64,000 bases of DNA. Source: an endosymbiont of Escarpia spicata. Lineage in GTDB: Bacteria; Pseudomonadota; Gammaproteobacteria; Chromatiales; Chromatiaceae. Shown piece after piece: positions 1 to 64,000 of this stretch. Numbering within the stretch: position 1 is the stretch's first letter; each line of letters starts with the position of its first letter. The notes beneath the pieces were generated by a model. It saw only the letters and a program-made list of their open reading frames with translations, had not been told where the DNA came from and searched no databases. The translations under genes and the position numbers were made by a program. The stretch spans positions 186,001-250,000 of the forward strand of contig QFXE01000021.1 in the NCBI GenBank assembly GCA_003349915.1. The letters are read 5' to 3'.

Positions 1-1178
<1,178 letters not shown>

Positions 1179-1313
1179 GCCAATCGCCGCAATAGAACAC
1201 AATATACGCAGGCCCGATCAGGCGCAGCGGATTGGGCATTTACAATGGGTCGGTTCAGCTATGCTTGAATTAGCCTACGCCTGCGGAGAGTGCTTACAGC
1301 ACAGGAGTTTGAA

Positions 1314-2324
1314 ATGGATCTGACCACCCACTATCTCGGCATGCAGTTAAAGAATCCGCTGGTGCCCTCCGCCTCCCCACTCTCCCGCAGCATCGATGAT
1401 GCGCGCCGCATGGAGGATGCCGGCGCATCGGCACTCATCATGCACTCACTGTTCGAGGAGGCGGTGACGGCTGAAGAAGAGAACATGGTGCGTTTTCTGC
1501 ACCATCAGGATACGGGATTTGGCGAAGCGGGCAGCTTTCTGCCCGATCATTACGATTTTTCAAACAGCCAGGATATCTACCTCGAAAATCTGCAGCAGCT
1601 GAAATCTGCCTTGGAGATTCCGGTCATCGCCAGTCTCAACGGCGTAACACCCGGCGGTTGGGTCGAACACGCCAAGGAGATGCAGCGGGCTGGCGCGGAT
1701 GCGCTGGAACTCAACGTCTATTATGTGGCGGCGGATATTGAAACCAACGGTCAGGCTGTGGAAAAACGCTACCTAGATCTACTGGGCGAGTTGGACCAGC
1801 ATATCGATATCCCGATCAATATGAAGCTCTCACCTGCCTTCAGCTCACTGGCCAACATGGTCAAACAGCTGGAAGCCGCAGGCGCCCGTGGCGTGTCGCT
1901 CTTCAATCGCTTTTATCAGCCGGATATCAATATCGACAATCTGCGGCTGGTCTCAAGCCTGCACACGTCCACTTCCGCCGAGACGCTGCTTGCCATGCGC
2001 TGGATCGCCATCCTGCATGGACGCACCTCCCTCTCTCTCGGCGCCACGGGGGGGGTACATACTGCGGAGGATGTCATCAAGCTGCTGCTTGCAGGCGCAG
2101 ACGTGGTGCATTTTTGCAGTCTGCTGCTTGAACAGGGGGCTTCTGCTATTGGTGGCATGTTGCAAGGACTGGAAGCCTGGATGGATGAGAAGGGCTTTGA
2201 GTCGATCGAAGATGTGCGCGGTCGTCTCAGCCAGATCAGTGTGGCCGACCCATCAGAATTCGAGCGGGCGAATTATGTCCATATCCTCGACAGCTTTCGC
2301 TCCAGTCCCGGTATCTTGAGCTAG
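1314..2324 (+). CDS. Dihydroorotate dehydrogenase-like flavoprotein
   Basis: 336-aa FMN-dependent TIM-barrel protein of the DHODH superfamily. The start is the ATG at 1314, eight bases after AGGAG (1303-1307 area); the GTG at 1290 would add eight residues upstream of the ribosome site. It opens MDLTTHYLGMQLKNPLVPSA, followed by a barrel with ALELNVYYVA and, near residue 170, INMKLSPAFSSLANM (substrate/FMN-contact lysine region), then SLGATGGVHTAEDVIKLLLAGAD, the typical FMN-phosphate site. No partner PyrK is nearby and the gene follows nifJ, so I do not call it pyrD; in many bacteria this nifJ-linked paralogue has no assigned substrate. The role in redox or fermentative metabolism is inferred from context only. 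Confidence 0.85.
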   Translation: MDLTTHYLGMQLKNPLVPSASPLSRSIDDARRMEDAGASALIMHSLFEEAVTAEEENMVRFLHHQDTGFGEAGSFLPDHYDFSNSQDIYLENLQQLKSALEIPVIASLNGVTPGGWVEHAKEMQRAGADALELNVYYVAADIETNGQAVEKRYLDLLGELDQHIDIPINMKLSPAFSSLANMVKQLEAAGARGVSLFNRFYQPDINIDNLRLVSSLHTSTSAETLLAMRWIAILHGRTSLSLGATGGVHTAEDVIKLLLAGADVVHFCSLLLEQGASAIGGMLQGLEAWMDEKGFESIEDVRGRLSQISVADPSEFERANYVHILDSFRSSPGILS

Positions 2325-2372
2325 GAGACAGTCGGGTTTAACACTGTTTGGCTATAAATCCCTGGATGGCAA

Positions 2373-2660
2373 TCAGTACCAGCCGGAAACCTTTTTACCG
2401 TTTTGATCCACCCAGACCCGGCGAACACCGGCATCGCCCATAAATTTTTTGGCCTGTTTTTTCATACCGGCTGACCAGGACTGTTCCACCACGCTGATCC
2501 GGCCACTGGAGGTTTCAACCTGGTTTGCATTGTGCGGCAGGGTCTGTGAATAATGAACCAGACCATCGTCGTCGTACCATTTGTATATCTTATCGGCCTG
2601 AGTGGCGGACGAAAATAACAGAAGAAGGAGGCAGAGCCAGGGAATGGATAGCTTTTTCAT
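2373..2660 (-). CDS. DUF4124 domain-containing exported protein
   Basis: 95-aa protein with a clear Sec signal peptide (MKKLSIPWLCLLLLLFSSATQA, cleavage after TQA around residue 22). The first mature residues, DKIYKWYDDDGLVHYSQTLP, are the DUF4124 hallmark, a small beta domain common in gammaproteobacterial periplasmic proteins and of unknown function. The remainder (EQSWSAGMKKQAKKFMGDAG) is a short linker and a C-terminal VWVDQNGKKVSGWY. It stands alone, antiparallel to its neighbours; the stretch upstream (2661-2797) would hold its promoter and that of the divergent gene at 2798. Confidence 0.8.
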   Translation of the reverse strand: MKKLSIPWLCLLLLLFSSATQADKIYKWYDDDGLVHYSQTLPHNANQVETSSGRISVVEQSWSAGMKKQAKKFMGDAGVRRVWVDQNGKKVSGWY

Positions 2661-2797
2661 GGGATCTCTCTAATTATTCTTATTTAAACCAAGCGCTCGG
2701 AATTAAACACCTATTCACAAAAATTTACAAGTTTATAGTGATTACCCCACTATCTAACTGCAAATCTCTTTTGACTCCGCGAGGCGAGACCTTTTCC

Positions 2798-3385
2798 GTG
2801 CACATCATCACCCTACTGCTCAGCTCTCTCTTCATACCAACTGCGATCGCGGCGGGATCAGCAACCACCGGCAGTGATCCTGGAACAGGTCTCGCCTTCT
2901 GGCGTTACGAGGCAGAGGGAATCCTGTTCGAGTTGAATCAGCGGCTTCCGGATCAGACCCGCGCTTTTTTTCAGGCCAGAGGGTTTGACACGGATGCAGC
3001 AAACCAGTTTGCCACCAGCTGCGTTTTCCAATCACGTCTGCTCAATACGGCGGTTGCGGGTGGCGCTTCACTGCAGTTCAATCTGAATGAATGGAGGGTA
3101 ATCTCAGGCAACAAATCCTCTTCGATGGCCACGACAGATGACTGGATGCCTCGCTGGAAAAAACAGTCAATCGGTCAGGCAGCCCGCATCGCCTTCAAGT
3201 GGTCGCTGCTTCCCACCGAACAGACCTACGCACCTGGGGACTACAATTGGGGAATGACCAGCTACGACCAGCCACCGGGAACTCGCTTCAATCTGACATT
3301 GGTCTGGCACCGGGAGGGCAGGCGTGAATCAGCCACTATCCGGAATATTGAATGCCCGGCCGACAGCCCGCAGGAGACACCCTGA
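2798..3385 (+). CDS. Exported protein of unknown function, coupled to a TlpA-like thioredoxin
   Basis: 195 aa from a GTG at 2798, which follows a GAGGCGAG ribosome-site-like stretch at 2781-2788 and opens with a signal peptide (VHIITLLLSSLFIPTAIAAG). The frame is open further upstream but that part overlaps the opposite-strand DUF4124 gene and its promoter, so the longer form is unlikely. The mature protein has two cysteines (TSCVFQS near residue 70, IECPADS near the end) and no domain I recognise. Its TGA (3383-3385) abuts the ATG of the next gene, so it is translationally coupled to an exported thioredoxin-like reductase; it could be that protein's substrate or partner. That link is inference from spacing. 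Confidence 0.65.
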   Translation: MHIITLLLSSLFIPTAIAAGSATTGSDPGTGLAFWRYEAEGILFELNQRLPDQTRAFFQARGFDTDAANQFATSCVFQSRLLNTAVAGGASLQFNLNEWRVISGNKSSSMATTDDWMPRWKKQSIGQAARIAFKWSLLPTEQTYAPGDYNWGMTSYDQPPGTRFNLTLVWHREGRRESATIRNIECPADSPQETP

Positions 3386-3916
3386 ATGTCCATACCGACG
3401 ATGCGGCAACAACTCTCCGCAACCCTGCTTTTGCTCTGCAGCCTTCTCTTTCCACCAGTGCAGGCCGCAGGCACATCGCAACTGCTGCAGGCACTTCCGG
3501 AACGGCCCAAAGCCGGTGATTTCCAGCTCACTGATCTGGACGGCACCGAGCATCGTCTATCCAGTTATCGGGGCCGGGTGGTCATCGTGAACTTCTGGGC
3601 CACCTGGTGCCCACCCTGCCGGGAGGAGATGCCCTCCATGCAACGCGCCTGGGAGCTTCTGGAACCGGAGGGGGTCGTCATGCTGGCCATCAACATCGGC
3701 GAAGATGAAGACACCATCTTCCAGTTCACCGCAAACTTTCCGGTGGAGTTTCCTCTCCTGCTGGATCAGGACTCCGCAACCATCCAATCCTGGCCGGTCA
3801 GGGGCCTACCCACGACCTACGTAGTCGACCCTCAGGGAAGACTGGTCTACAGAGCCATCGGCGGCCGGGCATGGGATGACCCGGCACTGCTCGACATGGT
3901 GCGGGCGCTGAAATAA
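3386..3916 (+). CDS. TlpA/ResA-family periplasmic thioredoxin
   Basis: 176-aa exported thioredoxin-fold protein: signal peptide to about residue 28 (LLLLCSLLFPPVQAAG), then the TlpA/ResA fold with NFWATWCPPCREEMP (WCPPC at 74-78) and the cis-proline loop in RGLPTTYVVD. Family members reduce disulfides in the periplasm, commonly apocytochrome c or copper-site cysteines, using electrons from CcdA/DsbD. That fits the several c-type cytochromes encoded nearby, but the client is not shown by the sequence. The start codon directly follows the stop of the upstream exported protein, so the two are almost certainly one transcript. Confidence 0.85.
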   Translation: MSIPTMRQQLSATLLLLCSLLFPPVQAAGTSQLLQALPERPKAGDFQLTDLDGTEHRLSSYRGRVVIVNFWATWCPPCREEMPSMQRAWELLEPEGVVMLAINIGEDEDTIFQFTANFPVEFPLLLDQDSATIQSWPVRGLPTTYVVDPQGRLVYRAIGGRAWDDPALLDMVRALK

Positions 3917-3947
3917 GGCTTACCGGCTATTTACCTCCCGCCCCCTA

Positions 3948-4760
3948 ATGGGAGACAATTGGAAATTGAACCCTGAAGACGCTCAAGCCGCCGTGACCCA
4001 TCTTGTCATCTATGAACATCCGCTCAATGAAAGGATTCGCACCTTTCTGCGTCTTGAGCACCTGTTTCTGCAGATTGACCATTTCCTCCCTCTCAAGGAT
4101 GCCTGGAGCAACCGCACCACCATCAATGGCCTGCTGGGCACCATCAGCATCTTTAGCCGCTCCGATCTGAAGACCGAAATCCTCAAGGAACTTGAACGGC
4201 ATACCACCAATCTGGAACGTATTCGCCGCCAGCCAGGGGTCAACATGCAGGCCCTCGGGCAGGTATTGGACGACCTGGAGCAGGCGATCCATCAGGTCTA
4301 CCGCCTGGACGGTCAGATTGGCAAAAAGCTGCGCGAGAATGAGTTTCTCACCGCCATTATGCAACGCAGCAGCATTCCTGGCGGCAGCTGCAACTTCGAC
4401 CTGCCGCAATATCACTACTGGTTAAATCAACCCTACGAGATCCGCCGGAATCAGATGCTGGAGTGGCTCCAGGAACTCAACCCTGTGCGCGAGGCCATCA
4501 TCCTGTTACTGAACCTGATCCGCACCAGCAACCACCCGGTCCGGGAACAGGCCAAAGAGGGCTTTTTTCAGAAGTCACTGGAGACACCGTCACCCGCGCA
4601 GATGATCCGCGTCGGCCTGCCGGAAGGCAGCTCCCTGTTCGTTGAGATCAGCGGCAACAAGCATCGTTTCAGCATCCGTTTCCTGGAGGCAGTGGATACC
4701 GGGAGGCCCGTTGCGTCGAAGCAGAACGTGGATTTCATGCTCACGAGCTGTGTGCTCTAA
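3948..4760 (+). CDS. zapD: Cell division protein ZapD
   Basis: 270-aa cytoplasmic protein matching ZapD (YacF, DUF1342): HLVIYEHPLNERIRTFLRLEHLF at residues 20-42, DHFLPLKDAWSNRTTINGLLGTISIFSRSDLKTEILKELER, and IPGGSCNFDLPQYHYWL near 143-159. ZapD cross-links and bundles FtsZ filaments at the Z-ring. The predicted start (ATG at 3948, MGDNWKLNP) gives about 15 residues before the conserved core; a shorter start is possible. The next gene is yacG, six bases away; zapD-yacG adjacency is conserved in gammaproteobacteria and supports both calls. Confidence 0.93.
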   Translation: MGDNWKLNPEDAQAAVTHLVIYEHPLNERIRTFLRLEHLFLQIDHFLPLKDAWSNRTTINGLLGTISIFSRSDLKTEILKELERHTTNLERIRRQPGVNMQALGQVLDDLEQAIHQVYRLDGQIGKKLRENEFLTAIMQRSSIPGGSCNFDLPQYHYWLNQPYEIRRNQMLEWLQELNPVREAIILLLNLIRTSNHPVREQAKEGFFQKSLETPSPAQMIRVGLPEGSSLFVEISGNKHRFSIRFLEAVDTGRPVASKQNVDFMLTSCVL

Positions 4761-4766
4761 ATCCTC

Positions 4767-4958
4767 ATGAGTGACAGCGAACCCACTTTTGTCCCCTGCC
4801 CTACCTGTGGTAAAAACGTCACTTGGGGAAAGCAATCACCCTGGCGGCCCTTCTGCAGTGAGCGCTGTCGCCTGATCGACCTTGGGGAGTGGTTCGACGA
4901 GAAGCATAAGATCCCTTCTGAAGAGACGCCTTTCGACGAGGACCTTTCAGAGTATTAG
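4767..4958 (+). CDS. yacG: DNA gyrase inhibitor YacG (zinc protein)
   Basis: 63-aa protein with a four-cysteine zinc site, CPTC at 11-14 and CSERC at 30-34, followed by [16 protein letters not shown] and an acidic tail (DEDLSEY). This is the YacG pattern; the E. coli protein binds GyrB and inhibits gyrase. It starts six bases after zapD and is probably co-translated with it. Its last bases overlap, tail to tail, the 3' end of the disrupted minus-strand gene that follows. Confidence 0.93.
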
Positions 4959-5624
4959 CTGTCAGCCTCGTGCTCGCTGATCCGTTTCCTGAACGCCTCG
5001 GCTTCATCGTAAAGCGCCCTCACCTCGTCACTGTTCGGCCCCTTCTCTGTCAGGAACTCCTTGATGGCGTTGCAATGTCCCAGGGCGTCGTGGACATTAC
5101 CCTCTTCAAATGATTGTTCAGCCTTGATGAAGTGATAACGGTGGATGCACTCCGCACTCCGCACGCTGCATACCCAACTTCTCTACATGTTGACGAATCA
5201 CGTCTGACGGTGTCCGGTTCAATAAACCACCTTCCTGCAGAAACCCAATCATCTCGCCAAATGCATCGACCACCTTCTGCAGGTGCGGTTTATCGTGGAT
5301 ATTGTGGCTCTGCGATGCCACATCTGCCGAGGCCAGCGTCTGCCCGATCTCGCCAATCAGCCTGTCGATCCCTTCGTAACGGCGATCTACCCCTCTGATA
5401 GCCTGGTAACGCGACAACATATCCTTCTGCAGCAGTTGCCGCGTCTCGGCTGGAAATGGGCATCCCGAAAGCCGATCCAGCAGATCCTCCACAAGATCCA
5501 CACCTCGCAGCAGGCGCTGGATCTTCATTCGTTTCTGCGCCATGTGCACCTGATAACGATGGACTATGCTTGCCAGCATCAGGGCCGCGATCAGTAATCC
5601 GCCAAGGACGAAAATCAGGTTCAT
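4955..5624 (-). pseudogene. Membrane-anchored protein of unknown function, frameshifted by a 7-bp tandem duplication
   Basis: The 5' part (5624 to about 5160) encodes an N-terminal membrane anchor (MNLIFVLGGLLIAALMLASIV) and a helical region with VDLVEDLLDRLSG; it would read on to a nonsense tail. The 3' part continues in another frame as IHRYHFIKAEQSFEEGN...RISEHEADS. At the joint the heptamer ACTCCGC occurs twice in tandem (5149-5162, plus strand). Removing one copy joins the frames as ...MQRAEC-IHRYHF... and gives one 220-aa protein. I do not recognise the family. Its 3' end overlaps yacG by four bases. Either a recent inactivating (possibly reversible) duplication or an assembly error. 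Confidence 0.8.
5149..5162. repeat. Tandem heptamer ACTCCGC x2 causing a frameshift
   Basis: Two exact copies of ACTCCGC lie back to back inside the minus-strand gene at 4955-5624. One copy keeps the long protein in frame; two copies shift it by seven bases. Such tandem duplications arise and collapse by replication slippage. Confidence 0.9.
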
Positions 5625-5733
5625 AACTGTAGCAATCCAATCCTGAAAACTTATCTGTTAAATAGCGCTGTTATTGTGCCAAAATCGTTGTCTGCCCGAC
5701 ACACTATTTTCCTGAAAAAGAGGACAAAGCACC

Positions 5734-6120
5734 ATGAACTGGCCACTCCTGGTTATTCTCGTCCTGGCGGCGTTCCTGCTACTGATGCCACTGCTTTCCT
5801 ATCTCTCCGCCCGTCGCAGCGTCGGAAAAAACGTGGCAGCATCAATCAACGGAACAAACATTCCTTCTTCGCGACTGGTCTATTTTTACAGCGCGCATTG
5901 CGGTCCCTGCCGCCAAATGACACCGATCATTGACGAAATGGCCAAAAAACATGAGAAAGTCATCAAATATGATGCCAGACAAGCGCCAGAGACGGCTGCC
6001 GCCTACGGCATCCGCGCAACGCCGACAACGGTCCTGGTAGAGGACAATGTTATTACAGAAGTCCTGCTGGGTGCCAAATCGCAGCGGCAACTTGAAAAAC
6101 TACTACAGAGAATCAGCTAA
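5734..6120 (+). CDS. Membrane-tethered thioredoxin-family protein
   Basis: 128 aa: one N-terminal transmembrane helix (residues 2-24, WPLLVILVLAAFLLLMPLLSYL), a linker, then a thioredoxin domain with FYSAHCGPCRQM (CGPC at 56-59) and the cis-proline loop IRATPTTVLV. The CGPC site is that of reducing thioredoxins. The N-in/C-out versus N-out/C-in topology is not certain; a basic SARRS segment after the helix suggests the domain may face the cytoplasm. Its TAA overlaps the next ATG (TAATG), so it is coupled to the metallo-hydrolase that follows. The gene is divergent from the broken gene upstream, with promoters expected in 5625-5733. Confidence 0.85.
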   Translation: MNWPLLVILVLAAFLLLMPLLSYLSARRSVGKNVAASINGTNIPSSRLVYFYSAHCGPCRQMTPIIDEMAKKHEKVIKYDARQAPETAAAYGIRATPTTVLVEDNVITEVLLGAKSQRQLEKLLQRIS

Positions 6121-6752
6121 TGCGGGCATTGATCATCCCGGTTACCGACTTTCAGCAGAACTGTACGCTGCTGTGGTGTGAAAAGACCCAAGCCAGCGCC
6201 ATTGTCGACCCTGGTGGAGATATCGAACGGATCGTTGATGCGGTTTCTGTCCATCAACTGAAACCACAATTGATCCTCATCACCCACGGCCATATCGACC
6301 ACGCCGGCGGCGCGGCGGCACTAGCCAGAAAGCTGGATATACCTATCGAGGGTCCGCAGAAGGACGATCGCTTCTGGCTCGAAGGCATGCCCGATCAGGC
6401 TGCCATGTTTGGGTTTTCTGCTGTGGAAGCCTTCGAGCCGGATCACTGGCTGAAGGATGGGGACCATGTACGCTTCGGCGAGGTGGAGCTTGAGGTTCTG
6501 CATTGTCCAGGCCATACACCGGGGCATGTCGTTTTCTTCCACCGTGAGAGCGAGCTGGCGCTGGTGGGGGATGTGCTATTCCACGGATCGATTGGCCGAA
6601 CCGACTTTCCGCAAAGCAACCATGCAGCGCTGATTCGTTCCATAAAGGAAAAACTCTGGCCCTTGGGAAGTGCGGTACGCTTCATCCCCGGCCATGGCAC
6701 AGAATCAACCTTTGGTGAAGAGCGCCGAAACAATCCGTTTGTTGCGGATTAG
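6120..6752 (+). CDS. MBL-fold metallo-hydrolase (glyoxalase II / YcbL type)
   Basis: 210-aa metallo-beta-lactamase-fold hydrolase. Metal ligands are visible: THGHIDHAGG (HxHxDH, residues 56-61), HCPGHTPGHV (His near 133), VGDVLFHGSIGRTD (bridging Asp near 150) and FIPGHGTES (His near 195). The compact size and GSIGRTD motif match the YcbL-like, hydroxyacylglutathione-hydrolase-related group rather than full-length GloB; the substrate is probably a thioester but is not shown. It overlaps the stop codon of the tethered thioredoxin by one base and is certainly cotranscribed. Confidence 0.88.
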   Translation: MRALIIPVTDFQQNCTLLWCEKTQASAIVDPGGDIERIVDAVSVHQLKPQLILITHGHIDHAGGAAALARKLDIPIEGPQKDDRFWLEGMPDQAAMFGFSAVEAFEPDHWLKDGDHVRFGEVELEVLHCPGHTPGHVVFFHRESELALVGDVLFHGSIGRTDFPQSNHAALIRSIKEKLWPLGSAVRFIPGHGTESTFGEERRNNPFVAD

Positions 6753-7125
6753 GTTTTAAACCGGCTCACACTCTCCCTGCACACCTAAAGGCCACATACC
6801 CTTTATCACAACACCCCCCCGGCAGGTATTGAGCGAGGATAGCGGCGGGAGTGCATTCACATTCGCAGATCAACCAAACAGCACGCCCATACCGGTAAGC
6901 ACAGTATCTACTGACATCCAACCTTAACAAACAGGTTAAAAACATAAGCTTTCTCTAATAAATTCATATAGTTCATAGTTTTGCATTGATCGACTGCATG
7001 ACGTAATATCCGCCAAATAATATTGGGTGTTCATATTTTTCCAACAACAAGTCAGCACTCGTAGATCAGGCAGGTGAGATCACCGTTTTCTGCCGATACC
7101 TAAAACAAAAGATTGAGGATGGATT
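6753..7125. other. Intergenic region, 373 bp, no gene seen
   Basis: AT-rich in its second half (6930-7060). It must contain the promoter of the tetraheme cytochrome gene at 7126; I could not place a convincing operator or terminator. Confidence 0.5.
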
Positions 7126-7707
7126 ATGTTTCGCAACAGTGCCAGCGGTAACGCTGCGGGCAAAGTATCCATTGTATTCGTAGGCATCATCTTCCTCGCC
7201 GGCGTGGTGTTTACCGGCCTCTTCAATGTGGGTCTCGGATTCACAAACGAAATGGGCTTTTGTACGAGCTGCCACTCCATGAAAGTAAACTTGGAAGAGT
7301 ACAAAGAGACAACACATTATAAAAATGCATCAGGTGTGCGGGCCACCTGCGCGGACTGCCATGTTCCCAAGCCGTTCGTGCCCAAGATGGTCGCAAAGGT
7401 AATGGCATATAAGGATGTCTTGCATGAGATCCTAGGTACCCTCGACACCAAAGAAAAATATGAGTCCCACCGTTGGGAGATGGCTAACCGGGTTTGGGAT
7501 AAGATGCGTAGCACAAACTCCCGCGAATGCCGAAGCTGCCACGATTTTAGCCAGATGGATCTGAGCGAACAGGATCGCAGTGCCCGTAAGCGTCACGCAA
7601 GAGCGGAGGACGAAGGCAAGACATGTATCGACTGCCACAAGGGTATCGCCCATGAGGAGCCGGATGAACCGGACGAAACTACCGAGGAAGATAACGACAA
7701 GGCATGA
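7126..7707 (+). CDS. NapC/NirT-family tetraheme cytochrome c
   Basis: 193 aa with an uncleaved N-terminal membrane helix (about 14-34, SIVFVGIIFLAGVVFTGLF) and four heme-binding CXXCH motifs: CTSCH 46-50, CADCH 75-79, CRSCH 135-139, CIDCH 167-171. This layout is that of NapC/NirT quinol dehydrogenases, which pass electrons from the quinol pool to periplasmic partners. The tail is strongly acidic (EEPDEPDETTEEDNDK). No nitrate or nitrite reductase gene is adjacent; the partner may be one of the periplasmic cytochromes or sulfide dehydrogenase encoded downstream, or it may run in reverse and feed electrons to quinone. The direction is inference. Confidence 0.92.
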   Translation: MFRNSASGNAAGKVSIVFVGIIFLAGVVFTGLFNVGLGFTNEMGFCTSCHSMKVNLEEYKETTHYKNASGVRATCADCHVPKPFVPKMVAKVMAYKDVLHEILGTLDTKEKYESHRWEMANRVWDKMRSTNSRECRSCHDFSQMDLSEQDRSARKRHARAEDEGKTCIDCHKGIAHEEPDEPDETTEEDNDKA

Positions 7708-7744
7708 TCAGCGTTTTTGAACCCGGAACAGTCACGGTAGAATC

Positions 7745-8686
7745 ATGAAGAAAAACAAGCTTGCCGCAATACTGCTGGCGCTGCTCATCTCAACTCCAGC
7801 CCTCTCCGGTGACAAGGAGATGGCAAAAGAGTTGAGACTGGCTGCTATTGTCGGCGACACAGACATCATCATCGAACTTCTTGATAAAGGCATTTCGGTA
7901 GACTCCGCCAACAAATTCGGCAAGACCGCTCTCATGATGGCGGTCGAAAACGACAATTTTGAAACTGTGGTCCTGCTGCTAAACCGGGGTGCTCAGGTCA
8001 ACTTCCGCACTCTCGCAGGCTGCACTGCACTTACCGTTGCCGCCGAAAACGGGCATCCGGCACTTACCGCAATGTTGCTCGAACGCGGCGCAAATATACA
8101 TGATCGTACCCGGGCCGGCTGGGATTCAATGATGATCGCCGCCCGTTACGGCATCACGGACATGGTGGAGCAGCTTCTCTTCAAGGGCGCCGATCCCCAC
8201 GCGTCGGACAAGCACGGCAGAAACGCACTCATGATGGCGGCGAGAAAAGGTCATACGGAAACCGCCAAAATGCTGCTCACACATGGCGCCAACGCCGATG
8301 CCCAGGACAGAAACGGCTCCACCGCCTTGATACTCGCGGCCGACCGCGGCAATGAAGAGACGGTAGAAATCCTGCTGAAACTCGGCGCTTCCATCGACAA
8401 AGAGGATCGTGACGGCGCGACGGCATTGATCTGGGCAGTGGGACAAGGGCATATAGCAATCACAAAACTGCTGATTGACAAAGGCGCCAATATCAACCAC
8501 GCTGATCAAGATGGCATTACGCCACTGATGGAAGCTGCGAGCAGTGGCTCCATGGATATGACCCGGCTTCTACTGAAGCAGGGGGCCGATAGAACAATTA
8601 GAAACAGCGACGGCCGCACAGCTGCAGACATTGCCAAAAAGAAAAGAAAAAAGCATATCGTCAATCTGCTCGAAGGAGCAGGCTGA
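7745..8686 (+). CDS. Exported ankyrin-repeat protein
   Basis: 313 aa: a signal peptide (MKKNKLAAILLALLISTPALSG) and then eight or nine ankyrin repeats of about 33 residues, each with the G-x-TAL-xx-AA pattern (FGKTALMMAVEN, AGCTALTVAAEN, HGRNALMMAARK, NGSTALILAADR, DGATALIWAVGQ, DGITPLMEAASS). The whole mature protein is repeat, so it is a protein-binding scaffold rather than an enzyme, acting in the periplasm. It starts 37 bp after the tetraheme cytochrome and is likely cotranscribed. Related periplasmic ankyrin proteins (for example next to catalases) protect or organise partners; the partner here is unknown. Confidence 0.88.
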   Translation: MKKNKLAAILLALLISTPALSGDKEMAKELRLAAIVGDTDIIIELLDKGISVDSANKFGKTALMMAVENDNFETVVLLLNRGAQVNFRTLAGCTALTVAAENGHPALTAMLLERGANIHDRTRAGWDSMMIAARYGITDMVEQLLFKGADPHASDKHGRNALMMAARKGHTETAKMLLTHGANADAQDRNGSTALILAADRGNEETVEILLKLGASIDKEDRDGATALIWAVGQGHIAITKLLIDKGANINHADQDGITPLMEAASSGSMDMTRLLLKQGADRTIRNSDGRTAADIAKKKRKKHIVNLLEGAG

Positions 8687-8999
8687 TAGACAAGGTATGT
8701 GGAGGACGAGATAGTCCAGTACAATCTACTCGTCACTCCATATTAACGAATAATAATGTCAAGCGATGGCACCCGCTTGGCAGCGGTAACCGGTCGTTTT
8801 CCGAACAACCTGTTATCCAGAGCATTGCGTAAGCGAAGTGGATGGAATCCACAATAAATCCAAAGAAAGTCAGGGAGTTTTCGCTAGCGCGCCAATGCAG
8901 TTGAAGTCTTCACGTAGTTTAAGATTTCAGCGCATTTTTTACTGGGATAATAATCCCATTATACCAATGTAAGCCTGTTCAAAACCCAAAGGAGGAAAC
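8687..8999. other. Intergenic region before fccA, with a short inverted repeat
   Basis: 313 bp without a gene. At 8943-8958 there is a perfect inverted repeat TGGGAT-AATA-ATCCCA, 41 bp upstream of the fccA start; it could be an operator or a short leader hairpin. The ribosome site AAAGGAGG lies just before 9000. Confidence 0.5.
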
Positions 9000-9611
9000 A
9001 TGGCGTACACAACTATTAAGAAGGCCCTGATCGGCGCACTGGCTCTCAGTGCATCTTCACTGGCTTTCGCCGCTGACAAACCCCTGATGATGGGCGCCAG
9101 CGCAAAAATGCTGTCTGACACCTGCGCTGGTTGCCACGGCACCAACGGCGCCAGCGTCGGTCCGGCTATCCCCAGCATCGGCGGTCTCTCCACTGAATAC
9201 TTTGTCGAGACCATGCAAGGCTATAAGAGTGGCGAGATTTTATCCACGATTATGGGCCGCATCGCCAAAGGTTATAACGACGAAGAATTTACCGCTATGG
9301 CAGGCTTCTACGCCAAGAAGGGCTTTGTTGCCGCAAACCAGAAGTTTGATGCCGCAAAGGCCAAGAAGGGCGCCAAACTGCACGACAAGTATTGTGAGAA
9401 GTGTCATGCAGATGGCGGAACTGCCGCTGACGATGATTCCGGCGTCCTCGCCGGCCAGCTCGTACCCTACCTGAAGTGGACCCTGGCTGACTATAGAGCA
9501 GGCGACCGTCCTATTTCGAAGAAGATGAAAAAGAAACTCAACAAGATGCTGAAGGCGAAAGGCGACGGCAGTATTGACGATCTGATGCACTTCTACGCAA
9601 GCCAGCAATAA
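9000..9611 (+). CDS. fccA: Sulfide dehydrogenase (flavocytochrome c) cytochrome subunit
   Basis: 203-aa exported diheme cytochrome c: signal peptide ending LAFAA (about residue 25) and two class I heme sites, CAGCH (42-46) and CEKCH (132-136), each in its own domain. Met ligand candidates lie after each ([20 protein letters not shown]...LMHFY). It forms a periplasmic complex with FccB, accepting electrons from the flavin as sulfide is oxidised to sulfur or polysulfide and passing them to a soluble cytochrome. It is strongly supported by the adjacent fccB, 14 bp downstream, and by a strong ribosome site (AAGGAGG) right before the ATG. Confidence 0.95.
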
Positions 9612-9625
9612 GGGGGATTGAAAAC

Positions 9626-10918
9626 ATGAAGATTACCCGTAGAAGTTTTGTAAAAGGTGCTGGCGCAGCGACTGCTGTCGGCATGATCGGTACCCCCTTT
9701 ATCGCTCTGGGCGCAAGTAAGAAGGTGGTAGTAGTTGGTGGCGGTACCGGTGGCGCAACTGCTGCCAAGTATCTGAAGCTGGCTGATCCGACCATCGATG
9801 TCACCCTGATCGAAGCCAACAAGCACTACTACACCTGCTACCTCTCCAACGAGGTACTGAGTGGCGACCGCACCATTGACCAGATCAAGTTCGGCTACAG
9901 TGGAGTTGGCAAGCACGGCGTGAAGGTCGTCCACGACATCGTCACCGGCATCGACGCCGGCAAACGCGTGGTCAAGACCAAGGGCGGCAAGAGCTTCAAT
10001 TACGACCGCTGCATCGTCGCCCCTGGTGTCGATTTCAAATGGGATACTATTGAAGGTTATGATGCCAATGTGGCGGAGACCATCACCCACGCTTGGAAGG
10101 CCGGCTCACAGACCGTGACCCTGCGCAAGCAACTGCTGGCTATGAAGGATGGCGGGACCGTCTGTATCACCGCGCCCCCCAACCCCTTCCGTTGCCCTCC
10201 TGGACCTTACGAGCGCGCCTCTCAGATCGCTCACTATTTTAAGCAGCACAAGCCCAAGTCAAAGATCATCATCCTGGATCCTAAGCCGAAATTTTCCAAG
10301 ATGGGCCTGTTCACCCAGGGCTGGAAAGATCTCTATGGCTACGGCACCGACAACAGCATGATCGAGTGGCACGGCACCCCAAAGGGTTCCGACGACAACG
10401 TCCTGTCCAGCATCGATGCCAAGACCCGCACCGCGACCACCGGCTTCAACGAAGTCCAGGCGGACGTACTGAACGTGATCCCCGCCCAGAAGGCCGGCAA
10501 GATCGCATTCGCTGCGGGCCTGACCAAAGGCGACTGGTGTCCGATCAATCTACACACCTTCGAGTCCACCATTCACAAGAACATCCATGTGATTGGTGAT
10601 GCTGCGATCGCCAAGGGTATGCCCAAGTCCGGTTATGCCGCCAACTCCGAGGCCAAGGTCTGCGCTGCTTCCATTGCCGCGCTGTTGAATGGTCATGAGC
10701 TTGGCACGCCTGCCTATGTCAACACCTGCTACTCCATCATCGGCATGGACTACGGCATCTCCGTTGCTGCAGTCTATCGTCTGGCTGAAGATGGCTCCAA
10801 GATCACCAAGGTCTCTGGCGGTCTGACACCCAAAGATGCGTCTTCCGAGATGCGAGCCCGCGAGGTGCAGTACGCCTACAGTTGGTTTGACAACATCACC
10901 AACGATGCCTTCAACTAA
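9626..10918 (+). CDS. fccB: Sulfide dehydrogenase (flavocytochrome c) flavoprotein subunit
   Basis: 430 aa with a twin-arginine signal (TRRSFVKG, residues 4-11), so it is probably exported folded with FAD. The Rossmann FAD site is [14 protein letters not shown] (35-48). Cys71 in YYTCYLSNE is at the position of the covalent 8-alpha-S-cysteinyl FAD link, and Cys190 ([12 protein letters not shown]) and Cys368 (NTCYSIIG) match the redox-active disulfide that attacks sulfide; their spacing fits the Allochromatium enzyme. All key residues are present. It oxidises sulfide in the periplasm with FccA as electron acceptor. A strong terminator follows at 10980. Confidence 0.97.
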
Positions 10919-10979
10919 GTCATGAATCATAACCGTCAGGGATGACGGCTGCGGACGTTTTCACAACGATCCTTTCAAA

Positions 10980-11007
10980 GGCGGAACCCTCGGGTTCCGC
11001 CTTTTTT
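10980..11007 (+). terminator. Rho-independent terminator after fccAB
   Basis: Stem GGCGGAACCC / GGGTTCCGCC around a two-base loop followed by six Ts; about 60 bp after the fccB stop. Confidence 0.92.
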
Positions 11008-11100
11008 ATTGGGAGAACAAACAACCATCGCTGCAAACGGGCGGGTTATTAAACTGGGGCGGCGTCCCTACTAAAACAGACATAAAACCGCACAAATATA

Positions 11101-11122
11101 AAAGGCGGGTAAACCCGCCTTT
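11101..11122. terminator. Bidirectional terminator between fccB and the minus-strand cytochrome gene
   Basis: AAAGGCGGG-TAAA-CCCGCCTTT: a G/C stem flanked by A and T runs on both sides. It would stop the minus-strand cytochrome transcript (gene ends at 11153) and back up the fccAB terminator. Confidence 0.85.
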
Positions 11123-11152
11123 TATTGCTACAAACTTCATTGCGCATCGAGA

Positions 11153-11938
11153 CTACTTGGGCCTGATCGGCCTTCTCATATCATGAGATCGTTTGTCGAC
11201 CGCATAACCACCATAAATCTTGGATGATCTGGAGTATTTCGGGAGATCAGGATTCTGCCAGCCGGCCTCGGCAACCTTATCCGTCGGCGGCTTCAGACGA
11301 GAGGAGTAGTCCATCACCGCCATGACATCCCGCATGGTGAATCGGCGGATCTGTTTGACCATCTTGGGATCGGCGTTTCTGCGACGACCTTTTTTTATCC
11401 ACTCGAACTGACGCATCAGATAGCGGTAGTGCTGGCCGTAGATCGCCGGTATGTGCTCAGCCTTATTTCCCTGACCATTGTCGCCATGACACTCTGTGCA
11501 GTTCTCTTTATAGAGTTTCTTGCCATGTTTAAGATCATGCCCCGTACCCGTGCCATTGCCGGGAGTCATGGGCAACAGTGCAATATAGGCGGCTACATCG
11601 GCGATCTCCTGTACACCGCCCAGCAGGCGGGGCGAAGTAAATGGCCGCATCGTTGGATTGTCTCGGTTGCGGGCGCGGATGTCGGCAAGCTGCTTGATGA
11701 TTACCGTATTCAGTTGACCTGCAACCTGAGGATAAGTGCCACTTTCATGCCCCCACCCTTCCGGCGTATGGCACACTGCACAAATCTCATACACCTTCTT
11801 TCCATTTTCAAGATTAGGCGTTTTAAGGAGTGCCGCCTCGTACTCCTCCATCGCCTTTTCCGACGTCCCTGCCACAACAATTCCTGCCGCTATCAAACCA
11901 AGAAAAACAGCCCCTGTCTTTTGCAAATATCTACTCAT
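11153..11938 (-). CDS. Exported diheme cytochrome c (cytochrome c4-like)
   Basis: 261 aa from the ATG at 11938, chosen because it opens a signal sequence (MSRYLQKTGAVFLGLIAAGIVVAG); a longer open frame upstream encodes no leader. Two class I heme domains: CAVCH (53-57) and CTECH (147-151), with axial Met candidates NPTMRPF and a later RRFTMRDVM. The C-terminal 60 residues are basic and lysine-rich, ending MRRPIRPK. Probably a periplasmic electron carrier, membrane-attached if the leader is not cleaved. It is divergent from another diheme cytochrome at 12331, and both may serve the adjacent sulfide dehydrogenase; that is inferred from position only. Confidence 0.87.
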   Translation of the reverse strand: MSRYLQKTGAVFLGLIAAGIVVAGTSEKAMEEYEAALLKTPNLENGKKVYEICAVCHTPEGWGHESGTYPQVAGQLNTVIIKQLADIRARNRDNPTMRPFTSPRLLGGVQEIADVAAYIALLPMTPGNGTGTGHDLKHGKKLYKENCTECHGDNGQGNKAEHIPAIYGQHYRYLMRQFEWIKKGRRRNADPKMVKQIRRFTMRDVMAVMDYSSRLKPPTDKVAEAGWQNPDLPKYSRSSKIYGGYAVDKRSHDMRRPIRPK

Positions 11939-12034
11939 CGACTTCTCACGCGTTTGTGTGATGAACGGACTTGAGAATAGCCTTTTATTACATATCAGGC
12001 AATCTTTCATCGATGGCTTCTCTAGCGTAAACAT

Positions 12035-12330
12035 GTCGATTTATTAGCATTTGATAATTATCTTAACTATTGATAATTAAAGGGAAAATTGAACTATCAT
12101 CCGACATCTGCCAGAATGCCGGACTAGCCAATACCTGCTAGAAACCCACTTACTGCTGCGCAGTAATAATAGGGATAGATACAGTAAATCGCAACTAACA
12201 ACTAACCTCATCCCTGATGGACTCAAGGAGCATCCCATAACAACTAAAGAACTTGGGATCAAATCTGCGGAATCAACCGCCTTTTTCTCGAAGAACTAAC
12301 GACTCATACACAAACCCAGGAGGCTCGTTC
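12035..12330. promoter_or_regulatory. Divergent promoter region between two cytochrome genes, with a direct repeat
   Basis: AT-rich spacer serving both diheme cytochrome genes. It holds an exact direct repeat TTGATAATTA at 12051-12060 and 12070-12079 (19-bp spacing, about two helical turns), which could be regulator half-sites or promoter elements. No known consensus was recognised. Confidence 0.4.
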
Positions 12331-12942
12331 ATGAAACGGCTATTGCTGACACTTCTTTTAACACTACCGTTCGCTGCACAGGCAGTAGATATGGAAAACG
12401 GTAAAAAACTCAGCCGCAGTTGCGCGCTTTGCCACGGCCAGCTGGGACAGGGTACACCCGGCCCCGCATCCCCGCGTTTGGCGGGAACACCTGCCGGCTA
12501 TATGGTTCAGCAGGTGGAAGCCTACATCAACGGTGACCGTCCAAACCTGCGCATGGTTATTACCTCATCCCTGCATTCACTTAGCGAGGATGATATCGAC
12601 GATATTGCCGCCTACTATGAAAGTATCAACCTGAACAAGATTGCCCCTGGGTTGAGTATGATTCCACAATGGCCGGGCAATATTGCGCAGGGAGAAGCAA
12701 TCTATGGGGAGGAGTGCAAAAGCTGCCACCGTAAAAACGGCATGGGGAAATCCCGCAAAGGCATACCTGCCCTGGCCCTGCAGTACTCCCAATATCTATT
12801 CCGTCAGATCAAGATGTTTCAGTGGCGCAAACGGGTTCATGACGACGAACCTGATGATGAGACATTCGATAATTTTTCCGATCAGCAGATTGAAAGCATT
12901 CTGGCTTACGTCTCTTCGCTGGCACCCAACAACAAAAGATAA
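12331..12942 (+). CDS. Exported diheme cytochrome c (cytochrome c4/c553 type)
   Basis: 203 aa from the ATG at 12331, eight bases after AGGAGG. Signal peptide ends FAAQA (about 18). Heme motifs CALCH (31-35) and CKSCH (129-133) sit in two tandem class I domains, with Met candidates NLRMVITSS and QIKMFQW. The order domain-domain and length resemble soluble cytochrome c4 or the FccA subunit, but no flavoprotein gene follows. It is 51 bp upstream of a DUF302 gene on the same strand; these two were probably transcribed together and ended by the terminator at 13566. Confidence 0.88.
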   Translation: MKRLLLTLLLTLPFAAQAVDMENGKKLSRSCALCHGQLGQGTPGPASPRLAGTPAGYMVQQVEAYINGDRPNLRMVITSSLHSLSEDDIDDIAAYYESINLNKIAPGLSMIPQWPGNIAQGEAIYGEECKSCHRKNGMGKSRKGIPALALQYSQYLFRQIKMFQWRKRVHDDEPDDETFDNFSDQQIESILAYVSSLAPNNKR

Positions 12943-12993
12943 CGTTATCGACAGCGTTACCAAGCGTATATAACCATTTACCGGAGTACCTTA

Positions 12994-13512
12994 ATGAATG
13001 CACTGAAAAACCTTTGGTTTATGCTGGCACTGGCGATCACGATCCCCACTACCGCTTTGGCAGCTGATAAGCCAACAATGCCACAGATCAACATTACAGA
13101 CATCAAACAAACCGTTGTACAGATGAGCCTTCAAGATGGCATCACGCGTGAAGATGCGATACAGGCATTGATGTCCCGAGCTGCAGAGATCAATCTGAAG
13201 TTCGTTGCCCGCCAGGAAGTTTCGAAGGAGTTGCAGGCACGTGGCCTGAAGACGCCCTACCTCGACATCTTCCAGTTCTGCAACCCGGAAGACGCCCGCA
13301 AGATGATTATGCATGACCCCATCTATGCGGCCTACATGCCCTGCCGTATTGCCATGGTGGAGGACAAGAACGGCAAACTATGGTTGATGATGCTGAACCT
13401 GGATATGCTGATCAACAGTCAGATGCTGCCTGCAGAGCTGACCGAAATCGCCATTCGCGTCAATCAGGCCATGCTTGATGTGATGGTTGCCGGCGCTACA
13501 GGCGAATTCTGA
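12994..13512 (+). CDS. Exported DUF302-family protein
   Basis: 172 aa with a signal peptide (MNALKNLWFMLALAITIPTTALAA). The C-terminal half fits DUF302: FQFCNPEDARKMIMHDPIYAAYMPCRIAMVEDKNGKLWLMMLNLDMLI, with two conserved-looking cysteines (FQFC and MPC). DUF302 proteins are small periplasmic or cytoplasmic alpha/beta proteins of unknown function that often accompany sulfur-oxidation and cytochrome genes in chemolithotrophs. Here the gene follows a diheme cytochrome within one likely operon. Function not assigned. Confidence 0.8.
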   Translation: MNALKNLWFMLALAITIPTTALAADKPTMPQINITDIKQTVVQMSLQDGITREDAIQALMSRAAEINLKFVARQEVSKELQARGLKTPYLDIFQFCNPEDARKMIMHDPIYAAYMPCRIAMVEDKNGKLWLMMLNLDMLINSQMLPAELTEIAIRVNQAMLDVMVAGATGEF

Positions 13513-13565
13513 TTGCTGCATGGGTCGGAGTCAAATTTGACGCCGACCTCTCATTTGGGCAATAA

Positions 13566-13590
13566 AAAACGGCGCATTTGCGCCGTTTTT
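13566..13590. terminator. Bidirectional terminator between the DUF302 and CBS-domain genes
   Basis: AAAACGGCGC-ATTT-GCGCCGTTTT: long G/C stem with A run on one side and T run on the other; serves convergent genes ending at 13512 and 13630. Confidence 0.9.
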
Positions 13591-13629
13591 CTATGGCCCG
13601 TTGGACCAAAATATTAATCCCGCCCGCTG

Positions 13630-14088
13630 TTATTTACAGATGGTATCCGCCAGATTTGCCTGAAAGATAGCCTTGTGTATATCGCCCAGACTCAACATGC
13701 CGATGAGTTTGCCGTCTACTGCTACCGGGATGCGTCGAAACTTATGCCGTACCATTACGGTGGCGGCACGCAAGATGTGCATATCCGGATCGATGGTAAC
13801 AACCCTGGGGGTCATCAGATCAGACACCTTCAGGTTTACCACATCCTTGTACTGGCTCATCATACCGTCGTAATCCGGCGTAGCCATTACATCGGCAAAA
13901 TCCTCCAATTTTGGAAACATGCGGTGCAGAACATCCTTCTCCGCAATGATGCCCATCAGTTTTCCATTTTCATCCTCAACCGGAAGGCCGCTGTAGCGAA
14001 ACAGGCACATCAGTGAGACCACTTCCAGCAGTTTGGTATCAGGTGTCACCGTCTTCGGTGATCTTGACATAATGTCGCTAACCAGCAT
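13630..14088 (-). CDS. CBS-domain pair protein
   Basis: 152 aa from the ATG at 14088, which follows GAGGAG by eight bases; the open frame upstream is unlikely to be translated. Two CBS motifs in tandem: VSDIMSRSPKTVTPDTKLLEVVSLM (4-28) with GLPVEDENGKLMGIIAEKDVL, and VSDLMTPRVVTIDPDMHILRAATVM with RIPVAVDGKLIGMLSLGDI. There is no fused effector domain, so this is a stand-alone Bateman module, a type that binds adenosyl nucleotides and regulates a partner protein. The region between the CBS motifs (DVMATPDYDGMMSQYKD) is longer than usual. Partner unknown. Confidence 0.87.
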   Translation of the reverse strand: MLVSDIMSRSPKTVTPDTKLLEVVSLMCLFRYSGLPVEDENGKLMGIIAEKDVLHRMFPKLEDFADVMATPDYDGMMSQYKDVVNLKVSDLMTPRVVTIDPDMHILRAATVMVRHKFRRIPVAVDGKLIGMLSLGDIHKAIFQANLADTICK

Positions 14089-14333
14089 CGGGAGCTCCTC
14101 GTCAGACGCTAATAATTTTTCTTTAACACTCTGAAATTCACGTCTTTGCCGGAACTGACAAAATAGCCAAACAGGGGCACTACCGCTGGATTCCAGATAT
14201 GCATACCTTAGCGTCACTCACGACGCAGTCGGTAAAGATACGCAATCCAACAGGCAAAGCCAACAACTATTAATAATTCATGATTGACTGATTATTCAAT
14301 CGATACTTGGTGCAAACTTCGGAAACATGATCT
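14089..14333. promoter_or_regulatory. Upstream region of the CBS-domain gene
   Basis: 245 bp between the CBS gene start and the end of the ANTAR regulator gene. It should hold the CBS-gene promoter; an imperfect palindrome around 14283-14301 (ATTGACTGATTATTCAAT) is reminiscent of an FNR/CRP-type site but does not match either consensus well. Confidence 0.3.
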
Positions 14334-14954
14334 TCACACCATCGCCAGGGGGGCAGTGAGCACACTGTCCGCCACATCAACCAAACGCCGTTGACGCTCT
14401 CTGGCGAGTGACAGCAGTTTGACCCTTGCCTCTTCCTCGGCGATACCCATCCTCATCATCAGATGGCTGCGGGCGCGGTCGATACGATAACTCTCCGCCA
14501 ACTTGACACGCACACTCTCCATTGCCTGCGTCAGATTCTGCAACCGCTCAAACCCCGCAATGGCCGCAGCGACAATCACACCCAGCTCTACTTGCCGGAT
14601 TGTGCCGACTTCATAACAGGTCACACCGGCATTGATCGCGCGTTGAATCAGATGGCCGTCCCTGTTACGGCTCAACATTACCACCGGCAAAGCCGACACC
14701 GAGACCACAACCTCCAGCGATTCAAGCAATGCTGAAGAGGGGGTGTCCACATCGATCAGGAGTAGATCAGGCTGCTCACGCAGCACCCAGGCAAGAATGT
14801 CGCTATTGGGACGGACAACATCGATAAGACGACACCCTGCCTGGTTCAGACAATCCCGAAGCTCCAGATCCGATAAAGGATTTGCACTAACATATAGAAT
14901 CGACCGCTTATCCAATTCCCCATCTCCATCTTTATTCGGAATATTGCTCAGCAA
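14334..14954 (-). CDS. ANTAR-domain response regulator (NasT-like)
   Basis: 206 aa: an N-terminal pseudo-receiver domain (SILYVSANPLSDLELRDCLNQAG, then PDLLLIDVDTPSS with the Asp that aligns with the phospho-acceptor, and VVMLSRN), and a C-terminal coiled-coil and ANTAR helix (AESYRIDRARSHLMMRMGIAEEEARVKLLSLARERQRRL). ANTAR proteins bind paired-hexaloop RNA leaders and prevent transcription termination, classically in nitrate and amide assimilation. No nitrate-sensing partner (NasS) or assimilatory operon is in the window, so the target is unknown. The acid pocket is incomplete, so phosphorylation is uncertain. Confidence 0.88.
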   Translation of the reverse strand: MLSNIPNKDGDGELDKRSILYVSANPLSDLELRDCLNQAGCRLIDVVRPNSDILAWVLREQPDLLLIDVDTPSSALLESLEVVVSVSALPVVMLSRNRDGHLIQRAINAGVTCYEVGTIRQVELGVIVAAAIAGFERLQNLTQAMESVRVKLAESYRIDRARSHLMMRMGIAEEEARVKLLSLARERQRRLVDVADSVLTAPLAMV

Positions 14955-15281
14955 ACATTGCTGTATCGTTATCTGTTTTCGGCAACACTGGATAAATCTA
15001 TACCTTGTTCAGGATGCTATTTCCCGATTCACGGATCAAAGCATGATCCATTTCACACCCCCTCTGACCTGCCAACCAGCTGCATGTAATAAACACCCCG
15101 CTGCGATATACCTGTCCAGGAGTCGTCGCAGCATGCATTTCGTGGCGGGTTATCTGCATCCTGCCGGGAACTAAATATTTTTTGTCCCTATTTCCCCGTC
15201 TTTAGTCCTCGTCTGGGGATAAATTTCATACACAGAGCTAAGCAGATGATTTTCAAAATAATGCTTGCTCTGGATTAAGAG

Positions 15282-15290
15282 TTATCCACA
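15282..15290 (+). promoter_or_regulatory. Consensus DnaA box upstream of nrdA
   Basis: TTATCCACA, a perfect match to the DnaA 9-mer. DnaA controls nrdAB in E. coli, so a box here suggests coupling of nucleotide reduction to replication initiation. A single 9-mer can occur by chance; position is the support. Confidence 0.6.
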
Positions 15291-15329
15291 ACCTGCACAC
15301 AACTTACACAAGCTTATACCCACCCTAAT

Positions 15330-15377
15330 ACACAACATATTGTGGTTGACACTTGTAATTTTGCATATATATTGTGT
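15330..15377. promoter_or_regulatory. Two NrdR boxes in the nrdA promoter
   Basis: ACACAACATATTGTGG (15330-15345) and TGCATATATATTGTGT (15362-15377) both fit the NrdR palindrome acaCwAtATaTwGtgt, with mismatches mainly in the outer positions. Their starts are 32 bp apart, three helical turns, the spacing usual for NrdR-regulated promoters. NrdR with dATP would repress nrdAB here. Confidence 0.8.
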
Positions 15378-15575
15378 TTATCTGATCGCTTCCTATCGAT
15401 CACAAAGGACACAAAAACGGCCTGGATGTTGCGCAGCCAATAAAGAATGGACGCTATAGGAACAGAGCAATAGTTATTAAGCATTTCCCGCCTTCCAACG
15501 AGAAACCGGGACTGCTCCCCGAATTTAAAACTGAACCCGAACAAGTGTGTTTGCCCGACACAGCCAGGAGGAGAC

Positions 15576-18458
15576 ATGGTCACCGAAGCCAGCCAGAATG
15601 ATGTTGCATCCGACACCCTACCGCCGACCGTCCAGGAATCACTCGCTCCGGAAACCCCCTCTGGCAACAGTGGTGCTTTCCAGGTCATTCGCCGCAACGG
15701 CAAGGTGACCCATTTTGATGCCGGCAAGATCTCTGTCGCGGTGACCAAGGCCTTTCTCGCAGTCGAGGGTGGCAGCGCCGCTGCTTCAGGCCGCATCCAC
15801 GACACCGTCAAGGAACTCACCAATCAGGTTGCGGTCGCCCTGGCTCGCCGCACGCCAGCCGGTGGTACGGTACATATAGAGGATATCCAGGACCAGGTGG
15901 AACTGGCCCTGATGCGCTCCGGCGAGCACAAGATCGCCCGCTCCTACGTGCTCTACCGTGAGCAGCAGAATCAGAAACGGGCGGAAGAGGCGGCACAGAA
16001 GGCCGCCGAAGAGGGTCTGCCCCCGGAACATCTGGTCAAGATCGCCCTGGCGGACGGCAGCACCCGTCCGCTGGACATCAGCAGGCTTCGCTCTCTGGTC
16101 GAGGAGGCATGTAACGGCCTGGAAGAGGTGGAAGCCGAAGCGATCCTGGACGATACCTGCCGCAACCTGTTCGATGGCGTAAAAGAGGCCGATGTCTCCC
16201 AGACGCTGGTAATGAGCGCACGCACCCTGATCGACCAGGAGCCCAACTACTCCCAGGTCGCTGCCCGTCTGCTGTTGGACATCCTGCGCCGTGAGGCACT
16301 CGGTTTCCTCGGTCAGGAGAACAACGTCGGTACCCAAGCCGAGATGGGCGCATGCTACAGCGACTACTTCAAGTCCTATATCCATCGTGCAGGGGAGCTG
16401 GAACTGCTCGACACCCGTCTCGGTCAGTACGACCTGGAGCGGCTCGGCGCCGCCATCAAGCCGGAGCGCGACCTGCAGTTCGCCTACCTGGGCCTGCAAA
16501 CGCTCTATGACCGTTACTTCGTCCACAGTGAGGACGGCGTGCGCTTCGAACTGCCTCAGGCCTTCTTTATGCGCGTCTCCATGGGACTGGCAATCAACGA
16601 GATCGACCGCGAAGATCGGGCCATCGAGTTCTATGAACTGCTCTCATCTTTCAGATTCATGAGTTCCACACCGACCCTGTTCAACTCCGGCAGCCTGCGG
16701 CCACAGCTCTCCAGCTGCTACCTGACCACCGTGCCCGACAACCTGGACGGCATCTACAGCTCCATCAAGGACAACGCCCTACTCTCCAAGTTCGCCGGCG
16801 GTCTGGGTAACGACTGGACCCGTGTGCGCGGCCTGGGCGCCCATATCAAGAGCACCAACGGCAAGTCTCAAGGCGTGGTTCCCTTCCTCAAGGTGGCCAA
16901 CGACACTGCTGTGGCAGTCAACCAGGGCGGTAAGCGCAAAGGTGCGGTCTGCGCCTACCTGGAGACCTGGCACATCGACATCGAGGAGTTCCTGGAGCTG
17001 CGCAAGAATACCGGTGACGAGCGCCGCCGCACCCACGATATGAACACCGCCAACTGGATCCCGGACCTGTTCATGAAACGCGTGGCCGAAGAGGGCGACT
17101 GGACCCTGTTTACCCCCAACGAGACACCGGATCTGCACGATCTCACCGGCAACGACTTCGAAGCGGCCTACAACGCCTACGAAGAGAAGGCAGCCAAGGG
17201 CGGGATCAAGATCTTCAAGACCGTGAAGGCGGTGGACCTGTGGCGCAAGATGCTCGGCATGCTGTTCGAGACCGGCCACCCCTGGGTGACCTTCAAGGAC
17301 CCCTGCAACATCCGCTACACCAACCAGCACATGGGCGTGGTGCACAGCTCCAATCTCTGCACCGAGATCACCCTGCACACCAACGACAAAGAGATCGCAG
17401 TCTGCAACCTGGGTTCGGTCAACCTGCCTGCCCATGTCGATGAGAACGGCCTCGATCTGGTGAAGCTGGAGAAGACCGTCACCACCGCCATGCGCATGCT
17501 CGACAACGTCATCGACTACAACTACTACAGCGTGCCTCAGGCACGAAACTCCAACCTGCGTCACCGCCCGGTTGGGCTGGGCATCATGGGTTTCCAGGAT
17601 GCGCTCTACAAACAGCGCATCCCCTACTCTTCAGAGCAGGCCCTAGACTTCGCCGACCGCTCCATGGAGGCGGTGAGCTACTACGCCATCCAGGCCTCTT
17701 CAGACATGGCAGCCGAGCGCGGCCGCTACTCCACTTACGAAGGTTCTCTGTGGAGCCAGGGCATCCTGCCCATCGACTCGATGAAAAAACTCAAGGAGAG
17801 CCGCGGCGACTACCTGCAGGTCGACGAAAGCCAGACCCTCGATTGGGACCACCTGCGCCAGAAGGTGACCACCCAGGGGATGCGCAACTCAAACTGCATG
17901 GCCATCGCACCCACCGCCACCATCTCCAACATCTGTGGTGTGAGTCAGTCTATCGAACCCACCTACCAGAACCTGTTCGTAAAATCGAACCTCTCCGGAG
18001 AGTTCACCGTGGTCAATGCCTACCTGGTACATGATCTGAAAAAGCAGGATCTGTGGGACGAAGTGATGGTCAACGACCTCAAATACTACGACGGCAGCCT
18101 GCAACCCATCGATCGCATCCCGGCAGAGCTGAAGGCGCTCTACGCCACCGCCTTCGAGATGGATGCGCGCTGGCTCATAGAGGCGGGTTCCCGCCGCCAG
18201 AAATGGATCGACCAGGGCCAGTCCCTGAACCTCTATATGGCGGAACCCTCAGGCAAAAAGCTGGACAACCTCTACAAGCTGGCCTGGGTGCGGGGTCTCA
18301 AGACTACCTACTACCTGCGCTCCATCGGTGCCACTGCTGCGGAGAAGACCAGCGTGGTGTCCAGCAGTGATGGCGGTCAGGTCAATCTGGTTGGCAGCAA
18401 CAGCGAATCACCCAAGGCCTGTTCGATCCTCGATCCGGACTGCGAGGCGTGTCAGTAA
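15576..18458 (+). CDS. nrdA: Class Ia ribonucleoside-diphosphate reductase, alpha subunit, with two ATP-cones
   Basis: 960 aa, about 200 longer than E. coli NrdA because it has two N-terminal ATP-cone domains: the first at about 30-125 (FQVIRRNGKVTHFDAGKISVAV...), the second at about 148-240 (VKIALADGSTRPLDISRLRSLVEEA...). The 10-stranded barrel core has the substrate cysteines in LSSCYL and AVCNLGSVNL, the radical cysteine in NLCTEIT, the GLKTTYYLRS tyrosine pair of the radical path, and the C-terminal redox pair (CEAC) at the tail. It reduces NDPs to dNDPs with NrdB. The double cone resembles the Pseudomonas aeruginosa type. Strong ribosome site before the ATG; nrdB follows after 151 bp. 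Confidence 0.97.
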   Translation: MVTEASQNDVASDTLPPTVQESLAPETPSGNSGAFQVIRRNGKVTHFDAGKISVAVTKAFLAVEGGSAAASGRIHDTVKELTNQVAVALARRTPAGGTVHIEDIQDQVELALMRSGEHKIARSYVLYREQQNQKRAEEAAQKAAEEGLPPEHLVKIALADGSTRPLDISRLRSLVEEACNGLEEVEAEAILDDTCRNLFDGVKEADVSQTLVMSARTLIDQEPNYSQVAARLLLDILRREALGFLGQENNVGTQAEMGACYSDYFKSYIHRAGELELLDTRLGQYDLERLGAAIKPERDLQFAYLGLQTLYDRYFVHSEDGVRFELPQAFFMRVSMGLAINEIDREDRAIEFYELLSSFRFMSSTPTLFNSGSLRPQLSSCYLTTVPDNLDGIYSSIKDNALLSKFAGGLGNDWTRVRGLGAHIKSTNGKSQGVVPFLKVANDTAVAVNQGGKRKGAVCAYLETWHIDIEEFLELRKNTGDERRRTHDMNTANWIPDLFMKRVAEEGDWTLFTPNETPDLHDLTGNDFEAAYNAYEEKAAKGGIKIFKTVKAVDLWRKMLGMLFETGHPWVTFKDPCNIRYTNQHMGVVHSSNLCTEITLHTNDKEIAVCNLGSVNLPAHVDENGLDLVKLEKTVTTAMRMLDNVIDYNYYSVPQARNSNLRHRPVGLGIMGFQDALYKQRIPYSSEQALDFADRSMEAVSYYAIQASSDMAAERGRYSTYEGSLWSQGILPIDSMKKLKESRGDYLQVDESQTLDWDHLRQKVTTQGMRNSNCMAIAPTATISNICGVSQSIEPTYQNLFVKSNLSGEFTVVNAYLVHDLKKQDLWDEVMVNDLKYYDGSLQPIDRIPAELKALYATAFEMDARWLIEAGSRRQKWIDQGQSLNLYMAEPSGKKLDNLYKLAWVRGLKTTYYLRSIGATAAEKTSVVSSSDGGQVNLVGSNSESPKACSILDPDCEACQ

Positions 18459-18609
18459 AGAAGGTTAAAGGCGAAAGGTTAAAGGTTAAAGGCCTTGTGT
18501 CGCTGGCGCGACAACCTTTTTGAATATGTAGGAGCGGCGCTCCTACACAAAATACAGAGTTGATGCCGTTACTCCGGCGTGGGACTCATTCATCAAGGGG
18601 ATGAAAACA
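18459..18609. repeat. nrdA-nrdB spacer with GGTTAAAG repeats and a hairpin
   Basis: GGTTAAAGG-like units recur at 18463-18493. At 18528-18546 GTAGGAGC-GGC-GCTCCTAC forms a perfect hairpin of REP type; a truncated copy (GTAGGAGCGGCGCC) is at about 20711. The hairpin may stabilise or attenuate the nrdA transcript end. Confidence 0.6.
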
Positions 18610-19770
18610 ATGCTGAACTGGGACGATCCATTGACGGCGCCGACACCAACTGTCAAACAGGCACCACAGGCCGAAGCAATCGTGAATGACGAGTTGCAGA
18701 TTCCGGAGGCCGTTGTCGCAACCAAAACAACGGAGATGCCGGCCGAGGCAGCGATGAATCTGGATATTAAACCGGTCAACCCGGATGACAAACGCGTCAT
18801 CAACGGTTTGACCGATATCAACCAGCTGGCGCCATTCAAATACCCCTGGGCCTGGGACTATTTCCTCAACGGCAACAAGAACCACTGGACGCCGCTGGAT
18901 ATCAACATGGCGCAGGATGTGCATGACTACCACCACAACCTGACGCTGGAGGAGCGCCACGTCTACGAGAACGTGCTCTCCTACCTCACCACCTCCGACA
19001 TCCTGGCGATGCGCAACATAGGCTTGGCGGTGATGGAGAAGATGTCCGCCCCCGAGCTGCAAATCTACCAGGCCCGCCAGGTCTATGAGGAGGCACTGCA
19101 CACCTGGACCTACCAGCACTGCATCGAGACCATCGGCCTCGACCAGGGGGAGATCTACAACCGCTATCGCGTTGTGCCGGAGATCAACCGCAAGATCCAG
19201 ATCACCAACCGCCGTCTCGCCTCGATCCTGCGCGCCGACATCAATCTGCGGGATCCCGACGAGCTGCAGAACTTCGTCATGGCCTATATCTTCTTCGCGG
19301 CCATCTTCGAAGGCTGCTGGTTCTACAACGGTTTCAGCCCGATCTTCGCCCTACAGCGCCGGGGGCTGATGAAGGGTACCGCAGAACAGCTGCAGTACAT
19401 CATGCGCGACGAAGTGCTGCACGCCTCCTTCGGCATTCGCGTGGTGAAACAGATCATGTTTGAAGAGGGCATACAGCTCGATCCCAAAGCGGTCCGCGAG
19501 ATGTGGGACGAGGCGCTGGAAGCTGAGACAGGATACGCAGGTTATATTCTCAAGGATCCGATTCTCGGTTATTCGAAAGAGGATCACATCGAACAGTTCC
19601 GCTTCATCGCCAACCGCCGGGCGCGTCAGCTCGGGATAGAAGAACCCTTCCCCGGCGCCGAGAGCGCCCTGCCCTGGCTCGACGAACAGGCCAACCTGCG
19701 CAAGGAGAAGAACTTCTTCGAAACCCGTGTCACCGAATATCAGACCGGTGGCGCACTGAACTGGGAATAA
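18610..19770 (+). CDS. nrdB: Class Ia ribonucleoside-diphosphate reductase, beta subunit
   Basis: 386 aa from the ATG at 18610, nine bases after AAGGGG; the ATG at 18601 abuts that site and is less likely. R2 fold with the diiron ligands visible: Asp in TTSDILAM, then Glu and His in EEALHTWTY 31 and 34 residues later (the same spacing as D84/E115/H118 in E. coli), and later Glu/His in EGCWFY and RDEVLHASF. The tyrosyl-radical Tyr is four residues after the first His (HTWTY). The C-terminal tail (EYQTGGALNWE) is the peptide that docks on NrdA. Controlled with nrdA by the NrdR/DnaA region upstream. Confidence 0.96.
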   Translation: MLNWDDPLTAPTPTVKQAPQAEAIVNDELQIPEAVVATKTTEMPAEAAMNLDIKPVNPDDKRVINGLTDINQLAPFKYPWAWDYFLNGNKNHWTPLDINMAQDVHDYHHNLTLEERHVYENVLSYLTTSDILAMRNIGLAVMEKMSAPELQIYQARQVYEEALHTWTYQHCIETIGLDQGEIYNRYRVVPEINRKIQITNRRLASILRADINLRDPDELQNFVMAYIFFAAIFEGCWFYNGFSPIFALQRRGLMKGTAEQLQYIMRDEVLHASFGIRVVKQIMFEEGIQLDPKAVREMWDEALEAETGYAGYILKDPILGYSKEDHIEQFRFIANRRARQLGIEEPFPGAESALPWLDEQANLRKEKNFFETRVTEYQTGGALNWE

Positions 19771-19881
19771 GTCAAAGAGTTAGTAGTCACGGAGCGTTAT
19801 CGGCAGGGATGCCTTTTTAATTTCTTAGGAGGACGAGGTCTAATTTGACTTCGATCCCTTCACAATCAAGGGGAGATTTTC

Positions 19882-20076
19882 ATGTTATGTTCGCACTGCT
19901 CATCCGTGATGGTACAGACTGAATCCCTGCGGGATACCACCACCGAACAGTCTCGTTACGAGTGTCCGGTGTGTGGGCGTACGCACCTGCAAACACGGCA
20001 ACTGCAAGTGCAAGCGTCTCCGCATCCGGCCTACAATCACCACTTTCCGGGTGGTGAAGGCATCACGCCGCACTGA
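19882..20076 (+). CDS. Small zinc-ribbon-like protein
   Basis: 64 aa with two cysteine knuckles, CSHC (3-6) and CPVCG (28-32), the usual zinc-ribbon spacing, followed by a His-rich tail (PHPAYNHHFPGG). A good ribosome site (GGGGAG) precedes the ATG. I recognise no named family; it could be a small regulator or metal-binding protein. It lies 111 bp after nrdB on the same strand, but a promoter could intervene. Confidence 0.55.
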   Translation: MLCSHCSSVMVQTESLRDTTTEQSRYECPVCGRTHLQTRQLQVQASPHPAYNHHFPGGEGITPH

Positions 20077-20110
20077 CCCTACGTCGAGCGGCCCAAACGA
20101 CAGATAGGGA

Positions 20111-20518
20111 TCAGCGGGGGAATGCCGCCGCATAGCGTTCTATCCACTCTATCGCAGCTTGTTCACCGGTAAGCCGCCTCCCCTCTTTTTTCAGCACATC
20201 CTGTTTGTACTGTTCGATGTGGCAGACCTGCTCCACCATGCGCAAGGCAAACTCATCACCCGCATCATCAAATCTCACGCCAACCTCATAACACTCTTCC
20301 AGCGCCTTGCACCAGACAGTTATCCCTGATGCATGGAACTCCGGCGGCGTTATGGAGATGGCCACGTGGATAATGGTACCGGGAGCAATCCATTGATTTG
20401 CGATGAAGCAGAGCCCTCCGTCACTGATGTTTTTCAGACAATCATGGTTGTCTGCGACAATCTCACCCAAATCGAAATCGATGGGTATGTCTGATGGATG
20501 CCGAATGAAGTGACGCAT
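20111..20518 (-). CDS. PilZ-domain protein (putative c-di-GMP receptor)
   Basis: 135 aa: starts MRHFIRHPSDIPIDFDLG, with the RHxxD arginine motif near the N-terminus, then LKNISDGGLCFIAN, the (D/N)xSxGG motif of PilZ domains, and a beta barrel continuing to GVRFDDAGDEFALRMVEQVCHIE. Both c-di-GMP-contact motifs are present, so binding is likely. The C-terminal helix (RRLTGEQAAIEWIERYAAAFPR) is an added tail. No partner is adjacent; type IV pilus genes are elsewhere in the window. Confidence 0.85.
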   Translation of the reverse strand: MRHFIRHPSDIPIDFDLGEIVADNHDCLKNISDGGLCFIANQWIAPGTIIHVAISITPPEFHASGITVWCKALEECYEVGVRFDDAGDEFALRMVEQVCHIEQYKQDVLKKEGRRLTGEQAAIEWIERYAAAFPR

Positions 20519-20759
20519 GCTGAATCTTGCTTGCTCGTACGAAGACCTGTTCTCCCGCCGGTTCTCTCATCCCCCGCCGGGAAAAACCATATTGCTCAAT
20601 GGGTATCTACCTTAAGGAAAGCAAAGCTTGAAACTATTTTCAAGGTCAGTACCTTAGCCCGCACCTCCACACCTGTCCATCAAGAGCGCACTCAGACGAC
20701 ATATTGAACTGTAGGAGCGGCGCCTCAATCCTTGTAAAAACATACTCATAGAGATTAAA

Positions 20760-23353
20760 TCACCGAAGCATCTTCCTGATACTGAATGTCAACACCAGGG
20801 GCCACAACGCCCAATTGAGCAGTGAGATAAGAATCCCTACATCTTTTGGTGTTAGTGAGCTGTTTAACCGGCAATCCGGTTTGTTTGCCAAAGACTGTAG
20901 AGGAGCGTCACGTTTTGACTTTTCATCTACATCCTGCAAATCACTGGAACCTCTCCCCTGTAGTGACGTTTTGCAGAATAGGTGAAGGCCCGACTCCTCC
21001 GCCAGATCCCATTCATCCCGGGCCACAAGCCCAATGATAGGAATATGATAACGCAGCGATATAAAGAACGGCGTTGCGTCCTGCCATATAACCGCCGGTG
21101 GCATCTTGAGAGGTGCGAGTCCCTCTGCAGAACGCACCTCACGATATGCGAGGCTGGGTTCAAAATTTTCACGCGTATAATAGAGGGGCATCATCAGCCC
21201 CCAAACCACACCGATGACCAGAAGAAGCCGTAGCGGCGTAGTGCCGTAACCGAGCAAGAGTGCAAAAGGCAGGTGCAGAAAAAACCCTCGCAGAGACTCC
21301 AGGGGCAGACGAAAAAACCACCATTTACTGCGCCAGGCATCCCGCCACACTTGACGGCGCGCGCGCCGCTGAGCAGCGCGGTAGATTGCATTGGCTTCGC
21401 TCTCATGCCCAGCATTTCGAACGGACTGTTCCGACCTCACATAGGTATCACGCCTGAACATGGGATCGCAGGAGAGCAGCGTCTGAAACTTGTCCGTCTG
21501 CTCATAGTTTCGAATATCCCAGGCACGCACCGAAAGATCCTGCAGATGCAGTGGACGGGGAAAACGTTCTGTTCTTTCACCGAAAAGACGCTGCCACCGT
21601 TTATGTTCTATCCTCCGCGCCTCTATCCTTAATTCGCCAAGCTCGGCCGATGTCAAACGCAGGCCAATTCTATCGATATCACACTCTTTGAATGTTTCAG
21701 CATCAAAACTATTGTATGAAATCACGAACCGAAACGCTTTCAGATACCTGAAGTCGGCCGCGCCTGGGATGTTTACACTATCCGTAACATTAAACTCATC
21801 ATTGATGGAAAAGAGTTCAACTTCACCTTGTGCCTGTAGCCCTCTCGCCACCACACAGCCGACCTTGACTCCATCAAGAAGTCGTTTGCATATTCAGCAT
21901 CCGGTCGTTCCGAGATAAGATCCAGGCCCGTCAGATCGATGTCGTTATCACAACGAACCATGGTCAAGTCAAGATTTGCAGCTGTCGCACGACGTAATTT
22001 CACATAACTCTTTGGCAGGCGATCCCGCACCATTTTTGGTGTTTTATACGCAGCAAGCAGAGTTGTCCGCGAACGAAAGGCGATATCACCAGCAATGCGG
22101 CTATCGTTTAACCTGATCGCTCCGGCCACTGTGACATTGACGAAGTCACACTCACCACGGATGTTCGACTGGCATATTTCAAGGTGCCCCCCAATGAATG
22201 CACCTTCGGTAAGAAAATCGATCGAATGATTTGAGCCGCCAGCACTATTTTTATACTGCAAGGTGCTGTGCCAGAACAGGATATCACCTTCAATGTCGGC
22301 GCCATTGATAAAGACTCCTGGAGCACCTTTAGTATGGTTCTCACCGGTCACAACGAGCAACGGCATACGCACATCGCCATGTATTCGCGCATTTATCAGC
22401 GTTAGCCCACCCAGTATGCAGGGTCCGGCTTCAGCAGGGGATGGATATTCGAATATTCCTAAGGCAATAGTCCCGGACTCCAAAGAAAGCAAGCTCAGCA
22501 GACCATCAACGCGCGTACTCTCTATCTTTAAATGCCCGGATATTTTTGCCGCAGCAAAATTTAGCGTTCCACTGACCGCAGTATGTGCGACCACACTGAT
22601 ACCATCATCCGCATGCTTCATGAAAGGCGCCATAAATACGGTACTTTCGAAAACCGAACCCCAGCAGGAAAAGTCACCGAGAACCTGCAATCCAATTATA
22701 TTGACCGTTCCTTTAACCCGAATATTGGTTGCGCTGACATCACCTCTGACCAGGGACTCTCGATAAGCTCCATCCTTACCATAATATGACCCATGCTGCG
22801 CCCAACAGCTAAAATTAAAATCCCCGCCAATCCTTGCATTATCGAGAGTAACGGCATTTATATTCTTGGGATCTGGCGAGTTAATTTCACATCCACGGAT
22901 GCTCGCATTCTGCTCTACCTGAAGGCCCTTTGCCAAAACCGTGCCGTGGACCGTAGTACGATCCAAAACAAAATTTCCTTCAACCTGCAGCCCATTCAAA
23001 TTAAGCGAAACCGCATCCGGAAGGCGTTTACCCCATAAAGAGGGCATATCCAAAACATCCACATCATCAAGAATAAAATCCCCAACAACCCTGACATTTC
23101 GAAAGGCAACTGTTTTTGAAAATGTACAACCGGAGAAGTCTGCCCCCCCTTCAAACTTAGTACCGGTAAAGTCAACTTCACCCTCAAAGCAGGTATACAA
23201 CGCCCGCATTGGAAAAGTTACGCTTTCTCCACGAAACTGGACCGCACCGCGTACACGCTTATGTTCAATCTCAGCCATATCGCCCCGCTTTAGCGCTGCG
23301 ACAAACATATCCGCGTCGATAATCTCGTTCGAAACAAGCGTGGATTCAGTCAT
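20760..23353 (-). pseudogene. Beta-helix/pentapeptide-like membrane protein, split by a frameshift
   Basis: Start at ATG 23353 (GAGAAG upstream). The first 527 or so residues are one long run of short repeats of the form xIxGDxxL / F-x-G-x-x-F (for example VDFTGTKFEGGADFSGCTF, then VRGDVSATNIRVKGTVNI), predicting a right-handed parallel beta-helix. Near 21882-21890 the frame moves: the first frame reads YAND then a nonsense tail, the second frame continues RLLDGVKVG as if one base had been lost. Restoring it gives an 864-aa protein whose C-terminus has a long soluble segment and two or three transmembrane helices (LLLVIGVVWGLMMPLYY, ISLLNWALWPLVLTF). Family unknown. It follows the gene at 23377 by 23 bp. 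Confidence 0.75.
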
Positions 23354-23376
23354 TATCTTCTCAAATAGTATTCTGG

Positions 23377-24951
23377 TTATGGCAACACAAAATCGTGAGG
23401 GAGACGCAGGAGAAAATGCGTCTTGGTAGTAAAGAGTTCCGGCACCATACACAAACGGCCCATCACCGGCGTATCATCATCCATAGCGACACTCCCATCA
23501 GGATAGACATGAAAACATGTATGAAAAAATTTATCTGAATAGATTAGGAAGGCATCAGCAACCATAAAGCTTTTGTCAGGGTCACTGACCGGCCAGATCC
23601 GAATTGGCCTTATAGTATCCGACAGCACATCGCGCTGATCTTTCGAGTGACAGCGCCACTTGGCATCGTCTATTGATTCCACAATATGAAACAGGCCTTC
23701 ATCACCATGCACCATGTCGCAAAAGAAATCGAGATACTCCGCAGCAGTTGTGCTGTTTAGATTAAGTTTGTAGGCAGCATTTAGCTTATGAAGTGTGGCC
23801 GACATACCATTGAGTGGAATAAGTCGATCGACACCTTCAGGTACTTCAGAATCTGCGATTGCGAAAAGCATCTCAGTTCTCCGGGGATACCCCCCCCGCC
23901 GGTCTATTATTTCGTAGTGACTGTGTCCGTTATAAAATGAGAGTGTTTTGCGCAAAACGCGCAATTCATCCCCTATATCATCTGCCCAGGGCAACTGCGT
24001 CCAGGCATCGGGAATGTGATAATCGAGACAGCGTTCGTTTATATATGAAAAAAGCTCTCTGGCTTCATCCCTTAAGGCATCTTCTTCAGCTGGCCAAATA
24101 TCAATCCATCTGCGCTCGGAAAAACGTCGCTCAAAATTCTTCAACGATTCCTGCAGAACCTCTTCCGCACCGGCTTCACTATCAGACGGACGCCAGTTTT
24201 TCAGGTTCTTCAAAGCTCGTTGCGATTCCTTATTGTTTTCAGCACGGCGTTCAGATGATGGAATATCAAGCTGGTGAAGCATAGAGGCACACCAAGGCTG
24301 ATCCAAACCAGCAACTGTGCCTGGTGTTTTCGGTTGCGGAAAAACGCAATCTTCCATGAGCAATTTATACTCGATACTTGGAAGAAAGCCTTTTTTATAA
24401 CCCGAGGATACCTGGTATAACGCTTCTCTCTCACGGTCCAGAATTACTGGCTCGTCATTACCTGATACTCTCTCCAGCATATCATTCCAGCGTTCTTGCT
24501 CAATATTCTCCGGACGCCGCACCTCATCCAGGCTTAATGCGAGACTCTGTTTTTTTCTCCTGACTGCTCCAGTTTCGAAATAGAGCGCCAGATAGGCTGA
24601 TGAATGTTTTTTAAAATCAATCTTCTCCGTATAGATCTCCCTGATCACATTGAGAAATGTCTCTGCACGGAAATCAACCAGAAAAGTACGCCTTGGCGTG
24701 TCCCAGACAAAGGCGATCACATCTTCGACGCCATCGATAGCGCGCCAATTGAAGACCCACAGATATAGATCTGTTGCGAAAGGGATTGAAATTCGTTCAG
24801 CACCGACAAATTCGCGTGAGGAACGGAAAACTGGGGGAATGGATACTTCAACCAGGCGAACAAGGAACGGTCGTTTATAGGATAACTTGTGCGGAGAATA
24901 CCAGTCGCTGTCGTGTAATTCCTTTGGAAAATTATTGAATTTTATTTCCAT
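23377..24951 (-). CDS. Unrecognised 524-aa protein, operon partner of the beta-helix protein
   Basis: Start at ATG 24951 (MEIKFNNFPKELH), with AAGGAAAA upstream; an in-frame start 17 codons earlier lacks support. No signal peptide or membrane helix is visible, so it is probably cytoplasmic. It is rich in charged and aromatic residues, e.g. DLYLWVFNWRAIDGVEDVIAFVWDTPRRTFLVDFRAETF, and a C-terminal FHTCFHVYPDGSVAMDDDTPVMG block. I recognise no domain. It is upstream of and probably cotranscribed with the membrane beta-helix gene. The whole 20.7-26 kb block reads as an accessory island. Confidence 0.7.
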   Translation of the reverse strand: MEIKFNNFPKELHDSDWYSPHKLSYKRPFLVRLVEVSIPPVFRSSREFVGAERISIPFATDLYLWVFNWRAIDGVEDVIAFVWDTPRRTFLVDFRAETFLNVIREIYTEKIDFKKHSSAYLALYFETGAVRRKKQSLALSLDEVRRPENIEQERWNDMLERVSGNDEPVILDREREALYQVSSGYKKGFLPSIEYKLLMEDCVFPQPKTPGTVAGLDQPWCASMLHQLDIPSSERRAENNKESQRALKNLKNWRPSDSEAGAEEVLQESLKNFERRFSERRWIDIWPAEEDALRDEARELFSYINERCLDYHIPDAWTQLPWADDIGDELRVLRKTLSFYNGHSHYEIIDRRGGYPRRTEMLFAIADSEVPEGVDRLIPLNGMSATLHKLNAAYKLNLNSTTAAEYLDFFCDMVHGDEGLFHIVESIDDAKWRCHSKDQRDVLSDTIRPIRIWPVSDPDKSFMVADAFLIYSDKFFHTCFHVYPDGSVAMDDDTPVMGRLCMVPELFTTKTHFLLRLPHDFVLP

Positions 24952-25009
24952 AGCGTTTTCCTTGTCATAACGATCAAACAAGCACAGAAAATACGATACC
25001 ATCTAAGGA

Positions 25010-25175
25010 AGCTTTGATTAATTGTCGTTTCCGTCCTTTGGTTCGTAAACGCTACATCCGTGTAGCACTACTCGAACGCAGTGAGAAATCTTATACTTCG
25101 AAACTTGGCTATGAGCTTTGTAGTTTGAGATCTCTCCCTAAGGTCGAGATGACAGTAACGCAATTAATCAGCGCT
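25010..25175. mobile_element. Candidate MITE or insertion-sequence relic with terminal inverted repeats
   Basis: AGCTTTGATTAATTG at 25010-25024 and CAATTAATCAGCGCT at 25161-25175 are inverted copies (13 of 15 matching), 166 bp end to end, with no coding content between. It sits between two accessory genes. No clear target-site duplication was found. Confidence 0.4.
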
Positions 25176-25255
25176 TACCTAACCCGATCATACAGAAATA
25201 CAAATCGTTGTGACAAAAAGCGTTTCCCTGACAATACCGCCAAGTTTCCCTTCCA

Positions 25256-25984
25256 TCATCCACTAAACAGCAAACAGCGACGGTATGCTCCATTCAGCAT
25301 GCTGTTTGCTGCAGAGATAACCTCTGCCAATTCTTCAGGGCCTTCCAGATCCAACTGCTGTGCCAACATCGCGTTTTCCGCACCCGACTCCACCGCATCG
25401 AGCAGCCGAAGCCACAGACGCCAGCGAACTCGCTGAGCCGACACTTTCGGTGCCGCTATTTTTCCTGCCTTTATGCGCCTGCTCTGTTCTATCTGCAGCC
25501 TACGCTTGGCTTGGGCCAACTGTGACCGTAGCGGGATCGCAAGGTCGAAAAGTATCGCCGCCTGTTCTGCCCGCCATTCATCACCAGGTTCTTCAAGCAA
25601 GCGTGGCGGTATTGAAAATTCCCGCCAGGCCAGTCTCTCTTCACCCACCGGATCGTCATCCGCCGGGTCGGGGGGGAATTTGTAGAAGCCCCAACGCGCC
25701 CCCATGGCGCATTCAATCAGTACCTTGTCACCTTCAATGCGGCAGTCGCTCTCACTGCATTCACTGGCCACCACCCAGGATCTTGGGTCCAGCTTCCAGG
25801 CACAGAAATCCCGGTTCGGCGGTCTGCCATAGGCTACCTCAAGCAGTTGCCATGTCTCATTGAAGGTCCTCCACTCCCTGCGGTAATCAGGATTGCGTCG
25901 CAGAAACTCCCAGGCCCATTGGGCTCCGCTCAATCTTTCTGTGAAACCGTAGTCGTCGGCTAAGCGCCAGTCCTTCATCGGCAT
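25256..25984 (-). CDS. Protein with the transcriptional-regulator-like (PF20109-type) domain
   Basis: 242 aa. The N-terminus, MKDWRLADDYGFTERLSGAQWAWEFLRRNPDYRREW, matches the conserved start of a family with a domain named transcription-regulator-like, in which DW..AAY....D...WAWEFLRRN.DYR is the signature; such genes are common on integrative elements. The next part has KLDPRSWVV and RWGFYKFPPDPADDDPVGEERLAW. The C-terminal half is basic and helical (LRSQLAQAKRRLQIEQSRRIKAGK...), a possible DNA-binding region. It supports an accessory origin for the region around it. Role not established. Confidence 0.65.
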   Translation of the reverse strand: MPMKDWRLADDYGFTERLSGAQWAWEFLRRNPDYRREWRTFNETWQLLEVAYGRPPNRDFCAWKLDPRSWVVASECSESDCRIEGDKVLIECAMGARWGFYKFPPDPADDDPVGEERLAWREFSIPPRLLEEPGDEWRAEQAAILFDLAIPLRSQLAQAKRRLQIEQSRRIKAGKIAAPKVSAQRVRWRLWLRLLDAVESGAENAMLAQQLDLEGPEELAEVISAANSMLNGAYRRCLLFSG

Positions 25985-26117
25985 TGAGTTTTTCCCTGTT
26001 TTGTAATGGGCTGAAGGATATCTCTCACTCCGTTCGAGATGACAATGAATTATTTTATCAGAACGACTTTAGCTCACCACACTTGCGGAGACTGGTGCAA
26101 CCATCCAGAATCATTGT

Positions 26118-27263
26118 ATGAAGACACCCAATCTAATGGAGATGACCCGTACCCTGATCGCTGCGCCTTCGGTAAGCAGCGTCAATCCTTCGTGGGACAT
26201 GGGCAATCAGCCGGTAATCGAAGTTTTGAGCAGCTGGCTCGAAACACTTGGATTCAAGATCGAAATAGTGCCGATCCCAGGTCACAGGAACAAGTCCAAT
26301 CTGGTGGCCAGCGCCGGTAGCGGCAGTGAAGGCCTGGTGCTCTCCGGCCATACCGACACCGTGCCTTTCGACGAGGAGAAGTGGCACAGCGACCCCCTAC
26401 AGCTCATCGAAAGGGACAACCGTTTCTACGGCCTCGGCACCACCGATATGAAGGGGTTCTTTGCAGTTGTCATCGAGGCAATCCGCGAACTGCCGTTGCA
26501 CAATCTGAAACAGCCGCTGACCCTGATCGCCACCGCCGATGAAGAGAGCACCATGTGCGGTGCCCAGGCACTCGTCGACCTGCATCGCCGGCTGGGACGC
26601 CATGCACTGATTGGCGAGCCGACCGGGCTAAAGCCGATTCGTACCCACAAAGGGATCTCCATGGAGTCGATTCGGCTGACCGGGCGCTCCGGCCACTCCA
26701 GCGACCCGTCACTGGGGGTCAATGCCCTGGAGGGAATGCACCGAGTCATCGGAGAGGTGTTGCAGTGGCGTGACGATCTGCAGCAACGCTATCGCAATCC
26801 TGCATTCGAAGTTGAGGTACCGACCATTAATCTCGGGCATATTCACGGCGGCGACAACCCAAACCGCATCTGCGGCCAGTGCGAACTCCAGTTCGATCTG
26901 CGTCCACTGCCGGGCATGGTACTGAGTGATCTGCGTGCTGAAATATCTACCCGTATTGATCGGTTGCTTGTGGATAGCGGCCTGGCCTGGGAGATGGTCC
27001 CGGTCTTCGCTGGCATCCCGGCGATGGAGACTCCAAAGGGTGCCGCCATCGTGCAGGCAGTCGAGTCCCTCACCGGTTTTCCGGCGGGTGCTGTCGCCTT
27101 CGGCACCGAAGGACCCTATCTGAACGAGATGGGCATGGAGACGGTGATCTGCGGCCCCGGCCATATCGATCAAGCCCATCAACCCGATGAATACCTTCCC
27201 CTTGAACATATCCAGCCTGCAATCAAACTGATACAGTCGCTGGTGAAGAGATTCTGTTTGTGA
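26118..27263 (+). CDS. argE: Acetylornithine deacetylase
   Basis: 381-aa M20-family metallopeptidase. Zinc-binding residues: His in SGHTDTVPF (Asp two residues on), Asp in GLGTTDMKGFF, the catalytic/ligand Glu pair in ATADEESTMCGA, Glu in GEPTGLKP, and the C-terminal His in GHIDQAHQPDEY. The PTxxxxxxKGxxxx and GHSSDPSLGVNALEGM block is the dimerisation domain. It releases acetate from N-acetylornithine in arginine synthesis. The gene is 34 bp before argA and in the same operon; cyclic-pathway organisms use ArgJ instead, so argE plus a classical argA indicates the linear route. Confidence 0.93.
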   Translation: MKTPNLMEMTRTLIAAPSVSSVNPSWDMGNQPVIEVLSSWLETLGFKIEIVPIPGHRNKSNLVASAGSGSEGLVLSGHTDTVPFDEEKWHSDPLQLIERDNRFYGLGTTDMKGFFAVVIEAIRELPLHNLKQPLTLIATADEESTMCGAQALVDLHRRLGRHALIGEPTGLKPIRTHKGISMESIRLTGRSGHSSDPSLGVNALEGMHRVIGEVLQWRDDLQQRYRNPAFEVEVPTINLGHIHGGDNPNRICGQCELQFDLRPLPGMVLSDLRAEISTRIDRLLVDSGLAWEMVPVFAGIPAMETPKGAAIVQAVESLTGFPAGAVAFGTEGPYLNEMGMETVICGPGHIDQAHQPDEYLPLEHIQPAIKLIQSLVKRFCL

Positions 27264-27297
27264 TCTTCTGTTAGCCAGACCCTGAATAGGCAGAAAA

Positions 27298-28632
27298 ATG
27301 GTCTCCAAAAAGCAAACGACCGACCCTTTCGTGACCTGGTTTCGCGACGCATCCCCCTATATCCACGCCCATCGTGGACGCACCTTCGTCGTCTGTTTCG
27401 GTGGAGAGGCGGTGGCGGACAGGTGCTTTCCAAACCTGATCCACGATCTTGCCATTCTCCAGGGACTGGGGATCCGCCTGGTGCTGGTACACGGTGCACG
27501 TCCCCAGATCGAAGAGCGGCTGCAGACACGTGGGGCCAAGATGCAGTACATCGATGGCCTGCGGGTAACCGACGATACAGCGCTGGCCTGCGTCAAGGAG
27601 GCCGCTGGTGCCGTGCGGGTGGAGATCGAGGCCCTGCTCTCCATGGGACTCTCCAACTCGCCCATGGCAGGAGCGCGTATCCGGGCAGCCTCCGGCAACT
27701 TCGTTACTGCTAAACCCATCGGCGTCAGAAACGGTACCGACTACGGTCATACAGGAGAAGTCCGTCGCGTCGATTCCGCAGCCATCGAGCAGCGCCTGGA
27801 AACCGGTGCGATTGCCATCATCCCCCCGATCGGCTACTCCCCGACCGGCGAGGTATTCAATCTCAGCGCCGCCGACGTCGCTGCATCCGTGGCCATCGCC
27901 TTGGGGGCGGATAAGCTCATCAGTCTGGTGGAGGGTAAAGGGTTGACCGACTCACGGGGGCGTCTCATCACCAATGTGGTGCCACGGGATGTGGACGCCA
28001 TCCTGTCACGGCGCAAACGGCTGCCGGAGGATATCTGCCAGCATCTACGGGCGGCGGTCACCGCCTGCCGCAGCGGCGTCAATCGCATCCATCTGCTCGA
28101 CAGGAAGGGTGACGGCGCGCTGTTGCAAGAGCTCTTTACCCGCGACGGTTCAGGCACCCTGATCACCGCTGAACCCTATGAGGAGACCCGCACCGCTACC
28201 ATCGACGATATCGGCGGCCTGCTGGAACTGCTCACACCGTTGGAGACGGAGGGAGTTCTGGTACGGCGCTCACGGGAACTGCTGGAGACTGAGATCAAAC
28301 GCTTCACGCTTATGGAGCGTGACGGCATGGCCATCGCCTGTGCCGCCCTCTACCCCTATGCCAAGGAAGGGATGGCAGAGCTCGCCTGTGTCGTCGTACA
28401 CCCCGACTACCGGGACGGTGGACGCGGGGACAGGCTACTGGAACAGATGGAGACCACTGCCCGCGCCCAGGGCATCCGGCAGCTTTTCCTGCTCACCACC
28501 CATACCGCCCATTGGTTCCGGGAACGGGGTTTCGTTACCGCCGATCTTAAATCCCTGCCGATAAAACGCCGGCAGCTGTATAACTATCGGCGCAATTCAA
28601 AGGTGCTGATCAAGCAACTCTCCGGGAGCTGA
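27298..28632 (+). CDS. argA: N-acetylglutamate synthase
   Basis: 444 aa: an amino-acid-kinase-like domain (residues about 20-285; LVLVHGARPQIEERL, IPPIGYSPTGEVFNLSAADVAASVAIALGADKLI) that has lost kinase activity and binds arginine, then a GNAT acetyltransferase domain (about 300-440; AELACVVVHPDYRDGGRGDRLLEQME). This is the classical feedback-inhibited ArgA. It makes N-acetylglutamate from glutamate and acetyl-CoA, the first step of arginine synthesis, and pairs with the upstream argE. The start ATG at 27298 gives the normal family length. Confidence 0.95.
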   Translation: MVSKKQTTDPFVTWFRDASPYIHAHRGRTFVVCFGGEAVADRCFPNLIHDLAILQGLGIRLVLVHGARPQIEERLQTRGAKMQYIDGLRVTDDTALACVKEAAGAVRVEIEALLSMGLSNSPMAGARIRAASGNFVTAKPIGVRNGTDYGHTGEVRRVDSAAIEQRLETGAIAIIPPIGYSPTGEVFNLSAADVAASVAIALGADKLISLVEGKGLTDSRGRLITNVVPRDVDAILSRRKRLPEDICQHLRAAVTACRSGVNRIHLLDRKGDGALLQELFTRDGSGTLITAEPYEETRTATIDDIGGLLELLTPLETEGVLVRRSRELLETEIKRFTLMERDGMAIACAALYPYAKEGMAELACVVVHPDYRDGGRGDRLLEQMETTARAQGIRQLFLLTTHTAHWFRERGFVTADLKSLPIKRRQLYNYRRNSKVLIKQLSGS

Positions 28633-28717
28633 CTCAGGCAATCTCGTATCCGGTACTGGGAGTTATTGTTTCGCGAGCCCCAACTGGCTGATCTGGTTTG
28701 GCAGGATTACCGCAATT

Positions 28718-30682
28718 GTGGCGGTGCCGATCTGTCTCTACTACCTCTCCTCGTTCACCCCCGATGAACGCCCGACCCTGGAACAGATGCTGCCGCCCCA
28801 GGACCAGGACAGACTGGAAGAGATCCGGACAATCTTCGGTATCGAACCGAACCGGATGATCATCGGCATCAAACCGGAGGCGGAACCCGACAGTATCGGC
28901 AGGTTGAAGCAACAGATCAGTGCCATCGACGATGTTGCCGATGTCATGCAAATCTCCATCGAAGGGCAAAATGCCCGTCTGCTTCTCATCAACATCAGCG
29001 CCGGCAATTCAACCATGCAGGCGGCACACCGACTCGAAAAGGCGATAGCGGCATTGACTGCAGCGTTTGCCGATACCATCACCGCGACTATCGGCACACC
29101 ACAGATTCGGGTCGCATCCTGGCAGGGTGCCTACGAGGATATAAGAGACATCCTGCCCTGGCTCCTGATCTCGGTGACACTGATCCCCTATCTCTTCTTC
29201 AGAAGCCTGAGCGCCTTGCTCTTTCCACTCTTTGTCGCCAGCATCTCCTGCACCCTTATCCTGCTTCTGGTACAACACTTTGAGCGAAACACAGGGCTGA
29301 TTGCGGTGGTACTCATCCCTATCGTCTGGTCCATTGCAACCCTCGATGCCATCCATCTGATCGACCGCACAGTCCGCCTTGCGGGCAAGCGCAATACTTT
29401 TTTCCCAAGCGTTGAAATTCGTGCGTTGGCCCATCCCTGCCTGTTGACCAGTCTCACCACCGCCGGTGCACTGCTCATATTGGCGCTACAGGAGGATTCA
29501 CCCTTACTGCATGATCTGGGGATCTGGGCAGGCATTGGCGCGCTACTGGCCTATCTGCTGACTTTTGTTACCGGAACACTTTTTCTCTCTACCGGGATCA
29601 GGTATCGACCCGTCCCAAACTGGCCAAGATATCTTGCGCTGCAGGCAGTCCGCTATTCACAACACCATGCAAAGCGGGTCCTGACAGCATGGGTCATCCT
29701 CCTCTGCCTCGCCCTTTCAGGACTGCCGTCACTGCAACTGACAGTACGCTTTCCAAGCCTTTTTCACCCGTCCCATACACTTGAAGAGGAGATCGACAAA
29801 CTTGCCGCGATGAGTGGAACTGACCTGCGGCCCATAGACGTTTTCATCGAGGCCATAGATGAGCCAGGCGCAGACAGGATGGCTCTCCTGAATGCAGCCA
29901 GGGCATTAAGGAACTACGCAAAAACATGGCCCGAGACAAAAATGGTTCTGCCGTTTGCGGGAGGACTGGAAACAGCTACGGCGTCGAAACCCGGTACAGA
30001 AGAAGCAGCGCTCTCAGACTGGTTCAAACCCGACAGCACCACCGCACGGGTGCAGCTACATTTCGCCCCCCACTCATTCCAACGGCACAGCGAACTCATC
30101 GATTGGCTGAGACATTTCGACCGCACGGTATTGTCTCACCACCGACTCTGGTTCGGCGGCACTGGTTACGACTACCATCGCATGGAACAACTGGGCGCCA
30201 AAGCGGGCATGATGGGTCTGATCGGATCACTGGCGATCATCATGGCAACCCTTCTCTGGACCTTTCGTGGCAACACAGACATTTTTGTACCGGCGTTGAT
30301 CGCTCTGCTGCTGCCAGCCATGCTGATTGGCGGGATAATGGGCCATGCAGGCATCCCCTGGAGCTTGGGCATGATGCTCCTGCCGGTCATCTATATCGGC
30401 CTGGCGGTGGACTACACCCTGCATCTGCTATGGCCGTTACGGCATAGCAAACGCTCTCTCCAGAGACGGCTGCAGAGCAGCGCTTTGCGGGCCGGCCCGG
30501 CGCTACTGGCGACCACCGCCGTTATTGCCACCTGCACGGCGGCACTCTCCCAGTCGGCCATTCAGGTCAACAGGGAACTCGGCGGCCTGTTGGCAGTGGG
30601 TCTCACTCTCGCGCTGCTGTGCAGCCTCACCCTTACACCGGCGATTATCAGGCTTTGGAGACACAGATCAGTTCAATACTGA
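28718..30682 (+). CDS. RND/MMPL-type membrane exporter
   Basis: 654 aa with about 11 or 12 transmembrane helices in the RND pattern: a long periplasmic loop after the first helix, a 5-helix block (about 145-300), a second loop (about 345-490) and a 5-helix block to the end (LPAMLIGGIMGHAGIPWSLGMMLLPVIYIGLAVDYTLHLL). The conserved VDYTLH and DAIHLID stretches are those of MMPL-like exporters. The frame is open but has no start codon for 35 codons before GTG 28718; that stretch reads NWLIWFGRITAIVAVPI and would complete helix 1, so the true start may be non-canonical or masked by a small indel. It starts 86 bp after argA. Substrate unknown. Confidence 0.8.
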   Translation: MAVPICLYYLSSFTPDERPTLEQMLPPQDQDRLEEIRTIFGIEPNRMIIGIKPEAEPDSIGRLKQQISAIDDVADVMQISIEGQNARLLLINISAGNSTMQAAHRLEKAIAALTAAFADTITATIGTPQIRVASWQGAYEDIRDILPWLLISVTLIPYLFFRSLSALLFPLFVASISCTLILLLVQHFERNTGLIAVVLIPIVWSIATLDAIHLIDRTVRLAGKRNTFFPSVEIRALAHPCLLTSLTTAGALLILALQEDSPLLHDLGIWAGIGALLAYLLTFVTGTLFLSTGIRYRPVPNWPRYLALQAVRYSQHHAKRVLTAWVILLCLALSGLPSLQLTVRFPSLFHPSHTLEEEIDKLAAMSGTDLRPIDVFIEAIDEPGADRMALLNAARALRNYAKTWPETKMVLPFAGGLETATASKPGTEEAALSDWFKPDSTTARVQLHFAPHSFQRHSELIDWLRHFDRTVLSHHRLWFGGTGYDYHRMEQLGAKAGMMGLIGSLAIIMATLLWTFRGNTDIFVPALIALLLPAMLIGGIMGHAGIPWSLGMMLLPVIYIGLAVDYTLHLLWPLRHSKRSLQRRLQSSALRAGPALLATTAVIATCTAALSQSAIQVNRELGGLLAVGLTLALLCSLTLTPAIIRLWRHRSVQY

Positions 30683-31409
30683 CCCGCAGGATTTCCGCGC
30701 CAGCCCCGTTCGGTTTGATCGTCAGCACCACGGTCGGTGCGCCTCCACCCGCCAGAAAGGCATTGACGATGGTGCTATAGAGATCTGCATGAGCAGTCAC
30801 AACGCCATCCACTTCATAAACGAGGGTGTTCTCCATATCCTGCGGCACCACAATGCCTTCATCGGCAAAGAGATTGCCTGCTGATGTGCCGGTGACGACC
30901 AGCCTGAATCGCAGGTGATAGGTAAAACCTGCAAGGGTCGCTTTGATCTCTTTGCGGTAGGTGCCTGCAACAGGAAAACCCTCCCCATTGCCGAAGCTGC
31001 CATTGTTAAACCCGGCAGCACAGATACCGGCATTGCCGAACTGGTAGTACTGGGCAAGCGTCAAGGCCGTCATACCCACATCACCCGGCGCCACCATATC
31101 GACATTGTCCGCCGGATTCCAAAACGCATCCAGACCACACTTCTTTGAATAAATATCCGGGTCACCACCATCCCAGGGCACATCGAGATAGACGAGCGCG
31201 CCATTCAGCAATACATTTTTCAGTTCATCGAGGGTTGTCTGGTCGGCCAGGATATCCTGCGTGGGACAGGGCGCCACATCGGGTTTGTCCACAGTCGTCA
31301 ACGCAATCGTGGTGCTGACCGTGCCATCGTCTGAGTCGGTAAATGGGCAACCACCGACCAACAGAAAGGCCAGCCCAACAAGTAAAAAACGCAGTTTGAT
31401 CCAATGCAT
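30648..31409 (-). CDS. Lipoprotein of unknown function
   Basis: 253 aa with a lipoprotein signal (LRFLLVGLAFLLVGGC; lipobox VGGC, Cys21). The mature protein has several cysteines (VAPCPTQD, SKKCGLDAF, GICAAGFN, LICVSKA) that could form disulfides, and Gly/Asn-rich loops. It is probably anchored to the outer-membrane inner face. Its 3' end overlaps, tail to tail, 35 bases of the exporter gene. No family recognised; no operon partner. Confidence 0.75.
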   Translation of the reverse strand: MHWIKLRFLLVGLAFLLVGGCPFTDSDDGTVSTTIALTTVDKPDVAPCPTQDILADQTTLDELKNVLLNGALVYLDVPWDGGDPDIYSKKCGLDAFWNPADNVDMVAPGDVGMTALTLAQYYQFGNAGICAAGFNNGSFGNGEGFPVAGTYRKEIKATLAGFTYHLRFRLVVTGTSAGNLFADEGIVVPQDMENTLVYEVDGVVTAHADLYSTIVNAFLAGGGAPTVVLTIKPNGAGAEILRVSIELICVSKA

Positions 31410-31553
31410 GATTCATCCCCAATGGTTAGTTGCTACGACTATCAATGCCTCCCTTGGCAGATCCAACTCCAGGATTCAGTTTGTATCGGCTTAGAAGCCT
31501 CTATTCGTCACGGGTATACTGTCAGTATATGCCAGAATCGAAAGAGGGTTTGA

Positions 31554-32600
31554 CCACTGCTTTCTCCACGCCTAAGCCTTCCCGCCGCCCTGCTGGCAGT
31601 ACTGCTGCTCTCCAGTTGCACCAGTATTGGATACTATGCGCAATCGATCCAGGGACACCTGGATCTGTTGCAGCGCACTAAGCCAATCAGCAATCTGCTG
31701 GCGAATCCACAGACTGATCCGCAACTGAAGCAAAGGCTTCAGCTGACTGAAACCCTAAGGGACTTTGCAAGCCAAACACTGAAACTGCCGGAGAACGAGA
31801 GCTATCGCAGTTATGCCGATCTACAGCGCAAGGCTGTGGTGTGGAGCGTGGTGGCCGCACCGGAGTTCTCTGTCCACCCAAAGCAGTGGTGTTACCCCAT
31901 AGTGGGTTGCGCCAGCTACCGTGGATATTTCAGCAAAACCGAGGCGACAACCTACGCCAGTCAACTAAGGGGCGAAGGGCTGGATGCCACTATCGTCGAT
32001 GTACCCGCCTACTCAACCCTCGGCTGGTTCGACGATCCATTGCCCAGCACAGTGATCCATTGGCCGGAAACCAGCCTCGCACAACTCATATTCCACGAAC
32101 TGGCCCATCAGCAACTCTATCTGCAGGGAGACAGCGCCTTCAACGAAGCCTTTGCCACCGCGGTGGCCCAGCTAGGCGTGGATCAGTGGCTGCGCACGAA
32201 GCAGAAAACCACCTCGGCCTGGCAACAACAGCAGTTTCGGCATCAGGAATTCACAGCCCTCCTGCTGCAGACCCGCAACGCACTGAAAACACTCTATGGA
32301 TTGGAGATGACGGAATCTGAAATGCGCAACCGCAAGGCCGGGCTGTTCACCCAATTACGCCAGGACTATCAGCAGCTGAAACAGCGCTGGAATGGCCTCG
32401 GGCGTTACGACCGCTGGTTTGACAAGCCCATCAACAATGCCTCTCTGGCACAAATTGCCACCTATTATCGACTGGTACCCGGCTTTCTCGACCTCTTTGA
32501 ACAGCAAAACCAGGACTGGAACGCCTTCTATCAGGCCTGCGCCACACTCTCCCGTTTGCCTGAAACAGAACGGCTGGCACGCCTGACTGAAAAGCTGTAG
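31554..32600 (+). CDS. Aminopeptidase-like lipoprotein (PF10023 type), N-terminus irregular
   Basis: The core (from TTG 31668, 310 aa) contains the metal motif FHELAHQQLY (HExxH-like HELAH, near residue 142) and a downstream FNEAFATAVAQLG glutamate, as in the uncharacterised aminopeptidase family. Just upstream in the same frame is a lipoprotein leader (LSLPAALLAVLLLSSCTSIGYYAQ, lipobox LSSC) that clearly belongs to the protein, but no ATG, GTG or TTG opens that frame after the TGA at 31551. A ribosome-site-like AAAGAGGG lies at 31541-31548 before a TTG in another frame. So a small indel near 31550-31600 or a non-canonical start is likely. Start coordinate is the beginning of the open frame. 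Confidence 0.7.
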   Translation, partial: PLLSPRLSLPAALLAVLLLSSCTSIGYYAQSIQGHLDLLQRTKPISNLLANPQTDPQLKQRLQLTETLRDFASQTLKLPENESYRSYADLQRKAVVWSVVAAPEFSVHPKQWCYPIVGCASYRGYFSKTEATTYASQLRGEGLDATIVDVPAYSTLGWFDDPLPSTVIHWPETSLAQLIFHELAHQQLYLQGDSAFNEAFATAVAQLGVDQWLRTKQKTTSAWQQQQFRHQEFTALLLQTRNALKTLYGLEMTESEMRNRKAGLFTQLRQDYQQLKQRWNGLGRYDRWFDKPINNASLAQIATYYRLVPGFLDLFEQQNQDWNAFYQACATLSRLPETERLARLTEKL

Positions 32601-32718
32601 GCCGGGTCATGCTTGCGAATCCAGCAGGTTACCGCCCATGTGTCACACAGTTTTACAGATATTCCTCACCACAACGCTTAATATGCCCGCATCGATAATT
32701 GTATTAGCTGATACTAAA

Positions 32719-33102
32719 ATGGCGCAGAGAAAGATCAAAAGCAGCCGCTGGCTGAAGTCATTTTTGACTACCCAGATCGGCGTCCCTCCTGAGCATCTCC
32801 CCCTTGTTCAAGGCGGTGTGGAGTATTGGGTCACGCTCAACAATTGGGGTGAAAAGAAATTATCACCCCCAGTATGGCGATTTGTCCAGACTGCCTGGGA
32901 ACAAAAACGCCTGCAAGCCAAGAAGAAAGCCGCAAAGTGCCTGCTGAATGCATCAAGGCAAACATTGATTCATGCTGTTGAAGCCGGGACTGACTCCCAT
33001 CTCACATTCCTGGAAGGCCTGATTTTGAAAAACGGCCTTGCCACACTGGACGAGAAAGAAGGCAGGAGAATTCTGGCTGAGATCTCCAGCAGCCAGGGGT
33101 GA
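32719..33102 (+). CDS. Conserved-looking protein of unknown function
   Basis: 127 aa from ATG 32719 (MAQRKIKSSRWLKSFLT); the open frame begins 27 codons earlier but that part looks random. Strongly basic, helical C-terminal half (QKRLQAKKKAAKCLLNASRQTLIHAVEAG). No domain recognised. It ends 45 bp before the antiparallel hybrid-kinase gene. Confidence 0.4.
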   Translation: MAQRKIKSSRWLKSFLTTQIGVPPEHLPLVQGGVEYWVTLNNWGEKKLSPPVWRFVQTAWEQKRLQAKKKAAKCLLNASRQTLIHAVEAGTDSHLTFLEGLILKNGLATLDEKEGRRILAEISSSQG

Positions 33103-33147
33103 GGCCCAAAATCTGCAGGATTAGGCATGTCGCTCTTCCCAGTCACG

Positions 33148-36156
<3,009 letters not shown>

Positions 36157-36206
36157 TTTATCACCGTCCTGCTCGCGTATCTGGCATTATCTGAAATCAC
36201 TTGGTC

Positions 36207-39200
36207 CTAAAGTCTTGCCTGGTGCTTTTTGAAGTTCTCCGCCTGCTCGAATATCTCCCTGTAAACCTCGTCCCGGTCGACGGGAGGATAGCCGTGCACT
36301 GCAAGCAATATGATCAGGTCAACCTTCAGCTCAGCCTTGATATCATCACGCCGATTCCAGTCTGTATACCTGGCCTTATCCTCAACGACGATTTTAACCG
36401 CTTTGGACAAAGCAATAAGTTTATCTTCCGGGTACTCAAAATCGTATTTGACAGCCAGTCCCTTGAGAATGTCGTAGAAAGCTTTTTCTTCGAAGTCTAT
36501 GCCCAGATCGGCGAATGATTCTTTCTCTTTCTTCAGGGCCTGTAGCAAGTCGATGATTTCGTCAGTGAAGTCTTCCAGGACGTTGCTGACCAACACGTCA
36601 TCCTCTTTGCGTTCATTGTAGCTATCGACAAGCGCCTTGAGCTTCTCTGAGAAGTCCGTGCCCTTGGTTTTGTTGACCTTCCTGAAGTCGTCAATCGCCC
36701 TGGCGAGCAGCTGTTGAAGCAGCTTTATCCTGGTATTGGGCAGTTTTATCTTTTCGATCTTGGCCAGATAGTCATCATCGAAGATGTCGGTTGCGCCAGC
36801 GGAGTCTTCGCCCACCCTGAAGACCTCTGCCACCCCATCGGCCTTTAGCGCCTCGGTAATCATCTCCCGTACCCTGGCGTTCATCTGTGCGGTATCCGGC
36901 GCATTACCTTTGGTGAGTTTGAAGACAATGGAGCGAATGGCAAGGTAAAAATAAATCTGGTCCCGCTCGGCCTGCTTCAGCGCTTCAGAACCGCTGCAGA
37001 TGTCATAGGCGGCCTTCAGGCGTTTGACCAGATGCATGAAGCGCTTTTCGATCTTGTCGGTGATCTGCGCATACTCTGCCGCCATATTGAGACAGTTGAG
37101 CTGCTCCAGCGGACTGCCCCGGTGATAGGGCGTTGCATCAAACTTGTGGAACAGCTTGTTCAGCAGATCCAGGTGATCGCGCACCACGATGACCGACTGC
37201 TCGATCTCCTCGATATTCTGTTTGTCGGCCTTGTTGTAGTGCGCCAAGGCGAGGCTCATCTGCTTCTTGATGCCGATGTAATCGACCACCAGCCCTCTCT
37301 CTTTGCCCTCGAACTTGCGGTTCACCCGCGAGATGGTCTGGATCAGGTTGTGGCGCTGGATGGGCTTGTCGATATAGATGGTATCGAGGAAGGGCACATC
37401 AAAGCCGGTGAGCCACATATCCACCACGATGGCGATTTTAAAGTTGGACTTGGCATTCTTGAACTGCCGGTCCAGTTCCTTGCGGTACTCCTGATTGCCC
37501 AGCAGGTCGTAGAGTTTCTTCGGGTCATCCTTGCCCCGCGTCATGACCATCTTCACCCGTTGCATGGGAAGAGTCTCGCCCCTGGTAGAAGAACGGATCT
37601 TTTGCTCCCTCTCCCCCTGGGAGAGGGCCGGGGTGAGGGCCCTATAAATTTCTTCCAATACCACTTCTGTTTCCGTCAACACTTGTCCGTTATCAAACCG
37701 AAGCATGCGAATACCTCGTTGATTCAATGCCCTAGTTCGTTGCTGATCAGCTTCCTTCTGTCCTTCTTCAAAATGCTGCCCACCATCCAGCTCAACGGCA
37801 AGCTTCTGCTCATGACAGTAGAAATCAAGGATGTAATCGCCGACGGGGTGCTGTCGACGAAACTTGGCATTGGCGACTTGACGATTGCGCAGTGCACACC
37901 ACATCAGCTTCTCGGCGTCTGTTTGATTGCGTCGAAGTTCACGGGCCAGTTTGATGAGTTCAGGGCGGCGTGAAAGTTCTTTTCCCTCACCCAAACCCTC
38001 TCCCTGGGGGAGAGGGCTTTTAGCATTCCACTGCGGGCGAAGGGCAATCAGTTCTTGCCAGAATGCATAGGCAATCCCCCGCTTGCTGCACACGAACATC
38101 ACCTTGCCCTTGAGGGTCGACCCTTCCCCCACCCGCGTCTCGTAGTGCTGCACGAAATCTGCGGCCAGCGCCTTGATGCGGTCCGGGTCACCCAGGATGG
38201 AGTTCATCTGAGCACTGGCCTTCTTGCTCTCCTCGATCTGGTAGTCGCTGGCCCCATCTTCCGCGCACTGCGCATAGTAGGCTTCGATATCTTCCAGCTT
38301 GGCATTGTCGAGCACCACCTTGGCGGCACGCCCCTCATAGACAATGCGCACGGTGATGCCATCCTTTACCGATTCGGTCATGGTGTAGGCATCCACCACC
38401 TCACCAAACACATCCAGCGTGGCATCGATGGGTGTGCCGGTAAAGCCAACATAGGTCGCATTGGGCAGGGAATCGTGCAGGTACTTGGCGAAACCATAGC
38501 TGCGATGTACGCCCTTTTCGGTCACGCGCACCTTCTGGTCGAGGTTGACCTGGCTGCGGTGGGCCTCGTCGGAGATGCAGATCACGTTGTCGCGTTCGGT
38601 GAGCAACTCGGTGTCTTCAGTGAACTTGTGGATGGTGGTGAGGAACACGCCACCGCTGTTGCGCCCCTTGAGCAGTTCACGCAGTTGAGAACGGCTCTCC
38701 ACACTGATCACCGTCTGGTCGCCGATATAACCCTTGGCGTTGGTGAATTGGCCCGAAAGCTGGTCATCCAGATCAGTGCGGTCGGTAATCAGCACGATGG
38801 TCGGGCTTTCAAAATCGACACTCTTCATCAACAGCCGGGTCAGGAACAGCATGGTGAAGCTCTTGCCGCAGCCTGTGGCCCCGAAGTAGGTGCCGCCCTT
38901 GCCGTCGCCCTCCGGCTTACGGTGTAGCTTGATGTTCCAGTAGAGCTTGTTCGCCGCATAGAACTGCGGATAGCGACAGACCACCTTGACCTCCTGCTTG
39001 GAGACATCGGGGAAGTAGATAAAGTGGCGGATCACCTGCCGCAGGCGGTCCTTGTCGAACAGCCCCTGGATCATGGTGTGCAGGGCGTTGATGCCATCCT
39101 GCTCGATGGTCTCATCGCCGGTCACCTTGCGCCAGGTGTAGAAATAGTCGTAGGGCGCAAACAGCGACCCCATGCGCGAATTGACCCCATCGCTGATCAC

Positions 39201-39857
39201 ACACAGGGCGTTGTACTTCATCAGTTCGGGAATATCGCGGGCATAGCGGGTGGTGAGCTGCACCCAGGCGTCGTGGATGGTCGCCTCTTCCCGGATCGCA
39301 CTCTTGAACTCGAACACCACCAGCGGCAGACCGTTGATGTAGAGAATCCCATCGGGGATGCGCTTCTCGCTGCCCTCGATCTCCAACTGATTGACGATCT
39401 TGTAGATGTTCCTGTCGACTCCATAACCGGCCGACCCTTCCGCAATAATGGACTCAAGCTCGCCTTCACGGGGAAGACGCTGCTCGGGCAGCCCCGAATA
39501 GTCGATAAGCTGGATGTACAGATCCTTCCGGCTACGATGATTATTTTCATTGGCAGAAGGCTCCCGCTTGAGCAGGAAACCGTCGGCGACCAGTTTATGA
39601 ATGGTTTTATTGGAGTCGTAGAGATCAGCGGGAGAGAGTGATTCCAGACGGCGGATGATCGAATCTATCTCAGCTTCGGTAAGGTTGTCCCTGGCGTATC
39701 GCTCGGCCAGATAGGCTCGCAGATCGCCCTTGATCAACACCTCGCTGGCCTGTCGGGTAATCGAGCCGCCCTTGTGGTGCGGGTATCCCAGCCCTTCCAG
39801 CAGGGTGATGATCGCCTGTTCCAGTTTTTCTTCCGTGAATTTGTTCATCGTTGCCAA
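36207..39857 (-). CDS. hsdR: Type I restriction enzyme R subunit with an inserted DUF559 nuclease domain
   Basis: 1216 aa, about 130 longer than usual. N-terminal PD-(D/E)XK nuclease near 165-190 (RIPDGILYINGLPLVVFEFKSA), SF2 helicase motor with Walker A near 326 (GATGCGKSF) and DEAH-box near 430 (CISDEAHRSQ), then motif-VI side KMVMTRGKDDPKKLY, IVVDMWLTGFDVPFLDT and QTISRVNRKFEGKERG. Between RPQWNAK (about 606) and LPMQRVKMVMTRG lies an in-frame insert of about 137 residues: SPLPQGEGLGEG, a DUF559 domain (GDYILDFYCHEQKLAVELDGGQH...), then ALTPALSQGERE. In uninterrupted homologues these flanks are close together. The frame stays open, so the protein may be functional if the linker tolerates the domain. 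Works with HsdM and HsdS, both damaged here. Confidence 0.93.
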   Translation of the reverse strand: MATMNKFTEEKLEQAIITLLEGLGYPHHKGGSITRQASEVLIKGDLRAYLAERYARDNLTEAEIDSIIRRLESLSPADLYDSNKTIHKLVADGFLLKREPSANENNHRSRKDLYIQLIDYSGLPEQRLPREGELESIIAEGSAGYGVDRNIYKIVNQLEIEGSEKRIPDGILYINGLPLVVFEFKSAIREEATIHDAWVQLTTRYARDIPELMKYNALCVISDGVNSRMGSLFAPYDYFYTWRKVTGDETIEQDGINALHTMIQGLFDKDRLRQVIRHFIYFPDVSKQEVKVVCRYPQFYAANKLYWNIKLHRKPEGDGKGGTYFGATGCGKSFTMLFLTRLLMKSVDFESPTIVLITDRTDLDDQLSGQFTNAKGYIGDQTVISVESRSQLRELLKGRNSGGVFLTTIHKFTEDTELLTERDNVICISDEAHRSQVNLDQKVRVTEKGVHRSYGFAKYLHDSLPNATYVGFTGTPIDATLDVFGEVVDAYTMTESVKDGITVRIVYEGRAAKVVLDNAKLEDIEAYYAQCAEDGASDYQIEESKKASAQMNSILGDPDRIKALAADFVQHYETRVGEGSTLKGKVMFVCSKRGIAYAFWQELIALRPQWNAKSPLPQGEGLGEGKELSRRPELIKLARELRRNQTDAEKLMWCALRNRQVANAKFRRQHPVGDYILDFYCHEQKLAVELDGGQHFEEGQKEADQQRTRALNQRGIRMLRFDNGQVLTETEVVLEEIYRALTPALSQGEREQKIRSSTRGETLPMQRVKMVMTRGKDDPKKLYDLLGNQEYRKELDRQFKNAKSNFKIAIVVDMWLTGFDVPFLDTIYIDKPIQRHNLIQTISRVNRKFEGKERGLVVDYIGIKKQMSLALAHYNKADKQNIEEIEQSVIVVRDHLDLLNKLFHKFDATPYHRGSPLEQLNCLNMAAEYAQITDKIEKRFMHLVKRLKAAYDICSGSEALKQAERDQIYFYLAIRSIVFKLTKGNAPDTAQMNARVREMITEALKADGVAEVFRVGEDSAGATDIFDDDYLAKIEKIKLPNTRIKLLQQLLARAIDDFRKVNKTKGTDFSEKLKALVDSYNERKEDDVLVSNVLEDFTDEIIDLLQALKKEKESFADLGIDFEEKAFYDILKGLAVKYDFEYPEDKLIALSKAVKIVVEDKARYTDWNRRDDIKAELKVDLIILLAVHGYPPVDRDEVYREIFEQAENFKKHQARL
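37607..38016 (-). mobile_element. DUF559 nuclease cassette bounded by inverted REP-like repeats, inserted in hsdR
   Basis: A 410-bp cassette. Its two ends are 33-bp inverted repeats of the form CCCTCTCCCCC-xx-GGGAGAGGG...GGGTGAGGG (37607-37639 and, reversed, 37984-38016). Between them is a Vsr-like DUF559 domain with DYILDFYCHEQKLAVELDGGQH (Asp...Glu-x-Asp) and LRNRQVANAKFRRQHPVGDY. DUF559 genes elsewhere are often flanked by this kind of palindrome, which reads in translation as PLPQGEGLGEG / PALSQGERE. Here the cassette is spliced into hsdR without stopping it. It lacks intein splice-junction motifs. Confidence 0.8.
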
Positions 39858-39865
39858 GCCTTATC

Positions 39866-39895
39866 GTAGGGTGTGGTGAGGAACGAACCGCACCG
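39866..39895 (+). repeat. hsd-locus REP (family B), copy 1
   Basis: GTAGGGTGTGGTGAGGAACG followed by AACCGCACCG, between hsdR and the RAYT gene. One of seven copies at the hsd locus. Confidence 0.85.
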
Positions 39896-39921
39896 ATCCC
39901 GCATTAACGCAATCACCATCC

Positions 39922-40449
39922 TTATTCACCCCAACGCCCTTCTCCGACATCACATCCCCAGTCATGGGGATAAATACCATTCTGAACGAAACGTTGAAAC
40001 GACGACCATGGCCAATCGATTACCCGCTCGGCCAATCCATGCTTGACAGGATTCCAATGGATATAATCCACATGGCGTCGAAAATCTTCCTCATCGCGAA
40101 TCTGATGCTCCCAAAACCGGCGTTGCCAGATACCACGCTCACCGCGACGATAGCGGCTTGCCGAGAGGGCTTCAGTTTTCGGCAAGGCGCGTGAAAATCC
40201 TGCCTTGATCAACGACCAACGGGTTTTGAAATCTGCATCACCTGGTGGCAACGTCCAAATTGCATGTAAATGCTCAGGAAGAATCACAATTGCATCGATT
40301 TGAAAAGGGTGATCCCCCTTCACCTTTCGAATAGTACTACGCAACAGATCGACCTGCTCCACCAATAATCGCTGATTGGTGCGTTGCTCCAGATTCACCG
40401 TAAAAAACCAACAAGCTCCGGGCGTATCAGGTCTTCGATAATTGGGCAT
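39922..40449 (-). CDS. REP-associated tyrosine transposase (RAYT, IS200/IS605-like)
   Basis: 175-aa Y1 HUH nuclease: YRRPDTPGACWFFTVNLEQR start, the HUH motif PEHLHAIW (H60, H62), the basic SLIKAGFSRALPK, and the catalytic tyrosine in VDYIHWNPVKHGL (Y129). This is the TnpA_REP pattern, the class that nicks and moves REP/BIME hairpins. It sits among seven copies of a 30-bp REP (GTAGGGTGTGGTGAGG...), most within 2.5 kb upstream, so it is very probably the enzyme of that family. Start at ATG 40449 (MPNYRRP); the upstream gene ends five bases earlier. Confidence 0.93.
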   Translation of the reverse strand: MPNYRRPDTPGACWFFTVNLEQRTNQRLLVEQVDLLRSTIRKVKGDHPFQIDAIVILPEHLHAIWTLPPGDADFKTRWSLIKAGFSRALPKTEALSASRYRRGERGIWQRRFWEHQIRDEEDFRRHVDYIHWNPVKHGLAERVIDWPWSSFQRFVQNGIYPHDWGCDVGEGRWGE

Positions 40450-40452
40450 TCG

Positions 40453-41046
40453 TTATCTTTCCATACGATGTAGGGTGTGGTGACGAAGGAACCGCACCGT
40501 TGCCAGACGGTTTCGCGCCACATCCCAAAATGGTGCGGTTCGTACCTCACCGCACCCTACGTGCTCCCGTCTGCAAGCAGTAATTTCTTCATGGCCTGCA
40601 CGGGCCAGATCCATCACCGAGGCGTCTTCGTACCAGAGCATGTGTTCAATATCCTGCGCCATCCGGTTCATGGTGCCCTGCACCGAGCGGTCACACTCCG
40701 TATCGCACACCAGCGGCCCCAGTGCTGCATGGGCGCAATCCATCAGCACATCGTCGGCCCCGGTCTTAAGCAGGGCGTTCATGAAGCCATCGGCAAACCA
40801 GTAATCCAGCTCGGCGAAATCGGCCTTTTTCAAGGCGGGGATGAAGACAGGGAAACGGGTGGCATCGTGTACCAACAGCACGCACTGGCGGCGCTGCAGC
40901 AGGATCAGGTTGGCGTGCCAGCCGCTGAGCGGGCTTTCGTCACCTTCATTAGCCGGGTAGTGGCTGGGCCGTTTGTTCTTCAGACGACCGCCCTCGCGCA
41001 AGGGCAGTTTGGCCAGCAGCTTTTTGGTGCAGTGGAGGCGGATCAT
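40453..41046 (-). CDS. DUF6933-like protein with a REP-encoded C-terminal tail
   Basis: 197 aa from ATG 41046, which overlaps the hsdS stop (ATGA), so it is coupled to hsdS. The N-terminal 150 residues (IRLHCTKKLLAKLP..., WHANLILLQRRQCVLLVHDATRFPVFIPALKKADFAELDYWF) look like the DUF6933 family, small proteins of unknown function. After ARAGHEEITACRREH the frame runs straight through a pair of REP repeats (VGCGEVRTAPFWDV...RLATVRFLRHHTLHR), so its natural C-terminus has been replaced by REP sequence. Its place in the restriction operon is notable; a link to restriction or anti-restriction is conjecture. Confidence 0.7.
   Translation of the reverse strand: MIRLHCTKKLLAKLPLREGGRLKNKRPSHYPANEGDESPLSGWHANLILLQRRQCVLLVHDATRFPVFIPALKKADFAELDYWFADGFMNALLKTGADDVLMDCAHAALGPLVCDTECDRSVQGTMNRMAQDIEHMLWYEDASVMDLARAGHEEITACRREHVGCGEVRTAPFWDVARNRLATVRFLRHHTLHRMER
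40470..40560. repeat. Inverted pair of hsd-locus REPs (family B), copies 2 and 3
   Basis: Forward unit at 40470-40499 (GTAGGGTGTGGTGACGAAGG...) and reverse unit at 40531-40560 (...CGTACCTCACCGCACCCTAC), forming a BIME-type pair inside the 3' end of the DUF6933-like gene. Confidence 0.85.
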
Positions 41047-42086
41047 GAGACGCTCGATGCGGCACCCACCGCAGCTTCGGCATCGGGGATGCGCAGTTGG
41101 CCGGAGAGGAGTTTGGGGAGGAGGGTGTCTCGGAGACATGAGAAGGATACGTTTTGGAGTTCAAGACTCCTTCTTTTCGTATTAATTGCTTCAATTTGTA
41201 GCAGATAGGTATTAAACAAATCATTCGGCGGAAGAATAAAACACCTGGCGTATATTGCGTTTCGATTAACACCAGGAACCGCAGAATCTGCCCCCATAGA
41301 TTTAATATCTAATCGTTGCAACGCTTGGTATATCCAAAAAAGAGGAATATCTATTTTTTCAACCACATAAAATACTGTATCAATTGGGAAATAATCTTCT
41401 TCAACCCAGTGCAATGAGCCCACGGTGCCTTTTCTACCTACGACTACTCCAGGCCCAATAGCATGTTTTTCATTGTGGTACCCAGATACGCCACCAGAGC
41501 CATACACAGGCACATTCCCATCAATGCGTTTAGTAGCTGGTAGCGACTTCCCATACGCAAGTTCAAGCACATCACCGATGGCGTTGACTCCCCACCCCTC
41601 CGGCACCCAGCCCATCTCATCGCTGAAGACAAAACGGCTGGGGAACTGTTTTTGAATCGCTTCGGGCAGGGGTTTGCGTTTGTCGCCCAGCGCCGCTCTC
41701 ACTTCGGCCCTGGCGTGCAGGGGTTCGGGGATGGAGCGGCCTGCGGCCAGGGCGTTGTCGATGACAGGATCGAAATCGACAAACCAGCTCTTGAACAGCG
41801 CCTGTGCCATCGCCTCCAGCGTGGCGTTCATCTGGCGGTTGAGTTCGATTTTGTCGTCTAACGAGGTAAGGATGTCAGCGACGAGATTCTGAAAACCAAG
41901 GGGAGGTAAATTTAACTTGATCCCTTTAAGCGAAGTCAGGGGCTGCCCAATACCTGGCGTGCCGACTTGAGAAGCATTCTTTAATAGCTCATATTTCCCG
42001 ATGTGGCTTTTAAAAAAATAGTAGAGAAATTTTGGAACTGCTCTGCTGGTATCACAAGTGAGCTTCATTAGGCTCGATGAAATCAC
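41043..42086 (-). pseudogene. hsdS: Type I restriction specificity subunit, 5'-truncated
   Basis: The frame is 347 aa from a GTG but starts inside the first target-recognition domain: RYVISSSLMKLTCDTSRAVPKFLYYFFKS is normally preceded by about 120 residues. After it come QPLTSLKGIKLNLPPLGFQNLVADILTSLDDKIELNRQMN (first conserved coiled-coil repeat), a full second TRD (GWVPEGWGVNAIGDVLELAYGKSLPA...) and the final CR (SCLRDTLLPKLLSGQLRI). The missing 5' part is replaced by a copy of the hsdM 3' end ending at ...MEQ. It has no evident ribosome site. A half-TRD HsdS might still dimerise through the coiled coil, but recognition of the first half-site is lost. Overlaps the downstream gene by ATGA. 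Confidence 0.82.
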
Positions 42087-42099
42087 ATATCGCTCATCG

Positions 42100-42575
42100 T
42101 TGCTCCATGTTTTTGCGGATGACGGCGTCCAGCTTCTCAGACTCCCCCATCTGCCGATACAGCCCGTAGGGTGTGGTGAGGTACGAACCGCACCGTTGCC
42201 CTGAATTCACGACAACGCCTATTATTGCCCCCGATGGTTGAGGGTTCATCCATGGCTTCCGGGTCAAATCGACCGCCTGGCACGGTGCGGTTCGTACCTC
42301 ACCGCACCCTACGTTCGGATTATTGGCCATAGCCGAGTTGCTCCATGTTTTTACGGATGACGGCGTCCAGTTTCTCAGACTCCCCCATCTGCCGATACAG
42401 CCCGTAGGGTGTGGTGAGGTACGAACCGCACCGTTGCCCTGAATTCACGACAACGCCTATTTTTGCCCCCGATGGTTGAGGATTCTTCCATAGCTTCTGG
42501 GCCAAATCGACCGCCTGGCACGGTGCGGTTCGTACCTCACCGCACCCAACGTTCGGATTATTGGCCATAGCCGAG
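42100..42575. repeat. Two tandem 238-bp units: hsdM 3' end plus inverted REP pair
   Basis: Positions 42100-42337 and 42338-42575 are near-identical 238-bp units; the hsdM sequence at 42576 onward starts as a third copy. Each unit carries the last 26 or so codons of hsdM (YRQMGESEKLDAVIRKNMEQ), a forward REP (42166-42195; 42404-42433) and a reverse REP (42283-42312; 42521-42550) around a unique spacer. The two copied tails share GES where hsdM has EAS, so one copy was made from the other. Confidence 0.9.
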
Positions 42576-44115
42576 TTGCTCCATGTTTTTGCGGATGACG
42601 GCGTCCAGCTTCTCAGATGCCTCCATCTGCCGGTAGAGGGTTTTGGTCAGCTCCGCCATCTTCTCCTCAAACGGCACCCCGTCGTCCTCTATCTCCGCAG
42701 CCCCCACATAACGCCCCGGCGTCAGCACGTAGTCGTTGGACTTAATCTCTTCCAGTGTCGAAGATTTACAGAATCCCGCTTTATCCTTATACATCCCATC
42801 CTTTTGTTCTCCACGCCATGCGTGGTAGGTACGGGCGATCTCGGCGATGTCATCAACCGTCAGTTCCTTGTGGGTACGGTCGATCATACTGCCCATGTTG
42901 CGGGCGTCGATGAACAGGGTTTCGCCCCGGCGGTCGCGGTGGTTGCTTTCGCTGTGGCCTGCGATGGTCTGGGCCTTTTTGTTTTTGGTCAGAAACCAGA
43001 GGCAGACCGGAATCTGGGTGGTGTAGAAGAGCTGTCCCGGCAGGGCGATCATGCAGTCCACCAGATCATTATTGATGATCTTCTGGCGGATCGCCCCTTC
43101 GCCCTTGGTGCTGGTGGACATGGAGCCGTTGGCCAAGACAAAACCCGCCACACCGTTTTCCGACAGCTTGGCGATCATGTGCAGTATCCAGCCGTAGTTG
43201 GCGTTGCCGGTGGGCGGCACTTCGTATCCGGCCCAGCGCGGGTCGTCGCTCAGTTCGTCGTTGCCGCGCCACGCCTTCAGGTTGAAGGGCGGATTGGCCA
43301 TGATAAAGTCGGCCTTGAGGTCGGGGTGCTGGTCTTTGAAGAAGGTATCGGCAGGCACTTCACCCAGATTCCCGGCGATGCCGCGAATGGCAAGGTTCAT
43401 CTTCGCCAGCTTGTAGGTGGTGCCGGTCTGCTCCTGACCGTAGATGGAGATATCTTTGCTGTTGCCCTCGTGGCTTTCGATGAATTTTACCGACTGCACG
43501 AACATGCCGCCGGAGCCGCAGCAGGGGTCGTAGATCTTGCCCTTGTAGGGTTCGATCATCTCGGCAATGAGGTTGACCACGCACTTGGGGGTGTAGAATT
43601 CGCCACCGCCTTTGCCCTCGGTGGCAGCGAACTTGCCGAGGAAGTATTCGTAGACCCGGCCGACGGTATCTTCTTCCTTGTCTTCGACGGTATCGATGTT
43701 GTTGATGGAATCGATCAGCGCCGCCAGCTTGCTCACATCCAAACCCAGGCGGGAGAAATAGTTATCGGGCAGCGCACCCCGCAGGGACTTGTTGTTCTTC
43801 TCCACCGTGTGCAGGGCGGTGTCGATCTTGAGGGCGATATCGTCCTGCTTGGAGTGCTTCTGGATGAAAGACCAGCGCGACTCTTCCGGCAGGTAGAAGA
43901 TGTTCTTCATGGCGTAGAACTCCACCATGCCGAGATAGGTCTCCTTGCCTTCGTCGATCAATTCCTGCCTGCGCGCCTCGAACTTGTCGCTGACGAACTT
44001 GAGAAAGATGAGACTGAGCACGACGTGTTTGTACTCTGAAGATTCGACAGTTCCCCGGAGCTTGTCGGCGGTATCCCAGAGGGTCTGTTCGAAGGATTTT
44101 TGCTTTTTTGGCCAT
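42558..44115 (-). pseudogene. hsdM: Type I DNA methyltransferase subunit, frameshifted in an A6 run at its start
   Basis: From about 44100 to 42558 the frame is a complete HsdM: N-terminal helical domain (SFEQTLWDTADKLRGTVESSEYKHVVLSLIFLKF), SAM motif DPCCGSGGMF, catalytic IMANPPFN, and a helical end ...IRKNMEQLGYGQ. The natural start, ATG 44115 followed by GCC and six As, is in another frame: ATGGCC-AAAAAA-GCAAAAATCC. With five As it would read MAKKQKSFEQ and give 518 aa. As written, HsdM could only be made from a non-canonical start or by slippage. Real phase variation and a sequencing error in the A run are both possible. Confidence 0.82.
44104..44109 (-). repeat. A6 homopolymer at the hsdM start (slippage site)
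   Basis: Six As (Ts on the plus strand) directly after ATGGCC of hsdM. Five As place the ATG at 44115 in frame with hsdM; seven would place another ATG, at 44128, in frame; six leaves both out of frame. Confidence 0.75.
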
Positions 44116-44330
44116 CTTCCTGATCCATGCGGGGTTATGCCGTGGTCGTACTGCAATCTACATCCGATCAGAACCAGGAACAAGACTCGGGAAGACCAGG
44201 ACCGAAGAGATTTACAATGGCGCGCCAACGTCCTTTTCGATCTTGATATGTGGCCTTTTGCTACACTGACTCCCTGTTTACATGAAATGGCGCAGTATTG
44301 GTGCAGCATGACTAGATAAATTCAGGATGT

Positions 44331-44408
44331 GTAGGGTGCGCCATGCGCACCAAAACAAGCCCTCATCACGGTATGCATGCTAATCATGGTGCGCACAGCG
44401 CACCCTAC
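44331..44408. repeat. Inverted REP pair (family A)
   Basis: GTAGGGTGCGCCATGCGCACC at 44331-44351 and its inverse GGTGCGCACAGCGCACCCTAC at 44388-44408, between hsdM and dusA. Confidence 0.9.
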
Positions 44409-44474
44409 ATCCTGGCTGAATCCGTAATTATCACATTGATAGAGCACGAGCACTGCACCATCGGATTTGAATTA

Positions 44475-45482
44475 ATGAATGAAAGACAAGAAGTTAAAGA
44501 CTCAAATCTGAAAATATTGGATCGGAAACTATCGATCGCGCCGATGATGGACTACACCGACCGTTTCCAGCGCTATTTCATGCGCCTGATCACTCACCAT
44601 GCCCTGCTCTACACGGAGATGATCACCACAGGCGCACTGCTGCACGGGAATGCAGCGCGCTTCCTTGAGCACGATGATTCAGAGCACCCCGTCGCCATTC
44701 AGCTGGGGGGCAGTGATCCGGGTGATCTTGCTGCTGCAGCGCTGATAGCTGAAGAAGCCGGTTACGACGAAGTTAATCTCAATGTGGGCTGTCCCTCAGA
44801 CCGGGTGCAGAACGGCAAAATCGGCGCCTGTCTTTTGGGGCATCCACAACTGGTGGCAGAGTGTGTTCGGTCGATGAAGTCGGCGGTCTCGATCCCGGTG
44901 ACGGTGAAGACGCGTATCGGCATCGATAACAACGACAGCTACGAGGCCTTATGCAATTTCGTGGCGACACAGATCGGGGCGGGATGCGACCACTTTATCA
45001 TCCACGCCCGCAAGGCATGGCTGCAGGGATTGAGTCCCAAAGAGAACCGGAATATCCCACCGTTGCGCTATGACGTGGTCAAGCAGCTCAAACAGAACTT
45101 CCCTGCGATGGGTTTTAGCATTAACGGCGGCGTCAAGACACTAACCGAAGCAGAGGCGCTGTTGCAGGATCTCGATGGTGTGATGATCGGCCGCGAGGCC
45201 TACCACAATCCCTGGATTCTGGCAGAAGCCGATCACCGGCTGTACGGCGATACACGACCACTGGCCAGCCGTCATCAGGTGCTGGAGAGTTTCCTGCCAT
45301 TTGTTGAGTTACAGTGCCAAAAAGGCATCCCACTCAAGCGCATCACCCGGCATATTCTCGGACTCTTTCACGGCTGTCCCGGCGCCCGTGCCTGGCGCCG
45401 CCATCTCAGTGAGCATGCCCATAACCCCGGCGCAGGCCCCGAGCTGATTCAGCAGGCGGCGGCTTTGGTCGAAGTAGTGTAA
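44475..45482 (+). CDS. dusA: tRNA-dihydrouridine synthase A
   Basis: 335-aa FMN TIM-barrel enzyme that reduces U20/U20a in tRNA with NADPH. Signatures: LSIAPMMDYTDRFQRYFMRLI, MITTGALLHG, NVGCPSDRVQNGKIGACLL (catalytic Cys), IHARKAWLQGLSPKENR, and FSINGGVKTLTEAEALL. The residues match the DusA branch rather than DusB/C (APMMDxTDR and the KAWLxGLSPKENR loop). Start is the ATG at 44475; the frame is open further upstream but runs through a REP pair. No obvious ribosome site, so a start a few codons away is possible. Confidence 0.93.
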   Translation: MNERQEVKDSNLKILDRKLSIAPMMDYTDRFQRYFMRLITHHALLYTEMITTGALLHGNAARFLEHDDSEHPVAIQLGGSDPGDLAAAALIAEEAGYDEVNLNVGCPSDRVQNGKIGACLLGHPQLVAECVRSMKSAVSIPVTVKTRIGIDNNDSYEALCNFVATQIGAGCDHFIIHARKAWLQGLSPKENRNIPPLRYDVVKQLKQNFPAMGFSINGGVKTLTEAEALLQDLDGVMIGREAYHNPWILAEADHRLYGDTRPLASRHQVLESFLPFVELQCQKGIPLKRITRHILGLFHGCPGARAWRRHLSEHAHNPGAGPELIQQAAALVEVV

Positions 45483-45583
45483 ATATACGCGGCATCTTCC
45501 TTATTACCTGGTTTTCGCCTAGTCTTGTGAGTGAGGAACAAAACGCCTCCATGCCGAATAACAGCCAATCCAGGGAATGAACC

Positions 45584-47971
45584 ATGTCTGCGAAAGCCAC
45601 CAAAGACCCCTATCTCCCTTACCATAATAGAGATGGCTCTTTCTCCGATGTAAAGATCATGCAGGAGGAGTTGGATGAGTACATCAGCAAGCGGCGTGAA
45701 AGTTACGAGCAGACTGAACCTACAGACAAAAACCTGACGGGACTGGCCCTCTCCGGCGGCGGCATCCGCTCTGCCACCTTCTGTCTTGGCGTGATGCAGG
45801 CATTGGCCCGCGAAGGCATCATGAAGCGGTTTGACTATCTCTCCACCGTCTCCGGCGGTGGTTATATCGGTTCATCACTGACCTGGATTCTGCACAGCAA
45901 ATGGGCGGAGGGAAAACAGCGAAAGGAGGATTATGACGACTCCAACGCACCCAAGATTCGTTTCGGCGTCTCCGTGGATGACTTTCCCTACGGCACAAAA
46001 CTGCGTAACCGTGATGCGGACCCGCACAATGGAGCAGGCAAAGGCGACAATGTTGAACTCAGTGGCGACGACTACCGGGGTGCAGCCATCCTGCGCTATC
46101 TGCGTCAACACGGTAACTACCTGACACCGGGTGACGGCATCAACTTTCTCTCGCTGGTCGGCGTCATCCTGCGAGGCATGTTCATCAGTATTCTGGTATT
46201 CCTTCCCTGGCTGCTGCTGATCTTCTATCTGTTGGTTGCAAACGACTGGTTTACCGCTACGGTCTTCCCCGGCAAGGTCTATGGTGACGTTACTGCATTT
46301 ACCTTTGGCGGGCTTGCACTGTTCACTGCCTTCTTTACCCTGTCGATTCTGTATGCCGGTCTGACCCGCTGGTCGAGCAAGACTTTCAAAGTCGATAATC
46401 CTTCATACAAAAGCGCATGGTCGCCTGCGACTTTTTGGTACAGGTTGCACCGGGAGTATGAAAAATGGATGCCCTACCTGCTCGCCCTCGGCGCAACACT
46501 GCTGCTGTTGGGCTGGTTGCCCGACCTGGCCGAACTGATTACCAAACTGCTGCATCCGGACCCAGGCAGTGCAGACATCACCATCGCTATCGCCAAGGAT
46601 GACAAAGGGCCGTTAATGGCCCTGCTGAGCACCATCGGCGGTGTTCTTGCAGCGATGGGGTCATTTTTCAAATCCGGGAAAGATGAGCAGGGCACACTCT
46701 CTACCGGCCTGCTCGCCTTTGTTGCATCCCTGCTGCTCACATTGGGACTCTTCGTCGGTACCTATTACATGGCGGTGCGGATTGCAGAGAGCAGCAACAT
46801 CGATGCCGGGTGGTATCTGGCATTGGGGGTAGCAGTCACCAGCTTTATCGGATGGCTTGCCAGCATCAACTACCTCTCCATCCATCGTTACTACCGTGAT
46901 CGCCTGATGGAGTCCTATCTACCCGACGTCGGCCGCGTTCTGGCCGGCAGCCCTGGGCCTTCTCAGGCATCACCCCTGGCGGACGTCGGCGCGCTAAAGG
47001 ATATGTGCCCGGTGGATACGAAGGACAAGGATGATTCCGCAGTCGGTCCCTACCACCTGATCAACAGCAACGTGATCCTGGTGGAATCGGGGGTAAACAA
47101 ATACCGTGGACGGGGCGGTGACAATTTTCTCCTGTCACCACGCTACTGCGGTAGCAACGCCACCGGCTGGCACCGTACCGACAGCTATATGGGAGGAGAA
47201 CTGACACTCTCCACCGCAATGGCGATCTCCGGGGCGGCGGCCAACCCGAATACCGGTGTCAGCGGCGAGGGTCCGACCCGCCAGCCCCTGCTGTCTCGAC
47301 TGATGGTGTTTCTGAATCTCGGCCTTGGCGTATGGGTGAGCAATCCCGACCCTCAATGCCGCAGATGGGCCAAGGTGCCTAACTTTCTCTCTCCTGGAAG
47401 CTGGCCACTGCTGCCATGGAAGAGACTGACGGAAAAAGAGTCTTTTCTGCAACTGAGTGACGGCGGCCACTTCGAAAACCTCGGCATCTATGAGCTGATC
47501 CGGCGTCGTCTGAAACTGATCGTTGTCTGTGATGCCGCCGCCGATCCCGATTTTCAGTTCGGCGATCTTGCAAACGTCATCGAAAAGATCCGCACCGACT
47601 TTGGCGTGCGCATTGAATTCGAAGATGGCCTGAGTCCATTGATTCCATCGGCGCACAAGGCGTGTAACGACAAAGACACTAAACAGATCCCGCACGCCGA
47701 CGCCGGTTATGTCCGTGCGGCAATCAAGTATCCGGGGGCCAAAAGCAGCGATGAGCACGGCACCCTGATCCTGATCAAAACCACCTACGTCCGTGATGTG
47801 CCAAAAGATCTTCTCGGATACAAAAAAGCCCATCCGGCCTTCCCCGATGAATCCACTGCCGACCAGTTCTTCGATGAGAAACAGTTCGAAGCCTATCGTG
47901 TGCTGGGGTTCCACCTGGGCAGGCAGATGGTGATCGACAACAGGGATCTGCTGGAGAAGCCTACTGCCTAG
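45584..47971 (+). CDS. Membrane-anchored patatin-like phospholipase
   Basis: 795 aa. Patatin domain in two parts: oxyanion loop LSGGGIRSATFCLGVMQAL (about 56-74), nucleophile region LSTVSGGGYIGSSL (Ser near 90), and the catalytic Asp in SDGGHFENLGIYELIRRRLKLIVVCDA (about 627-650). Between them are about six transmembrane helices in two blocks (about 195-260 and 298-430), so the catalytic halves are brought together around a membrane core. Probably hydrolyses lipids at the inner membrane; there is no signal peptide. Predicted substrates are acyl lipids, not shown. It stands alone after dusA. Confidence 0.85.
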   Translation: MSAKATKDPYLPYHNRDGSFSDVKIMQEELDEYISKRRESYEQTEPTDKNLTGLALSGGGIRSATFCLGVMQALAREGIMKRFDYLSTVSGGGYIGSSLTWILHSKWAEGKQRKEDYDDSNAPKIRFGVSVDDFPYGTKLRNRDADPHNGAGKGDNVELSGDDYRGAAILRYLRQHGNYLTPGDGINFLSLVGVILRGMFISILVFLPWLLLIFYLLVANDWFTATVFPGKVYGDVTAFTFGGLALFTAFFTLSILYAGLTRWSSKTFKVDNPSYKSAWSPATFWYRLHREYEKWMPYLLALGATLLLLGWLPDLAELITKLLHPDPGSADITIAIAKDDKGPLMALLSTIGGVLAAMGSFFKSGKDEQGTLSTGLLAFVASLLLTLGLFVGTYYMAVRIAESSNIDAGWYLALGVAVTSFIGWLASINYLSIHRYYRDRLMESYLPDVGRVLAGSPGPSQASPLADVGALKDMCPVDTKDKDDSAVGPYHLINSNVILVESGVNKYRGRGGDNFLLSPRYCGSNATGWHRTDSYMGGELTLSTAMAISGAAANPNTGVSGEGPTRQPLLSRLMVFLNLGLGVWVSNPDPQCRRWAKVPNFLSPGSWPLLPWKRLTEKESFLQLSDGGHFENLGIYELIRRRLKLIVVCDAAADPDFQFGDLANVIEKIRTDFGVRIEFEDGLSPLIPSAHKACNDKDTKQIPHADAGYVRAAIKYPGAKSSDEHGTLILIKTTYVRDVPKDLLGYKKAHPAFPDESTADQFFDEKQFEAYRVLGFHLGRQMVIDNRDLLEKPTA

Positions 47972-48014
47972 GGCTGCCGGATTATGGAAGGATCTACTGT
48001 AAATCCTGCCGAAC

Positions 48015-48177
48015 GTAGGGTGCGCTATGCGCACCATGATGATTTATTCTGGTGCGCGCAGCGCACCCTACCATTTGAACTCCGAAACTTGAGAATAAAA
48101 TTGTGGGACCGGCGCCCCGCCGCAATGGCACCGCAGATAGGCAAATCGCGGCGAAAGTAGGGTGCGCTGTGCGCACC
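48015..48177. repeat. REP family A: inverted pair plus a single copy
   Basis: Forward 48015-48035, reverse 48051-48071, and a lone forward copy at 48157-48177 (GTAGGGTGCGCTGTGCGCACC). The spacer between (48090-48150) is GC-rich and itself hairpin-prone. Confidence 0.88.
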
Positions 48178-48251
48178 ATGATTACTGTAACAATCGACAC
48201 CCAATCCCCTGTTTTCGCTTTTCCTGATGAGAATGATTTATAATTGCCTCT

Positions 48252-48704
48252 ATGGTCGAAAAAGCGAACAGACCCATGCCTCCAAGACGCTTCTCCGCAG
48301 ATATGGAGCAGCGACTGCGAGCGCATGGAATCAACCCGACGCAGCAGCGTCTGACGATTGCCGGAAATCTCTTTGCCAAACACCAGCATGTGACCGCCGA
48401 CCAGGTCCATGAAAGCGTGAAATCGGGACTGAGCTACGCCTCCAAGGCAACGGTCTACAACACACTGGGCCTGTTTGTAGAGAAGGGGCTGTTACGGGAG
48501 ATCTTTGTCGATTCATCCCGCACCTTCTACGACTCCAATATCCAACCCCATCATCATTTCTACAATGTGGACACCGGTGATCTGATCGATGTCAAAGAGC
48601 GCCTGAATCCCTTCTTTGTGGAGAGCGAGCTTCCTCAAGGCACCATCCTTGAAGATGTGGAAATTGTAATCAGGGTGCGTGAAAAGACCACCGCATCCTA
48701 TTAA
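48252..48704 (+). CDS. Fur-family regulator, cysteine-free, Irr-like
   Basis: 150 aa: winged helix (RLRAHGINPTQQRLTIAGNLFAKHQHVTADQVHESV, YASKATVYNTLGLFVEKGLL) and the dimerisation/metal domain with QPHHHFYNVDTGDLIDV. It lacks any cysteine, so it has no CxxC structural zinc site, unlike most Fur/PerR/Zur. The HHH run and NTLGLFVEKGLLRE are like Irr, which senses heme or iron. Two earlier or later starts are possible (MVEK 48252, MPPRR 48276). It stands alone; targets unknown. Confidence 0.82.
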   Translation: MVEKANRPMPPRRFSADMEQRLRAHGINPTQQRLTIAGNLFAKHQHVTADQVHESVKSGLSYASKATVYNTLGLFVEKGLLREIFVDSSRTFYDSNIQPHHHFYNVDTGDLIDVKERLNPFFVESELPQGTILEDVEIVIRVREKTTASY

Positions 48705-48728
48705 CCAGTAGTGCACTAGCCAGCCACA

Positions 48729-49598
48729 ATGGACTGGTTTCCTCTGACCCTCTTCTGCGCCTTCAGCCTCGCCGCCGCAGACACCCTGACCAAAGCAAAA
48801 CTCTCTGACTATTCAGCACGGGAACTGGCCTTCGTGCGCCTGACGTTGGCCGGACTACTGGTATCGCCGCTGCTGTTGAGCCAACCTTTTCCTGAACTGC
48901 CCGGGGTTTTCTGGGGCTGGGTCGCCGCCATCGTGCCGCTGGAGATCCTGGCGATGCTGCTCTATATCCGGGCGATCCGGGACTACCCTCTGTCACAAAC
49001 CCTGCCATATCTGGCCTTCACCCCGGTATTTGTCACCTTGGTCGGCTATCTGCTGTTGGGGGAGTCAGTCAGCGGTGACGGCTTCATGGGCATCCTGCTG
49101 GTTGTAACAGGGGCTTGGCTGTTGAATTTCGATCAGGCTGAGTTGCGGGAGTGGCGCACCTGGGTCAATCCGCTGACCCATATCTTCCGCAACCCCGGCC
49201 CCCTCACCATGCTGAGTGTTGCCTTTCTCTATAGCTTTACTGCGGTGGGAGGAAAAGGCGCCATGCAGTACATGGCGCCGGAGCTGTTCGGCCCACTCTA
49301 TTTCGTCCTTGTGGGCGTCGCACTGCTGCCACTGCTGATGAAACCACTATCGATCCGGCGTATCTGGCGCAAACCGCTGCCCGTGTTTGGTGTCGCCGGA
49401 TTGATGGGGATCATGCTGATCACCCACTTTATCGCCCTGGAGCAGGTGGAAGTGGCCTATATGATTGCGGTCAAACGCACCAGTCTGCTGTTCGGCATCC
49501 TCTTCGGCGCCTTCATTTTTCGTGAGACAGGTCTGCGCAGCCATCTGCTGGCAGGCGCGGTAATGCTCGGTGGAGTCTTTATGATTGCTGCCAGCTAA
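48729..49598 (+). CDS. EamA/DMT-superfamily transporter
   Basis: 289 aa with ten predicted transmembrane helices in two EamA-like halves (about 4-135 and 160-288). The C-terminal half has QVEVAYMIAVKRTSLLFGILFGAFIFRE, the usual DMT signature. It is a drug/metabolite-type permease; substrate unknown. It starts 24 bp after the Fur-family gene on the same strand, so the two may be cotranscribed and the regulator may control it. Confidence 0.85.
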   Translation: MDWFPLTLFCAFSLAAADTLTKAKLSDYSARELAFVRLTLAGLLVSPLLLSQPFPELPGVFWGWVAAIVPLEILAMLLYIRAIRDYPLSQTLPYLAFTPVFVTLVGYLLLGESVSGDGFMGILLVVTGAWLLNFDQAELREWRTWVNPLTHIFRNPGPLTMLSVAFLYSFTAVGGKGAMQYMAPELFGPLYFVLVGVALLPLLMKPLSIRRIWRKPLPVFGVAGLMGIMLITHFIALEQVEVAYMIAVKRTSLLFGILFGAFIFRETGLRSHLLAGAVMLGGVFMIAAS

Positions 49599-49599
49599 C

Positions 49600-49656
49600 G
49601 TAGGGTGCGCTGTGCGCACCATGATCGCTTATTCAGGTGCGCACGGCGCACCCTAC
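49600..49656. repeat. Inverted REP pair (family A)
   Basis: Forward 49600-49620, reverse 49636-49656; starts one base after the transporter stop codon. Confidence 0.9.
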
Positions 49657-49680
49657 CAGACAGGAAGTACATCAGTTAAC

Positions 49681-49995
49681 TCAGCTACCAGACAAGCGGC
49701 GGTAGAAATCTCCCTGGAGGAGCTCAAGCAACTGTTTCGTTTCGTCACCGGGATTAGCCTGCGAAAATTCCTGACAGGTCTGATCAAACAGTCTCCTGAC
49801 CTGTTGTTCAGAGAAAGACCGCGCCCCTTTTGGTTTTTTTTCAACCTGTATATCCAGCGGGTCGACCTCCGCCGATTTCATCATCAGCCGGTTGTTGCCA
49901 CTCCCCTCCTCACTCGCGGTAAGTGGACCAACCTTGGTGTAGAGCTTGTCTTGGAAACGAAAACGCTGACCGATGGGAAGGTGGGGGAATTTCAT
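49681..49995 (-). CDS. Small conserved-looking protein of unknown function
   Basis: 104 aa, opening MKFPHLPIGQRFRFQDKLYTKVGPLTASEEGSGNNRLMMKSAEV: an FxYxGxxYTKxGPLxA-type N-terminal domain that recurs in gammaproteobacterial hypothetical proteins. The second half is acidic/basic helical (FSEQQVRRLFDQTCQEFSQ). No signal or membrane segment. It stands alone between a REP pair and a palindromic 152-bp element; function unknown. Confidence 0.65.
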   Translation of the reverse strand: MKFPHLPIGQRFRFQDKLYTKVGPLTASEEGSGNNRLMMKSAEVDPLDIQVEKKPKGARSFSEQQVRRLFDQTCQEFSQANPGDETKQLLELLQGDFYRRLSGS

Positions 49996-50057
49996 GGCAG
50001 TATTGACTCAATCTCTAAGGCGGCTGTTCAGCGCCACATTTAAACAACAGTTTCGCT

Positions 50058-50209
50058 GTAGGTCGGGTTAGATGCGCACCGCACCAAACTTGAATTTCGC
50101 AGCCAAGCTTGCCACACATCGTAACCCGACAAGACAGTGTCGGGTTACGATGCGCATAAAATGTTTGCCTAATTCCAGATTATGCCACTGCGCATCTAAC
50201 CCGACCTAC
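50058..50209. mobile_element. 152-bp palindromic element (family C), copy 1
   Basis: Ends are inverted repeats GTAGGTCGGGTTAGATGCGCA / TGCGCATCTAACCCGACCTAC; the middle holds a strong hairpin, CGTAACCCGACA..TGTCGGGTTACG. A second, near-identical copy is at 57658-57810. Confidence 0.85.
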
Positions 50210-50218
50210 GTCTCTATC

Positions 50219-51805
50219 TTACGTGCGCTCTTCGGATTGCAGATTCAATCTGACACTGATCTGTTCCAACAGCTCGGATGAGGGCGCTTCAGTAGTGTCC
50301 CATTCAAGCAGAAAAGGGGATTCGGCGACAGAGAACGCCTGATTTATTTTCAATTGGCGCTCAAGTACGGCGAGATCCGCATCTGAAGGATCATTCTCCT
50401 CCCGGTTCCGCTGCTGCACACGTTGACGCAAAAGCTCGACCGGAGCATGACAGGCCAGAATAAGGAATGGACAACCCAGGGTTTTCGCCAGTTTTCTGAA
50501 ACGGTCGCGCACTTCCACATCGAGAAAGGTGGCATCAATGATCGTGGTATATCCCGCATGGATGGCCGTAGTCGCTATGGCATGCAGACGTGTGTAGGTT
50601 GCCCCTGTCACTTCGGGCGTATAGATCCCCTCCTCCGGCGCCGAGACCGCTGAATCGCCCTTGAGAAGACCGCACAGCCGTTTGCGCTCGACATCCGAAC
50701 GCACCTGGATGGCAGACAGATGTTCCGCCAGCCAACCTGCGACCCGACTCTTGCCGGACCCGGAGAACCCAAAAGTGATGATCAGGGCCGGTTGCGTGGC
50801 CCGACTCAGACGGCAAGCAAGATCGATGTAAGCAGCATACTCCGCTGCAGTGGAACGTCTCTCATCCCTGCTCAGGCCGGATTGGGCCAGACGAATCGCC
50901 GTCACCTTGGCGCGCACCATGGCGCGGTAGACAAGGTAGAACGGCAGCAGCGGCAACCCGTCGTAATCCCCGGAGGTCTCAAGATAGGCGTTGAGAAAGC
51001 ATGCAGCCTCCCGCTGCAACCCTTTGTGTTGGAGATCCATCAGCAGGAAGGCCATATCGCTTAGCGTATCGATCCAATGCAGCAGCGGATTGAATTCGAT
51101 CCCATCGAAGATGCAGATACGACCCTGAAACCGGGCAATATTGCCGAGGTGCATGTCACCGTGACACTCCCGGATATGTCCCTGCTCCCGCCGCTGCCGG
51201 ATAACCAGCAACAACCGTTCCATGCGCTTCCGGGTCCAGGTTTCCAGCGAAGCGAGTTTCTCGTTCCCCCCCCGTGCATCCAGCGCAGCCCTGATATGGG
51301 CAAAATTCTCCAGCATCGGTTGCAGCACCGACTGGGGCTGTCCATAGGACTCCCTCGGGTCGACTGCGGGAATCACGGCGTGAAAACGGGCGACCCTGCG
51401 GGCCAGGCGAAGCACCAGCTCCCTGTCCGGCAGGGTCCGGTCAAACAGTGAGGACTGGGGAAATCGCCGCATCCTTACGGCATATTCGAGTATCTCGCCC
51501 TTACCATCGATCTCCGGAATATCGTAATCTCCAGTAATCGTGGCCAGATCCAGATAGAGTTCCGGGGCCAGCCGCCGGTTGAGACGCAACTCCTCCTCAC
51601 AAAAATAACGCCGCTTTTCCTGGGTGGAAAAATCGAGAAATCCAAGATCAACCGGTTTTTTGATCTTGTAGACAAACTCTCCCGCCAGCAGAAGATGGGA
51701 GATATGGGTTTCGATGTGTTCGATTTTATCCACCGCATGGGGGTAGGCCTCTGCTCGCTGAAGTGCTGAAATCAGGCTCTGCTGCTGCGCCATGGAATCA
51801 CCCAT
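50219..51805 (-). CDS. Aminoglycoside-phosphotransferase-like kinase fused to a P-loop kinase
   Basis: 528 aa in two parts. The first (about 1-330) is like APH-type kinases, with CHGDMHLGNIARF (catalytic Asp loop) and FDGIEFNPLLHWIDTLSDMAFLLMDL. The second (about 335-528) is a zeta/AAA_33-type P-loop domain: TFGFSGSGKSRVAGWLAE, then VRSDVERKRL and YTTIIDATFLDVEVRDRF. Bifunctional proteins of this architecture are widespread and mostly uncharacterised; the small-molecule substrate is unknown. Start ATG 51805 (MGDSMAQQ) or 51793. Confidence 0.85.
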   Translation of the reverse strand: MGDSMAQQQSLISALQRAEAYPHAVDKIEHIETHISHLLLAGEFVYKIKKPVDLGFLDFSTQEKRRYFCEEELRLNRRLAPELYLDLATITGDYDIPEIDGKGEILEYAVRMRRFPQSSLFDRTLPDRELVLRLARRVARFHAVIPAVDPRESYGQPQSVLQPMLENFAHIRAALDARGGNEKLASLETWTRKRMERLLLVIRQRREQGHIRECHGDMHLGNIARFQGRICIFDGIEFNPLLHWIDTLSDMAFLLMDLQHKGLQREAACFLNAYLETSGDYDGLPLLPFYLVYRAMVRAKVTAIRLAQSGLSRDERRSTAAEYAAYIDLACRLSRATQPALIITFGFSGSGKSRVAGWLAEHLSAIQVRSDVERKRLCGLLKGDSAVSAPEEGIYTPEVTGATYTRLHAIATTAIHAGYTTIIDATFLDVEVRDRFRKLAKTLGCPFLILACHAPVELLRQRVQQRNREENDPSDADLAVLERQLKINQAFSVAESPFLLEWDTTEAPSSELLEQISVRLNLQSEERT

Positions 51806-51938
51806 ACAAAAAACTTGTCCTTGACTAAATATAAGATAATGCTAATATATTATATTTTCCCGGCGATAGTCGCCGTTAAACTTGGATTCCAGCTGAATTT
51901 GAATCCGGCAACCCTATATATAGTTTAGAGGCAAATCT

Positions 51939-52139
51939 ATGAACATCGAACGCATCGTGCTGGCTTTTGCCGGCATCGCCATCCTGGCCAGCCTGGCACT
52001 TTCACACTATCACAACCCCTACTGGCTCTACTTCACCGCGTTTGTCGGCCTGAACCTGCTGCAGTCCGCTTTCACCGGTTTCTGCCCCCTGGCCACGATG
52101 CTGAAGATGATTGGCAAAAAGAGCTGCAACGCCTTCTGA
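51939..52139 (+). CDS. DUF2892 small membrane protein (YgaP-tail type)
   Basis: 66 aa: [59 protein letters not shown], the DUF2892 signature of two membrane helices with a GFCPL motif between or after them. In YgaP this domain follows a rhodanese and forms the membrane part; here it stands alone, as in many sulfur bacteria. Ribosome site AGAGGC lies just upstream. Role in sulfur transfer is inferred from the family only. Confidence 0.88.
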
Positions 52140-52163
52140 CCATTTAATAATTCAAGCAATTCT

Positions 52164-52235
52164 GGTGCGCACAGCACACCCTACGTTCGCCATATTCAGC
52201 CATCCTGAAAATATGTAGGGTGCGCCGCGCGCACC
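52164..52235. repeat. Inverted REP pair (family A)
   Basis: Reverse unit 52164-52184 and forward unit 52215-52235, here in tail-to-tail order (opposite to the other pairs), between DUF2892 and rimO. Confidence 0.88.
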
Positions 52236-52242
52236 ATGCTGA

Positions 52243-53567
52243 CTATTCGTCGAAGTCGACCGGTTCCGCTTTCAGGTCATGGGCCGTCGCCCCACTCACC
52301 CGCACCTGAATAAAATCCCCCGGTTCCAGCTCCCAGCTACCCGGAATCACCACCCGCCCATCGATCTCCGGCGCATCCGCCGCACTGCGGGCGATAATCT
52401 GTTTCTCGTTCACCTCGTCCACCAGTACGATCATCTCCTTACCGACCCGCTGCTGTAGCCGCTCACGGCTGATCTCCTGCTGTACCTCCATGAAACGGAC
52501 GCGGCGCTCCTCTTTAACCGCTTCAGGCACCGGGTTCGGAAGCTGATTGGCTGTTGCACCATCCACTGGAGAGTAGGCAAAGCAGCCGACCCGGTCGAGT
52601 TGCGCCACACGCAGAAAATCGAGCAGCTCCTCGAATTCCGCCTCCGTCTCCCCGGGAAAACCGACGATAAAGGTGCTGCGCAGGGTAAGATCGGGGCACT
52701 CAGCACGCCAACGGATTATCCGGTCAAGCACCCTCTCGGTGGCGGCGGGTCGCTTCATCAACTGCAGCAATCGATGGTTGGCATGCTGCAGGGGCATGTC
52801 CAGATAGGGCAGGATATGACCCTCCGCCATCAGGGGGATCAGATCATCCACATGGGGGTAGGGATAGACATAGTGCAGCCGGACCCAGGCGGGCAATTCA
52901 CCAAGCGCAGCAGCCAGCTCCCGGATGCGGGTCTGCAGTGGCCGCCCCTTAAATCGGGACGATACTTCAAGTCGACACCGTAGGCACTGGTATCCTGGGA
53001 GACCACCAGCAACTCGCGCACCCCCGACTCCACCAGCCGTTCCGCCTCCAACATAACCTCGCCGATGGGACGACTCACCAAATCACCCCGAAGTTGCGGA
53101 ATGATGCAGAAGGTACAGCGGTGGTTGCAGCCCTCCGAGATCTTCAGATAGGCATAGTGGCGCGGTGTGAGTTTCACCCCCTCCGGGGGCAGCAGGCTGG
53201 TGAAGGGATCATGAGGCGGCGGCAAGGCCTCATGCACCGCATCCATCACCGCCTCATAGGCGTGAGCTCCGGTCACTGCCAGCACCCGGGGATGGGCATC
53301 GCGGATACGCTTCTCATCCCCACCAAGGCAGCCGGTGACGATTACCCGGCCATTCTCCTTGAGCGCCTCGCCGATGGCATCCAGTGACTCCTCCACCGCG
53401 GCATCGATAAAACCACAGGTGTTGACCACCACCAGTTCAGCACCGTCATAAGAGGGTGATATCTCATACCCCTCGGCCCGTAGCCGGCTTAAAATCCTTT
53501 CGGAATCCACCAGGTTTTTGGGGCATCCAAGACTGACGAATCCAACTCTGGGGGCGGGTGATTCCAT
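52243..53567 (-). pseudogene. rimO: Ribosomal protein S12 methylthiotransferase, one-base frameshift
   Basis: The 5' frame (from ATG 53567; TTG 53576 also possible) has the RimO start [20 protein letters not shown] and the radical-SAM cluster site CNHRCTFC. It runs to [12 protein letters not shown] and then reads nonsense. The second frame continues [33 protein letters not shown] to a TRAM-containing end. Adding one T at the T3 run (52951-52953, AAA on the plus strand) restores [15 protein letters not shown] and a 441-residue protein, the length of E. coli RimO. So this is one gene broken by a one-base deletion in a homopolymer, or a sequencing error. RimO methylthiolates Asp88 (E. coli Asp89) of S12. 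Confidence 0.85.
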
Positions 53568-53572
53568 AGGTT

Positions 53573-54436
53573 TCAATAGTTGAGACGGAAGAGCTCTTTT
53601 CGGTAGCGGGCCACCCGCTCATCTGCGGGATCGAGCATATCCAGCAGGGCCTTCATGCCTTTGCGGGCGATGCCGTTACGATAGACTGGAACCTGTCGCG
53701 AAAGCAGCAGCAGATGCTCAAGCGCCTGCTCGATCTCATCCTCATGCAGACAGACCGCCGCCAACTGGTAACGCACCTCGGCATCCTCGGGTTTCGCTGT
53801 GATACGGGCCTCAAGATCGGCTTTTGCATCCGCCCCGGCAGCCGTCTGGAGAAAATCGAGGTGCGCCAGCAGGCCACTGATCTGCAGCTCATTCCGAAAC
53901 ACCTCCGGCAAGGCGCTTAGCAGTTGGAGTGCGTCATCGATACGATCCTGACGCATCAGGATCTTGGCCATCAGCGCCGGATAGGCCAGGTTGTCCGGTT
54001 CGCTGACTGCCGCCTCGGCCAGCAGTTGCAACGCCTTGTCCGGATCACCCGCCTGCCAGGCGGCAATCGCCCCGGCACTGACCTGATCAACAGGTTTGGC
54101 GGCATATTCATCGATAATGCGCGGGTAATCCGCTTCCGGCTGCACGCCATGAAACTCCGCAACCATCTCACCATTCTTAAACAGTTTGAACGACGGCAGG
54201 CTGCGCACGCCGAAACGCTCCGCCAACGGTTTCTGTTCATCGGTATTCACCGAGACCAGTAGAAAACGCCCTGCGTATTCCTGCGCCAGATTGCTGAGCA
54301 TCTCACGTTGCCGCATCGAGGGCCCGACCCAGGGCGCCCAGAAGTCGACCAGAACCAAACCTCTGCGCGAGTTCTCCAGCACCAGGCGGTCGAAATTCTC
54401 GCTGGTGCCTTCAAAGATGCATGAGGCAGCCGCCAT
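53573..54436 (-). CDS. YbbN/CnoX-like thioredoxin-fold TPR protein without the CXXC site
   Basis: 287 aa: a thioredoxin-like domain (about 1-110) in which the active site reads WAPWVGPS, so both cysteines are missing, then TPR-like helices (about 130-285; [28 protein letters not shown]). This is the YbbN/CnoX architecture. CnoX in E. coli is a holdase that works with GroEL and DnaK and also protects cysteines; here chaperone-type binding is more likely than redox catalysis. It is in an operon: its start overlaps the stop of the upstream gene (ATGA) and rimO begins at its end. Confidence 0.85.
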
Positions 54437-54765
54437 CAGCCAAGAAGATTCATCAAAGAGAGGCTGGATTCGTCACGCCCCATCTCCACCACGATGGTCT
54501 CGTCAAGCTCCAGATCCCCCCCCTGCAGATGTGGCATCAGCTGTTCGGCGATCTGTTGTACGATCAACATGCCTGCCCGATTCTGATCATCGTCTTTAAG
54601 AGAGTGGATCTGCTGCTGCAGGGTCTGCAGATACGCCTGAAACTGTGCCACCTGCGCCTGTTGGTCCAGGGCCTGAAACTCCGGGGTAAAGGTGAGGTGC
54701 AGCTCACGCCCAGGCATCTCAGGCTGATCAAGTACACCGATTTTCAGGGGACCATCTATTAACAT
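54436..54765 (-). CDS. Small protein of unknown function, first gene of the rimO operon
   Basis: 109 aa (MLIDGPLKIGVLDQPEMPGRELHLTF). The middle is a coiled-coil-like helix rich in Gln (QALDQQAQVAQFQAYLQTLQQQIHSL), and the C-terminal end is acidic (ELDETIVVEMGRDESSLSLMNLL). No named family. Its stop overlaps the next start (ATGA), so it is cotranslated with the thioredoxin-fold protein. Confidence 0.7.
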   Translation of the reverse strand: MLIDGPLKIGVLDQPEMPGRELHLTFTPEFQALDQQAQVAQFQAYLQTLQQQIHSLKDDDQNRAGMLIVQQIAEQLMPHLQGGDLELDETIVVEMGRDESSLSLMNLLG

Positions 54766-55029
54766 GATGCGGTTCCAGCAGATTTAGGGGAAGCACATGT
54801 TAATACGTTAGAACCTGACAAGAAAGTCTTTTCAAACCATGCACTTACAAATTTTCCGGGAATTCTGTTTTCGTATATAGGGTTAATACCTAGACGAAAC
54901 GATCCCGTCCCAACTTGATTGGATGAGCTTCCCAGGAAGCTCTCCAAGCATAACCGCCGGGGTTCCGGAAGTATTGCCAGGTCACATACGATGAATGTGG
55001 CCGGCCTCCGCAGTTAGTGAGGTATAAAG
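54766..55029. other. Intergenic region with a hairpin, upstream of a cysteine-rich peptide gene
   Basis: GAGCTTCC-CA-GGAAGCTC (54925-54942) is a perfect 8-bp hairpin. It could be part of a leader for the small gene at 55030 or of the minus-strand operon promoter. Nothing else is clear. Confidence 0.4.
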
Positions 55030-55170
55030 TTGAAAAACTGCAAGCTCTGCCGCTATAGCAAGATCTGCAACGACCTGCCGGGAATCTGTATCGTTGCTCA
55101 GTATGCCGCCGTTGCCGTGCTTATCGGTGCCCTGGGTTTTCTCTTCGTTACCCAAGAGCTGCTCAGCTGA
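55030..55170 (+). CDS. 46-aa cysteine-rich single-helix membrane peptide
   Basis: TTG start at 55030 with GAGG about eight bases upstream; encodes MKNCKLCRYSKICNDLPGIC followed by a transmembrane helix (AAVAVLIGALGFLFVTQ). Four cysteines in C-x2-C-x5-C-x6-C spacing precede the membrane helix, so it could bind a metal or Fe-S cluster at the membrane surface. Too short for a family assignment; the compact structure and ribosome site argue that it is real. Confidence 0.65.
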   Translation: MKNCKLCRYSKICNDLPGICIVAQYAAVAVLIGALGFLFVTQELLS

Positions 55171-55228
55171 TATCCAAGCCTGATCCGCTGCGCTTGATCA
55201 GGCCTGCAGACCCGACGTGTTACCGGTT

Positions 55229-55411
55229 TTACAGCGTAACCGTCGTCGACACTCGTGAGACGCCCGTCAATCTCTCTGCCGCGCGCTGAATAAGCGTAGG
55301 ACGGTCCACTTCCCTCTTCCCAGCCAGCATCAGCAATGCCTCTTTCATGGAAAGTTCGCGCACCTCATAGATCGGCAGGAATGATTTATCTCTTTTATTT
55401 AAAAATTTCAT
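55229..55411 (-). CDS. Possible small basic protein
   Basis: Start at ATG 55411 gives 60 aa (MKFLNKRDKSFLPIYEVRELSMKEALLMLAGKREVDRPTL...); the open frame begins nine codons earlier. The middle is a plausible helix. The flanking region is AT-rich. No family recognised and no clear ribosome site, so this is a weak call. Confidence 0.35.
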   Translation of the reverse strand: MKFLNKRDKSFLPIYEVRELSMKEALLMLAGKREVDRPTLIQRAAERLTGVSRVSTTVTL

Positions 55412-55568
55412 AATGTTACACCATATATCTAACTTCATGGATTAAATATATGATAGGCCATACGAAATTATATGCAAATCCGTTATGCTTTCCCGACTTG
55501 CAATAGGAAATACAAAATCGTGTTACAACCCATTGTGCTTTATCAGTATGGAAGAGATAGATAGCTGA

Positions 55569-56042
55569 ATGAATGAGAATAGAGCGGAAATCATCCCCGG
55601 CAGCGGTGTCACGATGCACTTTTCGTTGACCCTGCCAGACGGTACCGAGGCGATCTCCACCTATGATGACGAGCCACTCACCTTCAACATGGGAGACGGC
55701 AACATGATCCCAGGGTTGGAGCTTGCGCTCTATGGCCTGCGTCCCGGCATGGAGCAGACCCTGATGCTGACGGCTGATCAGGCATTCGGCACAAGAGACG
55801 AGGAGAAGGTCCACCCGGTGCCACGGGAGGACTTTCCACAGGAGATGGTGCTGGAACCCGGCCAGGTGGTCGCCTTCAACACCCCGGCTGGAGACGAACT
55901 GGCCGGTATTATCCTGACGCTTGAAGAAACGCGGGTCGTGGTGGATTTCAACCATCCACTGGCGGGACGGGAGGTCTCCTTTCGTGTCTCCATCCTCGAT
56001 GTGCAACCGCCTGTCACCGCCCAGACGACAGACGGACCATGA
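55569..56042 (+). CDS. fkpB: FKBP-type peptidyl-prolyl isomerase (SlpA/FkpB)
   Basis: 157 aa: FKBP fold with an IF insert typical of SlyD/SlpA-like enzymes ([64 protein letters not shown]...). It lacks the metal-binding His/Cys tail of SlyD, so SlpA/FkpB is the better name. It is a ribosome-associated or cytosolic folding helper. Its TGA overlaps the ATG of ispH (ATGA), and fkpB-ispH adjacency is conserved. Confidence 0.92.
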
Positions 56043-56980
56043 CAGACATTCTGCTAGCCAACCCCCGGGGTTTCTGTGCCGGCGTCGACCGGGCGATTGA
56101 AATCGTGGAGCGCGCCCTCGACCTGCTTGGCGCCCCTATCTACGTCCGGCATGAGGTGGTGCACAATCGCTTCGTAGTGGAGAGTCTGCGTAAACGTGGG
56201 GCGATATTTGTCGATGAACTCTCAGACATCCCGGACAACAACACGGTTATCTTCAGCGCCCACGGCGTTTCTCAGGCAGTACGCCTGGAGGCCGAAGCGC
56301 GGGATCTGCGTATCTTCGACGCCACCTGCCCGCTGGTAACCAAGGTCCATCTGGAGGTTGCCCGGTATTGCAAAGAGGGTTACGAGGTCATCCTGATCGG
56401 TCACCGGGGGCACCCCGAAGTCGAAGGCACGATGGGGCAGTGCCTGCAGCAGGAGACAAACGCCCGCATCCACCTCGTGGTCACGCCGGAGGACGTCGCA
56501 GCTCTGCAGATCAACCAGCCGGACAAGATCGCCTTCGTCACCCAGACCACCCTCTCCATGGACGATACCGCACGTATCATCAAGGCTCTGCAAGCACGTT
56601 TTTCCAACATTATCGGGCCGAAGAAAAACGATATCTGCTATGCGACACAGAATCGCCAGGATGCGGTCAAGGATCTGGCCGAACAGTGCGACATGGTTCT
56701 CGTTGTGGGCTCGCCCAACAGTTCGAACTCAAACCGTCTGCGGGAGATTGCCGATAAATATGGCACACCTGCCTATCTGATCGATGGTCCCGAGGATATC
56801 GATAAAAGCTGGCTGGAGGGCAAGGTGCATATCGGCGTGACCGCTGGTGCCTCGGCGCCGGAGGTTCTGGTCAAGACCGTCACCGATCAACTCATGCAGT
56901 GGGGCGCAGAAAAAGTGGATGAAAGCAGTGGAAAACGGGAAGAGGTGGTCTTTTCATTGCCCAAGGCGCTGCAGAAATAA
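56039..56980 (+). CDS. ispH: 4-hydroxy-3-methylbut-2-enyl diphosphate reductase
   Basis: 313-aa [4Fe-4S] enzyme that makes IPP and DMAPP in the last step of the MEP isoprenoid pathway. The cluster cysteines are in [13 protein letters not shown] (Cys13), [11 protein letters not shown] (about 97) and [23 protein letters not shown] (about 197), and the substrate His residues in [12 protein letters not shown] and [14 protein letters not shown]. Length and motifs match E. coli IspH. It overlaps fkpB and lies next to the type IV pilus genes, the arrangement found in Pseudomonas. Confidence 0.97.
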
Positions 56981-57042
56981 TCTTCCTTGGAAGTGCCGGA
57001 TCCACTGCGCTTGATCCGGCCTACATCCAGACGTTTGGGGGA

Positions 57043-57108
57043 GTAGGGTGCGCTGTGCGCACCGGAATAAGCAGTTACAGCAATCTTGGTGCGCGCGGCG
57101 CACCCTAC
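57043..57108. repeat. Inverted REP pair (family A)
   Basis: Forward 57043-57063 and reverse 57088-57108 between ispH and pilE. Just upstream (56997-57020) GCCGGATC..GATCCGGC is a separate hairpin that may end the ispH transcript. Confidence 0.88.
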
Positions 57109-57151
57109 GTTCTACATCCAGGCGTTTGGGTAGGCCGAATCCGGCACAGGC

Positions 57152-57601
57152 CTACCAGCAGTTGTCGGTATCCGCTCCGGTGGCGGCTCTGGCACCAGCC
57201 TGGTCGATGGTAAAAGTGGCGCAATCGGCATCACCTGCCTGTGCACCGGCGGTAGTGGCCGTGATAGTAAAGTCATCCGTCAACGCGTTGTTGTCCGGAT
57301 CTTCGTCCACTGCAAAAGTGTAGTAGTCGCCATTGCCATCGCCATCGCGGTCCACACCATTGATCACATTCGTATACTCTGCCCCCAACTCCACTGCGGT
57401 GCCATAATCTCCATTGACGACATAGTAGCGCTCTTGAACCAGGGCAACTTGCATCAGCACACTCTTGGCATCGACCCGATGCGACTTCAGCACCTGAGTG
57501 GTGTACATCGGATAACCCACCGCCACGATGATTGCCATAACAGCCAGCGTGATCATCAATTCAATCAGGGTAAAACCCTTGGCCAGTCGCACTGGAATCA
57601 T
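57152..57601 (-). CDS. pilE: Type IV minor pilin PilE
   Basis: 149 aa: prepilin leader MIPVRLAKG, cleaved before FTLIELMITLAVMAIIVAVGYPMY (Glu5 of the mature protein present). Downstream is a PilE-like domain (RVDAKSVLMQVALVQERYYVVNGDYGT). It carries an Asp/Gly-rich loop, DRDGDGNGDYYTF (about 85-97), of the D-x-D-x-D type that binds Ca2+; unusual in a short pilin. It is the last gene of the cluster after pilY1. Cys108 or so and Cys148 (DADCATF / TDNCW) form the usual C-terminal disulfide loop. Confidence 0.9.
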   Translation of the reverse strand: MIPVRLAKGFTLIELMITLAVMAIIVAVGYPMYTTQVLKSHRVDAKSVLMQVALVQERYYVVNGDYGTAVELGAEYTNVINGVDRDGDGNGDYYTFAVDEDPDNNALTDDFTITATTAGAQAGDADCATFTIDQAGARAATGADTDNCW

Positions 57602-57657
57602 CTGTCTATCCTCTGGTTTGGAGTCCGTAAAGAGACGCCATAAACAATGGTCTTTCT

Positions 57658-57810
57658 GTAGGTCGGGTTAGATGCGCACTGTGCCAAGCTTAAATTTCGT
57701 GGCCTGGCTTGCCGCGCATCGTAACCCGACACTGCTTTGTCGGGTTACGATGCGCATAAAATGCTTGCCTAAATTCTGCTATGAGCCATTGCGCATCTAA
57801 CCCGACCTAC
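57658..57810. mobile_element. 153-bp palindromic element (family C), copy 2
   Basis: Same ends and central hairpin as the element at 50058-50209, and more than 80% alike by eye. It is between pilE and the gene that ends at 57835. Confidence 0.85.
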
Positions 57811-57834
57811 CTCTCATTCAGTATCCATCCAGAC

Positions 57835-58233
57835 TCACTGAAGACGACGAATCTCGGTGACCACCGGCAGTGTCGCCCCCGTCTCATCAAACTGAACGGA
57901 GATCTCCACAATCTCCCCGCGCTGGATGGCAGAGAGCAGCCCGAGCTTTGTCGGGCCGCCGATCACCTTCATCGTGGGGTGCATCAGAAACACTGTGTCG
58001 TCGATCCAGAGCTTATGGGTTTTCGGGCTGGCACCGTCAAATGGACCGCTCATGACATTTGCCACCTGGTATCCACCATCCTCGCCTTCTGCATTGGTGA
58101 TTCCCTCGCCGTTTCCCGCCCCCAAAAAACCACCGAAGCGGCCTTCCGACATCGCCATGGGACTGAGCAGCGTTGTGGCGAGCAGGCCGATGCGGATAGC
58201 TTGCTTTACTCTCTCTATTCCACTTCGATTCAT
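57835..58233 (-). CDS. Exported protein of unknown function in the pilus operon
   Basis: 132 aa from ATG 58233 (AGGAG seven bases upstream). Signal peptide ends about MAMS (residue 28). Mature protein is acidic, with GRFGGFLGAGNGEGITNAEGEDGGY and then LHKLWIDDTVFLMHPTMKVIG-like residues. It sits between pilY1 and pilE, the place of pilY2 in Pseudomonas, but I see no similarity that supports that name. Probably works in pilus assembly or with PilY1. Confidence 0.65.
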   Translation of the reverse strand: MNRSGIERVKQAIRIGLLATTLLSPMAMSEGRFGGFLGAGNGEGITNAEGEDGGYQVANVMSGPFDGASPKTHKLWIDDTVFLMHPTMKVIGGPTKLGLLSAIQRGEIVEISVQFDETGATLPVVTEIRRLQ

Positions 58234-58260
58234 CTTAAACTCCTGCCGCAGAGGCAACTA

Positions 58261-61200
58261 TTAGAAACGGAACCTGGCCCAGGAAGAACGCTTACCTTTA
58301 TTCGCAGGGGGAGGCATATTATTACAATCGGCATCCACACCCAGGCAAGGATCGGGGTCATCACCACCGCCTCCGCCACCACCGTCGGTAGGCAGGATCA
58401 TTGTGGGCTTGCCGTTCATTCTGACCAGCGACGGCTGCCAATAGATCGAACCCGACTTCACGCCGCCTACGTTTTCACCGCCCACTTTGTCCTGAGCATC
58501 GAAATTACCATCGTTATTGATGTCAAGAGCAACGGAATTGGGCTCACCCCCGTTAGTGATGTTGTGCACCATCAGCCAACTCTGGCCGGAGACGGCGCCA
58601 CAGGTGCTGCCGGAGGGAATGAGCGTGACATAGAAGATATAGTCACCGAAGACAACGGGGCTGACGATAGTTCGCTCTTTAGCCGTCGGGAAGTCAATGA
58701 ACCAGCCCTTCTTGAAGTCGTAGTTCACCAGATGGTCACTCAACAGGCGAACGTCCACATCCTCACCATCAACACTCACAACCTGTTCCGTGACCGTTTG
58801 CTCGACCAATACGGTATCCCGGGCCACTGCAATCTGTGCGCCGCTATCCCACAGGCCATAAAAACTCTGGGTCCCTGCAGAAGTAAGGTCATTCTCGGTA
58901 ATATATTGACCGGTACCAAAATAGACCATCAGGTTCGGTTCAGTCGCAAGATCCCTTTTGCTGGGATGGAATATTGCCGTGGGCTTGCCGGTGATGGACT
59001 GGGCATTGTCAGCGTCATCCTTTGCGCTAAAAAAAGGTAGTGGGTTGGCGATCGTACCAAAAGCAAGCCCCCACTGACTGGAGTCGGCACTGGAGAGGTC
59101 GAACGCCCAAAGATTACCCAAAACATCGCCTGCATAGACCCGATCCGCAATGCCGTCACCACTAAGGTCAAGTACCGCAGGCGTCGACATGCCGTTACAG
59201 TTACTGGTGGCATCCAGGCAGTCGCCATTGGCGATGCTGCCGATGCCGGTATCAATGACCTTAAACCGGGGCGCCTGGTTATCCAGGTAGACGATAAAGA
59301 GTTTGGCCTTGCCGTCTGAAGCGGGACCGGGGTTATAGCCGTTACCAAAGATAGCGGCCCAACGCCCGGTATTGGCGCCATTCACGACGGGACCATTCAA
59401 CCTCGCAATGGTCGGTTGGCTGTAGGTATAACCAAGGTCGTCATGGGTGAACTCCCACAACACCTTGCCCGCTGCATTGACCTCACTATCGAAGGCGGTG
59501 GGATCAGAGACATCCAGGGCAAACAGCGCCCGGCCGCCACCCCGCAGGCCACCCACGAGAACAGTCCGCCAGCGGCGTCCCAGATTATCGTTGGGTGAAT
59601 CGACAAAAACCTCTGCCGCCACCGGCGTCTGGTCCACATAGTAGCTGTGATCATAATTCTGATCCGCCAGCCAGTGCAGACCTCCGTGGTTTTCACTGGA
59701 ATAGACGGCCTGCGGAAAATAGGCGAATACCTCTACACCGGTCTCAGCGTTGAAACCATGCAGCGCACCATCGTTGGCGCCGACATAGAGCATCTTGCGC
59801 CGACCGAGGGCATCGACATTGGCCCACTGCTGATAGGAGTTGCCACCACCACCCTCGATATTGTCAGGATAGAGCGCTGCATAGGGGTCGCCGACATAGA
59901 ACGGCGCCGAGTGGATGATATCCCCCAACCTGTGACCGCCTCGGGAGCGAAAATCGGTGGGATCAAACCCTTCGTTGCTGTGATCACCCCGCAGAAAGTC
60001 CACCAGACTTTCACCATAGGCTTGATTGTCTGCCTTCTCGTCTGCATCGACAGTATCCGCAGCAAACGGTGCGTTGGTCATCAGATCCGCCACCTGGGCC
60101 GCTGTCATCTCAGTATTGCCGGGGGTCTGATAGTCAGTCGGCAGGTGGAAACCAATGCCCTGAGTACCGTTGTAGGTAATCATCACCCTGGGGTCTGTAC
60201 GTTGATCCAGGGTCGTGGCCGTGGTCCAGGCCAACTGACCGTTACCGTCCAGACCAATCCGGATCGCCCTGAGTTCGCCGCTCCAGTTGGTGGAGTCGAA
60301 ACGCCCCTGGAAGATGAAATCACCCTGCACCAGATTGATGGAGTTTACCGCCACCGCTGCCGCTGCGGTTGTCTCGCGGGAAGAGATATTGCTGATCGCA
60401 TCCTGGAACCGCCGTATCAGATCATCAGGATCCTTGGCATTCAGGTAGAGACCCCGGCCGTTCCAGGCAGCATGCAGCATATCGTCTACCGTGGTCGAGG
60501 TATTTTCCACCGGGGTCGGCCAACCGGTGGGCAGGGTCGCATCACAACGGGTCGGCCAGTTCTGAGCGGCAACGGAGTCGGTACGGTTGGGGGGCAGGCA
60601 GGGACCGCCCGCAGGGTCCTCGTTGGGAATCGTGCCGGTAATACCAAAAGCGACGGTAAAGGTGACCAGATGCTGCTGCGGATTGTCATCCTGACCGCGC
60701 ATAATCGAAACACTGCCCACATCGTTCGCCAGGCCCGCCAGTAGATCGTTTTCGTAGTATTCCATCGCCACATCAGCGAGGGTATTGGATTCGTCATCTG
60801 CGTAGGACTGCCCATCGTAAGGACCATCCCCATCAGTATCGGTATTGCCCACCGAGGGGTCATCACCGTTCCAGAAGCCGTCTGAAAGCACGATGGCAAA
60901 GTTCTGTTGGCAGATACCGCCGTTCTCTGCCGACAGAATAGGCGAGTGGCCCGCAGCACTATCCGGATCGTCCGGCGGCGTAAAGTCAAACAGCGCACTG
61001 CTGTTCATCTCATTCCTGAAGTATTTACCCACATTCTCCAGGCCCAGGCGTAGCGGCGTACCGCCACCGGAATTAACCTTCAGCAGATTGTGCAGCAGGG
61101 TACTCTTGGCCGTCACTGCATCCTGGTTGATAGGCAGGGTCTGGTCGTCCACATCCTTGACCACGGTACCTACCTCACCAGTACCAATGACCCTGTTGTT

Positions 61201-62004
61201 CTGGTTGATGGTACCCAGACCCATGCGTTCGGTAGACTCCTGAATAACCTCGCTCATGGCGCGCTTCATGACATATTCGCGCTTGCGATAATAACTGAAC
61301 CAGTTGGCGTAGTTGGTTTGGGAGTTGGGGTTCCCCTCAGTGCCGTGTAGCGGCAGATCCTTGACAAACATCTGGTCGGCTTCCGCATTCGGACACTCGC
61401 CATCCTGATACTCACCGTCACTGTTGGCATCGTTCCAGAGGAAATAGAAGGCGCCGTCGGTATTGAATTCTGTCAACAGGTTGCAGGTGCGGCCGTTGTA
61501 ATTGTAGACAGTACCCCGCCGGTGGCAGTCGCTGCCGCTGTTGCCAGACCCTGTATAGGGGTTGACCAACGCATTTGTGGGATCCTGATCGGTAAAGTCA
61601 ACATCATAATAATCCTCCCCTTTCCAGGGCGTATAGGTCTGGGTCGGATCATAGGCCAGGGCGTTGTAACCGGCACAGTGTTTCAGTCTCAGTAACACGG
61701 TGGTGTTTGGACTGAAGTCCATGTTACCCCGGTTCTGAGTAGTCTGATCGTCAGCGTCCATGGTGCTGAGCGCACCTTTGGTCAGCAGCACTTCCCAATC
61801 CATACTGCCGGAATCATCGAGCATGAAAAAGATATTGGGCTGCACAGGTTGCTGCAGAAACAAAGGGGCCAGTGACAAGGGGCCAGGGGAGGCATTACTG
61901 CTGGATGAGACCATCACCAGCATGGCTGCGCCCAGGTAGTGAACGCCACGCCGAAACTGCCGGTTTGCGGTAATTTGCTTCATCATTCTGTTCAGTTTGT
62001 TCAT
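58261..62004 (-). CDS. pilY1: Type IV pilus tip protein PilY1
   Basis: 1247 aa from ATG 62004 (GAGG upstream); a longer frame adds five residues. Signal peptide ends near residue 38. N-terminal VWA domain with MIDAS FFMLDDSGSMDW (63-67). The long C-terminal half is a beta-propeller, with the Asp-rich Ca2+ sites DLSGDGIADRV and DINNDGNFDAQDK, WHPSKRD and QPSLVRMNGKPTMILPTDGGG near the end. PilY1 sits at the pilus tip, where its Ca2+ state regulates extension and adhesion. It follows pilX and is the longest gene of the cluster. Confidence 0.92.
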   Translation of the reverse strand: MNKLNRMMKQITANRQFRRGVHYLGAAMLVMVSSSSNASPGPLSLAPLFLQQPVQPNIFFMLDDSGSMDWEVLLTKGALSTMDADDQTTQNRGNMDFSPNTTVLLRLKHCAGYNALAYDPTQTYTPWKGEDYYDVDFTDQDPTNALVNPYTGSGNSGSDCHRRGTVYNYNGRTCNLLTEFNTDGAFYFLWNDANSDGEYQDGECPNAEADQMFVKDLPLHGTEGNPNSQTNYANWFSYYRKREYVMKRAMSEVIQESTERMGLGTINQNNRVIGTGEVGTVVKDVDDQTLPINQDAVTAKSTLLHNLLKVNSGGGTPLRLGLENVGKYFRNEMNSSALFDFTPPDDPDSAAGHSPILSAENGGICQQNFAIVLSDGFWNGDDPSVGNTDTDGDGPYDGQSYADDESNTLADVAMEYYENDLLAGLANDVGSVSIMRGQDDNPQQHLVTFTVAFGITGTIPNEDPAGGPCLPPNRTDSVAAQNWPTRCDATLPTGWPTPVENTSTTVDDMLHAAWNGRGLYLNAKDPDDLIRRFQDAISNISSRETTAAAAVAVNSINLVQGDFIFQGRFDSTNWSGELRAIRIGLDGNGQLAWTTATTLDQRTDPRVMITYNGTQGIGFHLPTDYQTPGNTEMTAAQVADLMTNAPFAADTVDADEKADNQAYGESLVDFLRGDHSNEGFDPTDFRSRGGHRLGDIIHSAPFYVGDPYAALYPDNIEGGGGNSYQQWANVDALGRRKMLYVGANDGALHGFNAETGVEVFAYFPQAVYSSENHGGLHWLADQNYDHSYYVDQTPVAAEVFVDSPNDNLGRRWRTVLVGGLRGGGRALFALDVSDPTAFDSEVNAAGKVLWEFTHDDLGYTYSQPTIARLNGPVVNGANTGRWAAIFGNGYNPGPASDGKAKLFIVYLDNQAPRFKVIDTGIGSIANGDCLDATSNCNGMSTPAVLDLSGDGIADRVYAGDVLGNLWAFDLSSADSSQWGLAFGTIANPLPFFSAKDDADNAQSITGKPTAIFHPSKRDLATEPNLMVYFGTGQYITENDLTSAGTQSFYGLWDSGAQIAVARDTVLVEQTVTEQVVSVDGEDVDVRLLSDHLVNYDFKKGWFIDFPTAKERTIVSPVVFGDYIFYVTLIPSGSTCGAVSGQSWLMVHNITNGGEPNSVALDINNDGNFDAQDKVGGENVGGVKSGSIYWQPSLVRMNGKPTMILPTDGGGGGGGDDPDPCLGVDADCNNMPPPANKGKRSSWARFRF

Positions 62005-62025
62005 AACAACCTCATCCATCCCAAA

Positions 62026-62727
62026 TTATTGGGATATCAGATAGTGGCTCTGCAGGACTTCACGAATCGTGAACTCCTGACCCCAGCCGATAGCGGTGAT
62101 ACGGAAAGCGAGTTTCGAAGGTGCAACCACCTGCCCGACTTCCAGTGGTACCTGCACATCCGCCTCGCCGATGTACTCGATAATGAAACGGGGTTGCTGC
62201 GCCACCACCCGATTCGTTGCGTCGTTGGGATCCCCCACGGGAACCAGCACCCCGGTACCCAGATCGTTGCTGCCCAGGGTGACGAAACCGTCTGCCAGAG
62301 GGCAGGCAGGTGGGGCAGCATCACACCAGTCGGTTTCATCGGTTGGGTCGAAACCGCAACCTGCCTGACCCTGGCAAATTTTGTCGTTATTTAGTGCCCC
62401 TGGAGAAGAGTCATAAAGCCCCTGTAGTCCGGTGCCGCCAAGTTTAAACATGTCCTTTGCACCACCTTCCCAACCGCTTGCATGGCCGTAAACTTCAGCA
62501 TCCAGCCACTCTTCAGCGACCCGCAGCGATGTCTCGGCAGCCTGAAAAGCAGTGTTGGCATGGTAGAAATTTCCCGACATACGCTCTTCCAGCACCGAGT
62601 TGCTGATACCCGAGATACCGAGCACAGTCAGCACCATCAACAGCATGAGCGCAAAGATCAACGTCGCGCCCCGCTCTGGCTTGGACTGCAGAATCCGGCA
62701 GCGGTTGTTAGACTGCTTTACCATCAT
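62026..62727 (-). CDS. pilX: Type IV minor pilin PilX
   Basis: 233 aa: N-terminal ERGATLIFALMLLMVLTVLGISGISNSVLEERMSGNFYHANTAFQAAE, the PilX pattern (prepilin-like helix ending in ERMSGN). The rest is a globular, Gly/Asp-rich domain. Its ATG overlaps the pilW stop (ATGA), and pilY1 starts 21 bp after its stop. Part of the tip complex of minor pilins that primes pilus assembly. Confidence 0.9.
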   Translation of the reverse strand: MMVKQSNNRCRILQSKPERGATLIFALMLLMVLTVLGISGISNSVLEERMSGNFYHANTAFQAAETSLRVAEEWLDAEVYGHASGWEGGAKDMFKLGGTGLQGLYDSSPGALNNDKICQGQAGCGFDPTDETDWCDAAPPACPLADGFVTLGSNDLGTGVLVPVGDPNDATNRVVAQQPRFIIEYIGEADVQVPLEVGQVVAPSKLAFRITAIGWGQEFTIREVLQSHYLISQ

Positions 62728-63734
62728 ATGTCTCCATCCCGGTTTCTCAGTTTCACCGTAAACTCAAGATCCCTCGTATAATCTGCATCCCGGCCTTGGG
62801 CCTGAGCCACCGGGTCACCCGGATTGATCGTTAGGGTGACGTGTAGACTGGTGACATCGTTGATCGCTACCCCCACGGCATCCCAGTCGACATAGCGGTC
62901 AGCAGTGCCATCCGCATTGAGATCAATGCCGTAAGTAACTTGAAAATTCTCCACACCTGCAATCAGCAGTTGCGGGTTGGCATCACCAAGCCGGGTCGCA
63001 TAGAGCCCACTGGTTGTCAGACCGCCAGCCGTATTAGTTTGCAGTTCATAAAGCACCGCATCCATTTTGTATACGGACGCAGAAGAGTAGTCGATGTGGC
63101 CGAAGACATGTTCTATGCCAGTGGCAAAGTTACTGACACCATCAATAGTCGTGCTCGCATCGTGGTTGAGGCTTCCCGCAGGAACCGCGGTAACCAGAAA
63201 GACTGCCACGGCATTGCAGTCACTCACTGAAACGATATCTCCCCTGGACAGGTCGGCATAGTTTGGCGCGTTGACATCCACCGGCACATCACCAACCTGG
63301 GTACCCATTGTGCCGTTCATAGGCACCTCTGTACCGGCCAGGGCGAAATGAACAGCCACCTGATCCGGCAGTTCCACGCCGCCAACAGTCCCTCCATCCA
63401 TTCCACTGATCACCTGGGAGAAATCGTAGAGCCGCGTGGGACTGGCGGTACCGTTGTCCGTTACCGTGTTGGTCACGGTAGTGTTGCTGCTGCGATTGGA
63501 GGGAAAACAGCCATAGAAACCGCTGCCGGACAGATCGTTGTTAAACCGGTTGGCCACATAACGCATATTCTCCTGCACCCTGGAGACATCTTCCTCCAGA
63601 TTGAAGGTCTGTTTGCTGGCCATGAAGATCGAGGTCGCACCCGCCATCAGGATCAGGCTGAGGACGATGGCGATCATCAGTTCCACCAGGGTCAGGCCCT
63701 GATTATGTCGGCGGTTGATCATAGTATTGCTCAT
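62724..63734 (-). CDS. pilW: Type IV minor pilin PilW
   Basis: 336 aa: prepilin start NRRHNQGLTLVELMIAIVLSLILMAGATSIFMASKQTF, followed by a large beta-rich domain, as in PilW. Both its ends overlap neighbours by ATGA (pilV before, pilX after), so pilV-pilW-pilX are translationally coupled. A central minor pilin of the tip complex. Confidence 0.9.
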   Translation of the reverse strand: MSNTMINRRHNQGLTLVELMIAIVLSLILMAGATSIFMASKQTFNLEEDVSRVQENMRYVANRFNNDLSGSGFYGCFPSNRSSNTTVTNTVTDNGTASPTRLYDFSQVISGMDGGTVGGVELPDQVAVHFALAGTEVPMNGTMGTQVGDVPVDVNAPNYADLSRGDIVSVSDCNAVAVFLVTAVPAGSLNHDASTTIDGVSNFATGIEHVFGHIDYSSASVYKMDAVLYELQTNTAGGLTTSGLYATRLGDANPQLLIAGVENFQVTYGIDLNADGTADRYVDWDAVGVAINDVTSLHVTLTINPGDPVAQAQGRDADYTRDLEFTVKLRNRDGDI

Positions 63735-64000
63735 GGGATCACACTCATCACAAAACGCCGAAGCGGGGTGTTGACGGCAGACGCGCCATCCCGATCATGA
63801 TCCCACCAGACCTTGACCACATACTGATTCAGACCATTGGTCGCAGCCCCATCGCATCCTGCATCGCCCTGGTTGAGAACCCCGGTGCCGTTCAGGGTGC
63901 CGACGCCATCGTCCGGGGTGCTGTCGAGGCAGATCACCCCCTGGCCTCCAGGCAACAGTGCCGCAACATTGGCAAACCAGACGAAGGCATCGTAATCGGC
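63731..64000 (-). CDS. pilV: Type IV minor pilin PilV, C-terminal part (cut by window end)
   Basis: Only the last 89 or so residues are inside the window: ADYDAFVWFANVAALLPGGQGVICLDST...VVKVWWDHDRDGA...LRRFVMSVIP. The frame is open to the right edge. Its position before pilW and the C-terminal pattern (VxVxWxDxR...) match PilV. N-terminal prepilin leader lies outside. Confidence 0.85.
   Translation of the reverse strand, partial: ADYDAFVWFANVAALLPGGQGVICLDSTPDDGVGTLNGTGVLNQGDAGCDGAATNGLNQYVVKVWWDHDRDGASAVNTPLRRFVMSVIP

What the first reader, a model, noticed from the sequence alone, without database searches (positions are those of the whole stretch)
36207..39857. A DUF559 nuclease cassette with inverted REP-like ends sits in frame inside hsdR
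Seen: hsdR is interrupted between RPQWNAK and LPMQRVKMVMTRG by about 137 extra codons. The insert is a complete Vsr-like DUF559 domain (DYILDFYC...LAVELDGGQH) and its edges are 33-bp inverted REP-like palindromes at 37607-37639 and 37984-38016. Known: DUF559 genes are frequently flanked by such palindromes. Inferred: REP-bounded DUF559 units may be mobile, with the nuclease acting like a homing or REP-nicking enzyme, and the unit entered a host restriction gene without breaking its frame, producing a double-nuclease HsdR. I know of no described system of this kind.
Basis: partly seen in the sequence, partly recalled or inferred. Interest (0 to 1): 0.85.

Follow-up and report, generated by a model that had tools for sequence, protein, structure and literature searches.

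The report
Palindrome-bounded nuclease gene inside hsdR
A small Vsr-type DNA-cutting enzyme with its own palindromic ends has been inserted in frame into a restriction gene, and the same kind of unit sits in frame inside other bacterial genes, including essential ones, so it looks like a little-noticed kind of mobile element that hides inside proteins.

Summary
hsdR (36207-39857, -) carries a complete DUF559 domain bounded by 33-bp inverted palindromes, in frame. Three relatives have the uninterrupted gene (78-95% identical DNA), so it is an insertion: 455 bp in place of 59, no target duplication seen. The host genome shows no dispersed family of this palindrome, so the ends probably came with the cassette.

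It is not unique. Of 179 DUF559 loci, 126 have inverted ends (0 of 895 shuffles), as do 29 of 34 close relatives on viral contigs. Nuclease and palindrome sequences covary, also across bacterial classes. Cassettes lie in frame in hsdR, hsdM, MmeI-type, metG, hrpA, valS, metH and asnB genes. In four genomes (all metagenome assemblies) the interrupted metG is the only metG found. In one Gallionella hrpA the cassette's ends also occur alone, in frame; exact empty sites exist.

The RAYT beside hsdR has its own, different GTAG REPs.

Best reading: a REP-like palindromic element whose partner is a Vsr/DUF559 nuclease and which tolerates unspliced in-frame residence. The unit and its insertion are shown; that the nuclease drives movement is inferred. 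No such description appeared in the listings of 9 searches of a PMC library.

The parts
36207..39857 (-). hsdR (HindI-type) with in-frame DUF559 cassette, 1216 aa
37569..38023 (-). segment (455 bp) that replaces 59 bp of the uninterrupted gene; insertion footprint
   Evidence: blastn breaks at gene nt 1834 and 2290 in L175, L176 and L177
37984..38016 (-). 5' (gene sense) end: palindrome plus GGGTGAGGG tail
37635..37952 (-). DUF559 (Vsr-like PD-(D/E)XK) nuclease domain, residues 636-741
   Evidence: residues invariant in the 45-row alignment; solved relatives 3hrl and 3r3p
37607..37639 (-). 3' (gene sense) end: CCCTCACCC tail plus palindrome, inverted copy of the other end
37598..37607 (-). GAGCAAAAGA, 10 bp that match the lost linker of relatives; probable host remnant
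   Evidence: compare L175
39922..40449 (-). REP-associated tyrosine transposase (RAYT) next to hsdR, a separate REP system
   Evidence: NF047646 E 5e-61
39866..39894 (+). GTAG-tagged REP flanking the RAYT
   Evidence: 0 mismatches
40470..40498 (+). GTAG-tagged REP flanking the RAYT on its other side
   Evidence: 0 mismatches

Best explanation
The window holds one copy of a widespread coding element: a DUF559 (Vsr-type PD-(D/E)XK) nuclease gene between two inverted, untagged REP-like palindromes. It inserted into a linker of hsdR, replaced part of it, and stayed in frame without stop codons, so HsdR should be made with the nuclease as an extra internal domain. Elsewhere the unit lives free-standing between genes or in frame inside host genes, including essential ones. 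It seems to work as a nuclease-palindrome pair, analogous to RAYT-REP: the nuclease cuts at or near its own palindrome or target, and repair copies the unit in, as with homing endonucleases. Short palindromic units without the gene behave like its non-autonomous companions. SHOWN: the bounded unit, empty sites, in-frame insertion, essential-gene hosts, covariation of nuclease and ends, purifying selection on a fused nuclease. INFERRED: cutting of the palindrome, repair-based movement, production of the fusion.
For: Empty sites: G035, G028 and G084 carry hsdR without the insert. Bounded unit: inverted-end score >=36 in 126 of 179 loci against 0 of 895 shuffles and 109 of 886 mispaired flanks; 44 of 67 against 2 of 268 random positions in the same loci; on viral contigs 29 of 34 close relatives, 0 of 10 distant relatives, 1 of 72 random positions. 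Covariation: Mantel r 0.36, 0 of 1000 permutations reach it; between classes r 0.38, 0 of 2000 within-class permutations (72 of 126 labelled by me). In-frame hosts with Pfam domains. Interrupted metG is the only metG found in 4 of 4 genomes. Exact hrpA empty sites, and the cassette's end type also as solo in-frame inserts in the same gene. asnB split within its amidotransferase domain. dN 0.11 and dS 0.99 for the nuclease between two metG fusions. Solved homologue 3r3p is a mobile-intron protein. No intron RNA at gathering score and no intein domain in the window's HsdR.
Against: No cutting, movement or expression was tested. Copies within one genome are mostly divergent (most pairs 56-70% DNA identity; one pair at 95%), so recent jumps are rare. 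Free-standing copies in Acinetobacter and much of Pseudomonas are syntenic, hence inherited. 53 of 179 loci did not reach the inverted-end score; because the ends are themselves palindromic, 65 of 139 loci also reach it in direct orientation. Palindrome number is only weakly tied to DUF559 presence (20 of 51 against 30 of 144 genomes with excess >=5, MWU p 0.004, no correction for kinship), and G017 and G137 have many palindromes without a detected DUF559. The ends are not more open to translation than shuffled sequence. A RAYT match is present in 24 of 28 genomes. The four metG genomes are metagenome assemblies, so a missed second copy is possible. In the window, 29 bp right of the 10-bp remnant match neither the relatives (8 bp there) nor the ends; they are unexplained.
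Confidence: 0.55

Rival explanations
1. DUF559 is a passenger: two REP-like palindromes that some other enzyme moves (a RAYT) happened to carry the gene.
For: A RAYT lies next to hsdR and 24 of 28 genomes with DUF559 loci have a RAYT match, 21 over the cut-off. Ends also occur alone.
Against: The window's RAYT is flanked by its own GTAG REPs, 7 distinct sites at 39866-42550, unlike the cassette's ends. 4 of 28 genomes, including the 3-contig G464 with asnB interrupted, have no RAYT match. Ends covary with the nuclease. GTAG tags are below shuffled expectation at the ends.
Confidence: 0.13
2. Palindromes are fragile or recombining sites. The nuclease gene is a host repair or fitness gene (as proposed for Caulobacter VsrA) that was trapped between palindromes and spread by ordinary recombination, without being a mobile element of its own.
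For: Free-standing copies are syntenic within genera. A Caulobacter DUF559 protein is proposed as a mismatch nuclease (PMC12907096, passages seen).
Against: Does not readily explain in-frame copies inside unrelated genes of several phyla, covariation with the ends across classes, or different nucleases at the same hsdM site.
Confidence: 0.22
3. Selected fusion: HsdR gained a second nuclease that improves restriction.
For: 16 of the 29 in-frame host genes that I list are R-M genes, and candidate catalytic residues are conserved.
Against: The same unit sits in hsdM, hsdS, metG, hrpA, valS, metH and asnB, where an added nuclease gives no evident gain. The R-M share is biased by the hsdR-derived query.
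Confidence: 0.06
4. It is an intein or intron with a homing nuclease, removed after expression.
For: Vsr-like nucleases occur in introns (3r3p), and L043 looks like a DUF559 inside an intein (Intein_splicing E 1.3e-4, below the curated cut-off).
Against: No intein domain in the window's HsdR, no Rfam match, ends are palindromes, and the frame is open throughout.
Confidence: 0.02
5. Assembly artefact.
For: None found.
Against: Interior of a 463-kb contig, both flanks collinear with relatives, same architecture in isolate assemblies such as Methylomonas sp. WSC-7 and Mariprofundus erugo P3.
Confidence: 0.02

Closest known systems
REP/RAYT systems (REPtrons, REPINs)
   Same: Palindromic ends in inverted orientation around an enzyme gene; palindromes of the same type elsewhere; copies in one genome mostly have dissimilar palindromes (24 of 27 same-genome pairs); intragenic REPs are described (PMC3733652, abstract and passages).
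   Different: Enzyme is a DUF559/Vsr nuclease, not an HUH tyrosine transposase; no GTAG/CGTC tag; the unit including the gene sits in frame inside proteins.
Vsr-like (EDxHD) homing endonucleases, e.g. I-Bth0305I (PDB 3r3p; that 3r3p is I-Bth0305I is recalled)
   Same: Related nuclease by profile (E 5e-4); unit interrupts host genes; empty sites; no target duplication seen.
   Different: No intron or intein; palindromic ends; many different host genes; stays in the protein as far as the frame shows.
Rickettsia palindromic elements (RPE)
   Same: Palindromes inserted in frame in genes that likely encode functional proteins (passage in PMC3733652).
   Different: RPEs carry no enzyme gene (recalled); here a full nuclease lies between the palindromes.
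Free-standing DUF559 proteins (PRK09767 family; E. coli YcjD is recalled; Caulobacter VsrA, PMC12907096)
   Same: Same domain family.
   Different: Not described, in the passages I saw, as palindrome-bounded or as inserted in genes.

Membership tests
DUF559 (PF04480) nuclease | Profile match over the curated cut-off | tested here: met
   121.3 bits against 20.6, profile 5-108/109
DUF559 (PF04480) nuclease | Conserved candidate active-site residues present | tested here: met
   E42, D71, E82, D84, H88 of the 168-aa query invariant in 45 sequences; catalytic roles inferred
REP/RAYT (REPtron) | Enzyme is an HUH tyrosine transposase | tested here: not met
   Cassette encodes DUF559 only; the neighbouring RAYT has its own GTAG REPs
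REP/RAYT (REPtron) | GTAG or CGTC tag at the palindrome | tested here: not met
   GTAG at left end in 14 of 126, shuffled mean 30; CGTC 6 of 126, shuffled 34.6
REP/RAYT (REPtron) | Palindrome is a dispersed family in the host genome | tested here: not met
   Own genome 4 matches against 3 for the reversed control; in other genomes of the order, e.g. G051 (182 against 53) and G139 (46 against 7), the motif is in excess
Homing endonuclease in intein | Intein splicing domain in the interrupted protein | tested here: not met
   Not found in the window's HsdR at E 1e-3
Homing endonuclease in group I/II intron | Intron RNA structure | tested here: not met
   No Rfam match at gathering score in 35500-41500
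Homing endonuclease (mechanism) | Cuts an empty allele and is copied in | not testable with these tools
   Needs biochemistry
Protein-coding palindromic element (RPE-like) | Palindrome inserted in frame in a gene with uninterrupted homologues | tested here: met
   hsdR and hrpA empty sites
Type I R-M HsdR | HSDR_N, helicase and C-terminal domains | tested here: met
   hsdM and hsdS alongside

The most novel reading that the evidence does not exclude
A class of mobile element distinct from transposons, introns, inteins and RAYT-REP: Vsr/DUF559 nucleases are the dedicated enzymes of untagged REP-like palindromes. They spread by cutting and repair, and can settle for good, unspliced, inside essential proteins such as methionyl-tRNA synthetase. 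This would supply an enzyme for palindromic repeats that lack one, and would explain 'DUF559' domains inside unrelated proteins.
Probability: 0.4. Interest if true: 0.92.

Novelty: new variant of a known kind. Interest (0 to 1): 0.8.

Why it matters
REP-like palindromes are common bacterial repeats, and one class (CGTC) is said to lack a dedicated transposase (PMC3733652, abstract). A nuclease that covaries with its own palindromes makes the question of what moves such repeats testable. The cassette also suggests that a foreign nuclease can be carried inside essential enzymes without splicing, which bears on how domains are gained and on how DUF559 proteins are annotated.

Tried and rejected
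One search used a palindrome pattern with a wrong spacer (four bases instead of three) and is not used; one search replaces it. The GTAG search inside the script also had a wrong spacer and found nothing; one search replaces it. One search counted the Gallionella hairpin motif, but its control is uninformative because the motif reads almost the same backwards; I draw nothing from it.

Recent transposition was looked for in 11 multi-copy genomes. Copies were divergent, except one 95% pair in G576; the values printed there for L229 (two of 1.0, one of 0.75) contradict each other and are set aside, and L231 was not in the set. Recent jumps are not shown.

Openness of the ends to translation was not above shuffled sequence, so I dropped the idea that the ends are adapted to coding.

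R-M targeting was considered. Many in-frame hosts are R-M genes, but the query came from hsdR and most rows of alignment A1 sit in R-M genes, so the share is biased; I do not claim targeting.

Ten long frames were scanned: L163, L165 and L166 have a host domain; the other seven (L164, L167, L168, L169, L170, L172, L173) have none, are treated as chance long frames and are not counted.

Rows dropped: one search used 139 of 143 loci and one search used 179 of 184 (short flanks); one search used 72 of 126 (no class label for the rest); one search used 44 of 51 (5 with short flanks, and L329 and L339 left out of its list). In one search pairs of nucleases with similarity of 0.85 or more were left out of the Mantel test. 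In one search the host comparison leaves out 40 residues before and 35 after the nuclease. In one search the script showed the wrong frame for L253, L254 and L255; no hairpin was found in their metG linkers.

Weak cholera and heat-labile toxin B hits (E 0.01 or worse) are chance profile matches and were not followed.
Full report
OBSERVATION. The frame 36207-39857 (-) encodes a 1216-aa HsdR with HSDR_N, SWI2/SNF2, T1R_D3 and T1RH_C domains and, between them, a complete DUF559 domain at residues 636-741. The tail motif GGGAGAGGGNNNGGGTGAGGG occurs twice in the window, both times at these ends. DUF559 is found once in the genome. No intron family and no intein domain is seen.

INSERTION. Relatives of the same genus, G035 and G028, and G084 of the same family, have hsdR without the insert. 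DNA alignments with all three break at the same two points, gene nt 1834 and 2290; the stretch between is 455 bp in the window and 59 bp in each of the three. A fourth, more distant relative (G005) breaks at 1830 and 2290. Identity on either side is 93-95% (G035), 88-90% (G028) and 78-81% (G084). The uninterrupted protein reads RPQWN-EMLAFEADATLTEQEQKTIK-PMQRV in G035. Ten bases of it, GAGCAAAAGA, match beside the right palindrome, so about 41 bp of linker was lost on the left. Further right, 29 bp in the window stand where G035 has 8; they are unexplained. No target duplication is visible. The genome shows no dispersed family of this palindrome (4 near-matches, two of them the cassette's own, reversed control 3), so the ends probably came with the gene.

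NOT THE RAYT'S ENDS. A REP-associated tyrosine transposase lies next to hsdR (39922-40449). It is flanked by GTAG-tagged REPs at 39866-39894 and 40470-40498, with further copies at 40532, 42166, 42284, 42404 and 42522 (7 distinct sites, 9 matches because two sites also match on the other strand). These differ from the cassette's ends. The same R-M locus thus carries two separate palindrome systems.

A GENERAL UNIT. Inverted ends (score >=36) bound 96 of 139 loci against 0 of 139 shuffles and 21 of 138 mispaired flanks; in direct orientation 65 of 139 reach the score, since the ends are palindromic. At random positions of the same loci it is 2 of 268 against 44 of 67. In the larger set it is 126 of 179 against 0 of 895 and 109 of 886. 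On viral contigs, another sample, it is 29 of 34 close relatives, 0 of 10 distant relatives and 1 of 72 random positions. The ends are of several kinds (CCCTCTCCC..., CCCCCTTTG..., CCTCCCC...). Across 126 bounded elements, similarity of the nucleases predicts similarity of the ends (Mantel r 0.36, 0 of 1000 permutations). Between bacterial classes it is r 0.38, with 0 of 2000 within-class permutations reaching it (72 elements, labelled by me from record titles, with the window's family taken as Gammaproteobacteria). Where one genome has several bounded copies, 24 of 27 pairs have dissimilar ends.

IN-FRAME HOSTS. Pfam domains of the host were recognised on both sides of the cassette, in one open frame, in hsdR (window; L033; L166, at a different place), MmeI (L054), metG (L063, L080, L082, L100), hrpA (L058, L066, L088), valS (L053) and metH (L059). 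In hsdM (L032, L052 Methylomonas, L055 Mariprofundus) the methylase domain comes before and the conserved C-terminal stretch (HDYVLTPGRYVG) after. In asnB (L163) the cassette splits the amidotransferase domain. In the following a host domain is recognised on one side only, in some cases because a contig ends: hsdM L057 and L089, hsdS L036, L038 and L040, MmeI/Eco57I-type L034, L056 and L064, a Mod-type methylase L035, and a Mur ligase L090. With the two metG fusions below this makes 29 host genes, 16 of them R-M. Fusions at one end of a gene were seen with sdhE (L107), cbiG (L139), Cas4 (L103), YkuD (L144) and SIS (L039), and murB (L165). L043 is a different thing: it looks like a DUF559 nuclease inside an intein of a Mod-type gene (Intein_splicing E 1.3e-4, below the cut-off).

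ESSENTIAL GENES. In all four genomes tested with metG interrupted (L063, L080, L082, L100) it is the only metG found; all four are metagenome assemblies. Of 140 genomes searched for metG (137 with a match) I fetched 20 with long or longish frames: two more are metG fusions (L248, L249), and two linkers without the nuclease hold a hairpin of the same kind (L245, L263), a third a different hairpin (L247).

HRPA. In the genus of G614, 57 of 61 genomes match hrpA; the cassette is at this site in G614, G814 and G821. Uninterrupted genes have 12 bp (L279, L284, L293) or 13 bp (L277) where L066 has 627 bp. The two ends of the L066 cassette are hairpins of about 100 nt. The same hairpin occurs as solo in-frame inserts at two other places of the same hrpA, and in the hrpA of L277 and L279, which lack the cassette. 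This links the gene-bearing and the gene-free units.

SAME SITE, DIFFERENT NUCLEASES. Four hsdM insertions are at one site. L052 and L055 share 90% in the HsdM part before it (161 aa) but 59% in the nuclease; L052 and L032 share 74% and 80%. The part after it (70 aa) does not discriminate: 74-77% for all three pairs. So the site may have been filled or replaced more than once; a permissive linker would also favour this.

SELECTION. Between two metG fusions (L080, L249) the nuclease has dN 0.11 and dS 0.99; four other pairs have dN 0.12-0.32 with dS of 1.8 or more, and for two pairs dS could not be computed. The fused nuclease appears to be kept under purifying selection. Solved relatives are 3hrl (E 1e-33) and 3r3p, a mobile-intron protein (E 5e-4).

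MECHANISM. The anatomy fits a nuclease-palindrome pair: a cut at the own end or at a target, then repair that copies the unit in, with short losses and no duplication. This step is inferred. A RAYT as mover is unlikely, because four of 28 genomes with DUF559 loci have no match and tags are missing. Against strong activity: copies in a genome are mostly divergent, free-standing copies are often syntenic, and palindrome number is only weakly tied to DUF559.

NOVELTY. Nine paper searches listed no title or abstract start that links DUF559 to palindromes. DUF559 is named in 14 papers (listing seen; I read passages of one). I read passages of PMC12907096, PMC3943268 and PMC3733652. The library lacks most subscription journals. 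Vsr-like nucleases in introns, in-frame Rickettsia palindromes and RAYT-REP systems are known; the combination here is new as far as these searches reach.

Noticed in passing
window 39866-42550: A RAYT with 7 GTAG REP sites around it and in the hsdS-hsdM gap, inside a type I R-M locus, next to the unrelated DUF559 palindromes.
   Followed up: partly
window 40453-41139 (-): DUF6933 protein between hsdS and the RAYT; PADLOC candidate defence family PDC-S63.
   Followed up: no
L043 4256-6385 (-): DUF559 nuclease that seems to lie inside an intein (weak splicing-domain match, below the cut-off) in a Mod-type methylase gene, in a genome of the window's family.
   Followed up: partly
L034 7716-10778 (+): A methylase gene with many in-frame copies of a palindrome-encoded peptide, several in tandem.
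   Followed up: no
L225 and L227 (G576): Two DUF559 copies 95% identical in one genome, each with long inverted flanks: the best candidate for recent movement.
   Followed up: partly
L139, L140, L141, L145: DUF559 fused in front of a CbiG C-terminal domain in L139; the other three have the same frame layout but were not scanned.
   Followed up: no
L129: Record titled Bordetella parapertussis (a metagenome bin) carries a free-standing palindrome-bounded DUF559; the name may be a misassignment.
   Followed up: no
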